NCBI RefSeq assembly: GCF_000427685.1
Contig: NZ_KE386573.1
Coordinates: forward strand, 1,906,938-1,970,937
DNA: 64,000 nt
Direction of reading: 5' to 3'
From: Haloplanus natans DSM 17983
Lineage (GTDB): Archaea; Halobacteriota; Halobacteria; Halobacteriales; Haloferacaceae
The position numbers and the translations under genes were made by a program. The notes under the pieces were generated by a model, which was given only the letters and a program-made list of their open reading frames with translations, did not search any database and was not told the DNA's origin. This document shows, in pieces, positions 1 through 64,000 of this stretch (its first letter is position 1; every line of letters begins with the position of its first letter).

Positions 1-344
1 GTGCGCGTCTGTCCGAGGTTGGAGCCGACGATGTGGTCGTTCTCGCCGGTGTAGAAGTCGTTTCGCCGGTTGACCATCCACTCGGGGACTTCGTCGGCGA
101 AGTTCTCCACCGCCTCGATCACGCGGTCGATTTCGTCGTCGCTGAGGCGTCCGAACGTGGCCGTTCGGTCCACGTCGGCCGCGTCGGCGACGATGCGCGC
201 CGTGCGCTTGCCGATGCCGTTCATGTCGGTGAGGCTCCGCTCGACGGCTTTCGTCCCGTCGAGGTCGGTCTGGCCGATTCGGACGAAGTACCGAAGGTCT
301 TCGTCGTCATCGGGGGAGCCGTCCTGTGGTTCTTCTGCACTCAT
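1..344 (-). CDS. rps13: 30S ribosomal protein S13, partial (C terminus outside window)
   Basis: Structural protein of the small ribosomal subunit head, contacting the 5S/L5 bridge and tRNAs. The reading frame begins at ATG 344 with an acidic N-terminal extension (MSAEEPQDGSPDDDED) typical of haloarchaea, followed by the S13 core LRYFVRIGQTDLDG and the helix-two-turn-helix part with NGIGKRTARI. About 114 codons are present and the rest lies beyond base 1. The gene follows tRNA-Ser(GCT) by 15 bases, so tRNA and mRNA are probably co-transcribed at the head of the usual archaeal S13-S4-S11-RpoD operon; the rest of that operon is outside the window. Confidence 0.95.
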   Translation of the reverse strand, partial: MSAEEPQDGSPDDDEDLRYFVRIGQTDLDGTKAVERSLTDMNGIGKRTARIVADAADVDRTATFGRLSDDEIDRVIEAVENFADEVPEWMVNRRNDFYTGENDHIVGSNLGQTR

Positions 345-359
345 TGGTATGGGTGTGAG

Positions 360-444
360 CGTTGCGGCGGGGATTCGAACCCCGGAGGCTTGACGCCACA
401 GAGTTAGCAACCCTGCGCCTTGGGCCAGGCTTGGCTACCGCAAC
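360..444 (-). tRNA. tRNA-Ser (anticodon GCT)
   Basis: Class II tRNA with a long variable arm. The 7-bp acceptor stem pairs GTTGCGG (444-438) with CCGCAAC (367-361), and base 360 supplies discriminator G. The anticodon stem CAGGG/CTCTG encloses loop TTGCTAA, giving anticodon GCT, which reads AGC/AGU serine codons. The T-arm contains GGTTCGAATCC. CCA is not encoded. It lies directly upstream of rps13 in the same orientation, a tRNA-ribosomal protein linkage seen in haloarchaea. Confidence 0.95.
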
Positions 445-576
445 ACTCGCGTTCTGTATCGTCGCCCTCACAAATCCACGCGGATTTGTTGGCAGATGAT
501 TCGCCGTCCGAATCATCGCGCTTGCGGACTCGGGGCCGAGCGCCCCTGCAGCATGCATCCGAAGGAACCCGGGGCC

Positions 577-588
577 GATACTTAAACA
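577..588 (-). promoter_or_regulatory. probable TATA box of the tRNA-Ser/rps13 transcript
   Basis: On the minus strand GTTTAAGTATC lies about 135 bases before tRNA-Ser(GCT). It matches the haloarchaeal A/T-rich box and is the only such motif between moaA and the tRNA, so a 5' leader ahead of the tRNA is inferred. The remaining bases of 445-700 show no supported gene. Confidence 0.4.
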
Positions 589-700
589 TCACGAAAGGCC
601 GGGGGCGTGCGACCTGCTCCCATACGGACCGTTCGAGTTCGAAGCCGGCACTGGTCGTCAACGGTGGACGGAAGATGCGGTTCGCGTGAAAAACGCCCGC

Positions 701-1669
701 CTACGCCGTCGGCGCGCCGATGTACTCCTCGTTGATCTCCCACTCGTCGTCGTCGTTTTTGATCATGTACTCGCCGTAGTAGGGCACGCGGTTGGCGACG
801 GTCTCGCGAAAGGTCTCGCGGATCTCCGGCTTGGTCATCTCGCCCATCGATCGGAGGTCGTCGTTACGGTTGAGACAGCCTTTCAGGTAACCCTCGTGAG
901 TGACCCGAACCCGGTGGCAGTTGGCACAGAAGGTGGCGTTCTCGACGGGGTCGACGATTTCGACCATGCCGCCGTCGACCCAGTAGCGCTTGCGGTCGTG
1001 CATCTCTCGGTGCTCCACCTCGTCGGCGATGTCGGCCAGCCAGTCGTGGACACGCCCGATGTCGATGTTCCACTCGGGCTTGCCCGTCAGTTCGGGCATA
1101 TATTCGATCAACTGGAGCTGGAGCCCGTCGTTCTCGGCGACGTGGTTCACCATCCCCTCGACGTAGCCCGCGGTGTGCTCGAAGACGACCATGTTCAGCT
1201 TGACGGGATCGAGCCCCGCGTCGAGCGCCGCCTCGACGCCCTCCATCACCTTCTCGTAGGCGCCGGATTTCGTGATCTCCGCGAACGCCTCGGGGTCGAG
1301 CGCGTCCTGCGAGACGTTGACGCGTTCGAGGCCGGCGTCGACGAGATCGCCCGCCCGCCCCGGCAGATAGGTGCCGTTGGTCGTCATGGACACTTCCATC
1401 GAGTCCGGCGTCCGGCGGATGATCTCCTCCAAGTCGCCGCGGAGCATCGGCTCGCCGCCGGTGAACTTCACGCTGTCGACGCCGAACTCCGCGGCCACCT
1501 CCAGAAACCGAACCACGTCGTCCGCCGACATCTCGTCGTCTTGGGCCTCCATCGGGCCGCGTGTATCACCGAGCCCCTCGTTGTGACAGTAAACACAGTC
1601 GAAGTTACACCGGTCGGTGAGGGACACGCGAACCCCCGTCACCTCTCGACCGAAATCGTCCTCCAGCAT
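701..1669 (-). CDS. moaA: GTP 3',8-cyclase MoaA (molybdenum cofactor biosynthesis)
   Basis: Radical SAM enzyme of 322 residues that converts GTP to (8S)-3',8-cyclo-7,8-dihydroguanosine triphosphate, the first step of molybdopterin synthesis. The N-terminal SAM cluster motif CNFDCVYC is at about residues 22-29, followed by the SAM-binding FTGGEPML. The C-terminal second cluster ligands are CANC and a further Cys in YLKGCL, which MoaA has and generic radical SAM proteins lack. Length is normal. ATG 1669 is preceded by ATTTAAGC about 35 bases upstream on the minus strand. It is divergent from mrp, and no other moa gene is adjacent. Confidence 0.93.
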
Positions 1670-1830
1670 ACTATCGGATCGTTCGTCCCGAGACGCTTAA
1701 ATTGGGGCCATCGGAACCGGGCGAAGTAACTGAAATTGATTACGCAACGCCCCTCGAAGTGTGTCACTGTGGTTGCATTCGGTGTGGGTGCGACAAAACC
1801 CTTATGCGGCCCTCACACCCACGCTACGCC

Positions 1831-2859
1831 ATGGACGAAGCCGACGTACGGGAGTTGCTCGGCCGGGTCGAGGATTCGGACCTCGGCGACGACATCGTGT
1901 CGCTCGGACTGGTCAACGGCGTCGATGTCGCCGACGGCGTGGCGAAGGTGTCGCTCGCGCTCGGCGCGCCGTACGCGCCAACCGAAAGCGCCATCGCCGC
2001 GGACGTTCGGGAGGTGCTCACCGAGGCCGGACTGGAGGTCGAACTCACGGCCAAACGGCCGGCGTCGATCCGTGACGACGAGGTGCTGCCCGGAGTGAAA
2101 AACGTCGTCGCCGTCGCCTCCGGGAAAGGTGGCGTTGGCAAGTCGACCGTCGCGGTCAACCTCGCCGCTGGCCTGTCGAAACTCGGCGCGAAGGTTGGGC
2201 TGTTCGACACCGACGTCTACGGGCCGAACGTCCCCCGGATGCTCGACTCCGAGGACCCACCCACGGCGACGGACGACGACACCATCATCCCCCCCGAGCG
2301 CTACGGCGTGAAACTCATCAGCATGGCGTTCATGGTCGGCGAGGACGACCCCGTCATCTGGCGGGGGCCGATGGTCCACCAGGTGCTCACCCAACTCGTC
2401 GAGGACGTGGAGTGGGGCGAACTCGACTACCTGATCCTCGATATGCCGCCGGGAACGGGCGATACGCAGTTGACCATCCTCCAGACGCTCCCGCTCGCCG
2501 GCGCCGTCATCGTCACGACGCCCGAAGAAGTGGCCGTCGACGACGCCCGGAAGGGCATCCGGATGTTCGGCCGCCACGACACGAACGTCCTCGGCCTCGT
2601 CGAGAACATGAGTTCCTTCGTCTGCCCGGACTGTGGCGGCCAACACGACATCTTCGGCTCCGGTGGCGGGCGCGAACTCGCCGAGGCGAACAACCTCCCC
2701 TACCTCGGGGGCGTCCCCCTCGACCCGTCGATCAGAACCGGCGAGGAGCCGATGGTGCTGAAAGAGGACAACCCGACCGCCGACGCCTTCCGCGTCATCA
2801 CCGAAGACGTCGCAAACAACGTCGGCGTCGTCAACCGGCGCCGCGTCTCGAACGACTGA
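1831..2859 (+). CDS. Mrp/NBP35-type Fe-S cluster carrier ATPase (ApbC family)
   Basis: P-loop ATPase of 342 residues that assembles and transfers [4Fe-4S] clusters to target apoproteins. An N-terminal MIP18-like (DUF59) domain (about 1-80) precedes the deviant Walker A motif GKGGVGKST (about residue 95) and the second conserved block DTDVYGPNVPRM. The C-terminal pair CPDC, expected to bridge a cluster in the dimer, is at about residue 271. The frame is open further upstream, but ATG 1831 is preferred: CCTTATGC lies about 28 bases before it and the family N terminus begins here. The TGA stop (2857-2859) is part of the target duplication of a small repeat element inserted right behind it. Confidence 0.92.
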   Translation: MDEADVRELLGRVEDSDLGDDIVSLGLVNGVDVADGVAKVSLALGAPYAPTESAIAADVREVLTEAGLEVELTAKRPASIRDDEVLPGVKNVVAVASGKGGVGKSTVAVNLAAGLSKLGAKVGLFDTDVYGPNVPRMLDSEDPPTATDDDTIIPPERYGVKLISMAFMVGEDDPVIWRGPMVHQVLTQLVEDVEWGELDYLILDMPPGTGDTQLTILQTLPLAGAVIVTTPEEVAVDDARKGIRMFGRHDTNVLGLVENMSSFVCPDCGGQHDIFGSGGGRELAEANNLPYLGGVPLDPSIRTGEEPMVLKEDNPTADAFRVITEDVANNVGVVNRRRVSND

Positions 2860-2933
2860 TAGTGTTTGTCGACCGGCGGGTCGCCGATCCGTTCTGGCGA
2901 CCCACCGGTGAAGACTCACAATAATCAGTATGA
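2857..2933 (+). mobile_element. MITE-like palindromic element, copy A (core 2860-2930)
   Basis: A 71-bp insertion bounded by direct copies of TGA (2857-2859 and 2931-2933). Ends are TAGTGTTTGTC and, on the other strand, TACTGATTATT. Internal arms GACCGGCGGGTCGCC and GGCGACCCACCGGTG (2871-2910) give a strong hairpin. The left TGA is the stop codon of the mrp gene, so the gene is left intact. It is too short to encode a transposase. Other copies are at 24403, 38343 and 44169; a relative is at 59830. The hairpin could also serve as a transcription terminator for mrp. Confidence 0.8.
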
Positions 2934-3050
2934 CACCGTCGGCTGTCCCCCGTTTCGGGAGTGTCTCCAGTTCGGGTAACGACGCTCTCGAGGGCCCTAC
3001 AGCCGCCAGTACGACCGACCGCTTTTGTGGACGGGGCGCCTCGGTGGCGT

Positions 3051-3692
3051 GTGGACCCAGCACAGGATCACCCCGACAACCCGTTCGGTATGGACGAGGA
3101 CTGCCGGAACTGTCCGAACCTCTGTGACGCCCGGACGAGCGTCGTCCACGGGTACGGCGACGTGGGCGCGGACTTCCTGTTCGTGGGCGGCCGCCCGGGA
3201 TCCGGTGCGGACCGCACCGGCATCCCCTTCACCGGCGACGACGCCGGCTGTCGTCTCCAGCGTATCCTCGGCGACCTCGAGCTCTCGAACTCGCCGCCCG
3301 ACGCCGACCGGCCCGAACTCGACGGCGCGTACTGCACCTACCTCACCCGGTGTCGCCACCCGGACCGCGACCCGACCGACGAGGAGATAACGACCTGTGA
3401 CCCCTACCTGACCGCCGACTTGCGGATGATCAACCCGGAGATCATCGTCCCCGTGGGGACGCTGGCGCTCCGGGGCGTCGCCGTCGAGCATACGACCCGT
3501 AACCCCGAGGAACTCGACGCCGACGACCTGCACGCGACGACGATCCGCGGCCGCGGCTTCGAACTCGTCCCCATGCGCGCCCTCGAGGACCAGACCGACG
3601 AGGAGACCGAGGCGTTCGTCGAGTATTTCGCGGAGTCGGTACTCGGCCGGGACTACCGCCAGACGAAAGGACGGAGCGGCGCCCACGATTAG
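3051..3692 (+). CDS. uracil-DNA glycosylase family protein (Fe-S type)
   Basis: Predicted base-excision repair glycosylase that removes uracil from DNA; it most resembles the Fe-S cluster UDGs (family 4/5-like). Cluster ligands are seen as CRNCPNLC near the N terminus and later Cys residues in YCTYLTRC and TTCDPYL. The segment ADFLFVGGRPG corresponds to the family's motif 1 region and EIIVPVGTLAL to the central strand. GTG 3051 (213 aa) is chosen because CTTTTGTGG lies about 26 bases upstream; ATG 3090 is the alternative and would trim 13 residues. Catalytic residue assignment is uncertain because motif 1 departs from the usual GEAPG form. Confidence 0.75.
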   Translation: MDPAQDHPDNPFGMDEDCRNCPNLCDARTSVVHGYGDVGADFLFVGGRPGSGADRTGIPFTGDDAGCRLQRILGDLELSNSPPDADRPELDGAYCTYLTRCRHPDRDPTDEEITTCDPYLTADLRMINPEIIVPVGTLALRGVAVEHTTRNPEELDADDLHATTIRGRGFELVPMRALEDQTDEETEAFVEYFAESVLGRDYRQTKGRSGAHD

Positions 3693-3737
3693 GGACGGAC
3701 CGGCGCGTTCAAGGGCGCGCCGCCACGAACCGGAGAT

Positions 3738-4493
3738 ATGACCACCATCGCCGTACTGGCGGACCCCCCGCGGGAGGGCCTCGTAGCGACCGACCTCGCG
3801 GCGACGAGTCCGCTGACCGAAGCCGAGGCCGCGGAGTGGTACGCCGCGGTCCTCAAGGACGTCCTCGTCGCCATCGACCGCTCCGGCGGTGACCTGCTCG
3901 TCAACTACCGCCCCGACGACCTCCTGCCCAACGAGGGCGTCACCGAGACGGCGTCGGAGGCGGCGGTCCGGGCGGTGGCCGCGTCGGCGCTCGAGGACCC
4001 GAGCGACGTACGCTTCGAACCACAGGTCGGCTCGTCGCTCGCCGCCCGCGCCGGCAACACCGTCACCCACCTCCTCCGCGAGGAGGGGGTCGTCTCCGCG
4101 GCCGTCGTCGAACCGACGATTCCCTTCCTCACCCGGCCGCTCGTCGACAACGCGGCGATGAAACTCCGCCGATCGGAGGTGGTACTCGGCGCCTCGACCC
4201 GCGGCCGCGTCTACTACGCCGGCTTCACCGAACCGATCGACTTCACCGACGCCTTCGCCGAACCGGCGCTGGAGACGCTGACGACGCGGGGTCGTGACGA
4301 CGGACACGAGGTCGATTTCCTGCCGCTCCAGCCGGTCATCGAGACGGGCGACGACCTGCTCGATGCCCTTCCCCTCCTGAACGCACGGGTTGACGCCGAA
4401 CGGATCGTCCCCGTCCACACCGCCACCGTCGCAGACGAACTCGGTTTGCGGGTGGACTACGACGGGGCGGAACCGCACGTGGTGCGGGACTGA
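3738..4493 (+). CDS. conserved haloarchaeal protein, possibly DUF2064-like
   Basis: A 251-residue protein with no confident functional match. The N terminus MTTIAVLADPPREGLV, an acidic segment LLVNYRPDDLLP and the central PFLTRPLVDNAAMKL resemble the Rossmann-like core of DUF2064/CofC-type glycosyl- or nucleotidyltransferases, where the first strand holds the nucleotide base, but the classical DXD metal motif is not obvious. No signal peptide or membrane helix is seen. It starts 45 bases after the glycosylase gene in the same direction, so the two may be co-transcribed. The C-terminal half contains GASTRGRVYYAGFTEP. Confidence 0.6.
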   Translation: MTTIAVLADPPREGLVATDLAATSPLTEAEAAEWYAAVLKDVLVAIDRSGGDLLVNYRPDDLLPNEGVTETASEAAVRAVAASALEDPSDVRFEPQVGSSLAARAGNTVTHLLREEGVVSAAVVEPTIPFLTRPLVDNAAMKLRRSEVVLGASTRGRVYYAGFTEPIDFTDAFAEPALETLTTRGRDDGHEVDFLPLQPVIETGDDLLDALPLLNARVDAERIVPVHTATVADELGLRVDYDGAEPHVVRD

Positions 4494-4721
4494 CGGGACT
4501 CGTCGCACTCGACACGTCCGTCGTCAGGGCGGTGTGGTGGCCGGAATCGGTCCTTCGGAGCCACCTACAGCACCGATCCGCTCTTTTTTGGCGTTTCTCG
4601 GCGGCACCTCCCTGTTGGACTGGTGTCTCCCGGCGGCGCCCGGAGGTGACTCCGACCGGACCAGCATATCAAACACTCGATTATTTCTTCTCGTCATTCG
4701 GATCGGTAGTCGGTGACCGCT

Positions 4722-5438
4722 ATGAGCGGCATTCAGAATTGGGTGGCGATCGTAACGGGGGCGAGCAGCGGCATCGGTCGGGCGGACGCACGACGATTCG
4801 CCGAGGAGGGCGCACGCGTGGTCGCCGCGGACGTGGACGCGGACGGCGGATCGGGGACCGTCGAGGCCATCCGCGACGCCGGCGGCGAGGCGACGTTCGT
4901 CGAGACGGCCGTCGACCGCTACGGCGGCCTCGATTTCGCATTCAACAACGCCGGTATCGAGGGGCACAACGACTCGCTGGCCGATCAGGCAGACGACAAC
5001 TGGGAGCGTGTCATCGACATCAACCTCAAGGGCGTCTTCCTGGGGCTCCGGGCCGAGATTCCCGCGATGCTCGACGACGGCGGCGGGGTGATCGTTAACA
5101 CCTCCTCTATCGCCGGCGTCGTCGGCTTCCAAGGCGTGAGTCCGTACGTCGCGAGCAAACACGGCGTGATCGGATTGACCAAGGCCGCCGCCTTGGAGTA
5201 CGGCCGCGAGGGAGTGCGGGTGAACGCCATCTGGCCGGGCGTGATCGAGACGCCGATGGTCGATCGGGCGGCAGCGGCCAATCCGGAGATGATCGAAGCG
5301 GTCAGCGAAGCGACGCCGATGGGTCGGGTCGGCGACCCCGAGGAAATCGGCGACGCCGCGCTGTGGCTCTGTTCCGACGACGCGTCGTTCGTGACCGGCG
5401 AGACGTTGGTGATCGATGGGGGGTACGTGAGCCAGTGA
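4722..5438 (+). CDS. short-chain dehydrogenase/reductase with an internal gap
   Basis: Classical SDR, NAD(P)-dependent oxidoreductase, 238 residues from ATG 4722 (GTG 4713 would add three). It has the cofactor motif TGASSGIG, the NNAG strand, the catalytic Ser in NTSSIAG and YVASK with the catalytic Tyr and Lys, and a C terminus FVTGETLVIDGGYVSQ. Between GGEATFV and ETAVDRYGG, however, family members normally carry about 14 more residues that include the DV motif touching the adenine ring and the start of helix C. Here they are absent (junction near base 4900), leaving the frame intact. The enzyme may therefore be impaired. The substrate is unknown. Confidence 0.85.
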   Translation: MSGIQNWVAIVTGASSGIGRADARRFAEEGARVVAADVDADGGSGTVEAIRDAGGEATFVETAVDRYGGLDFAFNNAGIEGHNDSLADQADDNWERVIDINLKGVFLGLRAEIPAMLDDGGGVIVNTSSIAGVVGFQGVSPYVASKHGVIGLTKAAALEYGREGVRVNAIWPGVIETPMVDRAAAANPEMIEAVSEATPMGRVGDPEEIGDAALWLCSDDASFVTGETLVIDGGYVSQ

Positions 5439-5493
5439 CGCGACCCCCCAGAACCGACAGGCCTTAGCCCGACGCGACTGAACGTGCGGACGC

Positions 5494-5527
5494 GGTGGGA
5501 TGGCAGAGCGGCCTATTGCGCCTGCCT
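5494..5527 (+). repeat. attL: 5' half of tRNA-Ser(TGA), left end of integrated element
   Basis: These 34 bases are identical to bases 1-34 of the intact tRNA-Ser(TGA) at 23644-23677 and stop just before the anticodon. What follows (CCCGATAC...) is not tRNA. This is the chromosomal 5' half left behind when the element recombined in the anticodon loop. It is not a functional tRNA by itself. Confidence 0.92.
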
Positions 5528-5804
5528 CCCGATACAGGAACCCTGAGAGCGGCTAACCCCCGGCGAACCCATCCATCGACAGCATCTAACTTGAGCTGAG
5601 GTAATAAAATACGTGGCTCGATAAGACAATCTAAAGTCCGCCTCGGTTTAATTAAGAGGAGGTAAAGCCGGTTTTGAGTTGGGTTAACTCTACAACTGGA
5701 ATTTTTATTGTCAGACTCTCTATTGAATCCATCTCGTATCCACTCATTACGAAGATAGTTGAATCAGAGTAGGTTATTTTAGCAAATGTGTATATATTGA
5801 CTCC
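5528..5804. other. element left-end noncoding stretch
   Basis: No gene is supported in these 277 bases. The first 50 are GC-rich, then composition falls sharply to AT-rich DNA. A TATA-like run (TATATATTG near 5790) lies just before ATG 5805 and may be part of its promoter region. Confidence 0.4.
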
Positions 5805-6446
5805 ATGCCCCAGATACCTGAGGAATACTTAAGGATATTTGATGAATTCGATATTGACGAAAAATACCAGCGGAGAATCGCAGCACGCTCTTTATTTGAC
5901 TTCTACGGAGATCTTTTGACCCAAGCTGGTCAGGAATACTTGGAATTTCAATCTCATCAAATACATGATGCATCACTTGGAAGGAAGTGGAATATTGCTA
6001 AATCGAGGCTCCAATCCGTTGGCGGGGTTGAAATCGATGAAAATTACAGTCGTGTGTTAAATCGCCTTGGAGACGTACGTAATGACGTTTCGCATAATCC
6101 ACATTTAAATCCAGAACGTGAGATATTGGTTGAATCCCGGGAGATGGCTTTAGAATGGGCTACATGGTTTTCTCAAGCGACACAAGAGTACGACAGACGG
6201 ATCGGTGAGCTGAGTGCGAAAGAAACGCTGATTAGAATTGTTCGGGATACGGTGAACAGAGTAAGCGAAGACCTATCAGATGTAGAATATGACGAATTTG
6301 TTGGGGAACAGGAAAGCCTTAATCAAGAAGCCGAAGCCATAATAGAGCGGCTTGAAGACGCAGTTGATAGTGATGAAGGGATAACAAATGAGCTTATTTT
6401 TATTCTATCTGATTCGAAATCGTTAGAGCAAAAAAATGGAACTTAG
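5805..6446 (+). CDS. HEPN-like protein of unknown function
   Basis: A 213-residue, AT-rich gene, unlike the GC-rich chromosome. It is predicted all-helical. Around residues 90-98 it has VRNDVSHNP, which fits the R-x4-H signature of HEPN ribonucleases (Arg92, His97) found in toxins and defence proteins. Similarity to a named family cannot be claimed beyond that motif. The gene ends in an A7 run (6430-6436), and the -1 frame continues without a stop into the next reading frame with protein-like sequence, so the natural product may be a 321-residue fusion. Being first in the element and next to other unusual genes suggests an accessory, possibly defensive, role. Confidence 0.6.
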   Translation: MPQIPEEYLRIFDEFDIDEKYQRRIAARSLFDFYGDLLTQAGQEYLEFQSHQIHDASLGRKWNIAKSRLQSVGGVEIDENYSRVLNRLGDVRNDVSHNPHLNPEREILVESREMALEWATWFSQATQEYDRRIGELSAKETLIRIVRDTVNRVSEDLSDVEYDEFVGEQESLNQEAEAIIERLEDAVDSDEGITNELIFILSDSKSLEQKNGT

Positions 6447-6535
6447 ATAGTCGCATACACGACCGTTTTGTAACTGAGCGAGAAGCAAGGAGGGCAGAAG
6501 AATGGAGACGGTATCGAAACACTTACCATTGTGTT

Positions 6536-6769
6536 GTGACTGAGCCGTATGATCCCGACTGGCCTGGAATGATAACGGTGGTTACTGTTAGCGCATGGCG
6601 AGAAGATGAAACAATTTCATTTGATCCCCACCATCCACAGACGCCAGACGACGTGAGAGAGAAGCTAATTGAAATGGACGGTAATGACGAGGTGACTCTA
6701 ACATTCGCCTACGACGAGGATCACGACATATTCGTTGAAGATTTTGAGTTAGGTGCATCCGCATACTGA
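6536..6769 (+). CDS. small acidic protein, or C-terminal part of the preceding gene
   Basis: From GTG 6536 this encodes 77 residues (MTEPYDPDWPGMITVVTV...), unrecognised. The same frame is open back to about 6409 and reads plausibly (KKWNLDSRIHDRFVTERE, then ARRAEEWRRYRNTYHCVV) but contains no ATG or GTG before 6536. A -1 slip or a one-base indel at the A7 run 6430-6436 would join it to the upstream HEPN-like protein. It could thus be a separate gene with a GTG start, a programmed frameshift product, or half of a broken gene. Confidence 0.45.
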   Translation: MTEPYDPDWPGMITVVTVSAWREDETISFDPHHPQTPDDVREKLIEMDGNDEVTLTFAYDEDHDIFVEDFELGASAY

Positions 6770-6948
6770 CTTCCTAAGTGAATTACCGCTCTAACCTATT
6801 GGAAGTTTATTTGTTGTGTCCTCAGAAACCACGTGGAGTTGCCTGCATAGTAGACTGATATTCTCGCTTCTGCTACATACCGGGAACAGACGGGTTTCTC
6901 TGGATTACTCCTTGACTGGACAAAATTTTTAATCACTTGTCCACAAAA

Positions 6949-7578
6949 ATGCTCATGCACGCTTTAGAAGAGGTGAAGCGGTGGTTACAGACCGCCCTTA
7001 CATGGCTATTCGTCCGTCTCCTAAAGCGTTCAAGATTAGAGGGGACTGAGGAACTTACGTTGCTTGATGATCCCGTTACAGTCTATACATTCCGTAAGGA
7101 CAGCGACATCTACGCACAGGCGACACCCTTCGGAACAATAATTTGGAACAAGACCAGAACGGAAGAGCTATCGACAGATGGGAAGCGGTTTGTCCTCCAT
7201 CACGAATTGAGTCATAAGAACCGTAACAGCATCTACAAAGGACTTCTGTACGGCATGGCAGTTTCGGGTGCTAGCGGGATCGTGATCCTGTTCTACTCTG
7301 GAATTTTCTTCTTCCTTGGATCTTCTCTCGCTGAACTGGCTGAACCAGCTACAACGGGACTTGTTATGACCGTAGCATTTGCGGCGCTATTCCGAATTGA
7401 AGAGACGTGGGCAGACTACGATGCGATTTGTGAATTGGGCGAAGAAAAATTCAGAAGCGCCTACGACGAGATTGGAGGCGATCACGAACCAGCAATCCGT
7501 TCTCGAATTTTCCGGAGGCTGTTTTATACACATCCTGACCAGACTGTTCAGCTCTATCAACACCTACATCAGAGGTAG
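6949..7578 (+). CDS. membrane-anchored M48-like zinc metalloprotease
   Basis: A 209-residue protein with zinc-protease motif HHELSH (HExxH, about residues 85-89) and, about 62 residues later, EETWADYDA, which matches the ExxxD third-ligand motif of M48 peptidases. Two hydrophobic stretches separate the motifs (about 98-124 and 135-149), as in HtpX/Ste24-type integral membrane proteases; the N terminus has an amphipathic segment. ATG 6949 is chosen because CAAAATTTTTAATC lies about 25 bases upstream; TTG 6937 would add four residues. It is shorter than HtpX (about 290). The gene is AT-rich and precedes a multi-pass membrane protein by 44 bases, so the two may act together. The substrate is unknown. 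Confidence 0.75.
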   Translation: MLMHALEEVKRWLQTALTWLFVRLLKRSRLEGTEELTLLDDPVTVYTFRKDSDIYAQATPFGTIIWNKTRTEELSTDGKRFVLHHELSHKNRNSIYKGLLYGMAVSGASGIVILFYSGIFFFLGSSLAELAEPATTGLVMTVAFAALFRIEETWADYDAICELGEEKFRSAYDEIGGDHEPAIRSRIFRRLFYTHPDQTVQLYQHLHQR

Positions 7579-7622
7579 AGATAGCAGAGAACTAACTTAT
7601 TCGCTCATAAGTTGTTCTGATT

Positions 7623-8528
7623 ATGGAAGAAATTCAAGTGGAATCAATATTTGGGACCAGTTCAGACACCGCTGTTGATTTTGAAATCACAATTGCCGCG
7701 TTTCTCAGCACAATGATTTTGGCTTATCCAGACGCATATTGGCTATTTGTTCCCGTGAATTATTTTGTACCATTCTTGTTACTGTTTTTAACTCTCGTTC
7801 GTAGGATCGCAATAATCAACTCGTTCTACGATAGTAAAGGCGTATTCACAGCCACGAAACCTTTTCTTGTCCTCTCAACCATTTATTCGCTATTCTATTT
7901 TAGCGTTCAACTTTCGGAGATTGTTGTAGGGTTGATTAGCGTACCCAACGGAGTACTATCATTAGTGTTTCTGTGCATCTTGAGTTTCGTTCCAATACTG
8001 CTATACGAGTTAGTTTTCGAGGATCTATTCTATTTTATTGCGGCTGTCTCGCATAATATGATACTTAGCGGCATTCAGAACACAAGATTCAGAAAAGAAT
8101 TTGGACGTATTGTCAACCAATGCCTTCAGTCTACAACTGTACCGCGTAGTGACTGGCCGGATCAACTCGTTGAGGCATATCAAGGAGAATATACTCGTGA
8201 TGACGATGCAAGTCTGGGAGAACGGATTGGCGGAACCTTGGGCGTGATAGCCGCATTTGCTTTCTTTCTCTTAATTGCAGTACTGCTCTTCTTCACCGGT
8301 TATTCTTTGGACCCCTCGAATTCAGTTCTATCAATCCTATCAGCTATACTACTATTCATCTCTGTCTTCTTTACTGATGGCTTTACCCGCATCTTATATG
8401 CCAGATATGGCTATCATCATCCAGAGCAAAGTTATTTTTCTGCCAAACAGACTGTAATAGCAATATGTGTTATCTATTTTTCTTGGGTTTCCTATGCAGG
8501 ACTCCTTGGTTTAGAGACAATTCTATAA
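7623..8528 (+). CDS. multi-pass membrane protein of unknown function
   Basis: A 301-residue protein with roughly seven hydrophobic segments (about 24-40, 46-63, 80-101, 106-130, 208-233, 238-258 and 278-297) around a central hydrophilic part (about 145-205) that contains VPRSDWPDQLVEAYQGEY. No known domain is recognised. It is AT-rich like the two upstream genes and lies 44 bases behind the M48-like protease in the same direction, so it could be a partner or substrate of that protease. Composition changes abruptly at about 8580, where the restriction operon begins. Confidence 0.65.
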   Translation: MEEIQVESIFGTSSDTAVDFEITIAAFLSTMILAYPDAYWLFVPVNYFVPFLLLFLTLVRRIAIINSFYDSKGVFTATKPFLVLSTIYSLFYFSVQLSEIVVGLISVPNGVLSLVFLCILSFVPILLYELVFEDLFYFIAAVSHNMILSGIQNTRFRKEFGRIVNQCLQSTTVPRSDWPDQLVEAYQGEYTRDDDASLGERIGGTLGVIAAFAFFLLIAVLLFFTGYSLDPSNSVLSILSAILLFISVFFTDGFTRILYARYGYHHPEQSYFSAKQTVIAICVIYFSWVSYAGLLGLETIL

Positions 8529-8709
8529 ACAAACACGCCATAGGACTATATAAACAAGAAATCTTTCTCGTAATCAGGCTGTGGCACCGGGAAGGCGAGG
8601 AGGGCATACCCCGCCGTTCGGAGGAATCCCTCAAAAGAATCGCGGCCAGTTCGACGAACCCACCGCCAGCACCACAGCACATAACTCAGTCCAATCAGTT
8701 GAGCCTACC

Positions 8710-10212
8710 ATGTCCCTCTCGCTGGAAGACCTCGATTCCCACCTCTTCAAATGCGCCGACATCATCCGCGACGCGGTTGACCCTACCGACTACAAGGAGT
8801 ACATCCTCCCGCTCGTCTACTACAAGACCATCTCCGACGAGTTCGAGAAGCAGTACGAGGCGAACGTCGAAGAGTACGGCGAGGAGTTCGCCCGCCGACC
8901 GAACCTCTACGACATCCCGGTCGTTCCGGAGGGCTACCTGTGGGACGACCTCCGCTCCGTCAACGACAACGTCGATCAGGCTCTGAACGAGGCCTTCGAC
9001 GCCCTTACCGAGGAAAACCCCGAACTGCAAGGCCTCTTTCGCGCCGACTACATCGACGCCGACGCCCTCAACGACGACCGCCTCGGGAAGCTCGTCGAAC
9101 ACCTGAACAAGTACGATCTCGACCGCGACAGCATCCCACCGGATATGCTCGGCGAGGCGTACATGGACCTCGTCCGGCACTTCGCCGAAGAAGAAGGCAA
9201 ATCCGGGGGTCAGTTCTTCACACCGCCCCACATCGTCAACCTCTGTGTCCGTCTCGTGGACGAGTTCGAGGACGGCATGACCTTCCACGACCCGACCGTC
9301 GGCTCCGGCGGGATGCTCATCGAGGCCGCTCGCTACTACCGCGAAGCGCAGGGCGGCGACCCCGAGAAACTCACCTTCACCGGGCAGGAGATCAACCCCG
9401 ACATCGCCGCGATTGCGAAGATGAACCTCTCCATCCACGGGCTGAACGGGGAGATCGAACGCGAGGACTCGCTGTCGAATCCGGCGTTCACCGACGAGGA
9501 GGAGAACGAACTGACGCGCTTCGACCGCGTTCTCGCCAATTTCCCCTTCTCGGCTGACTGGGCGAAGGACGACCTTCAGGACGATCCCTACGAACGCTTT
9601 GACTGGCACGACAAACTCCCGCGTGCCGACCGGGGCGACTACGCCTTCATCATGCACATGGCGAAGCAACTGAAGCGCCCCGACCGCGATGGAAGCGGCG
9701 GGAAGGCGGCCATCGTCATCCCCCACGGCGTGCTGTTCCGAAAGCACGAGCAACGGTATCGAGAGCCGATGCTTGAGGACGATCTGGTTGAGGCCATCGT
9801 CGGCCTTCCCGAGAACCTCTTCCAGAACAATTCGATCCCGTCGGCGGTCCTCGTGTTGAACGCGGATAAGCCCGCGGAGCGAGAGGACGAAGTGCAGTTC
9901 ATCCACGCCGCCGACGAGGACTTCTATCGGGAGCTGTCGAATCAGAACGAACTGACTGAGGAGGGGCTGGATCACATCGTCGAGAACTTCCGCGAGTGGG
10001 CGACCGAGGAGCGCGTGAGTCGGACGGTGTCGCTGGACGAGATTCGAGAGAACGACTACAATCTGAATATCGCGCTGTACGTCGATACGACCGAACCTGA
10101 AGAAGACATCGACGTGGCGGAGGAGTTGGCAAAGTTACGCGAGTTGCAGGCCGAACGGGACGAGATCGAGGCGACGATGGATCAGCACATGGAGGCGCTG
10201 AACTATGAGTGA
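8710..10212 (+). CDS. hsdM: type I restriction-modification system, methyltransferase subunit
   Basis: N6-adenine DNA methyltransferase subunit of 500 residues. The N-terminal HsdM helical domain is followed by GGQFFTPPHIVNL, SAM motif DPTVGSGGML (about residue 197) and the catalytic position LANFPFS (about 277), where most families read N-P-P-F; the change of the second residue to Phe is noted. The frame is open from 8581, but ATG 8710 gives the family N terminus (MSLSLEDLDSHLFKCADIIR). The stop overlaps the hsdS start by 8 bases, a sign of translational coupling. With HsdS it forms the M2S modification complex, and with HsdR the restriction complex. Confidence 0.95.
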   Translation: MSLSLEDLDSHLFKCADIIRDAVDPTDYKEYILPLVYYKTISDEFEKQYEANVEEYGEEFARRPNLYDIPVVPEGYLWDDLRSVNDNVDQALNEAFDALTEENPELQGLFRADYIDADALNDDRLGKLVEHLNKYDLDRDSIPPDMLGEAYMDLVRHFAEEEGKSGGQFFTPPHIVNLCVRLVDEFEDGMTFHDPTVGSGGMLIEAARYYREAQGGDPEKLTFTGQEINPDIAAIAKMNLSIHGLNGEIEREDSLSNPAFTDEEENELTRFDRVLANFPFSADWAKDDLQDDPYERFDWHDKLPRADRGDYAFIMHMAKQLKRPDRDGSGGKAAIVIPHGVLFRKHEQRYREPMLEDDLVEAIVGLPENLFQNNSIPSAVLVLNADKPAEREDEVQFIHAADEDFYRELSNQNELTEEGLDHIVENFREWATEERVSRTVSLDEIRENDYNLNIALYVDTTEPEEDIDVAEELAKLRELQAERDEIEATMDQHMEALNYE

Positions 10213-11593
10213 GGAGGCGACGCTGGACGAATTTGCTGATTCATCGGAGGAACAACAAAAGAAACCACAGCAACCCGAAAGTCGGTTTTGGGGCGAGATT
10301 CCGGAGGGCTGGGAACTCGTCAACGGCTCCGAGGTGTACGACGTAAATCCGAATCCGAAGCCTTCCGAGGAGCCAAACACGTATATCGAGATGGACGCCC
10401 TCGATACGGAACTTCCGTGGCCCAAGTACTTCGGGGAACGGAACGCCTCGGAGTACAGCGGCAAGACGTTCAGCGAGGGCGACACTCTCTTTGCTCGGAT
10501 CACTCCGTGTACCGAGAACGGAAAGGCCGCCTTCGTCCCCGAGATGGAAACGGAGGTCGGCATCGGATCGACGGAGTACGCTGTCCTCTCTCCGAAGATA
10601 GACCGAATCCATCCGTGGCTTCTGTACTACCTCGGCAAATCGTATCCGGTACACAACTATGCTGTGTCTCGGATGCGTGGCTCGACAGGTCGCCAGCGTG
10701 TCCCGTTCAGCGTCTTCCGCCGTGAGTTGGATATCGCCCTTCCACCAGTTGAAGAACAGCGCAAAATCGCCACCGTACTCTACACGATTGACCGGGCGAT
10801 TGAGAAGACCGAGGAAACCATAGAACAGAGGACTCGGGTGAAGAAAGGGCTGATGCAAGACCTATTCCGGTATGGGTTAGATGAGGATGGAAAACTCCGT
10901 AGTTCGGACAGTAATTCTGAGCCGTACCGGAAGACGAAGTACGGCGAAATTCCCGAGAGTTGGGACATTGTTCCGTTGAACCAACTTGTCCCTGAAGACG
11001 CCCCTATCGTCTACGGAATATTGAAGCCGGGCGATCATCAGCCAGACGGCGTTCCTGTTGTGAAGGTGAAAGATATCCACGATGGGGAAGTAAAGCAAGG
11101 CGACCTTCTTCACACATCTCATGAAATACATGAAGATTTCAAACGAGCCGAATTGAGGGAAGGCGACCTGTTGTTTACCATCCGTGGAACGGTCGGCAGA
11201 ATGGCCTTTGTTCCGGAAAGTTTGGACGGGGGGAACATTACCCAGGACACGGCCCGTATCCGGGTTACGGAGGCAAATCCCCGTTTCATTCGGTACTTCT
11301 TCGAGACGGAAACGCCAAACAACTACTTCGAGAGGAACACTATCGGTCAGGCTGTTCAGGGAATCAATCTGGAAGACCTTCGAGAGGTACCCGTTCACCT
11401 CCCCTCCGAAGAAGAACAAGCCCGAATTGTTGAGATAATTGACCAGCATTCTGAGTCACTCAGAAACGAGCGTGAATACAGACAGAGCCTCCAGCGCCTC
11501 AAGCAAGGCCTCATGCAAGACCTCCTCTCCGGAACAGTCCGAACGACCGACACTAACATAGCGGTCCCCGAAGAAATCGCCCAACATGGTTAA
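10205..11593 (+). CDS. hsdS: type I restriction-modification system, specificity subunit
   Basis: Specificity subunit of 462 residues that selects the two half-sites of the recognition sequence. It shows two target-recognition domains, each opened by a related motif (WGEIPEGWELV near residue 29; YGEIPESWDIV near 245) and each followed by a conserved helical spacer (PPVEEQRKIATVL; PSEEEQARIVEII) ending in KGLMQDL or QGLMQDL. The second half has lower GC than the first, as expected when recognition domains are exchanged. It overlaps hsdM by 8 bases and hsdR by 8 bases. Confidence 0.95.
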   Translation: MSEEATLDEFADSSEEQQKKPQQPESRFWGEIPEGWELVNGSEVYDVNPNPKPSEEPNTYIEMDALDTELPWPKYFGERNASEYSGKTFSEGDTLFARITPCTENGKAAFVPEMETEVGIGSTEYAVLSPKIDRIHPWLLYYLGKSYPVHNYAVSRMRGSTGRQRVPFSVFRRELDIALPPVEEQRKIATVLYTIDRAIEKTEETIEQRTRVKKGLMQDLFRYGLDEDGKLRSSDSNSEPYRKTKYGEIPESWDIVPLNQLVPEDAPIVYGILKPGDHQPDGVPVVKVKDIHDGEVKQGDLLHTSHEIHEDFKRAELREGDLLFTIRGTVGRMAFVPESLDGGNITQDTARIRVTEANPRFIRYFFETETPNNYFERNTIGQAVQGINLEDLREVPVHLPSEEEQARIVEIIDQHSESLRNEREYRQSLQRLKQGLMQDLLSGTVRTTDTNIAVPEEIAQHG

Positions 11594-14540
11594 TATCCCA
11601 TCCGAGGGCGGCGTCGAGCTATCGCTTCTCTCGTGGCTCGATGGCCTCGGATGGGAAACCCACGGACAGGATGGCGACCGTGGCGCGAACGTTCTCGACG
11701 ACACCTACGACCGGACATCTCACGAAGTCATCTACTGGGACCTACTGGCCGAGCAAGTCGTCGCACTCAACGACGACGTGACCGAGGAGAACGTCGAGAA
11801 GTTCGTCTCGTCGCTGAAACGCGATCTCGACACCGAGAACCTGATCGACGGCAACCGAGCGTTCCACCAACTCCTCACCAAGGGCAAGACCTTCTCCGTT
11901 CAGCGTCCGGACGGATCAAGCGAGACGATCTACGTCGATCTGATCGACTTCGAGAACCCGGAGAACAATCGCTTTCACGCCGTCAATCAGTTTGCCGTCG
12001 CCCGCGAGACGACCATCCGCCCCGACGTGTCCCTGTTCGTCAACGGGATTCCGCTGGTGACGATGGAACTCAAGAGCGTCGCACAGGACAACGACTGGCA
12101 CGACGCCGTGAGCGACCTACTGGACTACGAGGAGGACGTTCCTCGGCTGTTCGTCCCCGGCCTGTTCAACGTCGCCGCCGACACGATGGAACTCCGCTAC
12201 GGCGCGGTCGGCGCTCCCCGCGAGTTCTACGAACCGTGGAACGACGCGCCGCCGCAGTTCGAGGACGACAACGAGATGAAGCAGGCGGTGCAGGCGCTCT
12301 GCAATCGCCGGACGATTCTCGACCTGCTGAAGCACTTCGTCTTCTACGAACGGCGGGCGGGGGGCGACGCGAAGATCGTGCCGCGGTATATGCAGTACTA
12401 CGCGGTAAATCGAATCCTCGACCGCGTCGGGACGGGCGCCGAAAAGCGCGGCTTGATCTGGCACACGCAGGGATCGGGGAAGTCCTTCACCATGCTTTAC
12501 GCCGCCGAGAATCTCCTCTCCCGCGACGTGGCCCGCAACCCGCAGGTCTTCATCATCGTCGATACGGACAAGCTCAACAGCCAGATGCGGGATCAGTTAG
12601 CGAACCTCTCCTTGGAGCAATGGACGGAAGCCGAGAGCATCGACGACCTCCAGCGACTTATCGAGGAGGGGCAGAGCCAACTCGTCCTGACGACCATCCA
12701 GAAGTTCCAAGACGTGGAGCCGGACGTGCAGGGCAACGACGAGGTGATCGTCATGTCCGACGAGGCCCACCGCTTCATGGAGGCCGATCTCGGCAGTCGG
12801 CTCGACGCCGCGCTTCCCGAGTGCTATCACTTCGGATTCACCGGAACTCCGGTGCGTGAAGGCGAGCGCCACGAGGACCGGAACACGTTCCGCGAGTTCT
12901 CCCCCGAGGGCGAGGACTACCTCCACCGCTATTCGGTCAAGCAGGGGATCGAGGACGGGCTGATTCTCCCCGTCTACTTCACGCTCCGCCACGAGATGGA
13001 GTGGGAGATCGACGAGGCCGGACTCGACGAGGAGTTCGAACAGGAGTTCCGGGGGCTGAGTACGGACGAAAAACGCGATTTGATCCGCGAGAAGGTGACG
13101 GCGAGGACGCTGGCCGAAATCGAACCCCGCGTGGATCGCGCCGTCGAAGAGATCGACCGGCACTACGACGACCACGTCGATCCGAACGGCTGGAAGGGGA
13201 TGGTCGTCACGCCAAGCCGCCGATCCGCCGCGATGTACGGCGAGCGACTCGTGGACCGTCGCGGCGAGGACGAGGTCGAAGTCCTCTACACGGCGACCAA
13301 CGACGACCCCGAACTGATCCGGCAGTTCCACACGGACTCCGAGGAACGCGATAGCATCGTCAAGAGATTCAAAGGAGAAGACGAGCCGAAGCTCCTCGTG
13401 GTTCACAATATGCTCCTGACGGGCTTCGACGCGCCGGTGCTGAAGACGATGTATCTGGATCGGAACCTGAAGAATCACAACCTCATGCAGGCCATCGCCC
13501 GGACGAATCGGCCTGCCGAGGGCAAGGAGAACGGCGAGATCGTGGACTTCCAAGGCGTCTTCGAGAACATCGACGAGGCGCTGGACTACGACGCCGAGAC
13601 GAAGGCCTACGCCGCCCGCGACAAGGACGAGCTTTTCGACGAACTCGTCGATCACGTAGAGACGGTCCTGGAGATCTTCGACGGCATCCCGAAGACCGAC
13701 ACGCAGGAAGCGACCTACGAGGCCGTCGAACGGGTTAGCACGCACCCGGAACGGCGCGAGTTCAAACAGGGCTTCCGGCGACTCCAGAATCTCTACGAAG
13801 CGGTCGCCCCCGACAAGCGTCTCGTCACTGAAAACATCGACCGGAAGTACAAGTGGCTCAGTCGTGTCCACGTCGCGTTCAAGCGAACGACCTCCGGGGA
13901 CGACGACCCCGAAGAGGAGATGCGCGAGAAGACGCGAGAGATCATCGACAAACACGTCGAAATCGGCGAGATCAAACGCGACTTCCCGACGTACAAGCTC
14001 GGCGAGGAGTATCTCGAAGACGTTGAGGGCCTCGATAACCCCGGCGTGAAGGCGTCACAGATCGCCCACGCGACCAAAGAGCATCTGCACCCCCGAGAGA
14101 ATCAGAATCCCCGATACAAGCGACTGAGTGAACGCGTCACGGACATCGTGGAGCGATGGCAGGGCAACGAAGTGAGCGATCCCGAAGCCGTCGAAGCCCT
14201 GCAAGCCGTCGAAGCGGAGATTCTGGACGTGCAGGAAGAGGCCGAAGAGCAGGGGATGGACGACGCCGAGTTCGCGGTCTACACCCATCTCACCGAGGAG
14301 ACGGACGCGGGACTCTCGGAGAACGAAGCCGAAGCCGTTGCCCGAGAAATCGTCTCCCAGTTCCACGAGCGGGTGGATCGGAACTATCCCGGCTGGAAGA
14401 CGAACCAGCAGACGATTAGCGAAATCGAGCGCATCCTCCTCGACGTGCTGGTCGTCGAACGTGATCTGGGATACCTCATTCAGGACGATGACGAGTTCGT
14501 GGATTCGATTCGGGAGTACCTGATTCAGAACCATGGCTAA
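11586..14540 (+). CDS. hsdR: type I restriction endonuclease, motor/nuclease subunit
   Basis: A 984-residue restriction subunit. The N-terminal nuclease domain carries the D...ExK residues in RPDVSLFVNG and TMELKS. The SF2 translocase has Walker A HTQGSGKSF, motif II SDEAHR, motif III FGFTGTP and motif VI QAIARTNR. The C-terminal part is helical and charged and should bind the MTase core. Length is normal and no break is seen. The start overlaps the hsdS stop by 8 bases, and its own stop overlaps the following metallopeptidase start by 8 bases, so all four genes look like one translationally coupled operon. Confidence 0.95.
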   Translation: MVNIPSEGGVELSLLSWLDGLGWETHGQDGDRGANVLDDTYDRTSHEVIYWDLLAEQVVALNDDVTEENVEKFVSSLKRDLDTENLIDGNRAFHQLLTKGKTFSVQRPDGSSETIYVDLIDFENPENNRFHAVNQFAVARETTIRPDVSLFVNGIPLVTMELKSVAQDNDWHDAVSDLLDYEEDVPRLFVPGLFNVAADTMELRYGAVGAPREFYEPWNDAPPQFEDDNEMKQAVQALCNRRTILDLLKHFVFYERRAGGDAKIVPRYMQYYAVNRILDRVGTGAEKRGLIWHTQGSGKSFTMLYAAENLLSRDVARNPQVFIIVDTDKLNSQMRDQLANLSLEQWTEAESIDDLQRLIEEGQSQLVLTTIQKFQDVEPDVQGNDEVIVMSDEAHRFMEADLGSRLDAALPECYHFGFTGTPVREGERHEDRNTFREFSPEGEDYLHRYSVKQGIEDGLILPVYFTLRHEMEWEIDEAGLDEEFEQEFRGLSTDEKRDLIREKVTARTLAEIEPRVDRAVEEIDRHYDDHVDPNGWKGMVVTPSRRSAAMYGERLVDRRGEDEVEVLYTATNDDPELIRQFHTDSEERDSIVKRFKGEDEPKLLVVHNMLLTGFDAPVLKTMYLDRNLKNHNLMQAIARTNRPAEGKENGEIVDFQGVFENIDEALDYDAETKAYAARDKDELFDELVDHVETVLEIFDGIPKTDTQEATYEAVERVSTHPERREFKQGFRRLQNLYEAVAPDKRLVTENIDRKYKWLSRVHVAFKRTTSGDDDPEEEMREKTREIIDKHVEIGEIKRDFPTYKLGEEYLEDVEGLDNPGVKASQIAHATKEHLHPRENQNPRYKRLSERVTDIVERWQGNEVSDPEAVEALQAVEAEILDVQEEAEEQGMDDAEFAVYTHLTEETDAGLSENEAEAVAREIVSQFHERVDRNYPGWKTNQQTISEIERILLDVLVVERDLGYLIQDDDEFVDSIREYLIQNHG

Positions 14541-15255
14541 GTCCCAACGTCGAAAGATCGACCTGCTGGGCGACACCGTGGAGTACGACGTTCGACGGAG
14601 TGCCGACGCCACGAAGCCCCGGATCGACGTGGACATCCACGGTGTTACGGTCGTCCTGCCCGAGACTGAAGCGACTTCGCCGACGAAGATACTCCAAGAG
14701 AACGCGGCGTGGGTTATCGAGAAGAAGCGGAAGTACGACACCTACCGGGAGCAGATCCCAGAGCGTAGCTTCGATAAGGGCGCGGTGTTCCCGTACCTTG
14801 GAGAGCCGCACGAAATCGTCGTGGAACGTCGCCCATCCTCCAGCGTCGTTGACGACACGTTCCGGCTCGCAGAACATCACGTCGAAGAGACTTCGGTGAA
14901 GCGAGCCTTGGAAACCCTCTATCGGCGAAAGGCGAGGGAGCGATTCGAACGGCGAGCAGATCACTTCGCGGCGACGATGAACGTGGACTACGAGCAGATC
15001 GAAATCAGAAACCAGCGAACCAAGTGGGGAAGTTGTTCCTCAACCGGGACGCTCGGGCTGAATTGGCGATTGATGATGGCTCCGCCCGACGTTCTGGACT
15101 ACGTCGTCATCCACGAACTCGCGCATCTTCGAGAACCGAATCACACCGACGCGTTCTGGTCACTCGTCGCGGAGCATGATCCCGATTACGAGGGTCACGC
15201 CCAATGGCTCGATGAGCATAGCGTCCAGCTTATCTTCTCGGAGGACGACCTCTGA
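14533..15255 (+). CDS. YgjP/DUF45-family zinc metallopeptidase linked to type I RM
   Basis: A 240-residue protein of the YgjP (DUF45, WLM/SprT-like) family. The metal site is HELAHLREPNHTDAFW near residues 194-209 (HExxH plus a third His), preceded by the family hallmark RTKWGSCSSTGTLGLNWRL. The family often follows hsdR in type I operons; its role there is not established. The 8-base overlap with hsdR shows co-translation, so it is functionally tied to the restriction system here, perhaps in turnover of HsdR or of protein-DNA adducts (inference). Confidence 0.88.
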   Translation: MAKSQRRKIDLLGDTVEYDVRRSADATKPRIDVDIHGVTVVLPETEATSPTKILQENAAWVIEKKRKYDTYREQIPERSFDKGAVFPYLGEPHEIVVERRPSSSVVDDTFRLAEHHVEETSVKRALETLYRRKARERFERRADHFAATMNVDYEQIEIRNQRTKWGSCSSTGTLGLNWRLMMAPPDVLDYVVIHELAHLREPNHTDAFWSLVAEHDPDYEGHAQWLDEHSVQLIFSEDDL

Positions 15256-15850
15256 GATCTGGGAAACCGATGTGGTCAGCTGGAAGGCGGCGAGTTGAAT
15301 CCGCCGATATGTAGAAATTGTTAATTTAACCTAATTGGATAAAAACTAAACATTCGTAATATTCTTTTTCAAGAAGAGCGACTGGCGTCGGTCGATCTCA
15401 GCGTGCATCAGATAGCTCTTAGCGAGTGATAGAGCCGAGTTTTATTGAGATAATGGAAACCACTCGCAGATTATTTCTCGGAGACACAAGCCAATTTTGG
15501 GCGTTAGAGCGGCAGGTGTCCTTACTTCACCGTGGCCTGCTCGTAAAGTACGGCTTCTACTTGCTAAGCCTCTACTTGGACAGTCGGTCAGCGTCAATTG
15601 TCGCCGTCTCAGGCAGTACAAACACCCATCTATCGATACATCAGCCAGAGATTGACCAAACTTGAAGCTGAGATTCAATTATTCCACCACAAAATCGGGA
15701 TACACCGTCTGTAAAGAGGATTTTATCATTAGTGATCTCAATATCTTCTTTTTAGATATTATGTAGTCTACTCGCCGACCTTCCCGAGGTAGATATTTGA
15801 ACTCAGATATTTGCTTCTAATAACTTAGTTCTAAAAGTTGAAGTTAACGT

Positions 15851-15882
15851 CGTAGTACTATAATATAATAATATATACTACG
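15851..15882. repeat. inverted repeat around an AT-only core
   Basis: Arms CGTAGTA (15851-15857) and TACTACG (15876-15882) flank an 18-base core made almost wholly of A and T. Outside the arms, GTTAACG and TAGTTACG extend partial symmetry. It is consistent with a duplex-unwinding or initiator-binding element. Confidence 0.5.
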
Positions 15883-16056
15883 ATAGTTACGTCTTGCTTG
15901 ATTCTTATCCCCTGTCCCTACACTCAATTGGAATGCTGTACCTGATCGACTCTCTGACTGATCCTTCGGGAGACGTGGCCCAACCGTCTATCAGCGGAGC
16001 TGGATATAGTTCGACGAAATACTATATTAAGAATTTTTTCTATTCCTTTTATTTCT

Positions 16057-16072
16057 AATCAAACGTTTGATT
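16057..16072. promoter_or_regulatory. 16-bp perfect palindrome (operator candidate)
   Basis: AATCAAACGTTTGATT is fully self-complementary and sits in AT-rich DNA with no gene. This is the expected form of a dimeric regulator or initiator site. Confidence 0.5.
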
Positions 16073-16075
16073 TGG

Positions 16076-16297
16076 CTATTCGCCGATGATCTCCGCTAAG
16101 CGAACTTCGTCATCGACAGATCGGGATATGTCGCTTCGGAGTTCTCGAATCTGCACAGCATCACATTTTTGGAACGGATCGCCATGGAGTGGCCCAACCT
16201 GAATGCAGACGCCGTTCGGCGTAAAACGCCGACTGAACGAAGAGAAGAGGTGGCGAGGGGGAGTTGTTACACCAGTCGGAGGGTCGAAGCGTCTCAT
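16076..16297 (-). CDS. doubtful small reading frame
   Basis: A 73-codon frame; its second half (HGDPFQKCDAVQIRELRSD, then ISRSVDDEVRLAEIIGE) reads like protein, while the first half is low-complexity. No family is recognised, and a hairpin lies inside it (TTCGGCGT/ACGCCGA). It may be the tail of a decayed gene. Confidence 0.25.
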   Translation of the reverse strand: MRRFDPPTGVTTPPRHLFSSFSRRFTPNGVCIQVGPLHGDPFQKCDAVQIRELRSDISRSVDDEVRLAEIIGE

Positions 16298-16352
16298 TGG
16301 TAACCCCGACCGCGTGGATTGAGTGATTTTGGTCAGAATTCAGGGGTCAATT

Positions 16353-16386
16353 TCACGGTGATCTGAATTCAGATTGTGTTCACCGT
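16353..16386. repeat. nested palindromes upstream of the primase-like gene
   Basis: A 14-bp perfect palindrome ATCTGAATTCAGAT (16361-16374) lies inside a wider inverted repeat ACGGTGA (16355-16361) / TCACCGT (16380-16386). A related CAGAATTCAG is at 16334-16343. The set lies about 300 bases before the primase-like start and could bind the initiator or a repressor. Confidence 0.5.
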
Positions 16387-16683
16387 ATCATAGAAATCGA
16401 GGTAAGTTCAGATAGAATCGATATACAATTCTTTGCTTTTCTACATCAGAACTTCGATAGATTTACACACGTGGATCTTGTAACCCAAATATAGGTTCTC
16501 TCGGGCGATCACCTCCCGACGAGGGCCAGCTCAACCACCTATGCTACTCACCAGTCCATCACTTCGGCACAACGTCCGGCCTTCCAGCTGTCGAACACTC
16601 TCGATCCTCAAAGACGGACTCGTTCGTGACGAGTCATTATTTGAGCGAGTCCATCCCGATGACCCAACGTCGATAATCGGAGA

Positions 16684-18321
16684 ATGAGCGCGGAACAAGA
16701 TGGATCGGTAGACGATCCTACCGCCTTTGACTCCGAGGACAGCTCGCCAGTCATCACGCTCCTCAACAATCGCTATCCAAACTCCACGCCGGTCGTCCGG
16801 TATGCATTCCCACGCGACGACGGTAGTCCGAAACAAGAACCGAGACTCCGTAGCATCCATGCCCCTGTTCCCGACGAAGCTACGTGGGTTAGCGCGATCT
16901 ATTTCGCTACTGATCTTCAAATCAACCGGCTCAACGAATACGCTGACAATCCATACGAGAACCTCTCTCCTGATAACATCGCCAAAACGATTCAGGATGA
17001 GTGTGAGGATGCTGATCGCGTACTCTATCCCATCCATGCCGAAAGTGATGCTCACGAAGATAACAGCGATCACGTGCCTCTCCCGACAATGGTCAGCTGG
17101 CTCCGAGAGTACGCCCGAGAAGTCCTTAACATCCCTCCCGGTGACTGTTCCTTCTACTACTCCGGGAACCGATCTATCCACATCCATAGCCCGCTGTTCG
17201 TGACTGGGGAGAACCTCGGCTGGCTCAAGGAACGAACCGAACAGTTCTGTTCCGAGACTGGTGCAGATCTCGACGCCAGCGTGTATAAACAGAAACAGCA
17301 GTTCCGCATTCCTGGAGCGGATCATCATCGTAATCCTCCCCTCCAGAAGGCAGAAATAGACCCAGACTGGGACCATACTGAGATTATTAGTGCCGCGGCT
17401 ACTGATGTCGCCCGGCCCAACACCTACGCCGAGATACTCACACGCATATTCGATCTCGATGGAACAGCAACTTTCTCAGATCTATTGCTCTCATCAACGG
17501 CCTCCGACTCAGACTCACAGACCTCCCCACTAACCACATGGGAGAGTCGCGTCAATCGCTACGATACCGATCAGCGACGCGCTCATACCGCGCCGGAATT
17601 CTATCCCTACCCCACGGGTGACAATCACGACGGTCGAAGTGTCGCCTCAGTACGGGTCGAGAACAAACCGTTCCAGCGTCGTACAGCAGGAGGAAATCGA
17701 ACCTTTGTCCCGTGCTACTTCTATGGCGCTCACTCCTGCAATGGACGCGAGTACACGAAAGACGAACACTATGCGCCCCTCCAACTGTCGAAGGCTGACG
17801 CCACAAAGTGGACCTACGAACCGGGAGAGACGCTCGTCATCATCGGCGGCGGGAACTATCAATCACTCATCCACGTTGTTGACGAGGAGTTAGCGGAACA
17901 TATTGGCGACCTGCTCGACCCTGATGAAGGCCGCAGAGCGGACGCGCTGGAGGCTCTACAAGACCACGGGTACGATGTCGGATCAGCCGGGACAAGCCGC
18001 TCTACGAACGCTGAAACGGGGGCACAGGGCCATGAGAGTCCGCAAGAGGAAACCAGTCCAGACCAGAAATCCGAGGCCCTGCGTTGCAAAGAACGCGCTG
18101 AACAGGGCGACATCGAAGCATCGTTGTCCCATGGCGAACGCCGGAAAGTCGCCAACCGACTGCTCACGCTGTACGGCTGGGACTCGGCGTGGAACTGGTT
18201 TCAGGAACAGTACGGTGAGGACTTCAACCCAAAGCGGACGTGGAAAGGATTCAAGAGCATTATCAATACGCACTCTTACGACGACGATCTTGCCGAGATC
18301 ACCGTGCCACCTTCCCCGTAA
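16684..18321 (+). CDS. archaeo-eukaryotic primase-like replication protein
   Basis: A 545-residue protein. Residues 158-168 (YSGNRSIHIHS) match AEP primase motif II (SGxRxxHxx), and DLDASVYKQKQ with FRIPGADHH (about residues 194-215) match the third catalytic region of PriS/LigD-type primase-polymerases. The expected first motif DxD appears as TDLQI (about 76-80), so the second acidic residue seems replaced by Gln; another acidic pair nearby may substitute. The C terminus (about 470-545) looks like a helical DNA-binding or helicase-interaction domain. It is probably the replication initiator or primase of the element, with the AT-rich upstream DNA as candidate origin. Confidence 0.65.
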   Translation: MSAEQDGSVDDPTAFDSEDSSPVITLLNNRYPNSTPVVRYAFPRDDGSPKQEPRLRSIHAPVPDEATWVSAIYFATDLQINRLNEYADNPYENLSPDNIAKTIQDECEDADRVLYPIHAESDAHEDNSDHVPLPTMVSWLREYAREVLNIPPGDCSFYYSGNRSIHIHSPLFVTGENLGWLKERTEQFCSETGADLDASVYKQKQQFRIPGADHHRNPPLQKAEIDPDWDHTEIISAAATDVARPNTYAEILTRIFDLDGTATFSDLLLSSTASDSDSQTSPLTTWESRVNRYDTDQRRAHTAPEFYPYPTGDNHDGRSVASVRVENKPFQRRTAGGNRTFVPCYFYGAHSCNGREYTKDEHYAPLQLSKADATKWTYEPGETLVIIGGGNYQSLIHVVDEELAEHIGDLLDPDEGRRADALEALQDHGYDVGSAGTSRSTNAETGAQGHESPQEETSPDQKSEALRCKERAEQGDIEASLSHGERRKVANRLLTLYGWDSAWNWFQEQYGEDFNPKRTWKGFKSIINTHSYDDDLAEITVPPSP

Positions 18322-18662
18322 ACCACACCCAGAAGCACGGTGACCGTGTGTCGATTGTTGCTCCTTCTTTGATAGGACCCAGACGTAGTACGCATCCCCA
18401 CTACACCACATGGGAACACCAACACGGATGGAAACCAAGAGGGAGGAAACCACAGAAGAATAATAACAAAGGAAGAACCAGACAGAGTAGTATGTTATGT
18501 TGCGAGAATCGCAAGACATGAACGGGGTAGCGATCACACTCCGCGACAAATACTTATAAAGAATTATTGATAGAGTCTTGACTCTTGGAGCCGACTACTC
18601 CATCTTGAAACATAGCGTGTGTCTCTGCAACCCCGCTCCTTCCAGCGGCGAAAATCGAAGGA
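18322..18662. other. intergenic region with a TATA box and palindrome
   Basis: No gene is supported in these 341 bases. ACTTATAAAG at 18552-18561 is a good archaeal TATA box, followed about 10 bases later by AGAGTC-TT-GACTCT (18572-18585). No reading frame begins downstream on the plus strand, so a short noncoding transcript is possible. Confidence 0.35.
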
Positions 18663-19085
18663 TTACTCGTAGTAACTCAACCGCTCAACTACGTCAGCGA
18701 AGGCAACGTTCTGCCGCACGTCCGTAATCTCAATTGTGACTCGCTCACTCTCTTTCGTATCGGGGACGATCACGACGTAGCCACGTTCGACCCGAGTGAT
18801 CCCGTCGCCCTGCTCGCCGATGTCCTCGATCTCGACTTCCCGCGTCTCACCTTTTTCGACTGGTGGCTCTGGTGGCTCGCTTTCTCGCCGTGACTCCGTT
18901 TCAGCCTGCTCAGTTTCTTCTGACTTGCTCTGTGTCGGAGACGACACGAGTGCGACGCGATACGTTTCTCCTTGCTGGAGATCACCCAGTTGCAGTTCGC
19001 GCTCGGGAACGTCGATCACATACGAGCCGTCCTGTTCCGTAATCGAAGCCGAGAACAGACATTCAAGTTCTTCAGAGATCTCCAT
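18663..19085 (-). CDS. TRAM-domain protein
   Basis: A 140-residue haloarchaeal protein with a C-terminal TRAM domain (about 80-138: GETREVEIEDIGEQGDGIT, then VERGYVVIVPDTKESERVT), an OB-like beta-barrel that binds RNA. The N-terminal 50 residues and an acidic, low-complexity linker (SKSEETEQAETESRRESE) precede it. Archaeal TRAM proteins act as RNA chaperones or translation-associated factors. It ends the leftward gene block of small proteins in the element. The start ATG 19085 is unambiguous. Confidence 0.88.
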   Translation of the reverse strand: MEISEELECLFSASITEQDGSYVIDVPERELQLGDLQQGETYRVALVSSPTQSKSEETEQAETESRRESEPPEPPVEKGETREVEIEDIGEQGDGITRVERGYVVIVPDTKESERVTIEITDVRQNVAFADVVERLSYYE

Positions 19086-19151
19086 GAGTTAGCCTCTCAG
19101 CAGGATAGCGTAGCTGACCACTTGATTCTGCTGTCGTGTTGTTGCTCTGAT

Positions 19152-19304
19152 TCACTCAGGACTCACGACATCGTCGCAGGCTGGACACTCTGCCCAGACA
19201 CCAGTCGTCCCGTCTTCTTTCTCGTATTCGACCAAGACGTATGCGGCAGAAATGTCCTCATCACACTCCGGACATCGCCCGTGGTTCGGAGTATCGCTGG
19301 TCAT
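19152..19304 (-). CDS. small zinc-ribbon protein (50 aa)
   Basis: Starts at ATG 19304 (MTSDTPNHGRCPECDEDIS...) and contains two CxxC knuckles, CPEC and CPAC, spaced about 28 residues apart, a compact zinc ribbon common among uncharacterised haloarchaeal mini-proteins. It stops with TGA at 19152-19154, 66 bases before the TRAM gene in the same direction. The function is unknown; zinc mini-proteins of haloarchaea have been linked to regulation and biofilm or swarming phenotypes. Confidence 0.7.
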   Translation of the reverse strand: MTSDTPNHGRCPECDEDISAAYVLVEYEKEDGTTGVWAECPACDDVVSPE

Positions 19305-19442
19305 CAGGGGAGAGGAAGGGAGCGTGTGACAATTTCCCTTCCAATCGCCAGTAGGACGATACTCGGGGGTAAGCTTTGTGCGAAATCGTATGGCGGGTGA
19401 ACGGTCGCCAATACTAATTCGCTCGCCTCCCGATTCCCGGTG

Positions 19443-19598
19443 ATGAGCCTTCGGACAGCACTCACTCGACTACTCGGCGATGCCGGGCCAACGATCATCG
19501 TCGAGTGCCGTCAATGCGGGATGACGGTTACACCCGAGACGGAAACCTGTCCCGAGTGCGGTGCGACCGAGTTCTGCTGGTACGAGATTCCGGAATAG
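19443..19598 (+). CDS. small zinc-ribbon protein (51 aa)
   Basis: ATG 19443 opens MSLRTALTRLLGDAGPTIIV followed by ECRQCGMTV and CPECGATEFCWYEIPE. The two knuckles CRQCG and CPECG bind zinc. An N-terminal amphipathic helix precedes the ribbon, an arrangement repeated in many haloarchaeal genomes. It is encoded opposite to its neighbours, 138 bases from the 50-aa zinc protein. Function unknown. Confidence 0.7.
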   Translation: MSLRTALTRLLGDAGPTIIVECRQCGMTVTPETETCPECGATEFCWYEIPE

Positions 19599-19663
19599 GG
19601 AACCCCCGTCAAAATACCTGATTCCGCGGATAGAGACCTGTCACAGGGTGAACTGCCCCGACG

Positions 19664-19891
19664 TTACTCGATTGGAGGGCGTAAATCGCGCCGTCGGAAG
19701 TCGGCCTCACTACCGGACTCCAGTTCTACCCTAACGAGAGCTGAATCCTGCTCGTCTCCCGTGACCTTCCCGGCGTGGTCCTCGATGATCGAGACGATGG
19801 TCCCGTGTTTTCCGTGGTACTGCGAATGATCCGGGTCTGTCTCATCAAGGATGTCGATCCGAACGCGGTCGCCTTCTGAGAATTGGTCCAT
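19664..19891 (-). CDS. KOW/SH3-like small protein (75 aa)
   Basis: MDQFSEGDRVRIDILDETDP with HGKHGTIVSIIED and SALVRVELESG looks like a single small beta-barrel of the SH3/KOW type, as in L21e, with the GDRVRI...G..GTIV signature. Such proteins occur in haloarchaeal mobile elements with unknown function. It is 31 bases downstream of the 53-aa zinc protein in the same direction and likely belongs to the same operon. Confidence 0.65.
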   Translation of the reverse strand: MDQFSEGDRVRIDILDETDPDHSQYHGKHGTIVSIIEDHAGKVTGDEQDSALVRVELESGSEADFRRRDLRPPIE

Positions 19892-19922
19892 CGGCGTGAT
19901 CCGCGATAACGAGCGGAGTGAG

Positions 19923-20084
19923 TTAGTCCTGTCTCAGTTCGGTCCACTCACAGCCGCACATTTCGCAGGAGTAGTGTTCCTTCGTCAACGTCGCCTCGGC
20001 CTTTTCGAAGACCCACACGTCGCTGTCGTCCCCACAGCGAGGACACGGTTCGGAGACGCGGCGAGCGACTGGAGTCCCACTCAT
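19923..20084 (-). CDS. small zinc-ribbon protein (53 aa)
   Basis: ATG 20084 overlaps the stop of the upstream 291-aa gene (ATGA), which fixes the start. It has CPRCGDDSDVWVF and SCEMCGCEWTELRQD, a classic four-Cys zinc ribbon like TFIIS or RpoM C-terminal domains. It is probably a nucleic-acid-binding or regulatory factor; no specific function can be assigned. Confidence 0.75.
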   Translation of the reverse strand: MSGTPVARRVSEPCPRCGDDSDVWVFEKAEATLTKEHYSCEMCGCEWTELRQD

Positions 20085-20956
20085 CGCCACTCCTCCAGCG
20101 AGTCGTCGATCATCCAATCCTGTGGCTCTCGTTCGAGGGTGTTCGCACTCGATCTGAGGAAGTCCCAGAGCGCGTAGATCTCGTCATCGCGCCACTCCTC
20201 TTCGAGAGCAATCCGTTCGATCCGTGACGCGAGATCTCGCGCTTCCGTCGCGGTGAGACACGCTGTTTCGCCACGACATGTGACGGTAATCCCATCGGCG
20301 CTCAGTTCGGCTGTGATGCGCTCTTGGGGCTTCCACGTCCGACCCTGTTCGACGATCTTCTCGTACAGCTCCGGATAGTGTGGTTCGTCCTTGTTCGGGC
20401 CGATGTCGTCGTCGGTGCCGAGAAGTTCTCGTCGAACGCGATGAGCGGCTCGCATCTGGCCGTCAGCGAGGAGTTCGCCGATAACGTGGTAGACCTGAGA
20501 GTACGCAATATATCCTCCATCATTGCCGTAGTCGGATTCTCGCCACGGGTCACTCAGGGTGCGAACGATGTTTCCCTCGTCGTCGATCTCTACCTCGGGG
20601 AAATCAACCGAGGCGTGTTTCTCGGCTCCGTCGTCGGGATGGTTCTTCCGGCCAGCGACCTGCCCGAGATGGATCAGAACGCCGTTCGCTCCCTTGAACG
20701 GCTGGAGACAGTAGGGACAGAGACGAGCGACGTTCTCGGTGTCGCGCTCCTCGGGATACTCCATCTCGACTTCTTCCGCACCGACGGTTTCGAGATCGTC
20801 GAAGGTGATACCCTCGGGCACCTCACCCTGTGGCCCGTGGCCGTTCCCAGAGCTTTGCCGAACGTGTAGGTGAATCCCACGGGCGAGCTTCTCGGCGTCA
20901 CAGCCCTCGATGGGACAACGAACGGTTCGCTCGTCGTTGCGGTGCTTGTCACTCAT
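20081..20956 (-). CDS. zinc-finger protein of haloarchaeal mobile elements (291 aa)
   Basis: Two Cys2-His2-like fingers are visible near the N terminus: CPIEGCDAEKL followed by HLHV and a later His, and CPYCLQPFKGANGVLIHLGQ followed by RKNH. The C-terminal two thirds hold YIAYSQVYHVIGELLADGQ and a region with VTCRGETACLTATEARDLA. It is probably DNA-binding. It overlaps both neighbours with ATGA junctions (36-aa gene upstream, 53-aa gene downstream). Similar proteins are frequent in haloarchaeal plasmids and proviruses; the role is unknown. Confidence 0.65.
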   Translation of the reverse strand: MSDKHRNDERTVRCPIEGCDAEKLARGIHLHVRQSSGNGHGPQGEVPEGITFDDLETVGAEEVEMEYPEERDTENVARLCPYCLQPFKGANGVLIHLGQVAGRKNHPDDGAEKHASVDFPEVEIDDEGNIVRTLSDPWRESDYGNDGGYIAYSQVYHVIGELLADGQMRAAHRVRRELLGTDDDIGPNKDEPHYPELYEKIVEQGRTWKPQERITAELSADGITVTCRGETACLTATEARDLASRIERIALEEEWRDDEIYALWDFLRSSANTLEREPQDWMIDDSLEEWR

Positions 20957-21063
20957 TCGCCCTCACCCGCCTTCCCGCTGTCAATAATGCGAGGGAGAAC
21001 GCTGTCGATACTCTCGGCTGACGGTTCGTCACTCTCAAGTCGGACGGTAGTTGAGGCGTACAT
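20953..21063 (-). CDS. 36-aa leader protein of the zinc-finger operon
   Basis: Frame from ATG 21063 to TGA 20953, MYASTTVRLESDEPSAESID plus 16 residues. Its stop overlaps the next start as ATGA, the same junction used by the other genes of this block, which supports translation. No motif is seen. It is probably the first gene of a leftward operon running to 19664 or beyond. Confidence 0.5.
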   Translation of the reverse strand: MYASTTVRLESDEPSAESIDSVLPRIIDSGKAGEGE

Positions 21064-21177
21064 GGTCTTTGGCTACCCCGAAGACCACCCGCCTGAGTGT
21101 TCCAGCACTCGGGCGTTCTCTCGACGAGTCCACCCCGAAGGGCGGGCGACCTTCTCACCTGTAGCCACGTGGCCATA

Positions 21178-21193
21178 GGTAAAAAGTGTTACC
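21178..21193. promoter_or_regulatory. inverted-repeat operator between divergent genes
   Basis: GGTAA-AAAGTG-TTACC lies in the 181-base gap between the leftward zinc-finger operon and the rightward wHTH gene at 21245. A second overlapping pair, AAGTG...CACTT, extends to about 21202. A site for autoregulation by the adjacent winged-helix protein is inferred. Confidence 0.5.
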
Positions 21194-21244
21194 CAATCAC
21201 TTCGTGACCACAGGGATTTTGCCGGTTCACTCCGAAAGAGTACC

Positions 21245-21484
21245 ATGTCCCGCGAGCGCGATGAATCCGGTCAATACGTGGAGGAGGTCACGCCCGAGCG
21301 TGTCCTGAAGGTCTTTGAGGAGTCTGATGCTCCTGTGCTGACGGCAAACGAAGTGGCGGAGTGGTTGGACTGCTCGCGTTCAGCCGCGTACAACAAACTG
21401 GAGATGCTGGTTGATAACGAGCAGTTAGAAAAGAAAAAAGTCGGAGCGCGGGCGGTAGTCTACATCTGGATGGATAAGGTGTAG
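21245..21484 (+). CDS. winged-helix transcriptional regulator (79 aa)
   Basis: Small wHTH protein: VLTANEVAEWLDCSRSAAYN is helix-turn-helix and AVVYIWMDKV the wing end, a form common in haloarchaeal plasmids and proviruses. It is encoded divergently from the zinc-finger operon, with an inverted repeat in between, so it probably represses itself and that operon. TTTTGCCGG about 26 bases upstream may be its promoter. Start ATG 21245 is supported by the compact domain. Confidence 0.8.
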   Translation: MSRERDESGQYVEEVTPERVLKVFEESDAPVLTANEVAEWLDCSRSAAYNKLEMLVDNEQLEKKKVGARAVVYIWMDKV

Positions 21485-21552
21485 GGAGAAAACTTGTGGC
21501 CGTCCTGCGCCTTCCCGAGGCCGACCGTCCGAAGAGTCGTTTATTAAATAAT

Positions 21553-22296
21553 TCATGCCAAATCGTATTCTCTGGTCTTGTCAGTATCTTGTATGTTATG
21601 CAAAAGTTTCGCACACCCTAATAGAATTATCAAAGTTTCACTAACATCTGGAACTCTCCCTACTTCGTGCGTGTAGACATCTCGATAAGATTTTATCGAA
21701 TCTGTGATTTTGCCTTCTCTGGAATCCACTATTCCGTTTTCTTCTAAATGGTCAAGGACTTCTTCTGGACCACCAAGGCGCTGACTTGATTTGATTTGAT
21801 CAATAGTGTGATCAATCACCCTTCCCGTTATCATCGTAGATGCGAGAAGATGATTATTCCTTAGTTCTTCCAGACTTTGTTCGAGATCGTTTGCATAAAG
21901 CGGTAATTCTCTATTTATTTCAGCTATTTCCTCCTCAATCTCTTTGTACCTCCTATCTTCGGTATCACCTTCCAAGTCAGCTCCCTCTTCAAGTTCAATT
22001 TGTTCTTTCCATGCCTCTAACTGCCGTCTTTTTCTCTTTAGATCCTCTTCATACTCTTTTTGTTTTTTCGTTGGTGATTTTTTGCCAAATGTGGATACGA
22101 CAGCGGTGGGATGTAATGAGTTCTTCTTTTCTTTACCATTTGAAAAAGCGACTTCTGCAAAATTATCTAACTTCGTACCCATCGTTCGTTTTTCCTCTTC
22201 CCCCTCATCATAACGCATTTCCAGCAGTTCCGCAATTTGATCCAAAAAATCATCAATCCGCTCTTCGGCTTTATTTGGATCAATCTGTAAACTCAT
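21553..22296 (-). CDS. coiled-coil protein with a HEPN-like motif
   Basis: An AT-rich 247-residue gene. The middle (about 77-130) is a long charged coiled coil (KQKEYEEDLKRKRRQLEAW). Near the C terminus SYRDVYTHE gives Arg205 and His210 in R-x4-H spacing, the HEPN ribonuclease signature, followed by a hydrophobic helix TLIILLGCAKLLHNI. This matches the helix-motif-helix layout of the HEPN fold but no full family match can be claimed. It lies between the regulator and the integrase, where accessory or defence genes are often stored. Its composition and motif echo the HEPN-like gene at the other end of the element. Confidence 0.55.
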   Translation of the reverse strand: MSLQIDPNKAEERIDDFLDQIAELLEMRYDEGEEEKRTMGTKLDNFAEVAFSNGKEKKNSLHPTAVVSTFGKKSPTKKQKEYEEDLKRKRRQLEAWKEQIELEEGADLEGDTEDRRYKEIEEEIAEINRELPLYANDLEQSLEELRNNHLLASTMITGRVIDHTIDQIKSSQRLGGPEEVLDHLEENGIVDSREGKITDSIKSYRDVYTHEVGRVPDVSETLIILLGCAKLLHNIQDTDKTREYDLA

Positions 22297-22427
22297 TTCG
22301 ACAGGATAGTGTGTCGATCAACTTATGATATTGGATTATCCTGTTTCGGAATTCGCGACCTGTATTCAGCACGAATCTCGAAATATCTCACCATTAGAGG
22401 CTCTCAACGAGATCGTAAATCACGAAG

Positions 22428-23516
22428 CTACCCGATGTCTTCAAGCGCGTCTTGCCGATCTTCCGGTGGCGCTTGGTCGTAGCGCATCGTCGTCTGCTTT
22501 CGCTTGTGACGGAGTTGCGCCTGCGTCGCGGCGAGTCCCCGCTCCTGCGTCACATACGTCCCGGTGGAATGGCGAAGCGCGTACCACGTCAGATCGCGCT
22601 CGATCCCGGCTATCTCGCGCAGGTTATCGAGGAGCAGATTGAGCGATTTCGACCGATAGGGATTGCCGTGGCGAGTCAGCCAGAGGGCGTCCGTGTCGTC
22701 GTATTTGTCGTACAGCTCGCGTTCTTCCAACCACCGGGCGAGATACTCCGTCGTCGTCTCGGTGAGGCTCACGCGCCAGTTATCGGTGTTCTTCGACGAT
22801 TCGTCCTCGGGTATCCGGAGAACGCAGTTGTCGAGATCGACCCAATCGACGGTTGCGCGACCGACTTCGACCGGGCGGAGTCCACCGTCGAGGGATACGT
22901 TGACGATAGAGACGTATTTGAAGCCGTTCGCCCGTTCCCAGTCGTCCTGACCGATGTCTCTCACCGCCTTCCCGAAGCGTTGCGCGAGGTGTATCTTCCA
23001 CTCTCGTCGTTTCTCTGGAGTGAGGGCGGCGTAGGACGGGACGCTTCCGTATTCGAGGACAGCATCCCTGATCATCTGGCGCTCCGGTTTAGTCAGGTAG
23101 TCCTTCGGCTGTGAGACGCCCGACTTTCCGCCTTCAATCTTGATGTCGGTATCCCACGGATCGCCTTTCCACTCGAAGTAGGATTTGATGGCGAGCTTGA
23201 TGTTGTCGAGATACGAGGTGGAGTAGTCCTCGTCGCTCTCTTTCCGTTTGGTGAGGAAGTCGTCGGCGTGGTCGTGGGTGATGTCGGTCGTGAACCCACC
23301 CTCGTTGACCCAGATGTAGCGGTGGAGTTGATCAAGGATACTGGCGTAGACCTTCCGGGTGTCTTCGGCGTAGTTTTCAACCAGCCATTTTACATATTTG
23401 CGGCGGTGTTCCCGGTAGGAGATCTGTTGGCGCTCAGTCAGTGCGTTGAGGGCTGGCTCGCTAATAAGAACGACACCTTCAACTGATTCCCGGTCAGACA
23501 TCCGTGTACCTGCCAT
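22428..23516 (-). CDS. int: tyrosine recombinase (integrase) of the element
   Basis: A 362-residue phage-type integrase. An N-terminal SAM-like DNA-binding domain (about 30-120) precedes the catalytic domain with Arg214 (DGGLRPVEV), Arg315 in WYALRHS (the usual first His of HxxR is Tyr312), His337 in LRHKRKQT and nucleophile Tyr346 in TMRY. The Tyr-for-His change is frequent in haloarchaeal integrases as far as I recall. The gene is transcribed away from tRNA-Ser(TGA), 128 bases from the attachment core, and would catalyse crossover in the anticodon loop. MSDRES (from 23501) is an alternative start. Confidence 0.93.
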   Translation of the reverse strand: MAGTRMSDRESVEGVVLISEPALNALTERQQISYREHRRKYVKWLVENYAEDTRKVYASILDQLHRYIWVNEGGFTTDITHDHADDFLTKRKESDEDYSTSYLDNIKLAIKSYFEWKGDPWDTDIKIEGGKSGVSQPKDYLTKPERQMIRDAVLEYGSVPSYAALTPEKRREWKIHLAQRFGKAVRDIGQDDWERANGFKYVSIVNVSLDGGLRPVEVGRATVDWVDLDNCVLRIPEDESSKNTDNWRVSLTETTTEYLARWLEERELYDKYDDTDALWLTRHGNPYRSKSLNLLLDNLREIAGIERDLTWYALRHSTGTYVTQERGLAATQAQLRHKRKQTTMRYDQAPPEDRQDALEDIG

Positions 23517-23643
23517 GATCCGGCGTGTGAGTGGTTTGGAGTCGGTTCAACTCAGGTTCGATGGGTTGAGCGGATTTCATGCTGGATTGACCGATGGATC
23601 GAGATGATCGCCGGACGGCGCAGGGTTACGACCGACAGGTCGT

Positions 23644-23677
23644 GGTGGGATGGCAGAGCGGCCTATTGCGCCTGCCT
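23644..23677 (+). repeat. attR core: bases 1-34 of tRNA-Ser(TGA)
   Basis: Exact copy of 5494-5527. The identity begins at the first tRNA base and ends at U33, one base before the anticodon. DNA to its left is element DNA, so the 5' half of the working tRNA is element-borne and the 3' half is chromosomal. Confidence 0.92.
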
Positions 23678-23727
23678 TGAAAGCAGGTAGCCTCACGGCT
23701 TCCTGGGTTCGAATCCCAGTCCCACCG
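23644..23727 (+). tRNA. tRNA-Ser (anticodon TGA), restored by the element
   Basis: Class II tRNA: acceptor GGTGGGA/TCCCACC, discriminator G 23727, anticodon stem CCTGC/GCAGG around CTTGAAA giving anticodon TGA (UCA codons), a long variable arm and T-loop GGTTCGAATCC. CCA is not encoded. Its 5' 34 bases duplicate 5494-5527. The native upstream sequence was left at 5493, so expression must now use element DNA; GGTTACGA about 20 bases before base 1 is a weak candidate box. Confidence 0.95.
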
Positions 23728-23898
23728 ACTTCTCTCGACTCCCTTCGGTCGTCTCGGTCAGTCGGTAACCTCCCGCTTCCCCCGACGACGCGGACATCCA
23801 ACCGCGAAGCCCGGCCATAGCGCGCGAACCGTTATCACGACTCACGTCAGCGCACAGCAATAATAATCATTATACATCTGCACGCGAACCGTACGTGT

Positions 23899-24018
23899 AT
23901 GTCGACACACCAACCGTCGGCGGCGGATTCACACCGGTGTGGATGCGGTGAAACGTTCGAGTCGACGGAGGCGCTTCTCGAGCACGCACGGAACGTGCAC
24001 CGATTCTCCCCGCTGTAG
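23899..24018 (+). CDS. C2H2-type zinc-finger mini-protein (39 aa)
   Basis: ATG 23899 opens MSTHQPSAADSHRCGCGETF then ESTEALLEHARNVHRFSPL. The CxC...H...H spacing (Cys14, Cys16, His29, His34) is a classical single zinc finger. CATTATACAT about 28 bases upstream is a clear TATA box and implies a leaderless transcript, which supports the start. Function unknown. Confidence 0.7.
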   Translation: MSTHQPSAADSHRCGCGETFESTEALLEHARNVHRFSPL

Positions 24019-24087
24019 ACGGTGAGGCGCGTGTCGGAGTCCGATTTCGAGCGTAACGGCTTTGAGCCACGCGGCTAACGGATCGGT

Positions 24088-24402
24088 ATGGACTGGCCAC
24101 ACGACCCGGACGGCGAGGAGGGAAGCGAGGGCGGCCGCAAGTACGGCCACGCCGTCATCGCGAAGAAGGTGGACGAGGACGAGGATTTCCCCCTCGACGT
24201 CGCGGCGTTCGTCGACGAGTACGGCGACGACCCCGTTCGAATCGACCACGAGACAGTCGTCTCGCTACGGGATATCTTCGAGGGCGTCGACGCCGAGGAG
24301 TTCGCGGACTTCGTCGAGATGCATCGGGCGCTGGGTGAGGCGATGCGGGCGAACGGCTACTGGTTCTACGAGGGTGCCGACGCGTTCGTCGGCGACGCCT
24401 GA
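24088..24402 (+). CDS. DUF5785 family protein
   Basis: A 104-residue haloarchaeal protein: MDWPHDPDGEEGSEGGRKYG, then HAVIAKKVDEDEDFPL and a helical C terminus FVEMHRALGEAMRANGYWFY. It matches my recollection of the haloarchaea-specific DUF5785 family, function unknown. It is acidic and soluble, with no membrane segment. Its TGA stop (24400-24402) is the left target duplication of MITE copy B, which the gene survives intact. Confidence 0.75.
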   Translation: MDWPHDPDGEEGSEGGRKYGHAVIAKKVDEDEDFPLDVAAFVDEYGDDPVRIDHETVVSLRDIFEGVDAEEFADFVEMHRALGEAMRANGYWFYEGADAFVGDA

Positions 24403-24472
24403 TACTGTTCACCGGGGAGTCGCCGGAACGAGTCGACGAATCTTCTGGAATGACTTACAATAATCACTATGA
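24400..24472 (+). mobile_element. MITE-like palindromic element, copy B (core 24403-24469)
   Basis: A 67-bp insertion flanked by TGA (24400-24402, 24470-24472). Ends TACTGTTCACC and, opposite strand, TAGTGATTATTGTAAGTC, the latter nearly identical to the right arms of copies A and D. The inner hairpin is degenerate compared with copies A and C. The left TGA is the stop codon of the DUF5785 gene. It ends about 30 bases before the TATA box of the substrate-binding protein gene. Confidence 0.75.
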
Positions 24473-24531
24473 GAGACGGAACTTCCGATTCCTCGGAAGA
24501 GTTTATAAATTCGCCAGCCGTTCGTGTGTGT

Positions 24532-25872
24532 ATGGTACGCGATATCGGACGACGCGAGTTCCTCGTGGGAACGGGTACGGCCGGCACCGTCGGACTGGCG
24601 GGTTGCATCGGTGGCGGCGGAAGCGGAGGGGAAGGCGGAAGCGAGAGCGGGACCGGGACCGGTAGCGGCGGCAGCGGCCCCGACATGCTCGTCGTCATCG
24701 GCTACCCCCAGAGTGGTATCCAACTGTTCCGCGACTACTACTCGATGACCGACGGGCAACACGACATACTGGTGCCGGACGGCCTCCGCGACGGCGCCAT
24801 GCCCGGCCAGGTCGGCAACGACATGGCGAACGTCATCGGGACGGCGCCGGCCGCGGGCGGCCCGAATCAGGAGGCGTTCAACCAGTTGTATCAAGACGAG
24901 TACGGCTCCTCGCCCGGCGTGTTCACCTCGCAGTCGTACGACTCGGTCGCGATCCAGATACTCGCGAACGCGGCGGCCGGGGCCAACGACGGCACGGCCA
25001 TCCGCGACCAGATGCGCCGCATCGCCAACCCCGAGGGCACCGAGTACGGCCCGCAGAACTTCCTCGGCGCCGTCGAGGCGGCGGCCAACGGCGAGGACAT
25101 CAACTACCAGGGCGCCTCCAGTGCGACCAACTTCAACCAAGCCGGCGACCCGGCGTCCGCGGCGTACGCCATCTGGGAGTTCCAAGGCACCGATCAGCAG
25201 AGCACGACCCAGATCGAGGTCCAGAACTTCCAGGGTGAGAACCCCTCCGGCGGCGGGCCGAGCGCCGACAGCGGTCCCGGCGGTATGGGCCGCACCATCG
25301 ACGTGGGTATCCTCCTCCCCGAGACGGGTGATCTCGCGTCCGTCGGCGGCCCGATGATCCAGGCGGCGCAGCTGCCGGCGATGCAGGTCAACGACTCCGA
25401 CCTCGACCTCGAAGTGAACGCACAGGTCGAGGACACCCAGACCTCGCCCTCCGCAGGCGTCGCGGCCGCCGAAACGCTTGTCAACGCCGGGATGCCGAGC
25501 GTCTGTGGCTCCGCCTCTTCCGGCGTGAACATCCCGGTCTCGCAGGAGGTGTTCATCCCCAATCAGATCGTCGGCTGTTCGCCGTCCAGCACGGCGCTGT
25601 CGGTCACCAATCTCGAAGACGACGACTACATCTTCCGGACGGCGCCGTCGGACCAGCTTCAGGGTCGCGTGATGGCCCAAGTCGCATCCGAACGCCTCGG
25701 GAACACCACCGCGGCGACGCTCTACGTCAACAACGACTACGGACAACAGCTCTCGAACCGGTACACTGAGGTCTTCGAGAACACCTTCGGTGGGACGGTG
25801 ACGAATCAGGTCGCGTTCAACAAGGGTGCGTCGTCGTACACGTCGGTCATCGAGACGGCGCTGTCCGGCTAG
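24532..25872 (+). CDS. liv-type ABC substrate-binding lipoprotein, circularly permuted
   Basis: A 446-residue type I periplasmic-binding protein for a branched-chain amino acid/amide-type ABC importer. Residues 1-25 are a Tat lipoprotein signal (GRREFLVG, lipobox LAGC) and 26-49 a Gly/Ser linker. Residues 50-240 (PDMLVVIGYPQSG...) are what is normally the C-terminal half, 241-253 a second Gly-rich linker, and 254-446 (RTIDVGILLPETGDL...SVIETALSG) what is normally the N-terminal half. Joining the current C terminus to residue 50 gives ETALSG-PDMLVV, the usual continuous sequence, so the protein is permuted without loss. TTTATAAATT 27 bases upstream supports ATG 24532. It converges with livF; their stop codons share CTAG (25869-25872). 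Confidence 0.88.
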   Translation: MVRDIGRREFLVGTGTAGTVGLAGCIGGGGSGGEGGSESGTGTGSGGSGPDMLVVIGYPQSGIQLFRDYYSMTDGQHDILVPDGLRDGAMPGQVGNDMANVIGTAPAAGGPNQEAFNQLYQDEYGSSPGVFTSQSYDSVAIQILANAAAGANDGTAIRDQMRRIANPEGTEYGPQNFLGAVEAAANGEDINYQGASSATNFNQAGDPASAAYAIWEFQGTDQQSTTQIEVQNFQGENPSGGGPSADSGPGGMGRTIDVGILLPETGDLASVGGPMIQAAQLPAMQVNDSDLDLEVNAQVEDTQTSPSAGVAAAETLVNAGMPSVCGSASSGVNIPVSQEVFIPNQIVGCSPSSTALSVTNLEDDDYIFRTAPSDQLQGRVMAQVASERLGNTTAATLYVNNDYGQQLSNRYTEVFENTFGGTVTNQVAFNKGASSYTSVIETALSG

Positions 25873-26579
25873 CCGCCGAGGAACTGCTGGCGGACCTCCT
25901 CGTCATCGAGGAGCGTCCGTCCCTCGCCCTCGTACCGGTTCTGTCCGTTGGCGAGGACGTACCCCCGATCACAGCGCCGGAGCGCCTCTTTCGCGTTCTG
26001 CTCGACCATCAGGATCGCGGTGCCGGCGTCGTTGATCTCGTCGATCCGGTCGAACATCTCGTCGACGAGGTCGGGGGCGAGGCCGGCGCTCGGTTCGTCC
26101 AAGAGGAGGAGTGCGGGATCGAGCATGAGCGCCCGCCCCATCGCGAGCATCTGTCGCTGCCCGCCGCTCATCGTCCCCGCCGCCTGGGTCTGTCGCTCCT
26201 CGAGGACGGGAAACCGTTCGAACACTTCGGCGACCCGTTCCTCGGGCATGTCGTCGAGAATGTACGCCCCCATCTCCAGGTTCTCCCGAACCGATAGCGA
26301 CGCGAACACGTTGTCGGACTGGGGGACGTAGCCGATCCCTTCGTGGATGATCTCCTCGGGCGGTCGGCCGGTGATGTCCCGGCCGTCGAAGGTGATCTCC
26401 CCACCCATGTACGTCGTGAGGCCGAACACCGACTTCATCACCGTCGACTTGCCGGCGCCGTTCGGACCGACGATGGTGACGTACTCCTCGTCGCCCACGT
26501 CCATGTCGACGCAGTCGAGAATCTGGAGGTCGCCGTAGCCGGCGTCTAAGTCGCGGACGGTCAGGAGGGTATCGCTCAT
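25869..26579 (-). CDS. livF: ABC transporter ATP-binding protein LivF
   Basis: A 236-residue ATPase of the HAAT (branched-chain amino acid/amide) family. Walker A is GPNGAGKST, Q-loop region IGYVPQSDNVF, signature SGGQRQ, and Walker B LLLLDEPSAGLAP. Short length without a C-terminal domain and the segment RDLDAGYGDLQIL fit LivF rather than LivG. It is the last gene of livH-M-G-F, overlapping livG by four bases (ATGA). Its stop codon overlaps the stop of the convergent substrate-binding protein gene. Confidence 0.93.
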   Translation of the reverse strand: MSDTLLTVRDLDAGYGDLQILDCVDMDVGDEEYVTIVGPNGAGKSTVMKSVFGLTTYMGGEITFDGRDITGRPPEEIIHEGIGYVPQSDNVFASLSVRENLEMGAYILDDMPEERVAEVFERFPVLEERQTQAAGTMSGGQRQMLAMGRALMLDPALLLLDEPSAGLAPDLVDEMFDRIDEINDAGTAILMVEQNAKEALRRCDRGYVLANGQNRYEGEGRTLLDDEEVRQQFLGG

Positions 26580-27391
26580 ACGTCGCCTCCCAGGTAGGCT
26601 TCGATGACTTCCTCGTTCGCTTTGATCTCCTCGGGTGTCCCCTCGGTCAGGATCTGTCCCTGATGCATCACGATCACGTGCCGACAGTTGTTCATGATGA
26701 GGTCCATGTCGTGTTCGACCAGCAGGAAGGTGTAGCCCTGATCGCGGAGTTCGTGGATGTGTTCGAGGAGCCGTTGCTCCAGTGTCGGGTTGACCCCGGC
26801 GAACGGTTCGTCGAGGAGGAGCATGTCGGGATCGGTCAGGAGCGCCCGCGCCATCTCCAGGAGTTTGCGCTGGCCGCCGGAGAGGTTGCCCGCGTACTCC
26901 TCCGCGAGATGTTCGATGTCGAAAAACTCCAGGGTTTCCCACACCCGGTCGAGGAGTTCGGCCTCCTGTGTGCGGACGCTCCCACGGGCACCGGGGAGGA
27001 CCGACCGCCAGAGGTGCTCGCCGCGCTGGGCCTTCGGCGCGAGCATCATGTTCTCCAGGACGGTCATCTCGCCGAGTTCGCGGGCGATCTGGAAGGTCCG
27101 GACCAGCCCCCGATCCGCGATTTCGTAGGGTTCGCGGCCGGTGATATCCTCGTCGTCGAAGGTGACCGTCCCGGCGTCGGGCGAGAGCATCCCCGTGATG
27201 AGGTTGAACGTGGTCGACTTGCCGGCGCCGTTCGGGCCGATCAGCCCCGTGAGCGTGCCGCGTTCGACCTCGAAGCTCGCACTGTCGACGGCGGTGATCC
27301 CGCCGAAGCTTTTCGTCAGGCCCTCGACTCGGAGCGGCGTCTCGGCCACGTCCGGACGCGACTCCGTGATGGATTTACTCACGCCGTTCAC
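26576..27391 (-). CDS. livG: ABC transporter ATP-binding protein LivG
   Basis: A 271-residue HAAT ATPase: Walker A GPNGAGKST, signature LSGGQRK, Walker B MLLLDEPFAGVNP, H-loop LVEHDMD. The Ala-Gly-Val-Asn-Pro form after the D-loop and the C-terminal GTPEEIKANEEVIEAYLG are typical of LivG. It pairs with LivF to energise LivHM. It overlaps livF by four bases and the livM end by 17 bases. ATG 27391 begins MNGVSKSITE. Confidence 0.93.
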   Translation of the reverse strand: MNGVSKSITESRPDVAETPLRVEGLTKSFGGITAVDSASFEVERGTLTGLIGPNGAGKSTTFNLITGMLSPDAGTVTFDDEDITGREPYEIADRGLVRTFQIARELGEMTVLENMMLAPKAQRGEHLWRSVLPGARGSVRTQEAELLDRVWETLEFFDIEHLAEEYAGNLSGGQRKLLEMARALLTDPDMLLLDEPFAGVNPTLEQRLLEHIHELRDQGYTFLLVEHDMDLIMNNCRHVIVMHQGQILTEGTPEEIKANEEVIEAYLGGDV

Positions 27392-28769
27392 CTCCGCTAC
27401 CGTCGCCGTCCGCTTTCGGTGTCGGTTCGGCGTCGGCGTCGGTGTCGGAACCGCCGCTCCGACCCGCGTCGCCGCCCGGTCGGCCGAGCGGGATGGCCGC
27501 CGCCGTCTCCTTGCGGTGGCCGAGCATCCCCTGTGGCCGGTTGTGCATCAGCCAGACGAGCGCGACACCCATGATGACCAGTTGGAGTTGGCGCACCGAA
27601 TCGAGCGTATAAAGCAGGAAGGGCATCGGATCGAACCCCGAGATGAGCGGCGAGACCGCCGGGCCGAAACTGCTCGGCGCTTCGCCGGGCTGGAAGACGG
27701 AGGTGACGACGTTCTGGAAGTAGAGCGGGCCCTGGTAGAGGACGGCGGCGAAGACGGCACCGCCCAAGACGCTCCCGGTGTTCGAGCCGGCGCCGCCGAT
27801 GATGAGGGCGATCCAGACGAAGAAGGTGAGCCGCGGGCGGAAGAAGTTGGGCGTGACGGCGCCCTGCCCCATCAGCCAGAGGATGCCGGCCAACCCCATC
27901 AGCGCACAGCCGAGCATGAACGAGACGACCTTGAAGCGGTCGGTGTTCTTGCCGAGGGCGCGGGCCACGTCCTCGTCTTCACGGATAGCTTTCAGCACCC
28001 GGCCGAACGGTGACTCGCCGGTCCGTTTGAGAAGCCAGAAGTAGCCGGCGACGACCAGCAAGAGGACCACGCCGTAGACGAGGCTGTGGACGATGGGATC
28101 GGGGTTGTTCGCGACGACCTGTCCCACGAGAGCGACGAGGCCGTCGTACGCGCCCGAGAGGCCGACGACATCGATGAACGCGAGCAGGGGGTCGGGGAAA
28201 TCAAGGATGAGGCCGCTCCCGCCGCCGAAGCCGACGCGGGTGGTGTCGCCGGCGAGGGTGTGAGGGAACTGGAACTGCTGGAAGGTAGAGGAGAGGAAGG
28301 TAAAGCGGACGATTTCGGACATGGCGATGGTGACGATGGCGAGGTAGTCCGCACGGAGTCGAAGGGCGGGGAGAGCAACGACGAAGCCAAGTGCCGCGGC
28401 GGCGAGCATCCCGACGAGAATGCCGACGGGGATCGGCAGGCCGAGGCCGCCGACCTGTGCGGCGCCTGTGGTTCCGTACAGCGGTTTCGAGACGAATGCC
28501 ATCACGTAGATGCCGACGGCCATGAAGCCGACGACGCCGATGTTGAACAGGCCGGTGTAGCCCCAGTGGAGGTTCAAAGCGAGCGCGAGCGTGGCGAAGA
28601 CGCCGATGTAGAAGGTGAGCGAGGCCAAGGAGTTGAGCTGTCCACGGATGCTGTACCCGAGGATGAGGCCGCTGACGAGGTAGGCACCGTAGATGACGAC
28701 GAGGAGTGCGACGATTTTGGCCGCGTCCTGCTCCCAGAGTCGACGGAGCGAGCCGGCAGTGTCGCTCAT
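27375..28769 (-). CDS. livM: ABC transporter permease LivM
   Basis: A 464-residue integral membrane permease with about nine hydrophobic helices, including LVVIYGAYLVSGLILGYSI and SLTFYIGVFATLALALNLHW with the conserved motif LHWGYTGLFNIGVVGF. The cytoplasmic coupling region TGESPFGRVLKAIREDEDVA is the family's ATPase contact. A hydrophilic C-terminal tail with charged and Gly residues is an extension common in haloarchaea. ATG 28769 overlaps the livH stop by four bases (ATGA). The frame is open further upstream but inside livH. Confidence 0.92.
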   Translation of the reverse strand: MSDTAGSLRRLWEQDAAKIVALLVVIYGAYLVSGLILGYSIRGQLNSLASLTFYIGVFATLALALNLHWGYTGLFNIGVVGFMAVGIYVMAFVSKPLYGTTGAAQVGGLGLPIPVGILVGMLAAAALGFVVALPALRLRADYLAIVTIAMSEIVRFTFLSSTFQQFQFPHTLAGDTTRVGFGGGSGLILDFPDPLLAFIDVVGLSGAYDGLVALVGQVVANNPDPIVHSLVYGVVLLLVVAGYFWLLKRTGESPFGRVLKAIREDEDVARALGKNTDRFKVVSFMLGCALMGLAGILWLMGQGAVTPNFFRPRLTFFVWIALIIGGAGSNTGSVLGGAVFAAVLYQGPLYFQNVVTSVFQPGEAPSSFGPAVSPLISGFDPMPFLLYTLDSVRQLQLVIMGVALVWLMHNRPQGMLGHRKETAAAIPLGRPGGDAGRSGGSDTDADAEPTPKADGDGSGGERRE

Positions 28770-29899
28770 GCGGTCGACCTCCCGGAGAACAGCCCCTGCG
28801 GACGAACGAGCAGGATGACGATCATGACGACGAACGCGGCCGCGCGCGAGAACGCGGCGGGGATCCAGATGACCGAGATGGAGGCCGCGATGCCGATGAC
28901 GAGACCGCCCGCGATGGCGCCGTAGATGGAGCCGATACCGCCGAGGATGACGGCCGCGAAGATGAGCAGGAGGAGGAGCCAGCCGTCGTTGAAGCCGAGC
29001 GTGCCCTTCCAGAGGATGAACACGTAGCCGGCGACGCCGGTGAGACCGCCGCCGATGATCCACGTCGCGCGGACGACCCGTTCGGTCGGAATCCCGGTGA
29101 TGCGAGCCAGATCCTCGTTGTCGGACATGGCGCGCATCGCCTTGCCGAGTTTCGTCGTCTGGAGGAGGAGGTGAACGCCGAGCATGAGGCCGCCGGCGAC
29201 GACGAGAAGCGTGGCGTCGTGGGCGTCGATCCGGACGACGCCGTCGACGAAGTAGAGCGACGCCTGTGGGATCGACCCCGCGGCCGTCGTCCCGCGGACG
29301 CTGGAGCCGAAGACGAACTGGATCAGGTACCGAAGCGCGAACGCGACCCCGATACTGGTGATCAGCAGGGTGATTCCGCTCTCGGCGCGGATGGGTTTGT
29401 AGACGACGCGGTCGACTCCGAGCGCGAGCAGCACTGTCGTGACGCCGGCGACGACGATGCCGGCGACGACGGCGACGGGCGTCGTCGTCACGCCGATGCC
29501 GAGCGCCCCACCGAAGACGGAGCCGCCGGCGCCGACGAGGAGAAGCGACCCGATGTCGGCCCGGCCGAAGCCGGCGATGGCGTACGTCGTTGCCCAGCCG
29601 GCGAAGGCCCCGCTCGTGATGTAGTCACCGTGCGAGAAGTTCGCGAAATTCAGGATGCTGTAGGTCATCGACAGGCCGATGCCGGCCAGTCCGATCACGA
29701 GGCCGCGCATCACGCCGTCCCAGACGAGCGATCCGAGGCGCGCGAACGTGACCGACCCGGAAACCAGCAGTCCCCAGACGAGCGATCCGAGAAGTACCAG
29801 CCCGATCACGGCCAAGACCATCGTCAGCGGTCGGTCGACCGCGAACTCCAGCCACCGCCCCGGCCTTTCCGTAACTCCAGCTTCAGTTCCCGATGCCAT
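28766..29899 (-). CDS. livH: ABC transporter permease LivH
   Basis: A 377-residue permease with about nine hydrophobic helices. The hallmark MTYSILNFANFSHGDYI (LivH family) is near residue 80, and RAMSDNEDLARITGIPTERV is the ATPase coupling segment. It is the first gene of livH-M-G-F. A promoter-like GCATAAACCTTTC lies about 30-40 bases upstream of ATG 29899. The substrate-binding partner is the permuted protein at the other, convergent end of the cluster rather than a gene of the same operon. Confidence 0.92.
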   Translation of the reverse strand: MASGTEAGVTERPGRWLEFAVDRPLTMVLAVIGLVLLGSLVWGLLVSGSVTFARLGSLVWDGVMRGLVIGLAGIGLSMTYSILNFANFSHGDYITSGAFAGWATTYAIAGFGRADIGSLLLVGAGGSVFGGALGIGVTTTPVAVVAGIVVAGVTTVLLALGVDRVVYKPIRAESGITLLITSIGVAFALRYLIQFVFGSSVRGTTAAGSIPQASLYFVDGVVRIDAHDATLLVVAGGLMLGVHLLLQTTKLGKAMRAMSDNEDLARITGIPTERVVRATWIIGGGLTGVAGYVFILWKGTLGFNDGWLLLLLIFAAVILGGIGSIYGAIAGGLVIGIAASISVIWIPAAFSRAAAFVVMIVILLVRPQGLFSGRSTA

Positions 29900-30006
29900 T
29901 GTACCTTCGTGCTGTGTGCGGACGTGACGCAGGCATAAACCTTTCTTCCCCCGCTCGCCACGCTGACCGGACGGATATCGGGCTCCCGTCGGTCACGCAC
30001 CCCGGA

Positions 30007-30717
30007 TCAGTTCGTCGAGAGGCGTTCGGAGCTGACCTCGGCGACGAACTCGATGAAGTTGTCGAACAGCCGACTCGCCTCCTGCGCGGACCGATAGTTG
30101 TCCTCGTGGATGCCGTCGAGTATCTCGGCGATTCGGTCCGCCGACAGCTGATCGTCCTTCCCCTTGGTCACCGACTCGGCGGTGGCCATGTCGTACTCGG
30201 GGTGGAACTGGACGGCGAACACACGATCCTTCCGGAACCCGTGGATTCCGTAATCGTTCCGGGCGAATACTGTCGCTCCCGGCGGCGCGTCGCTGACGCG
30301 GTCGGAGTGGCTCGTAAAGACCGTGAACTCCTCGTCGAGCCCGTCGAGGAGCCGGTTGTGGCCGTCCTGTTCGACGGTCCGGTAGCCGAGTTCGTACTCG
30401 TCCATCGCCTCGACGCGGCCGCCGAGGACGTCCGCGAGAAGCTGGTGGCCGTAACAGACGCCGAGCGCCGGGAGCCCAGCTTCGATGGCGTCGCCGGCCC
30501 ACCGCCGTAGCCGGGTGATCCACTCCCGGTCCCAGTAGACCGACGCGAACGAGCCGGTAACCACGAACGCGTCGTATCGGAAATCGTCGGGGAGTTCACC
30601 GGCCAGACAGTCGAACTCCACGACGTCGGCGTCGAGTCCCCGACGGAAGTTGCGCCGGGTGTCGGCGGCCATCCGTGCGGCGTTCAACAGGGCGATGCGT
30701 GGTTCGTCGCTCGTCAC
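30007..30717 (-). CDS. class I glutamine amidotransferase
   Basis: A 236-residue GATase-1 protein. The catalytic triad is visible: nucleophile Cys in GVCYGHQLLADVLGG, and His plus Glu in VQFHPEYDM. It is a stand-alone domain similar to GMP synthase glutaminase subunits or gamma-glutamyl-transfer homologues; the amidated substrate is unknown. GTG 30717 is chosen since it overlaps the stop of the upstream gshA-like gene (GTGA) and yields the compact start MTSDEPRIALLNAA. The coupling with a glutamate-cysteine ligase hints at glutamyl-compound metabolism. Confidence 0.85.
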   Translation of the reverse strand: MTSDEPRIALLNAARMAADTRRNFRRGLDADVVEFDCLAGELPDDFRYDAFVVTGSFASVYWDREWITRLRRWAGDAIEAGLPALGVCYGHQLLADVLGGRVEAMDEYELGYRTVEQDGHNRLLDGLDEEFTVFTSHSDRVSDAPPGATVFARNDYGIHGFRKDRVFAVQFHPEYDMATAESVTKGKDDQLSADRIAEILDGIHEDNYRSAQEASRLFDNFIEFVAEVSSERLSTN

Positions 30718-31584
30718 AGCACTCCGTCCTCGGTGACGGCACCCGTTCGGCCCTCGATCCGAAGTCCGGAGTCGCAGACAGTGTCGACGACGCGAGCGAC
30801 GCCGTCGGCGAGGCTGACGATCTGACTCGGCAGGGCGTTGTCGGGCGAACGCCACTCGACCGTCCCGAATCGTTCCCGGAGTTGGACCGGCGTCCACACC
30901 GCGCTTTCCGGGGAGAAACAGGACTCGACCGTCGCCCGCTCGACGCCCGCATCCATCGCCGCCGTCACGAACTCCTCGTACCGGCGTTCGAGTCGACGGG
31001 TCCACTCGTCCACGTCGGAGACGTAGCGCCACAGCCGCCCCTGATGCGGCAGACTGTCGTACGCGCGTCGACGGTAGAGCGTCGACCGTGCCCCGTCAGT
31101 CACGCGTTCTCCCCGGAAGTACGGGGAGGAGTTGACGAGCGCCAGCGCGGGGTCGAGTGCGACGAGCGCGTTCAACTGATCGACTTCCCGACCTGGCTCC
31201 TGCTCGACGTGGATGTGTGTCCGCGCAGTGGCGGACGTATTCGAAATCCTCACCGAGAACGCGGGCCTGCACTCGCGTCCGGTCGGCGGGACGGTCCCGA
31301 ATCGTTTCGGTATTCACCGGCGTCGAGAGTGGAACCAGATGCAGATCCTGCGCCTCCGCTCGCTGGATGACGCGGTGAAGTCGGTCGAACAGTTCACTGC
31401 GGAGTTCCGCCGTCGTCGCACACGGCGTCGTTTTGACCTCGAGCAGCGGCCGGACGAACTCCCGTTCGACGCCCGCGGCCGCGTCGACTAGGTCGTCCGG
31501 TTCGGCCAACTGCCCCCGGTCGTCCACCACCCAGTATTCGACTTCGACGCTCCGCCGTGTCGGCTTCGCCTCGCGTGTCGGCAC
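30714..31584 (-). pseudogene. gshA: glutamate-cysteine ligase (GshA-like), frameshifted
   Basis: Haloarchaeal GshA makes gamma-glutamylcysteine, the main low-molecular-weight thiol of these cells. The N-terminal part (from GTG 31584: SVEVEYWVVDDRGQL, EFVRPLLEVKTTPCA, GEDFEYVRHCA) and the C-terminal part (THIHVEQEPGREVDQLNALV, ALVNSSPYFRGE, VEWRSPDNALPSQIV) lie in different frames, with the switch near 31220-31225 inside the conserved CAGTH(I/L)H motif. A loss of two bases there explains it (GCG-G-ACA where GCG-GGN-ACA is expected). The C terminus ends soon after RTGAVTEDGVL, shorter than the full family. Either a real pseudogene or a sequencing error. Confidence 0.82.
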
Positions 31585-31911
31585 GGTCGTCAGCGGATCC
31601 CTGCAGTCGGTCCGTTCGCCTCGCCTCCCGTCGACCGGGGAGTCGGGGGCCTGCTACCCTGCCACGGACGATCCGTGGCCGCCGTTTCGCTCCGACAGTG
31701 AGAGTGAATACCAATCACGGTTGCTCGGTACAGCCGAGGCTACTATATATTGTTGGACGAAAACGTTATTTTGACTGTTATTCCAACTGCTTCAGTATAG
31801 TATATCCGTTTTTATTTCGTATATGGGATTTCTAACCCATCAGAAAACGATATTCGTAATTCGAATGTTCTACCGCCGGGACGGAACTGATTTGCGGCGT
31901 GTCCATCAACG
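31585..31911. other. AT-rich intergenic region
   Basis: No gene is supported in these 327 bases. The part 31740-31880 is AT-rich with TATA-like runs (CTATATATTG, TAGTATATCC, CGTATATGGG) and a short dyad GGGATTTCTAACCC (31828-31841). It may hold the promoter of the GNAT gene and/or the start of the gshA remnant's upstream region. Confidence 0.35.
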
Positions 31912-31917
31912 ATGGGC

Positions 31918-32403
31918 ATGGTCACGGTCGAACCGGCCGCCCCCGGCGACGCCGACGCCGTCGTCGACCTGTGGGTCGCGCTCGCGGCGGAGCAGCGTCG
32001 CCACGGGTCCCACATCCGGGCCGACACGAACCGCGATGCAATCAGAGAATCGCTGGCGCGACACGCCGCCGACGACGGGCTGACGGTCGCCCGCGACGAC
32101 GGCGCTATCGTGGGGTTCGTACGGTTCGCCGTCGAACGCGGCCCGCTGACCCAAGACCGGACTCGTGGCGTCGTCCGTGACCTGTATGTCGTCCCCGAGC
32201 GGCGTGACGAGGGTGTCGGGGGACGGCTCCTCGACGCCGCCGAGGCGGCGCTCCGGGACCGCGGCGTCGCCGTCGTCGCCGTCGAGGCACTGGCCCGTAA
32301 CGACGACGCGATCCGGTTCTACGAGCGCCGTGGGTACCGGCCCCACCGGATCGAGTTCGAGCGGGAGGTCGAAAACGATAAACGCCCGCGCAGGGACCGA
32401 TAA
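31918..32403 (+). CDS. GNAT family N-acetyltransferase
   Basis: A 161-residue acetyl-CoA-dependent acyltransferase. Motif A is VRDLYVVPERRDEGVGGRLL (the R-x-x-G-x-G/A acetyl-CoA loop), and the family C-terminal pattern NDDAIRFYERRGYRPHRIEF is present. The N-terminal part VTVEPAAPGDADAVVDLW is typical of the fold. The substrate is unknown. ATG 31912 would add two residues. tRNA-Thr(TGT) follows 11 bases after its stop. Confidence 0.88.
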   Translation: MVTVEPAAPGDADAVVDLWVALAAEQRRHGSHIRADTNRDAIRESLARHAADDGLTVARDDGAIVGFVRFAVERGPLTQDRTRGVVRDLYVVPERRDEGVGGRLLDAAEAALRDRGVAVVAVEALARNDDAIRFYERRGYRPHRIEFEREVENDKRPRRDR

Positions 32404-32414
32404 GCTGCCGGCGC

Positions 32415-32488
32415 GCCAGGGGAGCATGGGCGGTTCATGCACTCGACTTGTAATCGAGACTTCGTGGGTTCGAATCCCACCCCTGGCT
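32415..32488 (+). tRNA. tRNA-Thr (anticodon TGT)
   Basis: Acceptor stem GCCAGGG/CCCTGGC, anticodon stem CTCGA/TCGAG around CTTGTAA giving anticodon TGT (ACA codons), T-arm GTGGG-TTCGAAT-CCCAC, and discriminator T 32488 as expected for archaeal tRNA-Thr. CCA is not encoded. Accessory-looking DNA begins right after it, but no partial copy of this tRNA was found in the window. Confidence 0.95.
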
Positions 32489-32510
32489 CATAACAAATTG
32501 TCGACTCAAT

Positions 32511-32795
32511 CCCCTGAGCGCCGAGAAGACCCTGCCCGACGGACGCGTCCAGGTCGCGACCCTAGTGTATCGTGGCCCCGACGTCAAGGAGCGGATGCAG
32601 GTCGACATCATGCTGTTCCGGGCGGCCGGCGGGCGGACCGCCGTCCCGGCCCACAAGGAGCTCTCCTCGGCGCTGTCCTGGCTGTGGCGTGACCTGTCGG
32701 TGTAGGCCCACTACGACGGCGTGGTCTACGAGCCCAATCTGGGCGAGGCGATCCTTGTCGAGGACATTCTCCCGGACGTGCGGTGGATCGAGTAG
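32511..32795 (+). pseudogene. decayed gene remnant behind tRNA-Thr
   Basis: One frame reads as protein (KTLPDGRVQVATLVYRGPDV, then QVDIMLFRAAGGRTAVPAHK and SALSWLWRDLSV), is interrupted by TAG at 32703, then continues (AHYDGVVYEPNLGEAILVED, then ILPDVRWIE) to TAG 32795. There is no start codon. Family unknown. It looks like the tail of a gene with an internal stop, left over from a rearrangement next to the tRNA. Confidence 0.5.
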
Positions 32796-32827
32796 CCGTC
32801 GCGCTTATCTATCAAACTGCTGTAGTG

Positions 32828-32923
32828 ATGGGCGTGGGCGCAGCGTTCAACCCGACCTACGCTCTGCTGTTCGGCGTCGCTTGCGGTGCCGTGGCTATCG
32901 TTATCTGGTTTTTATTTGATTAG
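32828..32923 (+). CDS. 31-aa single-span membrane mini-protein
   Basis: ATG 32828 to TAG 32923, MGVGAAFNPTYALLFGVACG plus AVAIVIWFLFD. One hydrophobic helix covers most of it. A perfect stem-loop follows directly (32924-32950), which supports an expressed unit. Function unknown. Confidence 0.45.
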   Translation: MGVGAAFNPTYALLFGVACGAVAIVIWFLFD

Positions 32924-32950
32924 CTCACCGCCGGCGATTCTGGCGGTGAG
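32924..32950 (+). terminator. stem-loop after the 31-aa frame
   Basis: Perfect 9-bp arms CTCACCGCC (32924-32932) and GGCGGTGAG (32942-32950) around a 9-base loop, immediately behind the stop codon. Intrinsic-type terminator or RNA end-protecting hairpin; there is no strong T-run. Confidence 0.5.
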
Positions 32951-33073
32951 CGATTACACTTTGATAGCGGAGTGTGTAGTGGCGACACTCGCGAGTGGTG
33001 GGAGAGGGGAGAAGGGGGATGGTGATGGTCGCGCGGGGGACCGATCGGCAAGCGGGTGCTCGACTGTGGGCGT

Positions 33074-33101
33074 CTGATACCAGAACTGATACCAGTATAA
33101 A
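33074..33101. promoter_or_regulatory. direct repeats next to a TATA box
   Basis: CTGATACCAG occurs twice (33074-33083, 33086-33095), directly followed by TATAAACCCC. The spacing of 12 bases (about one helical turn) fits tandem binding of an activator or repressor just upstream of the TATA box. CTGTC-AGA-CAG follows 6 bases further. No start codon lies at the expected leaderless distance, so a leadered or noncoding transcript is possible. The rest of 32951-33244 holds no supported gene. Confidence 0.45.
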
Positions 33102-33244
33102 CCCCTGTCAGACAGGCGTCGGCGTACAGTCGAAACGGAGGGGTATGAATACACATCGATAGCAGGCTGGGTAGGCGACAGCTGTCGGTCAAGTTGGGAT
33201 GGCTTGGTGCCCGCATTTATGTATTATATCTGTGATTACTATGT

Positions 33245-33397
33245 ATGGACGAGATTGCCCTCTGGGCCGCAGTCGGCATCATCGCGGGGTTCTTAACTTA
33301 CGTGACGTTGGTCGACACCGTCGGGATTATTCCCTCGTTTATTACTGCCGTGGTCGTGCTCTTCGTCGCCATGGGAACAACGGCAGCGGTAACGTGA
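33245..33397 (+). CDS. 50-aa two-span membrane mini-protein
   Basis: ATG 33245 to TGA 33397: MDEIALWAAVGIIAGFLTYV then TLVDTVGIIPSFITAVVVLF and VAMGTTAAVT. Two hydrophobic helices are separated by a short loop. Similar mini-membrane proteins are frequent in haloarchaea. Function unknown. It abuts the remnant of an ASCH gene on the other strand. Confidence 0.55.
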   Translation: MDEIALWAAVGIIAGFLTYVTLVDTVGIIPSFITAVVVLFVAMGTTAAVT

Positions 33398-33505
33398 CCA
33401 GCCAACGTACTCAAACTCGACGACGGCCACGACCTTTTCATACTCCCACGCTCCGTCGCCGCAGATGGTCCCGTAGCCCTCAATAAATTCATCGATGAGG
33501 GTGTA
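33398..33505 (-). pseudogene. remnant of an ASCH-domain gene
   Basis: The minus strand reads IDEFIEGYGTICGDGAW, then EYEKVVAVVEFEYVG, clearly homologous to the C-terminal part of the intact ASCH gene at 35032-35412 (VDEFIRGYEDVYGEGAW, then DPEKVVTVVEFEYVG). Sequence further upstream does not match. This is a truncated, divergent second copy, evidence of duplication and decay in this patch. Confidence 0.65.
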
Positions 33506-33656
33506 CAGTCCAGTTTCGTACAGACTCTATCGTGCGCTTTTCGAGCCGAACGGGCCGCTCTTGGACATACCCCGCTAATCATCGCCAGGGTTACTCTTGA
33601 CGAGCCAAGCGTGGGCAGTTACGCTACAGTAGTGCTAGAACGCCACGAACTGAAAA

Positions 33657-34709
33657 CTAGCTGAGGCCAAGTTCGCAGCGGGTACCCATCGCATCATATT
33701 TTCCAGCACTTGCATCAGGGTGTATCCGACTACTCCCCTCACGAACTGCGCGCCGCAGATCATATGGAGATGCTTCCTCACCTGTTTCCGATTGGTGTTC
33801 GCATAGAATACATGCAAGAGATCCAGTAACCAGTGGCGTAGCAAAACTTGTCCCCGGTTCCAGATACCAACCATCACTACTGTCTCGCAGCACGTGCATT
33901 GGTGCAAGTATATCTGGGTTACTACCCGTCGGAACCGGGTTCCATTTCCATTCTTTTTCTTGCTGATTGGGGATACAGTTCTGACCGTTGGTGCAGTCCT
34001 GTTCACTACAAAATGTTCCGTTAGCTGGAGTGACATCTGATTCAGGAGCGACATCCTCGTTCACCCAGTAATATGGTCCAGCTCTTCGGTTCGCTGGTTC
34101 ATCGCCCGGCTCACATGGACAATGGGTCACCATTCCTCCAACAGAGATTACATCCTCGAATGCACCTGGACAGTGAACTGGCGGACGTCTCTCCTGTTTA
34201 TTAGGTAAATAATTACCTGCTGCAGCAACAACAGTAATACCAGCATTAATTAATCGCTTTGTTACCTTCACATCCGGATTCAACGCGACAGGAGCGCGCC
34301 ATGGACGTCCGGAAGATAAATTGAGAATGTCGATATCATCCTCAATTGCTTTGGTAACAACATCGGAGTATGGCTCAACAGGCACCCTTTTATCAGCGTT
34401 CATCGCCTGATAGAGAGAGAATTCCGCGTCAGGCGCGTATGCACAGAGACGGTCAAACACCGCCCTACAGTGTTGACTTGTCTCTTCTTCAGACGTATTG
34501 AGAAATGAGTTCTCCCTCCGCTCATGGACAGTATATCCATCCGTGTACTCTGACGGCAACTGCCAAGCCGAGTCAACGACCCCAATGTGGATGCCGTCTG
34601 CACGCTCTCCCGTTCTGGGAACGTTCGTTGATAAGCCATGCGCGCGGATTATATAATCCCTAGTCTGCTTGACGGACGTACTCCATAAGGGCCCGCGCTC
34701 GGTGGTCAC
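33657..34709 (-). CDS. subtilisin-like (S8) serine protease
   Basis: A 350-residue protease without an obvious signal peptide or propeptide. The catalytic Asp is probably Asp46 in HIGVVDSAW, His is probably His80 in EETSQHCRAVFDRL, the oxyanion Asn is in TVVAAAGNYLP, and Ser288 is in GTSFATPLVTG. A Cys-rich insertion (THCPCEPGDEP; FCSEQDCTNGQNC) distinguishes it from secreted halolysins. Asp-Ser-Ala instead of Asp-Ser/Thr-Gly and Gln-His-Cys instead of His-Gly-Thr are atypical. The ATG overlaps the stop of the small upstream gene (ATGA), so the two are coupled. Low GC suggests transfer. Confidence 0.82.
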   Translation of the reverse strand: MTTERGPLWSTSVKQTRDYIIRAHGLSTNVPRTGERADGIHIGVVDSAWQLPSEYTDGYTVHERRENSFLNTSEEETSQHCRAVFDRLCAYAPDAEFSLYQAMNADKRVPVEPYSDVVTKAIEDDIDILNLSSGRPWRAPVALNPDVKVTKRLINAGITVVAAAGNYLPNKQERRPPVHCPGAFEDVISVGGMVTHCPCEPGDEPANRRAGPYYWVNEDVAPESDVTPANGTFCSEQDCTNGQNCIPNQQEKEWKWNPVPTGSNPDILAPMHVLRDSSDGWYLEPGTSFATPLVTGSLACILCEHQSETGEEASPYDLRRAVREGSSRIHPDASAGKYDAMGTRCELGLS

Positions 34710-34969
34710 TGTTGGGCAGTCATACCGTCAGTCACAGAAACGGACTGAATAGAAGCTGTGTCGACAAACTCACCGAAGCTACCCGCACTTGCAGTTATAA
34801 GAATAACCCCGGAGGGGAGGATGCGGTCAACGGTAACGCCGTAGCTATCGGCCCGTGATTCAATTTCGGGAGCCGCCCCCTCCTTCGGAACGAGAGCAAA
34901 CTGTCTCTCGTCCTCGGGGGAAGACTGGTTAATCCAGTCGGACACGCTCGGCTCAATGTACTGGTCCAT
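34706..34969 (-). CDS. propeptide/I9-inhibitor-like partner of the S8 protease
   Basis: An 87-residue protein ending in an apparent small alpha/beta domain (FALVPKEGAAPEIESRADSY, GVTVDRILPSGVILITA, FVDTASIQSVSVTDG) resembling subtilisin propeptides or I9 inhibitors, where a C-terminal strand occupies the protease active site. Here it is a separate gene overlapping the protease start by four bases. It likely folds or inhibits the protease (inference). ATG 34969 is chosen because CTTATTTGTG lies about 30 bases upstream; an upstream ATG would add 17 residues. Confidence 0.6.
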   Translation of the reverse strand: MDQYIEPSVSDWINQSSPEDERQFALVPKEGAAPEIESRADSYGVTVDRILPSGVILITASAGSFGEFVDTASIQSVSVTDGMTAQQ

Positions 34970-35031
34970 ACCACTATTTTCTACGGGACCTGACACAAAT
35001 AAGTTGTGCATGCAGCACACTTGGCCTCTGC

Positions 35032-35412
35032 TTACAGCTCTTCCATCACGACCTCGGCCTGTTCACGCGACCGGGAGCGACCGACGTATTCGAACTCAAC
35101 GACGGTGACAACCTTCTCGGGGTCCCACGCCCCCTCGCCGTAGACATCCTCGTACCCCCGGATGAACTCGTCAACGCCGTCGTAGTCACCCTCACGGCGG
35201 GCGCTCGCCGGCGTGATCGTGCCGAGTGCCTCCTCACGTGTCTCGGTGATGCGGATGAAACAGTCGCACTCCGCACCGGGTTTGAGAAGGTCCGTCTTCG
35301 CGGCGACAACGGTGCCGACGTTCGGGCCGGCGTAGTTGTCGGCCCACTCCCGGCGTGTCACCGTCTTCGACCCCGAGCGGATCACCGGAATGTGGTAGTT
35401 CTTAAATAGCAC
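35032..35412 (-). CDS. ASCH-domain protein
   Basis: A 126-residue ASCH (PUA-like) protein thought to bind RNA. The family motif GxKxxTxR is seen as GSKTVTRREW near residue 14, and the C-terminal strand is VVTVVEFEYVG. GTG 35412 is the only reasonable start; it lies inside a strong hairpin (35411-35440, ACCGTCG/CGACGGT with an inner GCCTCC/GGAGGC), which could mask translation. It is downstream of the wHTH gene in the same direction. A degenerate second copy is at 33398-33505. Confidence 0.82.
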   Translation of the reverse strand: MLFKNYHIPVIRSGSKTVTRREWADNYAGPNVGTVVAAKTDLLKPGAECDCFIRITETREEALGTITPASARREGDYDGVDEFIRGYEDVYGEGAWDPEKVVTVVEFEYVGRSRSREQAEVVMEEL

Positions 35413-35440
35413 CGTCGGCCTCCCGGAGGCCGGCGACGGT
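35411..35440 (-). promoter_or_regulatory. hairpin over the start of the ASCH gene
   Basis: Arms ACCGTCG (35411-35417) and CGACGGT (35434-35440), with inner GCCTCC/GGAGGC, enclose a 3-base loop. It covers the GTG start of the ASCH gene and follows the wHTH stop by 7 bases, so it could act as a terminator for the first gene or as a translational control element for the second. A 17-codon frame (MSDRLTVAGLREADGAI) also passes through it. Confidence 0.4.
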
Positions 35441-35447
35441 TAGACGG

Positions 35448-35927
35448 TCACTCATCGATGTCCTTTGCCCACTCCAGTAACCATTTGGCCTCACCGAGAG
35501 CGCCGAGAATCTCTTCGAGCGTGACGCTCCCCTCTGGTGTCTGCGCGACGACTGTTTTCCACACCAACCCACTTGCCAACTCATCACCCGACTCAAGCGC
35601 GCCCAGAACGTACTCCAGTCGCTCGGCTGAATACGGACCGACCGGACGAAGCTTCTCCCAATCCAGCTCTTCCCCAATCTGGACATACCCCTCTCGGCCT
35701 CGTGGATCGTCGACGAGTTCGTAGAGCGCAGTCGAGTCGTGGATGCACTTGATCACGTCGCCGGCTTCGAGGACATCAAGTCGGTTCCCTACCGTGTTGC
35801 GGTGGAGACCCGTGGCGTCGACGACGGCCTTCTTCGTCCGCGCACCGGCGTGTAATTCGTCGAGGATCGCCTCATCGGCCTCCGTCAAATCGACTTCATC
35901 TATCACGCGTTGCTGTCGTTGCGCCAT
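35448..35927 (-). CDS. winged-helix transcriptional regulator
   Basis: A 159-residue protein. An N-terminal wHTH (about 10-70: LTEADEAILDELHAGARTKK, then TGLHRNTVGNRLDVLEAGDV) is followed by a helical C-terminal domain (ERLEYVLGALESGDELASG) of unknown role. ATG 35927 is preferred over upstream starts since the domain begins there. Upstream, around 35960-36000, are AT-rich runs (TAGTTATATC) usable as promoter. It likely regulates the accessory genes nearby. Confidence 0.75.
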   Translation of the reverse strand: MAQRQQRVIDEVDLTEADEAILDELHAGARTKKAVVDATGLHRNTVGNRLDVLEAGDVIKCIHDSTALYELVDDPRGREGYVQIGEELDWEKLRPVGPYSAERLEYVLGALESGDELASGLVWKTVVAQTPEGSVTLEEILGALGEAKWLLEWAKDIDE

Positions 35928-36112
35928 GCCGGTATGTATTTCGACCATGCACTTAGCACTTATGCTGATAGCATAGTTATATCTACTATGCTGTTTGCAC
36001 AAATACCAAGTGTCCACATCCCGTATCTGTAGATGAGCACAGGACGGGTGTCTTCACAGAAGGCGCCCGGCGGTGCTGGAACTCCGCCGTACTGTACTCT
36101 CGGAGTGAGAGC

Positions 36113-36289
36113 ATGAGCAAATCTAACCGCGCCGGAGAAGTCAGTTCCGGCCCCGATCGACAGTTTCGCACCGTTGGCCAGCACGCCTACCTCGGCGTCG
36201 ACGGCGAAGGCTACTACCACCACGTCGACCGCGACGCCCGACTCGTCTACCGCTTCGACGACGCCGGCCAAGTCGAGCGGGCTCCGTGA
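36113..36289 (+). CDS. 58-aa conserved haloarchaeal small protein
   Basis: ATG 36113, MSKSNRAGEVSSGPDRQFRT with VGQHAYLGVDGEGYYHHVDR and DARLVYRFDDAGQVERAP. The pattern of short beta-strands with aromatic residues reads as a real compact protein; I recall similar small proteins in haloarchaea but know no function. It is outside any longer gene, and the composition is that of the chromosome. Confidence 0.55.
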   Translation: MSKSNRAGEVSSGPDRQFRTVGQHAYLGVDGEGYYHHVDRDARLVYRFDDAGQVERAP

Positions 36290-36342
36290 GGTTCGAAAGG
36301 GAGTGGGCGTGTACACTGCGAGGCGAGCCGCCACGGGATATC

Positions 36343-36723
36343 CTACCCAATCGCTGCCGTCCGGAGGTACTCGAAGCAGTCTTCCAGATCCGCCATCGTC
36401 ACGCCGTTGTCACGGTCGAACGTGACGAGATAGCCCGACTTTCGGGAGGCAGAATCCGCCTGAACGACGACGAGTGCCTCGTCGAAGACGTGAACCGTCC
36501 CGGTGAGGCGACCGCATTTGAATCCGTCTTCGAGTCGTTCGGAGCGGAGTTGTTCGAGAACGATTTCGTCGACGACGCGCTGGTCCCATAGGTCGGTGTA
36601 GCGGGTACGTACGTCCTCCCGCATCCGCGTCTCGAAGGTGCCGCTCCGGAATCTCGTGACCGCACGCAAGGCGTCCCCGTACTGCGTGACTGGATGGGTC
36701 CGGTCTTCGTCGACCGGAATCAT
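36343..36723 (-). CDS. conserved haloarchaeal protein (DUF7522-like)
   Basis: A 126-residue protein from ATG 36723. The segments ALRAVTRFRSGTFETRMRED and GTVHVFDEALVVVQADS resemble a haloarchaeal family that I recall as DUF7522, whose members read an acidic helix followed by a beta domain ending in the tail DLEDCFEYLRT. No catalytic motif is visible. Alternative start at the longer MPPCSAVGDG frame is not favoured. Function unknown. Confidence 0.55.
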   Translation of the reverse strand: MIPVDEDRTHPVTQYGDALRAVTRFRSGTFETRMREDVRTRYTDLWDQRVVDEIVLEQLRSERLEDGFKCGRLTGTVHVFDEALVVVQADSASRKSGYLVTFDRDNGVTMADLEDCFEYLRTAAIG

Positions 36724-36809
36724 ACCGTCACCGACGGCGGAACAGGGTGGCAAGTGAATTGGGGGTCGAACCGATCAAAAAGCGCGACGATGCCGCAGGA
36801 GTCGCCGGG

Positions 36810-37088
36810 CTATCCTTTCGCCGACACCACCTCGAATCCCTCGTCGACCCGCGTCACGTACAGCAAGGCGTCCTCCGGGCCGGCGTCGGCCACCTCGTCC
36901 AGTTCCGGCGCACACCCCAGCATTCCCACCTCGTTGAACCCGCAGGGGCCACAGACGGCGGCGTCGGGGTGTGGGCGGTAGGCGCCGTCCTCCTCGGTCG
37001 CGGGGAGATAGCCCGCGTCGTCGACTTCCTCGCCACAGACTGCACAGGTGAGCGACAGCGGGGCCGGATCGAGCGACGCGTCAGGCAT
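36810..37088 (-). CDS. small zinc-ribbon protein, coupled to the TrkA-type gene
   Basis: A 92-residue protein with CAVCGEEVDDAGYL and AAVCGPCGFNEVGML, two CxxC knuckles forming a zinc site. Its start ATG 37088 overlaps the end of the TrkA-type gene by 8 bases, showing co-translation. The C-terminal half (DALLYVTRVDEGFEVVSAKG) forms a small beta domain. Function unknown; the neighbour suggests a link to ion-transport regulation. Confidence 0.7.
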   Translation of the reverse strand: MPDASLDPAPLSLTCAVCGEEVDDAGYLPATEEDGAYRPHPDAAVCGPCGFNEVGMLGCAPELDEVADAGPEDALLYVTRVDEGFEVVSAKG

Positions 37089-37743
37089 CGTGGCTACCGC
37101 GGAGTTGCGCGAGCACCTCGTCGACGACTTCGTGGTCGGCGGCGACGATGTAGCGCCGCCCCGCGACGAGCGTCGTCGAGTGCTGGACGGCCACGTCCCC
37201 GCTGGTCTGTGAGACGACGAGCGAGCCCTCGGGGAGGGCGTCGGCGACGACTTCCCCCGCGGCGGGGGCGTCGTAGTCGACCCGTACGTCGAACAGTTCG
37301 AGGTCGCCGGTCACGCCCTCGAGCGTCCGGATGTCGCTGCCCGAGAGAGCGTTGACAGCCGCCTTGATGCTCGCTCGTTCGGGGAAGTACACTCGGTCGA
37401 CGAACTCGGTGTACTCGTCGCCGTCCTCGACCTGGATGCGGGCGACGGTTTCGATGTCGGGGTAGAGCTGCTTGGCCGCCATGCAGACGGCGAGATTGGT
37501 GGATTGGTCACCCGTCAGCGCGCCGATCACGTCGGTTTCGTCCCGTATCGCCTCCCTGAGCATCGACGGTCGCGTGGCGTCGCCTTGCAGGTAGGTGACG
37601 CGTTCGTCCACCTCGGTGGCGTCGATTCGGTTCGGATCGCGTTCGACGACGGTCACGTCGGTCCCGCGGTTGACGAAATCCTCCGCCACCCGCCGCCCGA
37701 CGCGGCCGCCGCCGGCGACGACGATGTGATCGCGTTCGGCCAT
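37081..37743 (-). CDS. TrkA-type NAD-binding (RCK) potassium-uptake regulator
   Basis: A 220-residue protein with an N-terminal RCK-N Rossmann domain (IVVAGGGRVGRRVAEDF, the GxGxxG NAD(H) site; acid in TVVERD) and a C-terminal TrkA-C (RCK-C) domain (about 140-215: FDVRVDYDAPAAGEVVADAL). Such proteins form octameric rings that gate Trk/Ktr potassium channels in response to nucleotides. No channel gene is adjacent. ATG 37743. It is followed by an 8-base-overlapping zinc-ribbon gene. Confidence 0.9.
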   Translation of the reverse strand: MAERDHIVVAGGGRVGRRVAEDFVNRGTDVTVVERDPNRIDATEVDERVTYLQGDATRPSMLREAIRDETDVIGALTGDQSTNLAVCMAAKQLYPDIETVARIQVEDGDEYTEFVDRVYFPERASIKAAVNALSGSDIRTLEGVTGDLELFDVRVDYDAPAAGEVVADALPEGSLVVSQTSGDVAVQHSTTLVAGRRYIVAADHEVVDEVLAQLRGSHDA

Positions 37744-37804
37744 ACGCCGTGCTACTACGCCTCGAACGTTAAGTGTGGGGACGGCGAGAAATCCGGCCGC
37801 GCGA

Positions 37805-38233
37805 TCAGTCGGCGGTCCGGCGGCCGACGACGCTCCCCATATCGAGTTCGTACAGGGTGAACTCGACATCTTCGACCGACTCGTCGAACAGTCGGAAGGG
37901 TGGGAACCACTCGTTGAGGGTCGCCTCGTCGACGGTGCCGTCCCACGGCGCGACCGAGCCGCGGACGTGGATGCTCCAGGAGCTGTCGGCGGCGAAACAG
38001 ACGAACGTGGCCGTGTCGGTCGTATCGAGGTAGCGTCGCTTCTCGCTGCCGGTGTCGTCGTGCGTGCTCACGCGGAGGAGGAACCGCTCGCCGTCGTAGT
38101 GGTAGCTGAGCGGGACGGCGTACGCGTCGTCGCCGTCGGCGAGAGCGAGAACGCCGTGGGAGCCGGAACGGAGGTAATCGTCGATGTCGGCGGCGTCCAT
38201 CCCGACCGTGTAGACGTACTCGACGTGGTCCAT
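37805..38233 (-). CDS. pyridoxamine 5'-phosphate oxidase-like FMN-binding protein
   Basis: A 142-residue split-barrel flavoprotein of the PNPOx/general stress protein 26-like class: GVLALADGDDAYAVPLSYHY is the conserved FMN-binding strand pair, TATFVCFAADSSWSIHVRGS the next. It probably binds FMN, F420 or haem; the substrate is unknown. ATG 38233 (MDHVEYVYTVG) is preferred; two extra upstream residues are possible. It stands alone on the minus strand. Confidence 0.82.
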   Translation of the reverse strand: MDHVEYVYTVGMDAADIDDYLRSGSHGVLALADGDDAYAVPLSYHYDGERFLLRVSTHDDTGSEKRRYLDTTDTATFVCFAADSSWSIHVRGSVAPWDGTVDEATLNEWFPPFRLFDESVEDVEFTLYELDMGSVVGRRTAD

Positions 38234-38339
38234 GGCCAACCTACGTCACGACGGGGCATATATCCGGTCGTCGCGTGGCCGGTCGTAACGCAGCGCTGGT
38301 GAGTCGTCGGACCGTCGAGACTGGGGACGCCGGTCCGTC

Positions 38340-38425
38340 TCATAGTGTTTATTATAAGTCAGTACCGGTGGGTCGCCAAGCCGGTCCGGCGACCCACTGG
38401 TAACCAGTTCCAATAAACACTATCA
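38340..38425 (-). mobile_element. MITE-like palindromic element, copy C (core 38343-38422)
   Basis: The best-preserved copy: 80 bp, perfect 11-bp terminal inverted repeats TAGTGTTTATT/AATAAACACTA, and inner arms TACCGGTGGGTCGCC (38373-) and GGCGACCCACTGGTAACC forming one long hairpin. Flanked by TCA duplications (38340-38342, 38423-38425). The right TCA is, read on the minus strand, the TGA stop of the EamA gene. Confidence 0.85.
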
Positions 38426-39424
38426 GTCGGCCTCGATGCCACAGGGACCGTCCATCGCGTCGGTCGTGGAGCCGTCGGACTCGTCGGTCACGGCCGGGAA
38501 CCGGCCGCGAAGGGCACGGAGGCGTCTGCGTACGTCGACCGACTCGCTCCCGATGACCGCGAAGCCGGCGAAAATGGTCACGAAGCCGCCGACGGCCAGC
38601 GTGGAGACGAGTTCGCCGAGCAGCGCCCACCCGCCCAGCGCGGCGACGACGGGGACGGCGTAGAACACGAGGTTCGCGCGGATGGCGCCGGCGGTGTCGA
38701 GGAGGCCGAAGTAGGCGATGTAGGCGACGGCACCGGCCAGCAGACCGACGTAGGCCAGCGCGAGAAAGGCCTCGGGGTGCCAGACGACGGCGTCGACGGA
38801 TTCGCCGGTCCACCAACTGAGCAGGTGTGAGAGTCCGGCCGCGAAGGGAAGCCCCCACGCGGTGCGGGCCGTACTCGACAGGGAGCCGCCGGCCCAGCGG
38901 ATGAGGACGCTCCCGATCGCCCCGGTGATCGCCCCGCCGAGCAGGATGGCCTTGCCGACGCCGGGATCGAACAGGGTCGCAGGGTCGGGGTTGACCACGA
39001 GGGCGACGCCGAGGAACCCGAGGGCCATCCCCGCGACGCCGCGTCGGGAGAGCTGTTCGTCGGCCAACAGGAGCGCGGCGAAGACGGGCGTCAGAATGGG
39101 GTTGAGGCTGAAGACGATGGCGGCGACGGCACTGCTGGTGTACCCCTGCCCCACGAACAGGAGGGCGTTCGTCAGGCCAATAGCGAGGACACCTGTGGCG
39201 AGAATCCCGGCGGCGTCACGCCAGGTGCTGGGGAGGAGTTGGTCGCGCGGCGTCGTCACGGCCGCGTAGGCGATGAGGGCGACCGCCGCCACGTCGAAAC
39301 GGAGCGCGACGAACAGGAGCGGCGGGAAGTAGGCGAGGCCTGCCTTCGCGGCGACGAAAGTCCCGCCGAAGAGGACTCCCGCGACCACGAAAGCGACCAG
39401 CGCGCGGCGATCCGCCGCGATCAC
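38423..39424 (-). CDS. EamA/DMT-family exporter
   Basis: A 333-residue drug/metabolite transporter with ten predicted helices in two EamA repeats; the first opens FVVAGVLFGGTFVAAKAGL and carries the loop RFDVAAVAL, the second has GAITGAIGSVLIRWAGG and ends SESVDVRRRLR before a hydrophilic tail. The export substrate is unknown. GTG 39424 (MIAADRRALVA) is inferred from the first helix. Its TGA stop is part of a MITE duplication. Divergent regulator gene 39641 with two shared inverted repeats in between suggests control. Confidence 0.88.
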   Translation of the reverse strand: MIAADRRALVAFVVAGVLFGGTFVAAKAGLAYFPPLLFVALRFDVAAVALIAYAAVTTPRDQLLPSTWRDAAGILATGVLAIGLTNALLFVGQGYTSSAVAAIVFSLNPILTPVFAALLLADEQLSRRGVAGMALGFLGVALVVNPDPATLFDPGVGKAILLGGAITGAIGSVLIRWAGGSLSSTARTAWGLPFAAGLSHLLSWWTGESVDAVVWHPEAFLALAYVGLLAGAVAYIAYFGLLDTAGAIRANLVFYAVPVVAALGGWALLGELVSTLAVGGFVTIFAGFAVIGSESVDVRRRLRALRGRFPAVTDESDGSTTDAMDGPCGIEAD

Positions 39425-39536
39425 TCCGCACCCTCGCCGACGTGCCGTTCGCAACCCGATCCGAGTGCCGAAATTCGCAAAGTGTAACGCATCGACCGAA
39501 CAGAGGGGCCGCAGCCGTTTAGTTTAATTCGTAAAA

Positions 39537-39609
39537 TTTTGCACGGTACAAAACGCGTGCGCTCCGGGTCGCGACCTTCGCGGTGTGCAACGCTTTCACG
39601 GTGCGAAAG
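39537..39609. promoter_or_regulatory. paired inverted repeats between EamA and regulator genes
   Basis: TTTTG-CACGGTA-CAAAA (39537-39553) and CTTTC-ACGGTGC-GAAAG (39593-39609) are 17-bp imperfect palindromes with the same 5-7-5 layout and a shared CACGGT core, 56 bases apart. They sit between the divergent EamA exporter and FilR1-like regulator genes, just downstream of an AT-rich box (TTTAATTCGTAAAA). Operators for the adjacent regulator are inferred. Confidence 0.55.
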
Positions 39610-39640
39610 TGGTTTCCGGTCACGGGGAGCAGGGAGTGGC

Positions 39641-40429
39641 ATGGAGTCCGCACTGGCGGAAATCGAGTTCCTCGCGCTCTCGACGAACCGGGTAGAAGTG
39701 CTCCGGCTACTCGCCGAGGACCGCCACACGCGCACCGACCTCGCGGTGGCGACCGGCGCGTCGCAGGCGACGCTCGGACGGATTCTACGCGACTTCGACG
39801 ACCGCTCGTGGATCAGACGGGTCGACGGCGCCTACGTCGCCACGGCGACCGGCGAACTCGTCGCCGACGGCTTCCTCGACCTGCTGGACATCGTGGAGAC
39901 GGAGGTCGATCTCCGCCCAATCGTCGACTACCTCCCGGACGCCATCGACTTCGACCTGCGGCGGCTAGACGACGCGACCATCACCGTCCCGTCGGGGACG
40001 CGACCGAACGCGCCGGTCGGGCGCGTCCTCGGCCTCCTCCGGGGCGCGTCGTCGATCCGCGTGTTCTCACACGCCTTCAACGAAGGGAGCCTCGACGCCA
40101 TCGAACGCCGCGTGACGGCCGGCGAGACGACGTTCGAGGGGGTTTTCTCCCAGCACGCCATCGACGCGGTGGCCGACGACGAGGGGTTGCGACGCCGCCT
40201 CGAATCCCTCCTCGACGCCCCGGGTGCGACCCTCCGGGTCCGGGACGGGGATATTCCGCTGGCGGTGACCGTCGTGGACGGGACGGTCCACCTCCTGATT
40301 CGGGACACCAACGGCGTCCTGCAGGCCTCCATCGACACCGACGATCCGGTCGTTCGCGACTGTGCTCGCGAGCGGTTCGATGGATACTGGGCGGAAGCGT
40401 CCGCGCTCGACTCCGGTGACCTCGGGTGA
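39641..40429 (+). CDS. FilR1-like winged-helix transcriptional regulator
   Basis: A 262-residue protein with an N-terminal wHTH (residues about 5-65: NRVEVLRLLAEDRHTRTDLA, TLGRILRDFDDRSWI) and a C-terminal sensor domain like the FilR1/DUF1724 middle domain (IRVFSHAFNEGSLDAIERR, VHLLIRDTNGVLQASIDTDD). This architecture is frequent in haloarchaea. ATG 39641 is preferred over the upstream frame from 39539. It is divergent from the EamA exporter and probably regulates that gene through the repeats in between. Confidence 0.82.
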   Translation: MESALAEIEFLALSTNRVEVLRLLAEDRHTRTDLAVATGASQATLGRILRDFDDRSWIRRVDGAYVATATGELVADGFLDLLDIVETEVDLRPIVDYLPDAIDFDLRRLDDATITVPSGTRPNAPVGRVLGLLRGASSIRVFSHAFNEGSLDAIERRVTAGETTFEGVFSQHAIDAVADDEGLRRRLESLLDAPGATLRVRDGDIPLAVTVVDGTVHLLIRDTNGVLQASIDTDDPVVRDCARERFDGYWAEASALDSGDLG

Positions 40430-40512
40430 GGGGGTATCCGAAAGCAGCAGGGATGCTCGCCGGCGGGATCGATAGATAGGGGCGGAGCCCCCGAGAGGAC
40501 GCGGGCGCTACG

Positions 40513-40626
40513 TCAGGACCGGGAGCGTCGATAGTTCGCGAGCCGGCCACCACAGGTTGGGCAAGTCATCCGGAACGGCCCCGCTTCGAGCGTCCGGTCA
40601 CAGCCGGGACAAACGTAGCGCGCCAT
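40513..40626 (-). CDS. 37-aa rubrerythrin-like zinc-ribbon mini-protein
   Basis: ATG 40626 to TGA 40513, MARYVCPGCDRTLEAGPFRM then TCPTCGGRLANYRRSRS. CPGC and CPTC form a rubredoxin-like zinc or iron knuckle pair. Such stand-alone domains are recurrent in haloarchaea. It is an isolated gene between two plus-strand genes. Confidence 0.65.
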   Translation of the reverse strand: MARYVCPGCDRTLEAGPFRMTCPTCGGRLANYRRSRS

Positions 40627-40779
40627 CACGTTTCCACAATCGACCGGGACCTAATTAAATATTTTTGTCGAAGAACCCTTCGAACGTTTTCTTATCTCCG
40701 ATATTCGTCTATTCATAAAAATTCTGTCGCGCCGCTCCCGAGGCAAAACACTTAGCGGGTGCCCGCCACACCATCGGAT

Positions 40780-41343
40780 ATGCCTCAGTTGCGGTCCTGT
40801 TACTTCTGCAGTGCCGTCGGCGACTCGCTGCAGGAGTACGAAGTCGTGCCCGACCGCCTGGTCGCGTCCGGCGAGTCGCGGTCGGCGGTGCTGTGTTCGT
40901 CCTGTCAGGAGAAACTCCGCCGCGTACTCGAACCGCTGGTCGAGGCGGCGGAGTCCACGGGGTCGACGGATGGTCCCGATCCAGGCGTGTCGGGTGTCGG
41001 CGAAGTCACCTTCGGGTCGGCCTCGCCGACATCCGAGGACGCATCGGCCGCGACCGACGGTCGGGACGCGGACGACGAGACGAGCGAGACGGGCGGGGAC
41101 GAGGGAGTCACTCCCGACGACGACGCCGATGCCAGCCCGGACGAGGACGTGCCGGATGGCTACTACAAAGTCCTCCGTCTGCTCCAGAATCGCGAGTTCC
41201 CAATGGAACGGGCCGATCTGACCGCACTGGTCACGGGCGCGTACGACGTGTCCGAACCGCAGTGTGAGCGAATCCTCGAGACGGCAATCGAACGCGGCGT
41301 GTTGGTCGAGGATGGCTCGACACTCGACATCGGCGGTGACTGA
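40780..41343 (+). CDS. haloarchaeal zinc-finger protein, 187 aa
   Basis: An N-terminal zinc finger (LRSCYFCSAVGDSLQEYEVV ... VLCSSCQEKL, two CxxC pairs) is followed by a long acidic low-complexity linker (about 60-120) and a C-terminal helical region VLRLLQNREFPMERADLTAL that reads as a small winged-helix-like domain. ATG 40780 is favoured by CAAAACACTTAG about 30 bases upstream. Function unknown; the architecture suggests a regulator. Confidence 0.65.
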   Translation: MPQLRSCYFCSAVGDSLQEYEVVPDRLVASGESRSAVLCSSCQEKLRRVLEPLVEAAESTGSTDGPDPGVSGVGEVTFGSASPTSEDASAATDGRDADDETSETGGDEGVTPDDDADASPDEDVPDGYYKVLRLLQNREFPMERADLTALVTGAYDVSEPQCERILETAIERGVLVEDGSTLDIGGD

Positions 41344-41421
41344 CGGAGGAGACGGCACCCCCGTCTCGAAGACACGAACAATTATGAACGAGAAATGATA
41401 ACGTGGGGTCGGTGGTAGTAC

Positions 41422-41625
41422 ATGAGCCTCATGGACAAGGTGAAGGAGCTACTGGCACCGGACGAGAGTGAGACGGTCCTGTACGACTACGAGTGTCAGG
41501 ACTGTGAAAAAACGATCACGTCGAGCGATCCGCCCGAGAGCGCGACGTGTCGGAACTGTGGCTCGTCGAACCTGGAGGAAGTCGGAAAGATGTACGCCGG
41601 CGGCGGTGGCGGCGGTGCGGGGTAG
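41422..41625 (+). CDS. FmdB-like zinc-ribbon protein (67 aa)
   Basis: MSLMDKVKELLAPDESETVL then YDYECQDCEKTITSSD and CRNCGSSNLEEVG with a Gly-rich tail. The four-Cys ribbon DYECQDC...CRNCG is like FmdB/CxxC regulatory ribbons. It is 78 bases after the preceding gene, in the same direction. Function unknown. Confidence 0.72.
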   Translation: MSLMDKVKELLAPDESETVLYDYECQDCEKTITSSDPPESATCRNCGSSNLEEVGKMYAGGGGGGAG

Positions 41626-41707
41626 GAACGAACCGCATCGGTGGTCCCTTCATCGATTCTCGTCGGCTCGGCCCGGCGGGAATCCCCGTTGACTTCGGAT
41701 AGCCCGA

Positions 41708-42892
41708 TCAGTGGTCCGCGCCGCCCGGCAGCCGCTCCGGTTCGCCGGATCGGAGGATGTACTCGATGGCGATGCCGTTGAGCGGCGAGTCCGCCGCCTC
41801 GGCGTGTGCCCGAGCCAGGTCGAAGTAGTCCATCGTGATCGAGACGACGTTCTCGTAGGCCGCCGCGTCGTCCGCGGCGAGGACGTACTCGGCGGTGACG
41901 GGGGTGAGTTGCCCCTCGGCCACGTCGTCGTGGTAGTCGTCCACGTCGTCCAGCCAGATCTGGGCGCCGATGATGGCGAGGATGATCGACGCGCCGAACG
42001 CGTCGGGGATGTCGAAGCCGACACCGCGGTAGGCGTCGAGCATTCCCTTGTAGATGACGCCCACGCGGTCGTACTGCGTCTTGAGGTACGGGAGGCCGCG
42101 TTCCTGTTCGCCGAAGGGTGCATCGTCGGGGACGGGTGCGGACTTGTACTCGTCCTCGATGCCCGCTTTCGCCGTGTCGCCGTTATCGGCGTGTGATTCC
42201 GCGAGCAACTCGCGGAACCGGTCGTCCCGATCCTGGTGGGCCTCGGAAATCTCGACGGCCTCGTCGTAGGCGTCGCGAACCGTGTCGGGCGCTCGGTCGA
42301 AGGCGTCCTCGACGACACCCTGGAGATACGACTGGGCGCATTCGGCGACGGTGCGCCGGTCCGGATCGGGGTCGCCGACGAGTGTCACCTCGAAATCCTC
42401 GAACTCGTCGTCGTTGATCGCGTCGCGCATGTCGCCGTCGAGCAGCGCTTGCACGATTATCGCCGTCGTCTTCTCGGCCATCTCGACGTACTCGCGGGCC
42501 TCGCGGTTGGCCGGCGTGGAGGGATCGCCGCGGCCGAGGGCGACCAGCCGACCCGCCTCGTCGGTAATCGGATCGTACCCGCCCGTCGCCCGCGCGAGCG
42601 CCCGGCGGTAGAGATAGCCGAGCGTCAGTTCCGCGGGGAGCGTGAGCTTCGTCTCGTACTCGAACGTGGCGTCGTCGACGCCGAGTTCGGCTTCGAGTTC
42701 GGCCTCGATGTCGCCGTACACCTCGCCCAGGATGCGGTCGAGCGTGTCGTCGACAGCGGACTTGATCCGGAGCGCCCGGTAGTCCAGGCGGCCGGTCTCG
42801 GCGTAGTAGCCAAGGATCGCCCGCTGCGCAGTGGGGAGGCGGTCGAACGCGGCGAGGCGGTCGGCGGCGGCCCGCGGCAGTGACCGGGTCAC
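41708..42892 (-). CDS. conserved haloarchaeal protein (394 aa)
   Basis: A largely helical, acidic 394-residue protein. No known domain is recognised with confidence. The C-terminal third has IILAIIGAQIWLDDVDDYHD, where an acidic DDxDD patch follows a hydrophobic helix, reminiscent of the aspartate-rich site of isoprenoid synthases, but the second such motif is lacking, so this may be coincidence. ATG 42892 (MTRSLPRAAADRLAAFDRL). No operon partner is evident; the 155-base gap to the plus-strand AstE-like gene contains divergent promoters. Confidence 0.6.
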   Translation of the reverse strand: MTRSLPRAAADRLAAFDRLPTAQRAILGYYAETGRLDYRALRIKSAVDDTLDRILGEVYGDIEAELEAELGVDDATFEYETKLTLPAELTLGYLYRRALARATGGYDPITDEAGRLVALGRGDPSTPANREAREYVEMAEKTTAIIVQALLDGDMRDAINDDEFEDFEVTLVGDPDPDRRTVAECAQSYLQGVVEDAFDRAPDTVRDAYDEAVEISEAHQDRDDRFRELLAESHADNGDTAKAGIEDEYKSAPVPDDAPFGEQERGLPYLKTQYDRVGVIYKGMLDAYRGVGFDIPDAFGASIILAIIGAQIWLDDVDDYHDDVAEGQLTPVTAEYVLAADDAAAYENVVSITMDYFDLARAHAEAADSPLNGIAIEYILRSGEPERLPGGADH

Positions 42893-43047
42893 CGGTGTCG
42901 ACGGCCATCCGCGGCCGTCGCTCTCACCTCCGGGCGAGGATCTCGGGGTCGCATTGGGGGGAGGTGCCCGGCGACGGCTATCAACCTTGCCATCGTCCCC
43001 AACGCCGATGAGTTAGACTTTCGGTCGTGGACCACCCACTCCGTTCC

Positions 43048-43860
43048 ATGCAGGTCCATACGGTCGGTGAGGGGACCCCCGAGGTAGCGGTCGTCGGCGC
43101 GGTCCACGGGGACGAACCCTGTGGCGCGCGCGCTATCGAGCGCTTTCTCGCGTCCGATCCCGAAGTCGACCGCCCCGCGAAGCTGATTATCGCCAACGAA
43201 CGCGCCCTCGAACGGGGCGTCCGGTACATCGAGACGGATCTGAACCGGGCGCTCCCCGGCGACCCCGAGAGCGACCTGTACGAGGAACGGCTCGCACACG
43301 ACCTGGCGACCGAAGTCGAGGGCTGTCTCTCGCTCGGTATCCACTCGACCGTCTCCTACGACGAGGCCTTCGCCAACGTGGCGTATCTGAACGAGCGCAA
43401 ACGCGAGATTGCGGCCCACCTCCCCGTCACCGGCATCGTCGATTTCACCGCCGTCTCCGACGGCCGGTCGGTCGAACTCCCCGGTTTCGTCGACATCGAG
43501 GCCGGCTATCAGGGGAGCGAAGCGGCCGTCGACAACGCCTACGACTGTATCGTCGCGTTCCTGCAGACGACGGGCGTCCTTCCCGGCGACCCCCCGGCAC
43601 AGGACCCCGGCTTCTACGAGGTGAGCGAGGCGCTATACAAGGAACCCGGACGGGAGTACGAGTTCCGCGGCGAGAACTTCGAACGCGTCGACGCCGGGGA
43701 GGTCTTCGCCACCGTCGACGGCGAGCCACTGACCGCGGACGAGGCGTTCTGGCCCGTCCTCATGTCCAGCCACGGCCACGACGTGTTGCTCGGCTACCGC
43801 TCGACCTACCACGGTCCCTTCTCGTCGGTGCCGGCGGCGAGCGTCGACGCCGACGACTAG
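43048..43860 (+). CDS. AstE/AspA-type zinc deacylase
   Basis: A 270-residue member of the succinylglutamate desuccinylase/aspartoacylase family. The zinc motif GAVHGDEPCG (His and Glu ligands) is near residue 18, ETDLNRALPG follows, and the third ligand His is in SLGIHSTVS. It would hydrolyse an acyl-amino acid; the substrate is unknown. GTG 43027 would add seven residues. ATG 43048 fits the family's short N terminus. It converges with the kptA gene; their stop codons share the palindrome CTAG (43857-43860). Confidence 0.88.
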   Translation: MQVHTVGEGTPEVAVVGAVHGDEPCGARAIERFLASDPEVDRPAKLIIANERALERGVRYIETDLNRALPGDPESDLYEERLAHDLATEVEGCLSLGIHSTVSYDEAFANVAYLNERKREIAAHLPVTGIVDFTAVSDGRSVELPGFVDIEAGYQGSEAAVDNAYDCIVAFLQTTGVLPGDPPAQDPGFYEVSEALYKEPGREYEFRGENFERVDAGEVFATVDGEPLTADEAFWPVLMSSHGHDVLLGYRSTYHGPFSSVPAASVDADD

Positions 43861-44527
43861 TCCTCGACGAGCCGTAGATACGTCGAGGGCACCCGATCGA
43901 CCGTGTACGTCTCCTGCCCACGCTTCGTGAGTCGGTACGCCTCCGAGAGCGACGCCGCGTCGACGGCAAACACCACGGGGTCGTCCCCGTCGGTGTGGCG
44001 CCGTCCGACCGCCTCGGCGTCGGCGACGGACGCCGACAGATGCACCTGCTGGCGCCCCATCGGTTTCAGCCCCGCACGCTCGATGGCGTCGGCGTTCCCG
44101 GGTGCGGTGCCGTGGTACAGTTCGTCGGGCACCGGTGCGTCGGTTGGTTCGAGGGTCACGTCGACTGATGGTGTTTATTCGAACTGGTTACCGGTAGATC
44201 GCTGGACCCTCTTGGCGACCCACCGGTACTGACTTACAACTATGAGTGGCCGTAGGCGGCGCGGACGCGAGCGTCACTCCCGTCGCCCTCGTCCGCCCAC
44301 GGATACCGACCGGTCGCCACGGCGACGAAGTCGGTCCACGGAGTCCATCCCGACTCGTCGAGCGAGAGGCCGGCGTCCCCGGGGAAATGCCGAAGCGCAC
44401 CGCTCAGGAATTTCGAGAGGCGGGTTCGGCGTTCGGCCGTCAGGACGGCGTCGTCGACGGCGCCACAGTCGGGACAGGCACCGGCGACGACGCCGTGATC
44501 CGGACAGCGACGAACGGGATGAGTCAC
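43857..44527 (-). pseudogene. kptA: RNA 2'-phosphotransferase KptA/Tpt1, split by a MITE
   Basis: KptA transfers an RNA 2'-phosphate to NAD+. The N-terminal lobe (GTG 44527 to TAG 44240, 95 aa) has a zinc ribbon (CPDH...CPDC), [15 protein letters not shown] with the catalytic Arg-His, and RVRAAYGHS. Copy D of the MITE follows, and the C-terminal lobe continues in frame with VDVTLEPTDAPVPDELYHGT, PMGRQQVHLSASVAD to TAG 43857. Removing the element and one TCA restores a normal ORF. A GTG at 44159 could start the C lobe alone, so a two-piece enzyme is conceivable but unlikely. Confidence 0.88.
44166..44245 (+). mobile_element. MITE-like palindromic element, copy D (core 44169-44242), in kptA
   Basis: A 74-bp insertion flanked by TGA (44166-44168, 44243-44245; TCA on the coding strand). 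Left end TGGTGTTTATTCGAACTGGTT matches the right arm of copy C; the right end, opposite strand TAGTTGTAAGTCAGTACCGG, matches the left arm of copy C with about eight bases missing. It brings an in-frame TAG into kptA. The clean before/after comparison in a conserved gene proves this repeat family is mobile. Confidence 0.88.
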
Positions 44528-44558
44528 GGGCCGAGGGAGGCGGCCCGGTCGGAAGAAC

Positions 44559-45428
44559 CTACAGGAAGCCTTCGATGTGGTCGGCGACTTCCTCGGGCGT
44601 GTCACCGACGGGGACGCCCGCGTTGTTGAGCGCCTCGATCTTGCTTTCGGCCGTGCCCGTACCGCTCCCGGAGACGATGGCGCCGGCGTGGCCCATGCGC
44701 TTGCCCGGCGGGGCGGTCCGGCCGGCGATGAAGCCGGCGACGGGCGTGTCCATCTCGGTGGCGATGAAGTCCGCCGCGTCCTCCTCGTCCTCGCCGCCGA
44801 TTTCGCCGCACATGGCGACCGCTTCGGTCTCCGGATCGGCTTCGAAGAGTTCGAGAGCGTCGATGAAGGAGGTGCCGATGATGGGGTCGCCGCCGATGCC
44901 GATGGCGGTCGTCTGCCCGATACCACGCTGGGTCAGGTTGTCGACCACCTGGTAGGTGAGCGTGCCCGACCGGGAGACGAGGCCCACGTTACCCGACGAG
45001 AAGATGTTGCCCGGCAGGATGCCGAGTTTCGCCTCGCCGGGCGTGATGACGCCGGGGCAGTTCGGTCCGACGAGATACGTGTCCGTCTCCCGGAGCCGCC
45101 GGTTCACCGTCGTCATGTCCTGGGTCGGGATGCCCTCGGTGATGGCGACGACGAGGTCGAGCGACGTATCGAGCGCCTCGAAGAGGGCGTCGGCGGCGAA
45201 CGCGGGCGGCACGAAGACGACGGAGGCGTCCGCGTCCTCGCGGCGGACCGCCTCGTGGACCGTATCGTAGACGGGGACGCCGTGGACCTCCTGACCCCCT
45301 TTGCCCGGCACCGCGCCGGCGACGACGTTCGTCCCGTACTCGATCATCTGTTCGGCGTGGAAGTTGCCCTCGCCGCCGGTGATGCCCTGGACGACGACGC
45401 GGGTATCCTCGTCGACGAGTACGCTCAT
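44559..45428 (-). CDS. sucD: succinate-CoA ligase (ADP-forming), alpha subunit
   Basis: A 289-residue TCA-cycle enzyme subunit. The N-terminal CoA-binding Rossmann motif ([18 protein letters not shown]) and the phosphorylated active-site His near [19 protein letters not shown] are present. It forms a heterodimer with SucC, making ATP from succinyl-CoA. ATG 45428 overlaps the sucC stop (ATGA). Length is normal. Confidence 0.95.
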
Positions 45429-46570
45429 TGGTTCACCTCCTCGGCGTTCGCGACCGCACGTTGCACCGCGTCCTCCAGGGTCCCTTCGACCTGCACCAGT
45501 TCCGTGTTCAGGATCTCCATGCCCTCCGCGGCGTTCGTGCCGGCGAGGCGGACGACGACGGGTTTCGGTATCTCGTCGAACTGCGAGAGCGCGTCGTTGA
45601 TGCCGCGAGCCACCTCGTCGCCGCGAGTGATGCCGCCGAAGATGTTGAACACCACGGAGTCGACGTTGGGATCGGAAAACACCATATCGAGGGCGTTGGC
45701 GACTCGTTCGGCCTTGGCGCCGCCGCCGATGTCGAGGAAGTTCGCGGGGTCGCCGCCGTAGTAGTCCACCAAGTCGAGTGTCGTCATCACGAGGCCCGCA
45801 CCGTTGCCGATGATGCCGACGTTGCCCGAGAGGCGGACGTAATCGAAGCCGTACTCGCCGGCCTTGCGCTCGAGGTCGTCGGTGTAGGACTCCTCTTCCA
45901 TCTCGGCGAGGTTCGGATGGCGAAAGAGCGCGTCGTCGTCGACGTTCATGACGGCGTCGGCGGCGACCACGTCGCCCCCGTCGGTCACCATCAGCGGGTT
46001 GATCTCCGCCTCGCTGGCGTCGTTGGCTTCCCAGAGATCGTACAGCGTTTCGACGACACTCGCCACCGCGCGGGAGACGTCCCGCGGGACGCCGGCCTCG
46101 GACACCGCCTTTCGCGCCTGGAAGGAGTGGAGGCCGTACGCGGGATCGACACGCTCGCGGGCGATGGCGTCGGGGTTCGTCTCCGCCACCTCCTCGATGT
46201 CGACGCCGCCTTCCGAGGAGACCATGACGACGGGTTCGCCCTCGCCGCGGTCGAGGGTCACGCCCAGATAGAGTTCGTCCGTGAAGTCGACCGCCGCCTC
46301 GACGAGAACGCGGTCGACGTGGTAACCCTTGAGATCCATCCCGATGATGGTCTCGGCGGCCTCGCGGAGTTCGTCTTCGTCGCTCGCGATTTCGATACCG
46401 CCGGCCTTGCCGCGGCCGCCGACGTGGACCTGTGCCTTGACCGCGAGGGGGTAGCCCAGATCGCGGCCGGCGTCGACCGCCTCGTCGACGCTCGTCGCAA
46501 GCCGGGAGTCGGGAGTTGGAATCCCGGCGTCGGCGAAGACACCCTTCGCCTGATACTCGTGAAGTCTCAT
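45425..46570 (-). CDS. sucC: succinate-CoA ligase (ADP-forming), beta subunit
   Basis: A 381-residue subunit with an N-terminal ATP-grasp domain ([38 protein letters not shown]) and a C-terminal flavodoxin-like ligase domain ([36 protein letters not shown]). It binds ADP/ATP and succinate and pairs with SucD. ATG 46570 is the start of the conserved family N terminus; a longer open frame upstream is antisense to the next gene and not real. Confidence 0.95.
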
Positions 46571-46672
46571 CGTCCGGGCTTCTGTCGAACGGGAGTTAGT
46601 AGTATCGGTCGGAGCGCTCGGCGCCACGAATCTCCGGGCAGCTTTATTCGCCCCCTGCTCGTACTTCCCCCT

Positions 46673-47635
46673 ATGCGCGCAGTCCGCTATCACGACTACG
46701 GCGGGAGTGGGGTACTGCAAGTCGACGACATCGACCGGCCCGACCCGGCCGACGACGAGGTGCTGATCGAGGTGGCGGCCGCGGGGGTCAACCCCGTCGA
46801 CACCTACTTGATCGCGGGGTCGTACGAGCCGTTCACGCTGCCGATGATCCCCGGCGTGGACGCCGCCGGGGAAGCGGCCGAAGTGGGGACGGCCGTCGAG
46901 GGCGTAAGCGAGGGCGACGCCGTCATCGCGACGGGACTGAGCAAGGACCACTACGGCGCCTGTGCGGAGTACGTCGCGGTGCCGGACGATCGTCTCGCGG
47001 TCCTTCCGGCGGGCGTCGACCTCGTCGAAGCGGGCGCCGCGGGCGTCGCCGCCGTGACGGCGTGGCGCGCGCTGATCGATCACGCCGGACTGGAGCCGGC
47101 GGAGACGGCGCTGATCCACGGCGGAAGCGGCGGCGTCGGCCACGCGGCCGTCCAGATCGCCGACGCGGCTGGCGCGCGGGTCGTCACCACCGCTGCCCCG
47201 CAGTACCACGACCGCCTCGAATCCTTCGGCGCCGACGCCGTCCTCGACTACGGCCGTGACGACCTCCGGGACGCCGTGACCGCGGCGAGTTCGGGTGGCC
47301 CGGACGTGATCCTCGATCACCGACTCGACGACTACCTGCAGTTCGACGCGGACGTGGCCGCCCACGACGCCCGGATCGTCGGCATCGGCGAGAACGACCC
47401 CGCGATTGGCTTCACGAACGACGGCGTCGCACGCGGGAAAGACCTCACGTATCAGTTCATGAGTATGTTCAACACGCCGCGGCTGGCCGACCCGCTCGAC
47501 GCCGTCGCGTACCTGCTCGGCGAGGGCGAACTCGAAATCGAGGTGGCCCCGACCTACGACTTAGAGGAGGTGGCCGACGCCCACGAGGACGTGATGGCCG
47601 ACAGCTTCCTCGGGAAACTCGTCGTCACACCGTAG
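46673..47635 (+). CDS. NADPH:quinone oxidoreductase-like zinc-less MDR dehydrogenase
   Basis: A 320-residue medium-chain reductase. MRAVRYHDYGGSGVLQVDDI starts the GroES-like domain; IHGGSGGVGHAAVQIA is the NADPH-binding motif (AxxGxxG type) typical of quinone oxidoreductase/zeta-crystallin. Zinc ligands are absent. It probably reduces quinones or alkenals. ATG 46673 lies about 30 bases after GCTTTATTCG. It is divergent from sucC. Confidence 0.9.
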   Translation: MRAVRYHDYGGSGVLQVDDIDRPDPADDEVLIEVAAAGVNPVDTYLIAGSYEPFTLPMIPGVDAAGEAAEVGTAVEGVSEGDAVIATGLSKDHYGACAEYVAVPDDRLAVLPAGVDLVEAGAAGVAAVTAWRALIDHAGLEPAETALIHGGSGGVGHAAVQIADAAGARVVTTAAPQYHDRLESFGADAVLDYGRDDLRDAVTAASSGGPDVILDHRLDDYLQFDADVAAHDARIVGIGENDPAIGFTNDGVARGKDLTYQFMSMFNTPRLADPLDAVAYLLGEGELEIEVAPTYDLEEVADAHEDVMADSFLGKLVVTP

Positions 47636-47699
47636 CGTCCCGGTCGAACGGCACCGCACAGCCGGTCGCACTCGTACTCGATCGGGGTCGATCGCTCCG

Positions 47700-48401
47700 C
47701 TACGCTTCGCCGTAGACGGGGACGGCGGCGCCGCTGGTCACCGTCGCGGCGTCCGAACAGAGGAACAGGACCACGTCGGCGATGTCGGCCGGATCGACCC
47801 ACGACTCGTCGGGCGTCATCATCTCGCGGTTCATCGGCGTGTCGATGACACTCGGCATGACGGCGTTCGCTCGCACCGTCCCCAGGTTCTCCTCGGCGAT
47901 GGTCTCGGTCAGCAGGCGGACGCCCGCCTTGCTCGCGCGGTAGATGCCGTCGCCCTCGCCGCCCTCCAAGGACGACCGGGCGGATACCGAGACGACCGCC
48001 CCCTCCGCCTCTCGGAGGTGGGGCAGGGCGTGTTTCGAGGCGAGAAACATCGTCTTCAGGTTCACGTCGAACAGGAAGTCGAACAGGTCGGCGTCCGTCT
48101 CGTGGATCGGGTCACCGCCACGCCACGTCCCGGCGACGTTCACCAGCGCGTCCAGTCGGCCGTGGTCGTCGATCACCGCGTCGACGACCCGTTCCACGTC
48201 GCCCTCGTCGGTGAAGTCACCCTGATAGTAGTCGATGCGTTCCGCGTCGACCTGTGCGTCCTCGTCGTCGGGGGCGACGATGTCGGTGCCACAGACCGTC
48301 GCGCCGGCGGCGTCGAACGCTTCGGCGACGGCGCTGCCGAGTGCGCCACAGGCTCCCGTCACGAGCACTACGTCACCCGAGAAGTCGAACGTCGTGTCCA
48401 T
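47700..48401 (-). CDS. short-chain dehydrogenase/reductase
   Basis: A 233-residue SDR with cofactor motif VTGACGALGSAVAEAF, the acidic GTDIVAPDD (NAD preference), DFTDEGDVERV (the DV region missing in the SDR at 4722), NVAGTWRGGD, catalytic Ser in VSVSARSS and YRASKAGVRL. The substrate is unknown. ATG 48401 is the expected start. It is convergent with the quinone oxidoreductase gene. Confidence 0.9.
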   Translation of the reverse strand: MDTTFDFSGDVVLVTGACGALGSAVAEAFDAAGATVCGTDIVAPDDEDAQVDAERIDYYQGDFTDEGDVERVVDAVIDDHGRLDALVNVAGTWRGGDPIHETDADLFDFLFDVNLKTMFLASKHALPHLREAEGAVVSVSARSSLEGGEGDGIYRASKAGVRLLTETIAEENLGTVRANAVMPSVIDTPMNREMMTPDESWVDPADIADVVLFLCSDAATVTSGAAVPVYGEA

Positions 48402-48556
48402 GCCCCCAAATCGGGCGGAAGTCGCATAAGCGTACGGCCGGTCACGGTACGGTCTGGGGCGCCGTTTCACGGCGCCGACAGCGTGCGTCGCGGTGCCGAT
48501 TCACACGGCCATAGACGGATCGTGACCCTTTTTTTCTGGCTGGAGGTAGCCGGGTC

Positions 48557-49900
48557 ATGGCCCAACAACAGCGCGAGACGTGGGCGACGCGGCTCGGGTT
48601 CATCCTCGCCGCCGTCGGGAGCGCGGTCGGTCTGGGGAACGTCTGGCAGTTCCCGTTCCAGACGGGCGCGAACGGCGGCGCGGCGTTCATCGTCGTCTAC
48701 CTCCTCGCAGTCTTCCTGATCGGCTTCCCCGCGATGCTCTCCGAGTTCGTCGTCGGCCGGCGCGCCGAGCGCAATCCGATCGACGCCTTCGCCCGCCTCG
48801 GCCGTCGGAACTGGAAGGTCGTCGGCGTCCTCGGGACGATTTCGGCGTTCTGGATCCTATCCTTTTATAGCGTCGTCGGCGGCTGGGTGATCCGGTACGT
48901 CGTCGGCAGCGCCACCGGAGCGTACTTCGGCGGCTCCGAGGCGTACTTCGGCGCCATCGCCGCCGGTCCCGAGGCGATCGGGTTCCACGCCGTCTTCATG
49001 GCGCTGACCGTCGGCGTCGTCGCCTTCGGCGTCACGGACGGTATCGAGCGATCGACCAAGCTGATGGTGCCGAGCATCGTCCTCCTTCTGGGTGGCCTCG
49101 CCGTCTGGGCGAGCACCCTCGACGGTGGCGCCGCCGGCTACGCCTACTACCTCTCGCCCGATATCGGCGCCCTCCGTGCCAACCTCGGGACGATCCTTCC
49201 CGCCGCGGTGGGGCAGGCCTTCTTCACCCTCTCGCTCGGGATGGGGGCGATGATCACCTACGCGTCCTATCTGGGCCGCGACGACTCCCTGCCGGTCGAC
49301 GGCGCGACCATTGTGGTACTCAACACGTTCGTCGGCCTGCTGGCGGGGCTGGTGGTCTTCCCCATCCTCTTCTCGCTCGGCGTGAAGCCCGGAACCGGCG
49401 GTCTCGGTGCCGCGTTCATCACCCTCGCGGGCGCGTTCGCGCAGTTGCCAGCCGGGCGCTTTCTCGGCGTCGCCTTCTTCGTCGTCCTCCTGCTCGCGGC
49501 GCTGTCGTCCGCGATCAGCCTGCTGGAGGTCGTGACGTCGTATCTGGTCGACAACACCGACCGCTCGCGGTCGACGCTCGCCGTCGCGCTGGGGGGTGGC
49601 ATCTTCCTGCTGGGCGTGCCGAGCGCGTTCGGCCTGTCGATCCTTGGATGGTACAACGCCATCGCCTACAACCTCCTGCTCCCGCTCTCGGTGCTCTCCT
49701 TGCTCCTGTTCGTCGGGTGGGTCGACGCCGACGAGGCGGTGGCCGAACTCCGACGGGGCACGGGTCTGAGCGAATCCGGCGCCGTCGCGTGGCTCTGGTT
49801 CGTCCGCACCGTCGTCCCGTTCGGCGTTCTGGTGACGCTGCTGCTCGGCCTCCAGACCCTCGCCGTCGACGCCGGACTGCTGGCCGAGGCCATCGTGTAG
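48557..49900 (+). CDS. sodium-dependent transporter of the NSS (SNF) family, copy 1
   Basis: A 447-residue neurotransmitter:sodium symporter with about eleven or twelve helices. The family opening ETWATRLGFILAAVGSAVGL and WQFPFQTGANGGAAFIVVYL match helix 1 (Na+ and substrate site), and SLGMGAMITYASY is the conserved helix 6/8 region. It probably imports amino acids or similar solutes with Na+. A close paralogue (49964) follows in the same direction after 63 bases. Sequence before ATG 48557 (GACCCTTTTTTTCTGG) is a possible promoter. Confidence 0.92.
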   Translation: MAQQQRETWATRLGFILAAVGSAVGLGNVWQFPFQTGANGGAAFIVVYLLAVFLIGFPAMLSEFVVGRRAERNPIDAFARLGRRNWKVVGVLGTISAFWILSFYSVVGGWVIRYVVGSATGAYFGGSEAYFGAIAAGPEAIGFHAVFMALTVGVVAFGVTDGIERSTKLMVPSIVLLLGGLAVWASTLDGGAAGYAYYLSPDIGALRANLGTILPAAVGQAFFTLSLGMGAMITYASYLGRDDSLPVDGATIVVLNTFVGLLAGLVVFPILFSLGVKPGTGGLGAAFITLAGAFAQLPAGRFLGVAFFVVLLLAALSSAISLLEVVTSYLVDNTDRSRSTLAVALGGGIFLLGVPSAFGLSILGWYNAIAYNLLLPLSVLSLLLFVGWVDADEAVAELRRGTGLSESGAVAWLWFVRTVVPFGVLVTLLLGLQTLAVDAGLLAEAIV

Positions 49901-49963
49901 CTTCCCCGAAAGACTGCCGGCGACTCGAAACCCACTTGAGCCGGGTTCGCCGAGTCGAAGCCG

Positions 49964-51361
49964 ATGACACGAGAGACGTGGGCGACGCGCACCGGCTTCA
50001 TCCTCGCCGCTGCCGGAAGCGCCGTTGGCCTCGGGAACATCTGGAGGTTCCCCTGGATGACCGCCGAGAACGGCGGTAGCGCCTTCCTGCTCGTCTATCT
50101 GTGTATCGTGTTGGCGGTGGGCGTCCCCGGCCTCCTCGGGGAGTTCGTCATCGGGCGGCGGGCGCGGCGGAACCCGGTCGGTGCGTTGCGAACCCTCTCC
50201 GGGTCGCGGGCGTGGGCGGCCGTCGGCGGCGTCTCAGCGATCACCGGCGTTGCGCTCCTCTCGTTTTACAGCGTCGTCGGCGGCTGGATCCTGCGATACC
50301 TGCTGGTCTCGTTGACCGGCCCCTTCACCGGCGGCGCGGCCTACCTCGCCGATCCGGGCGCGTACTTCGGGAGCGTCTCCTTCGGCGCCGGCGCCGCGGG
50401 CTATCACCTCCTCTTTCTGGCACTCACCGGCCTGATCGTCCTCGGCGGCGTGCGCCGCGGCATCGAGTTAGGGACGAAAGTGATGATGCCGGCCGTCCTC
50501 GCCTTGCTCGTCGGGATGGCCGTCTGGGTCTCCACGCGGTCGGGGGCGAGCGCCGGCTACGACTTCTTTCTCACCTTCGATCCGGCCACGATCCGCGCGG
50601 ACTTCTTCTCGATCCTCGGGCCGGCCGCCGGGCAGGCGCTCTTTACCCTCTCGGTCGGCGCCGGCACCATGATCACCTACGCCTCCTACATCGACGAGGA
50701 TCGATCGCTCCCGTTCGACGGGGCGGTCATCGCCCTGCTCAACACGGGCGTGGGCGTCCTCGCCGGCCTCGTCGTCTTCCCGCTCCTGTTCTCGCAGGGC
50801 ATCGACCCCGGCAGCGGCGGGCCGGGGGCGCTTTTCGTCGGTATCGCGGCCGCGTTCGGCGCCCTGCCCGGTGGGAGCGTCCTGGCCGTCCTGTTTTTCG
50901 GCGTCGTCGCCTTCGCCGCGCTGTCGAGTTCGATCAGCATGCTCGAAATCCCGGTCTCCATCCTCGTCGACGAGCGCGGCTGGTCGCGACGGAAGGCCGT
51001 CGGGGTGCTTCTCGCGCTCATCGCGACCACGGGGACCATAACCGCGTTCCGGCCCCCGCTGTTCGACTTCGTCGCCGGGACGCTCGTCGATCTCCTGCTC
51101 ACCGGCGGCCTCCTCGCCTTCCTGCTCTTTGCGGGCTGGGTGCTCGGCCGCGAGGCGATAGACGAGTACGCCACCGGCGCCGGGCCGGTAGCGATCCGGC
51201 TGGCGACGCCGTGGCTGTTCGCTATCGGCGTCGTCGTCCCCGTCTTCCTCACCTTCACGCTGCTGACGACGGCGGGCGTCGACGCGCGCGTCGGGTTCTG
51301 GCCGACCGTCGTCGCCGTCGCCGTCGTCCTCGCCGGGCTTCGGCGGCGGGCGACCGCCTGA
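49964..51361 (+). CDS. sodium-dependent transporter of the NSS (SNF) family, copy 2
   Basis: A 465-residue paralogue of the preceding gene: ETWATRTGFILAAAGSAVGL, WRFPWMTAENGGSAFLLVY (with the Trp-Arg-Phe-Pro of the canonical family), and SVGAGTMITYASYIDED. Copy 1 has Gln for this Arg (WQFPFQT), a difference close to the substrate pathway. The two probably have different substrates. They are 63 bases apart, so co-transcription is likely. ATG 49964. Confidence 0.92.
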   Translation: MTRETWATRTGFILAAAGSAVGLGNIWRFPWMTAENGGSAFLLVYLCIVLAVGVPGLLGEFVIGRRARRNPVGALRTLSGSRAWAAVGGVSAITGVALLSFYSVVGGWILRYLLVSLTGPFTGGAAYLADPGAYFGSVSFGAGAAGYHLLFLALTGLIVLGGVRRGIELGTKVMMPAVLALLVGMAVWVSTRSGASAGYDFFLTFDPATIRADFFSILGPAAGQALFTLSVGAGTMITYASYIDEDRSLPFDGAVIALLNTGVGVLAGLVVFPLLFSQGIDPGSGGPGALFVGIAAAFGALPGGSVLAVLFFGVVAFAALSSSISMLEIPVSILVDERGWSRRKAVGVLLALIATTGTITAFRPPLFDFVAGTLVDLLLTGGLLAFLLFAGWVLGREAIDEYATGAGPVAIRLATPWLFAIGVVVPVFLTFTLLTTAGVDARVGFWPTVVAVAVVLAGLRRRATA

Positions 51362-51424
51362 TATCGGCGGAATCCTTTTGCCGGTGCTCGAACCTTGTTA
51401 GTGGACGATGACAGGTGGTCGGCC

Positions 51425-52975
51425 ATGACCATGGAGGACCGAATCGAGGAGCTCCGGGAGAAGCGGGAGCGAGCGCTCCTCGGTGGGGGCGAGGACCGGA
51501 TCGAATCCCAGCACTCGAAAGGGAAGATGACCGCCAGAGAGCGGATCGACTACTTCCTCGACGACGGGACCTTTCGCGAATTCGATCAGTTCCGCACCCA
51601 CCGAACCAGCAAGTTCGGCATGGAGGAGCGAAAGCTCCCCGGCGACGGCGTGGTGACGGGGTACGGCGACGTGAACGGGCGCAAGACGTTCGTCTTCGCC
51701 CACGACTTCACCGTCTTCGGCGGGTCGCTCGGCGAGGTGATGTCCGAGAAGATCTGTAAGGTGATGGATAAGGCGATGGACGTGGGGGCGCCAATCGTGG
51801 GCCTGAACGACTCGGCGGGCGCGCGTATCCAGGAGGGCGTGCGGAGCCTCGCCGGCTTCACCGACATCTTCCACCGCAACGAGCAGGCCAGCGGCGTCGT
51901 GCCCCAGATTTCGGGCATCATGGGCCCCTGTGCCGGCGGCGCGGTCTACTCCCCCGCAATCACCGACTTCATCTTCATGGTGAAAGACACGAGTCACATG
52001 TTCATCACCGGCCCGGACGTGATCAAGACCGTCACGGGCGAGGAGGTGAGCTTCGAGGAACTCGGCGGCGCGACGACCCACGCCTCGCGGACCGGCGTTG
52101 CCCACCGCGCCTTCGAGGACGAGGAGACGGCACTCGACAACATCCGCCGCCTGCTCTCCTATCTCCCGCAGAACAACGTCGAGGACCCGCCGCGGATCGA
52201 CCCCTGGGACGACCCGAAGCGGTCGGCAGAGGAGCTAAAAACCGTCGTCCCGGATCAGCCCCAGAAGCCCTACGACATGGCCGACGTGATCGGCGGCACC
52301 GTCGACGAGGGCTCCTTCTTCGAGGTGCACGACGGCTGGGCGAAAAACGTCGTCGTTGGCTTCGCCCGCCTCGACGGTCACTCGGTCGGCGTCGTCGCCA
52401 ATCAACCCCGATCGAACGCCGGGACGCTGACCGTCGACGCGAGCATGAAGGCCTCGCGGTTCGTCCGCTTCTGTGACGCCTTCAACGTCCCAATCCTCAC
52501 CTTCGTGGACGTGCCCGGCTACATGCCGGGGACGGAGCAGGAACACCGAGGGATCATCCGCCACGGCGCGAAACTGCTCTACGCCTACTCCGAGGCGACC
52601 GTCCCGCTCCTGACGGTTATCACGCGGAAAGCCTACGGCGGCGCCTACTGCGTCATGGCGTCGAAACATCTCGGCGCCGACGTGAACTACGCGTGGCCGA
52701 CCGCCGAACTCGCCGTCATGGGGCCGGAAGGCGCCGTGAACGTCCTCTACAGCGACGAACTGGACGCGGCCGACGACGCCGACGCCCGCCGCGCCGACCT
52801 CGTCGAAGAGTACCGCGAGGAGTTCGCCAACCCCTACACCGCCGCCGACCGCGGATTCATCGACGACGTGATCGAACCCCAAGAGACCCGGGCGCGCCTC
52901 GTCGACGACCTGCACATGCTGAAGACCAAACGCGAGAGCAACCCCGAGAAGAAACACGGCAACATTCCGATCTGA
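51425..52975 (+). CDS. pccB: acyl-CoA/propionyl-CoA carboxylase carboxyltransferase subunit
   Basis: A 516-residue carboxyltransferase of the PccB/AccD5 type: [55 protein letters not shown] (oxyanion Gly pair) in the N-domain, and [19 protein letters not shown] in the C-domain. With a biotin carboxylase/BCCP subunit it carboxylates propionyl- or acetyl-CoA. No biotin carboxylase gene is within this window. ATG 51425; a second Met at 51431 is close. A PccX-like gene follows after one base. Confidence 0.94.
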
Positions 52976-52976
52976 G

Positions 52977-53237
52977 ATGTCGGCCAACGAACTCGACATC
53001 CCCGACGACGCCGACGACGCGGAGGCGGCCGCCATCGCCGCCGCGGTCGGCGCACACGTAAACGATCAGGCCCGCGCCGCGGCCGCCGCGGCCGCGGGCG
53101 GTGACGACGACGCCTGGCGGGGCCGCAAGTGGACCTTCGCCGGCCGGATCGACGGACTGCAAGGCCGCTCGATCCGCGTCCCGGAGACGGCGCCGACCGA
53201 CGCTTGGACCGCCGCCGGCCGGACGGACCGTTTCTAA
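52977..53237 (+). CDS. pccX: PccX-like small subunit of propionyl-CoA carboxylase
   Basis: An 86-residue acidic protein whose central part is Ala-rich and C terminus [20 protein letters not shown] resembles the small PccX (epsilon-like) subunit described in Haloferax, needed for carboxylase activity there. It starts one base after the pccB stop (TGA-G-ATG), so it is translationally coupled. Identification rests on position, size and the C-terminal pattern rather than a clear domain. Confidence 0.75.
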
Positions 53238-53288
53238 CCGGTCGGCCCTCCAGTAGGCATATACGCCCACCGTGTCAACGAACGCTCC

Positions 53289-54860
53289 GTGAGCGGAGAA
53301 CACGGCGGCTCCGATGGGATGGCGGTCGGCACCGCCGTCGGCTCGGACGACGACTTTCTCGGGGACCGAATGGGCACCGCACGGACGGGGTTGGTCGGCT
53401 GGATCGACACCGTCGGCGCTCGGCTCCCGCCAGTCTGGCGACGGCGGCTCGGAAGCGGCGTCGTCGCGGGCGTCGGCGCGTTGCTGGTCGGGACGCCGCT
53501 CTATCACCTACTCCAACACGGCGTCTCGGTCGACGCCCTCGTCGGCGACGCGCTCCCCCTCGGGTTCGGGATCATCCTCCTCGGGGCAGGAGCGTGGCTC
53601 GGCTGGCCGAACGACGACGATCTGGCGCCGCTGGTGACGGCGTTCTGGGTCGCCGTCTCCCTCGTCGTCACGAGCCTCGTTACGCTCTACTTTCTCACGC
53701 TGCATATCGCGCACGGCCACACCGTCGAATCGGCCTGGTTTCTTGTCTACGACATCGGCGCCACCGGCGCGATTGCCGGCCTGCTCATCAGCCGCTACGA
53801 CGTTCGCTCGCGGCGTCGTCACCGGCGGTTGAGCGAGCAGGAAGGTCGCTTTCGGGCGGTGTTCGAGGGGACACTCGACGCCCTCGTCGTCCTCGACGAC
53901 GAGGGACGGTATCTGGAGGCAAACCCCGCGGCTGCGGAGCTGTTCGGCCTGCCACGGGCGGAGCTGATCGGAAAACGCATCGCCGACTTCGCGCCCGACG
54001 ACCTGCGAGTCGAGACGGACTGGTCGCAGTTTCTCGCCGGCTCCAGCCGGCGCGACGAGTACGAACTCGTCCGGCCGGACGGCGAGACACGCACCGTCGC
54101 CGCCGCCGCCACGCCGAACGTCCGCCCCGGCCGTCACCTGGCAGTGCTCCGGGACGTGACCGACCGGGTGGAACGCGAGGCGGACCTCGACCGGGAGCGC
54201 GCCCGCGTCGAGTTCCTGAACCGCCTCCTCAGACACAACGTGCTCAACGGGATGAACCTCGTGCTGGCGAAAATCGACGCCGTGGAGCCGTCGGTTCCGG
54301 ACGAGCGCCACGACGACATCGAGGCGGCCCGTCACCGGGGGGAGGAAATCGTGGACCTCATCCAGACGGCTCGCCGACTCGCGACGGACGTCGAGACGGC
54401 GGCCACGGAGCAGTCGGTCGACGTGCGCGACCCGCTGGCCGACGCCGTCGCGTCGCTCCGGGCGACCTGTCCCGAAGCGACGGTCGAGTGTGACACGCCC
54501 GACGATCCGGTGGTGGTCCACGCCGACGAGATGTTGGAGACGGTGTTCGATCACCTCCTGACGAACGCGGTCCAGCACAACGATCCGCCCGTCCACGTCT
54601 CGGTGACCGTCGCCGTCGGCTCCGAGATGGTCACGGTGACCGTCGCCGACGACGGCGACGGCATCCCGGCCGATCGGCTGGCACAACTGTTCGCCGACGA
54701 CGAGTTCGACCACAAGCGCGCCTGGGGCGGGTTCGGCCTCTCCATCGCCCACGCGCTCGTCCGGGAGTACGACGGCCGCGTGTGGGCCGAGGCGAACGAT
54801 CCGGACGGGACGGCCGTCCACGTCGAACTCCGGCGCGACGACGACGAGCGTCGCCACTAG
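53289..54860 (+). CDS. membrane PAS sensor histidine kinase
   Basis: A 523-residue kinase: three hydrophobic helices (about 57-80, 89-104, 116-138), further hydrophobic residues to 170, a PAS domain (about 190-300: FRAVFEGTLDALVVLDDEGR, DVTDRVEREADL), an H-box LNRLLRHNVLNGMN (His in RHN), N-box HLLTNAVQHND, and G-box VADDGDGIPADRL/WGGFGLSIAHALV. It is a haloarchaeal HisKA-type kinase of unknown signal; no response regulator is adjacent. Start GTG 53289; internal ATG 53319 also possible. Confidence 0.9.
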   Translation: MSGEHGGSDGMAVGTAVGSDDDFLGDRMGTARTGLVGWIDTVGARLPPVWRRRLGSGVVAGVGALLVGTPLYHLLQHGVSVDALVGDALPLGFGIILLGAGAWLGWPNDDDLAPLVTAFWVAVSLVVTSLVTLYFLTLHIAHGHTVESAWFLVYDIGATGAIAGLLISRYDVRSRRRHRRLSEQEGRFRAVFEGTLDALVVLDDEGRYLEANPAAAELFGLPRAELIGKRIADFAPDDLRVETDWSQFLAGSSRRDEYELVRPDGETRTVAAAATPNVRPGRHLAVLRDVTDRVEREADLDRERARVEFLNRLLRHNVLNGMNLVLAKIDAVEPSVPDERHDDIEAARHRGEEIVDLIQTARRLATDVETAATEQSVDVRDPLADAVASLRATCPEATVECDTPDDPVVVHADEMLETVFDHLLTNAVQHNDPPVHVSVTVAVGSEMVTVTVADDGDGIPADRLAQLFADDEFDHKRAWGGFGLSIAHALVREYDGRVWAEANDPDGTAVHVELRRDDDERRH

Positions 54861-54890
54861 GCGGTCGAGAACACGGAAAACCGAACCCGA

Positions 54891-55085
54891 TCAGGCGTTG
54901 GCGGCCGCGCTCGCCTTCTTTCGCGTGATGTAGCCCGCGATGCGGTTGCGGACACCCTTCGACTCCACGTTGGTCAACTGGGTGACGCTGTCCTTGTTGG
55001 TCTCGAAGTCGGTGTTGAACGCCTCCGGATACCGCTCCAGGAGGATACCCCCAAGCTGTTTGACGTATTTGGGTTTGATCGCCAT
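54891..55085 (-). CDS. rps17e: 30S ribosomal protein S17e
   Basis: A 64-residue archaeal/eukaryotic-type ribosomal protein: MAIKPKYVKQLGGILLERYP, then FNTDFETNKDSVTQLTNVE and SKGVRNRIAGYITRKK match the S17e family along its length. It binds near the 40S/30S head. It ends a leftward gene string with DUF447, CitG-like, Dus-like and CofD genes (25-base gap), so it may share their transcript. Convergent with the histidine kinase gene. Confidence 0.95.
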   Translation of the reverse strand: MAIKPKYVKQLGGILLERYPEAFNTDFETNKDSVTQLTNVESKGVRNRIAGYITRKKASAAANA

Positions 55086-55110
55086 GTGCGTACGTTCCGC
55101 CGCTAGGCCA

Positions 55111-55731
55111 CTAAAACGATTCGTTCCGTCGGTCCCGCCACCCGGTCAGGTCGTCGATCCGGTCGAACGCCTCGCGCTCGGCCGGTCCGCCACAGCGCTC
55201 GACGGTCTCGGCGAAGTAGTCGAGGCGGTCCAGGAGCGTTTCGGTGTCGAAGGCGGGCACGTCCAGTCGCGACGCGGCGACCGTCGCGTCGACCACGGCG
55301 TAGAAGCCGCGGTTGATCGTCGGGACGGTGCGCTCGCGGACGGTCGCCGACCGCGGCGTGAGCGCCCAGCGAACCCACTCGGTGCCCTCGTCGACCCCCT
55401 CCTCGATCCGTCGGGCGTCCACGTCGACCCAGGCGGCCGCACCGTCCCGAACCGGATCGTTCGTCTCCGTCACGTCGAGGGCCGCGTCGACGAACTCGCG
55501 GGGGTCGGTCGTGAACTGGATCACACCCCCGCCCCGCCGCCCGAAGTTGCCGCGGGTCCGGGTCGTCCCCCAGGTCACGGCCGTCACGGGGTCGCCGTCG
55601 TCGTCGGGCGCGTGCAAGCCGAGCGCCGCCTGGTTCCAGCGGTCGTTCGGACCGAGCGTCGCCACGACCGATTCGGTGACGCCGCGGAGGGTGACGGGCC
55701 AGTCGGCCCCCTCTCCGTCGCTTCCGTTCAC
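55111..55731 (-). CDS. DUF447 family protein
   Basis: A 206-residue protein of the archaeal DUF447 family, which has a split-barrel flavin-binding-like fold: VTLRGVTESVVATLGPNDRW (helix-strand), NQAALGLHAPDDDG, and RRGGGVIQFTTDPREFVDAA. Its genes often accompany tetrahydromethanopterin/pterin or F420 synthesis genes in archaea and methylotrophs. GTG 55731 overlaps the stop of the upstream CitG-like gene (GTGA). The exact reaction is not known to me. Confidence 0.8.
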   Translation of the reverse strand: MNGSDGEGADWPVTLRGVTESVVATLGPNDRWNQAALGLHAPDDDGDPVTAVTWGTTRTRGNFGRRGGGVIQFTTDPREFVDAALDVTETNDPVRDGAAAWVDVDARRIEEGVDEGTEWVRWALTPRSATVRERTVPTINRGFYAVVDATVAASRLDVPAFDTETLLDRLDYFAETVERCGGPAEREAFDRIDDLTGWRDRRNESF

Positions 55732-56588
55732 ACTGGCACCCCCCGTTCGAGCGCGACGAAGGCCGTCGCGGCGGTGAGGTCCGCGGTCGTTCCCGGGTTG
55801 ATCCCCTCGTCGAGAAAGCGGTCTGCCAGCGTCTCGGCCGCGTCGAGGTCCCCCCGGACCGCGTCGGCCTCGCGGCTCACCGCCCGCGCCCGGTCCGTGC
55901 CGTGGTCGATAGCGACGAGCGTGTCGGGGCGCTCGGCCAACAGATCGAGGAAGGCGCGGGCGAGGCGGTCGGTAACCGGACCGTCGTCGTCGAGGACCCG
56001 ATCGGCGGCGTCGAAGACCCGCCCGAAGCCGCCCGTCCACTCGGCCGCGTTGGCGTCGTGGTCGGCGCTCATCTCCATCACGTCGGCGAGTGTCAGTCCC
56101 CGATCACGGAGCGCGGGCACGGCGTCGGCGCCGCGACGTACGTCGAGGTCCGGTGCTTCGTCAGGCGGGTCGTCGACCGCCACGTCGACGTACTCGAAGG
56201 CACGGTAGAACGCGGCGGCGTCGTCGACGGTCGTCGCCCCGGTGACATCCCGCAGGCCGTCCGGCGAGAGGCGATCGGTCGCGGCGGCGCGAACCAGCGG
56301 CACGAGGAGGAGCAGACAGCCGAACTGCGTGTTGCCGCCGGACTGCTGGCTCATCCCCCGGACCGCGCGCTCGAAGGCGTCGCCGAGGCCGGCGTCGCCG
56401 GCGGCCAGTTCCAGTCCCGGCCGCGACCCCACCGCCCCGGCTAGGAACTGTTCGAAGCGCAGGTCGTCGTGGTCGCGGTGGCGGTCGACGTTGCCCGGTT
56501 TGGGCGTACTCGCCACCTCCAGCGTGAGGGCGAGTTCGGCGTGGTCGGCGGAGGACATGTGCGGGCGAGGATGAGAGCGCCCGGTCAT
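55728..56588 (-). CDS. triphosphoribosyl-dephospho-CoA synthase (CitG/MdcB)-like protein
   Basis: A 286-residue protein of the CitG/MdcB superfamily: ALTLEVASTPKPGNVDRHRD with the conserved PGNVD motif, GMSQQSGGNTQFGCLLLLVP, and EGINPGTTADLTAATAFVAL. Citrate lyase and malonate decarboxylase genes are absent, so in archaea and methylotrophs the family is linked to methanopterin-type cofactor synthesis. It overlaps both neighbours (ATGA from the Dus-like gene; GTGA to DUF447). MSSADHAEL (from 56558) is an alternative start. Confidence 0.82.
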   Translation of the reverse strand: MTGRSHPRPHMSSADHAELALTLEVASTPKPGNVDRHRDHDDLRFEQFLAGAVGSRPGLELAAGDAGLGDAFERAVRGMSQQSGGNTQFGCLLLLVPLVRAAATDRLSPDGLRDVTGATTVDDAAAFYRAFEYVDVAVDDPPDEAPDLDVRRGADAVPALRDRGLTLADVMEMSADHDANAAEWTGGFGRVFDAADRVLDDDGPVTDRLARAFLDLLAERPDTLVAIDHGTDRARAVSREADAVRGDLDAAETLADRFLDEGINPGTTADLTAATAFVALERGVPV

Positions 56589-57346
56589 CCCGGAACCACC
56601 CCGTCGCGATGGTCGCCGTCCTGCCCACGACGCTTCCAGTCGTCGACGGCGCGGGCGACCCGTTCGAGAACCGCCGGGTCGTCGCTCGGGCGCCCGACGC
56701 TGACGCCGTCGGCGCCGTACGCGAGATACTCCCACGCCGTCTCTCGGTCGCGAACGCCGTTGTTGGCGAGGAGGTAGGCGTCGCTCGCGGCAGCCACGTC
56801 GGCGATCACGGGTTCGGAATCCATCGCGTCGACGTGGACGGCGTCGGCGCCGGCGTCGGCGACGGCGTGGGCAGTGGCGGGCAGGTCGACCCCCGACACT
56901 TCCGTCCGCATCTTCACGCTCACCGTCGCGCCCGCGTCGCTCGCGGCCGAGACGTACGTCGCGAGACGCGCCGTATCGCGGAGGAGTGTCTCGCCACAGC
57001 CGACAGCACACAGTTCGTCCTGCCGGCAGTGGGCGTTGATCTCCAGGATTGCGCCGTGATCGGCACAGACCGCCGCGGCCTCGCGGATCGGATCGAGCGT
57101 CGCGCTCCGGACGTTCACGCCGGCGCGGACGGGGGCGTCGTCCAGAGCCGAGAGTTGGGACTCGACGAACGAGAGGGGGTCGGCGGTGAGGAACTCCTCG
57201 CGCCCGCGGGCGACGAGTTTGCGGGCGGCGGCCCGCGAGTCGGCGTCGAGGGCGACGCCGCCGAGGAGAGCGAGGTCGGCGTACTCGGCGCCCGAGCGCG
57301 CCCACTCGGCGTCGGCCGCGCCGCTGAGGCTGGCGAGCGCGAGCAT
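56585..57346 (-). CDS. dihydrouridine synthase-like flavoprotein
   Basis: A 253-residue TIM-barrel resembling tRNA-dihydrouridine synthases: DDAPVRAGVNVRSATLDPIR, EINAHCRQDELCAVGCGETL (Cys residues), VSVKMRTEVSGVDLPATAHA (KxR of Dus), LLANNGVRDRETAWEYLAY, and GVSVGRPS (phosphate-binding). Short length and operon partners (cofD, CitG-like, DUF447) argue for a cofactor-synthesis role rather than tRNA modification. ATG 57346 overlaps the cofD stop (TGATG). Confidence 0.78.
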   Translation of the reverse strand: MLALASLSGAADAEWARSGAEYADLALLGGVALDADSRAAARKLVARGREEFLTADPLSFVESQLSALDDAPVRAGVNVRSATLDPIREAAAVCADHGAILEINAHCRQDELCAVGCGETLLRDTARLATYVSAASDAGATVSVKMRTEVSGVDLPATAHAVADAGADAVHVDAMDSEPVIADVAAASDAYLLANNGVRDRETAWEYLAYGADGVSVGRPSDDPAVLERVARAVDDWKRRGQDGDHRDGVVPG

Positions 57347-58338
57347 CAGGTCACCTCCGCCAGCGCCGTCGCGACGGCGTCGACGACCCGGCGGGCGTCC
57401 GCCGCGCCGTCGATCCGGGTGTCCGTGTGGACGACCGGGCGGTCGAGGTCGGTGCCATCGTCGGTGTCGAGGACGAACGCGTCGACGAAGGGGTAGGCGT
57501 CGGCGACGCCGGCGGTCGAAGGGTCGAGGCCGACGCCGCGCATGAGGGCGGCCACGGGGCCGGAGAACGCCTCGTCCTCGATAAAGGGGGAGACGGCGAC
57601 CACGGGCGTCTCGGCGAGGGCGTCGTCGACGCCGGGGAGCGCGCGGATCGGGCCGACGCTCGTCACCGGGTTCGAGGGGCCGATTACGACCGGCGCGTCG
57701 AGGGCGTCGCGGACGGCGACCGTCGGCTCGGCCGTCTTCGATCCTCTAAACTCCACGTCCTCGACGGGCGGGTCGGCGCGGCGGGCGACCCAGTACTCCT
57801 GGAAATGCATCGCGCCCGCGTCGGTGTGGACGATGGTGGCGACGGGGTCGTCGCTCATCGGAAGGAGGTCGACGGCGAGGTCGAACGCGTCGGCGAGGGT
57901 TCGTGTCGCCTCGGTCAACGTCGCCCCTTCGTCGAGGAGGCTCGTGCGCGTGACGTGGACGGCCCGGTCGCGGTCACCGATCTCCATGAACTCCGCGACG
58001 CCGGAGAACCGGCGCCAGCGGGCGATCCGACGGCCGGTCGTCTGTCGGGCGTCGGGGAGATAGCGCGGGCCGGACTCCAGTCCGGCGGCGTCGGCCAGTC
58101 GCCCGAGTTCGTCGTGGGTTGCGGTCGTGTCGCCGTCGATCCCCCACCACGTCTCGCGGTCGAGGGTGCCGCCGCCGGCAAAGAGCACCGTATCGAGGTC
58201 GGGACAGACGAGGTGCCCGCCGAGTTCCACGTCGTCGCCGGTGTTTCCGACGACGGTCACCTCGGCGGGATCGAACGCGGCGTCGACGCCATCGAGGAGT
58301 TTCGGCGTACCCGTTCCGCCGGCGAGGAACGTAACCAT
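57346..58338 (-). CDS. cofD: 2-phospho-L-lactate transferase CofD (F420 biosynthesis)
   Basis: A 330-residue enzyme that moves 2-phospho-L-lactate (or its enol form) from a guanylyl diphosphate carrier to the deazaflavin F0. The N-terminal [39 protein letters not shown] and [20 protein letters not shown] match CofD, the last being the GPSNP(V/I)TS signature. It heads a leftward operon with a Dus-like, CitG-like, DUF447 and perhaps rps17e genes. ATG 58338 is the expected start. Confidence 0.94.
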
Positions 58339-58443
58339 GTGCCGGGTAGCGGGCGGGTGGATTTGTGCCTTTGGGAGCGTCGTGCGTGCGGGTTCGACAC
58401 ACGACTCGCGAGCGTTTACCCACGTGCTCCGCTAACGGGACTC

Positions 58444-59187
58444 ATGATCGGAATCGACGTGCTCACCGACGACGTACGGCTGAACGAACCGACGCTGGTC
58501 GAGGGGTTGCCGGGCGTTGGCCTGGTGGGAAAACTCGCGGCCGACCATCTGGTCGAGACGTTCGGGATGGTCCACTACGCCAACGTCCACTGTGACGGGC
58601 TGGCGCCGGTGACGACGTACGCGACCGGCGACCGATCGCTGACGACGCCGGTTCGGCTGTACGCCGACGCGGAACGGGACTTGCTGGTCCTCCAGAGCGA
58701 CGTGCCCGTCTCGCCGGCGGCGGCACTGGAGTTCGCGGAGTGTCTGGGCGGGTGGAGCGTGGACGCCGAGGTGGCGTCCATCTATCTCAGCGGGATCGGA
58801 CGGGAACGCGACGAGGAGGCGACGCCGGCGCTTTACGGCGTCACGGCCGGTGGCGGGGGCGAGCGACTGACCGACGCCGGCATCGATCCGCCGACGGAGT
58901 CGGGGCTGATCTCGGGGCCGACGGGCGCGCTCCTGAGCCACGCGCTCCGCACCGACGCCGTGGCCGTCGGCCTCGTCGTCGAGGCCACGCCGGGGTTCCC
59001 GGACCCGGAGGCGTCGGCCCACCTCCTCGAAAACGGCGTCGGCCCGTTGCTCGGAACCGAAATTCCGGTGGCCGAACTCGTCGACCACGCGGGGGAGATC
59101 CGGGCGGCCAAGCGCCGCCTCGCCGAACGGATGGAAGGAACGGAGGAGACGAGTTCGCAGGCTCGCCCGCTCGGAATGTATCAGTGA
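58444..59187 (+). CDS. PAC2-family proteasome assembly chaperone-like protein
   Basis: A 247-residue archaeal PAC2 protein: VEGLPGVGLVGKLAADHLVE is the family signature, LAPVTTYATGDRSLTTPVRL and SGPTGALLSHALRTDAVAVG follow. Eukaryotic PAC2 assists 20S assembly; archaeal homologues are thought to bind the proteasome C terminus region. The TGA stop leads to grpE after 45 bases, so the two may be co-transcribed. It is divergent from cofD. Confidence 0.9.
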   Translation: MIGIDVLTDDVRLNEPTLVEGLPGVGLVGKLAADHLVETFGMVHYANVHCDGLAPVTTYATGDRSLTTPVRLYADAERDLLVLQSDVPVSPAAALEFAECLGGWSVDAEVASIYLSGIGRERDEEATPALYGVTAGGGGERLTDAGIDPPTESGLISGPTGALLSHALRTDAVAVGLVVEATPGFPDPEASAHLLENGVGPLLGTEIPVAELVDHAGEIRAAKRRLAERMEGTEETSSQARPLGMYQ

Positions 59188-59232
59188 GTGCGTTCTGCAA
59201 GCCTTAAGCGACCCGAGGCGTTTCTGTCGACT

Positions 59233-59829
59233 ATGCACGAGGATGCGGCCGAAGAGCCGACGGCGGACTCGCAGGGTGAGGAACCGGGCGAGAACGAGGG
59301 GAGGACCCTCGCCGACCGAGTCGCGGACTACGACGCCGAACTCGGCGACGCCGTCGCGGACCTCGAAGCGCGGATCGACGAACTCGAAGCCGAACTGGCG
59401 GCGACGGAGGAGCGTGCCGACGACGCCGAATCCCGGCTGAAGCGCACACAGGCCGACTTTCAGAACTACAAGAAACGCGCGGAGAAGCGCCGAGAAGAGA
59501 TCAAAGAGCGCGCGACGGAGGACTTCGTGACGCGTCTGGTGCCGGTGCGCGACGATCTGGTTCGCGCGCTCGATCAGGAGGAAGGCGTCGACATCCGCGA
59601 CGGCGTCGAGTCGACGCTCTCGTCGTTCGACCGGGTCCTCGAAGAGGAGAACGTCGTCCCGATTCGGCCCGCGGCCGGCGACGAGGTGGACCCGACCCGC
59701 CACCAGGTGATGATGCGCGTCGAGAGCGACCAACCCGAGGGGACCGTCGTCGACGTCTACCGCCCCGGCTACGAGATGGCGGGGACGGTCATCCAGGAAG
59801 CGCAGGTGACAGTCAGCGAGGGGAACTGA
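59233..59829 (+). CDS. grpE: nucleotide exchange factor GrpE
   Basis: A 198-residue GrpE: an acidic N-terminal tail, the long coiled coil (about 38-85), QADFQNYKKRAEKRREEIKE, and a C-terminal beta-wing (PTRHQVMMRVESDQPEGTVV, RPGYEMAGTVIQEAQVTVSE). It promotes ADP release from DnaK. The TGA stop is duplicated by the small element behind it. dnaK begins 257 bases downstream with its own promoter region. Confidence 0.94.
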   Translation: MHEDAAEEPTADSQGEEPGENEGRTLADRVADYDAELGDAVADLEARIDELEAELAATEERADDAESRLKRTQADFQNYKKRAEKRREEIKERATEDFVTRLVPVRDDLVRALDQEEGVDIRDGVESTLSSFDRVLEEENVVPIRPAAGDEVDPTRHQVMMRVESDQPEGTVVDVYRPGYEMAGTVIQEAQVTVSEGN

Positions 59830-59932
59830 TAGGGATTATCGTCGCTGTTCATAGGTTCGGCTTCGCCCGAATCGGAGACAACGGCCAGTCGAGGATCGCT
59901 GGACTTCCGGGTAGCTACGATACTCCCTATGA
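59827..59932 (+). mobile_element. MITE-like element, copy E (second family, core 59830-59929)
   Basis: A 100-bp insertion flanked by TGA (59827-59829, 59930-59932). Terminal inverted repeats are TAGGGATTATCG and, opposite strand, TAGGGAGTATCG (16 of the first 18 bases agree). The ends relate to those of copies A-D (variant end TAGTGATTATTG) but the interior, with its own dyad GGCTTCGCCCGAATC, is unrelated. The left TGA is the grpE stop codon. No coding capacity. Confidence 0.75.
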
Positions 59933-59973
59933 TTCGGGGGCCGATGGATTGCAGTTCTATATAAACATGAGTG

Positions 59974-59990
59974 GTGTGAACCGTTCACAC
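59974..59990. promoter_or_regulatory. perfect inverted repeat upstream of dnaK
   Basis: GTGTGAA-CCG-TTCACAC lies about 100 bases before dnaK and 10-15 bases after a TATA-like CTATATAAAC (59957-59966). A heat-shock or other regulator site on the dnaK leader is inferred. A second TATA-like CCTTTAACCGACC (60050-60062) lies closer to ATG 60087. A 10-codon frame (59967-59999) overlaps the repeat. Confidence 0.5.
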
Positions 59991-60086
59991 GATCTCTAAT
60001 CACCGGACGGCAATGCGTCGGATTGGACCGGCCCCTCACCCCGTCTAGTAACCTTTAACCGACCAAAACCGATAATCACCGACAAG

Positions 60087-61991
60087 ATGGCGAGCAACAA
60101 AATTCTGGGTATCGACCTCGGGACCACGAACAGCGCGTTCGCGGTGATGGAGGGAGGCGACCCGGAGATCATCGTGAACGGTGAGGGCGACCGAACCACG
60201 CCGTCCGTCGTCGCCTTTACCGACGACGACGAGCGGCTCGTCGGCAAACCGGCGAAGAATCAGGCCGTCCAGAACCCCGAGCGCACGATCCAATCGATCA
60301 AGCGCCACATGGGAGAGGAGAACTACACCGTCGACGTCGGCGACGACGAGTACACGCCGGAGCAGATTTCGGCGATGATCCTCCAGAAGATCAAGCGGGA
60401 CGCGGAGGAGTACCTCGGCGACGACGTGGAGAAGGCCGTCATCACCGTCCCGGCGTACTTCAACGACCGCCAGCGGCAGGCGACGAAGGACGCGGGCGAG
60501 ATCGCGGGCTTCGAGGTCGAGCGCATCGTCAACGAGCCGACGGCGGCGTCGATGGCCTACGGCCTCGACGACGAGTCCGACCAGACCGTCCTCGTCTTCG
60601 ACCTCGGGGGCGGGACGTTCGACGTGAGCGTCCTCGACCTCGGGGGCGGCGTCTACGAAGTCGTCGCCACGAACGGGGACAACGACCTCGGGGGCGACGA
60701 CTGGGACCAGGCGATCATCGACCACCTCGCCGAGGAGTTCGAGAGCGACCACGGCGTCGACCTCCGCGAGGACCGACAGGCGCTCCAGCGGCTGAAAGAC
60801 GCCGCCGAAGAGGCCAAGGTCGAACTCTCCTCGCGCAAGGAGACGGACATCAACCTGCCCTTCATCACCGCGACCGACAGCGGGCCGATCCACCTCGAAA
60901 CGTCGCTCACCCGCGCGAAGTTCGAGTCGCTGACGAGTGACCTCGTCGAGCGCACCGTCGCGCCGACGGAACAGGCCCTCGAGGACGCGGGCTATACGAG
61001 AGACGACATCGACGAGGTGATCCTCGTCGGCGGGTCGACCCGGATGCCTCAGATCCAGGAGAAAGTCGAGGATCTCGTGGGGCAGTCGCCGAAGAAAAAC
61101 GTCAACCCGGACGAGGCGGTCGCGCTGGGCGCGGCGATCCAGGGTGGCGTTCTCGGCGGCGAAGTCGACGACATCGTCCTGCTGGACGTGACGCCGCTCT
61201 CGCTCGGTATCGAGGTCAAGGGCGGCCTGTTCGAGCGGCTGATCGAGAAAAACACCACGATCCCGACCGAGGAGTCGAAGATATTCACGACCGCCGCGGA
61301 CAACCAGACGATGGTGCAGGTCCGGGTGTTCCAGGGCGAGCGTGAAATCGCGGAGGAAAACGAGCTGCTCGGCGAGTTCCAGCTGACGGGCATCCCGCCC
61401 GCACCGGCCGGAACACCGCAGATCGAAGTCGGCTTCAACATCGACGAGAACGGCATCGTCAACGTCGAGGCCGAGGACAAGGGGTCGGGCAACGCCGAAT
61501 CCATCACCATCGAGGGTGGCGCCGGCCTCTCCGACGAGCAGATCGAGCAGATGCAGGAGGAAGCCGAGGAACACGCCGAAGAAGACCAGCAGCGCCGCGA
61601 GCGGATCGAGGCGCGAAACGAGGCCGAGAGTTCGATCCAGCGGGCCGAAACCCTGCTGGAAGAAAACGAGGAAAACGTCGACGACGACCTCCAGGAGTCC
61701 ATCGAGGACGCCATCGCGGAAGTCGAGGAGACGCTCGACGACGACGACGCGACGACCGAGGACCTCCAGGGCGTCACCGAGGCGCTCACCGAGGAGCTCC
61801 AGGAGATCGGCAAGCAGATGTACCAGCAACAGGCCCAGGCCGGTGCGGGCGGCGCAGGTGCCGACCCCGGCGGCATGGGTGGCATGGGCGGTGCCGGTCC
61901 GGGCGGTGCGGGCCCCGGCGGCGCCGATGCCGCGGACGACGAGTACGTCGACGCCGACTTCGAGGAGAAAGACGACGAGGACGACGCGTAA
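60087..61991 (+). CDS. dnaK: molecular chaperone DnaK (Hsp70)
   Basis: A 634-residue Hsp70. The ATPase domain has [39 protein letters not shown] and [19 protein letters not shown]; the substrate domain has [19 protein letters not shown], and the lid ends in a Gly/Met-rich, acidic tail ([18 protein letters not shown]). It works with GrpE (upstream) and DnaJ (downstream) in protein folding. ATG 60087 gives the canonical [14 protein letters not shown] start. Confidence 0.97.
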
Positions 61992-62042
61992 TCGCTACCG
62001 AGCCGGACTTTACAACTACGGACCCACAGTAAATCACATCAA

Positions 62043-63185
62043 ATGACGGAGGACTTCTACGACGTGCTCGGGGTGTCTCGGGACGCCGACGAGGACGAGA
62101 TCAAACGGGCGTACCGAAAGAAGGCATCGGAGTACCATCCGGACGTGAGCGACGACCCCGACGCCGAGGAGAAGTTCAAGAAAATCCAGAAGGCAAAGGA
62201 GGTGCTCACGGACGAGGAGAAACGGCAGGCGTACGACCAGGTGGGCCACGAGCGGTTCGAACAGGCCGAGAAGCGCGGCGGGTTCGACGGCGGTGGCGGC
62301 GGCGCCGGCGCGCAGGGCAACCCCTTCGGCGGCGGTGGCGGCGGCTTCGGCGACATCTTCGAGCAGTTCTTCGGCGGCGGTGGCGGCCGTGGCGGCAACC
62401 GGCCGCGGCAGGGCCAGGACCTCCGAACGTCGCTCCAACTCGACTTAGAGGAGGCGTTCGAGGGTGTCGAGCGCGAGTTCACGGTCACGCGACCGATGCG
62501 GTGTTCGGACTGCGGCGGCCGCGGCCACCCGCCGGACGCCGACAGCGAGACGTGCCCGGAGTGTAACGGTCAGGGACAGACCACCCAGGTCCAGCAGACG
62601 CCGTTCGGCCGGATGCAACAGACCACCACCTGTCGCCGCTGTGAGGGGGAGGGGACCCTCTACAGCGAGACGTGTTCGACCTGTGGCGGCGACGGGCAGG
62701 TGCGCGAGGAGTCGACGCTCTCGGTCGAGATTCCCCCGGGGATTCGCGACGGCCAGACCCTCCGGATGGAAGGCGAGGGCGCGCCGGGAGCGAACCGCGG
62801 CCCGAACGGCGACCTACTGATCGAGATATCGGTCGCGGACCATCCCGACTTCGACCGTGACGGCGACGACCTGCACCACCAGCATCCCATCTCCTTCCCG
62901 CAGGCGACGTTCGGCGACACGGTCGAGGTGCCGACCCTCGAGGGCACCGTCGAGATGGACGTGCCCGAAGGCACCCAGAGCGGCGAGACGTTCCGCCTCA
63001 AGGGCAAGGGGATGCCGCGGCTCCGACGGCGCGGTCGGGGCGACCTCTTCGTACAGGTTCAGGTCGTTACGCCCGACAGCCTGAACAGCGAACAGCGCGA
63101 GGCGCTGGAGCAGTTCGCCGAGGCGGGCGGCGAGGAAGTCGAGGTGAACGAGGGCTTCTTCGAGCGGATCAAGAGCAGTTTCTGA
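62043..63185 (+). CDS. dnaJ: co-chaperone DnaJ (Hsp40, type I)
   Basis: A 380-residue type I DnaJ: J-domain (TEDFYDVLGVSRDADEDEIK, HPD in YHPDVSDDPDAE), a Gly/Phe-rich segment, four CxxCxGxG repeats (CSDCGGRG, CPECNGQG, CRRCEGEG, CSTCGGDG), and the C-terminal substrate domains. It stimulates DnaK ATP hydrolysis. It lies 51 bases after dnaK. The stop TGA overlaps the next ATG by one base. Confidence 0.97.
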   Translation: MTEDFYDVLGVSRDADEDEIKRAYRKKASEYHPDVSDDPDAEEKFKKIQKAKEVLTDEEKRQAYDQVGHERFEQAEKRGGFDGGGGGAGAQGNPFGGGGGGFGDIFEQFFGGGGGRGGNRPRQGQDLRTSLQLDLEEAFEGVEREFTVTRPMRCSDCGGRGHPPDADSETCPECNGQGQTTQVQQTPFGRMQQTTTCRRCEGEGTLYSETCSTCGGDGQVREESTLSVEIPPGIRDGQTLRMEGEGAPGANRGPNGDLLIEISVADHPDFDRDGDDLHHQHPISFPQATFGDTVEVPTLEGTVEMDVPEGTQSGETFRLKGKGMPRLRRRGRGDLFVQVQVVTPDSLNSEQREALEQFAEAGGEEVEVNEGFFERIKSSF

Positions 63186-63931
63186 TGGCCGCTGACGTTC
63201 TCGGTGACCTCGTCGCACGCGACCGGCGAAGCGACGCGGTGGCGCTCCGTGTCGACGCGACCGGCCGCGAGATCAGCTATCGCGACTTCTGTACCACCGC
63301 GTGGAAGGCGGGTCACGCGCTCAGTCACTGCGGTGTCCATCCGGGGGCACGCGTGGCGCTCGCGCCCGACCCGGCGCCACAGCCGTTGTCGACGCTGTTC
63401 GGCGCCGCGTGCCTCGGTGCGCGTGTGACCTTCGACGCCGAGGCGGCGGCCCGGGCCGTCCTCGTCCCCGCCGACCGCGAGTGCGACCTGGAACGTCGCC
63501 CGGGGCGGGCGGTCGTCGTCTACGGCGACGCGCCCGAAGACCCGGGAATCACCCACTGGGAGCGGACGGTCTGGAGCGAGAACCCCGTGCGACCGCCCGG
63601 CGAACGCGACGCCGACGAGGTGGTCCTCGACGGCGCGGAACCACGTTCCGCGAGCAACCGGACGCAGTCCGGTAACCCCGGATCGACGGCGTACACGCAC
63701 CGCGAGGTGTTGGCCGCGGCGGCGCGCGTCGTCGACGTGGCGGGCCTCGACGCCGATACGTCGGTGGGGCTCCGGGCGCCCCTGACCGATCCGCGAGCGG
63801 TCGTCGCGGGCGTGGTCGCCCCGCTTTCGGTCGGCGGGACGGTCGTGCTTCCGGAGGGAGCGTCGGACGCGGACGTATTCGTGGGCGACGGGAGTGAGTG
63901 GGGCTTCGACGTGGCCGACGTGTCACTCTAA
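63185..63931 (+). CDS. truncated acyl-CoA synthetase-like (AMP-binding) protein
   Basis: A 248-residue protein resembling only the N-terminal part of ANL adenylating enzymes: VARDRRSDAVALRVDATGRE with SYRDFCTTAWKAGHALSHCG and GARVALAPDPAPQPLSTLFG, then GNPGSTAYTHREVLAAAARV, which corresponds to the region after the P-loop, and a RAVVAGVVAPLSVGGTVVLP strand. The usual P-loop (SSGTTGxPK) is replaced by SGNPGSTAYTH, and the C-terminal domain is missing, so catalysis of adenylation is doubtful. It is a haloarchaeal paralogue found beside dnaJ. Start overlaps the dnaJ stop (TGATG). Confidence 0.7.
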   Translation: MAADVLGDLVARDRRSDAVALRVDATGREISYRDFCTTAWKAGHALSHCGVHPGARVALAPDPAPQPLSTLFGAACLGARVTFDAEAAARAVLVPADRECDLERRPGRAVVVYGDAPEDPGITHWERTVWSENPVRPPGERDADEVVLDGAEPRSASNRTQSGNPGSTAYTHREVLAAAARVVDVAGLDADTSVGLRAPLTDPRAVVAGVVAPLSVGGTVVLPEGASDADVFVGDGSEWGFDVADVSL

Positions 63932-63976
63932 GCCTAACGATCGGCCGACGGCAGTCCATGTCTCCGGCGGGAACAG

Positions 63977-63998
63977 GTTTATACCACAGTGCCGTGGT
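63977..63998 (+). promoter_or_regulatory. TATA box with inverted repeat at the window end
   Basis: GTTTATA (63977-63983) is followed at once by ACCAC-AGTGCC-GTGGT (63983-63998), so a regulator could sit over the start site of a rightward gene that lies beyond the window. Nothing else is visible in 63932-64000. Confidence 0.45.
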
Positions 63999-64000
63999 GT

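Follow-up and report, generated by a model that had tools for sequence, protein, structure and literature searches.

The 64,000-nucleotide stretch of DNA analysed here (the window, G000:C7:1906938-1970937) comes from a 3.80-Mb haloarchaeal genome. Its minus strand carries kptA, the gene for RNA 2′-phosphotransferase (PF01885), at 44527..43857, and a 74-nt hairpin element interrupts this gene after Gly-His-Ser. The locus contains the following features, given in the direction of kptA.

44559..45428, minus strand: sucD (succinyl-CoA ligase alpha subunit), upstream neighbour of kptA, conserved in the genus (Pfam, synteny)
44243..44527, minus strand: kptA N fragment, 285 nt, with a GTG start at 44527 (PF01885 match 2-38 of 177; congener alignment)
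44243..44245, minus strand: first TCA copy of a 3-bp target-site duplication, counted in the N part
44169..44242, minus strand: hairpin element copy D, MITE-like, 74 nt (aligned with 24 other copies; fold z −2.98)
44166..44168, minus strand: second TCA copy of the target-site duplication (sequence layout)
43857..44165, minus strand: kptA C fragment, 309 nt, beginning VDVTLEP (PF01885 match 95-159 of 177)
43027..43860, plus strand: AstE/AspA-like gene, the conserved neighbour opposite sucD, convergent with kptA (PF24827, synteny)

The N fragment encodes a CxxH/CxxC N terminus, a motif with the Arg-His of the catalytic tetrad and, at its 3′ end, RVRAAYGHS; its open frame closes at the first codon of the element, which reads TAG in the kptA frame (44242-44240). 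The C fragment is the NAD+ lobe, with LYHGT, in which the HGT motif is intact, and GRQQVHLS, which holds the fourth tetrad Arg. A preliminary description of this DNA had placed the element between YGHS and VDVT with an in-frame TAG, and both the layout and the PF01885 matches on the two pieces confirm this. It had also proposed that deletion of the element plus one TCA would restore the frame, and this is the case: the two together make up 77 nt, the exact interruption of the frame, and the flanks of 285 and 309 nt, each a multiple of 3, join as GHS|VDV. A functional KptA has both lobes in one reading frame; here an in-frame TAG and a frame shift lie between them. The last stop ahead of VDVT in the C frame is a TAA within the element, so the sole possible start for the C lobe is the GTG at 44159. 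A search of the whole genome found no second kptA, and the two partial pieces were the only matches to PF01885.

The gene carries a second lesion. In the protein alignment with congeners (for example, G002), the N fragment lacks around 14 residues including TDPKGRFE, and the nucleotide alignment has a clean gap of ~42 nt in the N part.

44284..44290, minus strand: approximate breakpoint of an in-frame deletion of ~42 nt (protein and DNA alignments with congeners)

We compared the fragments with 22 intact haloarchaeal KptAs from relatives (21 aligned and a 22nd read separately), which were collected by Pfam profile and not by the TDPKGRFE motif. All 22 contain TDxKxRFE, which is missing here. 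In CthTpt1, the RNA lobe spans residues 1-85 and the NAD+ lobe 86-182; the RNA lobe contributes Arg18, His19 and Arg68 to the essential tetrad, and its Lys66 contacts the transferred phosphate (PMC6333775). The Lys-x-Arg spacing, together with alignment to solved archaeal enzymes (DPKGRYE), assigns Lys66 and Arg68 to the block lost here. Both lobes of the Tpt1/KptA family (PF01885) therefore remain recognisable, with the Arg-His and the C-lobe Arg kept, whereas the block with the third Arg of the Arg-His-Arg-Arg tetrad is lost and the frame is broken by the element. The preliminary description had expected three of the four catalytic residues on the N fragment; it has two, and the fourth is on the C piece. 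As the TDPKGRFE block is deleted, kptA would be damaged even without the element, and a normal enzyme could be regained neither by trans-complementation nor by splicing.

These observations bear on whether KptA could be restored by removal of the element, either from the mRNA through a bulge-helix-bulge cut by the archaeal splicing endonuclease or by precise excision from the DNA. Haloarchaea possess a splicing endonuclease, and omission of 77 nt rejoins the frame exactly. However, minimum-energy and centroid predictions for the element with short exon flanks show no bulge-helix-bulge helix across the junction, and the rejoined product would still lack TDPKGRFE; we regard restoration by either route as extremely unlikely.

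kptA has a patchy distribution, being present in 25 of 79 relatives. Within the genus the gene lies between sucD and the AstE-like gene, and it is intact and element-free at this locus in G002, G005, G008, G009 and G011. G003 has a shredded, disordered remnant downstream of sucD (L068), with pieces of the N terminus and C lobe only; G001 has a possible kptA stub (GTGACCGACCCCGCCCGG...); and kptA is absent from G006, G007 and G010. The assembly of G004 is fragmented and shows a different neighbour. About half of the congeners have no intact kptA. At the target codon, congeners read TCC, not TCA, so we infer the exact pre-insertion site of copy D. In two more distant haloarchaea, G018 (L055/L057) and G055 (L056/L058), kptA appears in two pieces in different frames, and this element is not at the break; these cases may be additional independent losses or may reflect sequencing errors.

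An interruption conserved in relatives would be the mark of a true split gene, in which each lobe is translated on its own (the C lobe from the GTG at 44159) and the two assemble into an active KptA. In line with such an arrangement, the insertion falls near the boundary of the two lobes as defined in CthTpt1 (1-85 / 86-182, PMC6333775), and both frames are open and constrained on their own branch. Yet no relative examined has the element at the kptA site or shares the interruption with this genome, the conserved block with the third catalytic Arg is gone from the N lobe, and the C lobe could start only at an internal GTG that lies in a conserved strand; a split enzyme is thus very improbable. 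The preliminary description had asked whether the organism survives without KptA or translates the C lobe from this GTG. The deletion of TDPKGRFE speaks against the second option, and the first is favoured by the presence of kptA in only 25 of 79 relatives and the lack of a second copy.

Both parts of kptA have pairwise dN/dS values of 0.19-0.33 against congeners, similar to those of intact pairs. In a codon model custom-written for the analysis, omega on the gene’s own branch was 0.11 compared with a background of 0.09 (2ΔlnL 0.21), and an omega of 1 on that branch was rejected (2ΔlnL 22.5). The best estimate for a neutral tail on the own branch was ~0.007 substitutions per base, with a rough upper limit of ~0.06, and both pieces are otherwise open, with no clear excess of amino-acid changes. 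kptA was under selection until recently, and because constraint extends along nearly the whole lineage, its loss is recent. The divergence of copy D dates the insertion poorly, as part of it may be standing variation within the family; this copy has lost 6 nt from one terminal arm, and at least 10 of its positions differ from the nearest sampled copy.

The C lobe alone, an ADP-ribosyltransferase-fold domain, might have been retained as a new protein with another role. Its own-branch omega (0.14, clearly below 1) and its intact HGT motif favour retention, but a neutral tail of 0.03 per base fits the C part equally well as none, the constraint may predate the insertion, and a stand-alone C lobe was found at the kptA locus in none of the relatives. 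We consider a new role for this lobe very unlikely. By far the best account is that kptA is a recently dead gene with two lesions, the ~42-nt deletion and the MITE-like insertion. Set against this account, the deletion is in frame and both pieces are otherwise open, and at the power of the selection tests they may yet give separate products.

The interrupting element belongs to a family of non-coding sequences of ~80 bp with terminal inverted repeats (TAGTGTTTATT.../...AATAAACACTA). The element ends are TAGTGTTTATTGTAA.../...TTACAATAAACACTA, and the full length is 80 bp, or 86 in all with the 3-bp duplications. The best-preserved copies form a near-complete end-to-end hairpin (fold z about −8). 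The end motif has 7 matches in the window compared with 0.64 expected, and the structure is therefore not a chance hairpin. Copy D matches the R1 covariance model at G000:C7:1951103-1951182. Over both strands of this genome, the covariance model gave at least 150 matches, at roughly 100 distinct sites or more; it also detected the element in 11 of 11 congeners and few or none in other genera. Three further copies in the window are listed without strand.

2857..2933: element copy A with flanking TGA copies (end-motif match; empty site in congeners)
24399..24472: element copy B, degenerate (end-motif match; empty site in congeners)
38340..38425: element copy C, the best preserved in the window, TCA/TCA (empty site in congeners)

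All four window copies (A-D) are absent from congeners wherever the syntenic flanks are alignable, an insertion polymorphism of the kind shown by MITEs; the site of copy D is empty in G002, G005, G008 and G009. Matching 3-mers flank 28 of 33 distinct copies, compared with 2% by chance; the 33 were selected by a pattern that fixes TNA on one side, and the match on the other side is free of that selection. All of the 28 duplications are TNA (26 TCA/TGA, 1 TTA and 1 TAA), which gives a target-site duplication of fixed length (3 bp), as expected of a MITE, and a C stands ahead of the duplication in 41 of 56 half-sites. The empty sites and the duplications bear out the mobility that the preliminary description had claimed. 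In these features the element behaves as a MITE.

The locus is known from the assembly alone, and both lesions might in principle be assembly or sequencing artefacts. This is exceedingly improbable: copy D has a sequence of its own within the family and is flanked by a perfect 3-bp duplication, the deletion has clean edges and keeps the frame, and the assembly reaches 99.8% completeness in 8 contigs.

This genome has 10 DDE_Tnp_1 loci, all without matching element ends. Truncated single ends (L008, L009 and L011) were considered as traces of an autonomous partner and rejected, as no element-like structure there has a second matching end. Two copies that lie 1.7 kb apart in G002 and G005 were likewise rejected as a transposon, as they flank ordinary genes in a shared segment. 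This segment of several kb (L131, G005:C3:213000-222000; L132, G002:C2:2165500-2174500) is ~89-92% identical between the two genomes, lies on differently sized replicons and carries the same two element copies, both on TGA stop codons. At another locus (L001; G000:C1:178584-178669 and following), an ISH4-like IS1595 insertion sequence lies immediately next to an element copy. No Rfam family matched the element, the window’s three Rfam matches being tRNAs, and the literature searched yielded no published description of the element family or its sequence motif.

Among known haloarchaeal elements, those described in Haloquadratum walsbyi (PMC3119063) are likewise short and non-coding, with terminal inverted repeats, target duplication, many copies and cases of gene inactivation. 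The present family differs in being much shorter (~80 bp), in forming a palindrome over nearly its whole length, in having no cognate transposon found in the genome, and in its TNA duplication at a C|TNA|G target, often on TGA stops. The SMR elements of Haloquadratum (HqIRS41, 80 bp) resemble it in size, inverted repeats and lack of an assigned transposase, but are reported to make no target duplication (PMC3119063), whereas a 3-bp duplication is present here. PATE elements of Haloquadratum have neither terminal inverted repeats nor target duplication; the present element has both. A TNA duplication of 3 bp between a C and a G is also known from PHIS-type (IS5/PIF-Harbinger-related) targets, for example that of NuwaII (C|TNA|G; PMC4482050), although NuwaII is eukaryotic and no transposase of the PHIS group is tied to the element here.

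Many copies sit on stop codons. For the 33 copies scored (loci L001-L030 and L073-L102 of G000), in 19 cases the duplicated TGA closes an open frame that is 100 codons long or longer, compared with a background of 173 of the 1,493 TGA triplets in the window (11.6%; p about 3 × 10−10). The duplication rebuilds the TGA stop, so insertions at stop codons are harmless; survivorship, target choice or a useful 3′-end function may each account for the bias. The palindrome also begins with TAG on either strand. Conceivably, the element settles on TGA stops as a portable stop or 3′-end module, perhaps terminating transcription or stabilising the mRNA, with the kptA copy as a gene-breaking exception; we hold this reading to be rather doubtful. 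Copy D does not sit on a TGA stop: it lies inside the coding region, in keeping with a gene that was open to loss.

On the preferred reading of kptA as a recently dead gene, kptA was already dispensable in the genus when an in-frame deletion in this lineage removed a catalytic block of ~42 nt. Before or after that deletion, the ~80-bp MITE-like element entered kptA, where the target had the form C|TCA|G; a transposase with 3-bp TNA target duplications presumably supplied the movement in trans. Translation then stops after the N lobe, at the first codon of the element (TAG), and the C-lobe frame is shifted. The organism probably lacks KptA activity and appears to survive without it. The event itself, a MITE insertion into a dispensable gene, is an ordinary one; the comparative record that accompanies it is unusually full.

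The locus catches kptA in the course of being lost: intact, shredded and absent versions occur at one position in sister species, and the stages of loss can be read directly within an archaeal genus. For a small haloarchaeal family of mobile elements, the boundaries, the duplication and the target are now defined. The case is also a warning that broken genes can be misread as functional split enzymes unless their catalytic residues are checked. Elsewhere in the window, a 40-nt direct repeat, 95% identical, occurs at 5488-5527 and 23638-23677, and a tRNA gene (23644-23727) begins within its second copy.
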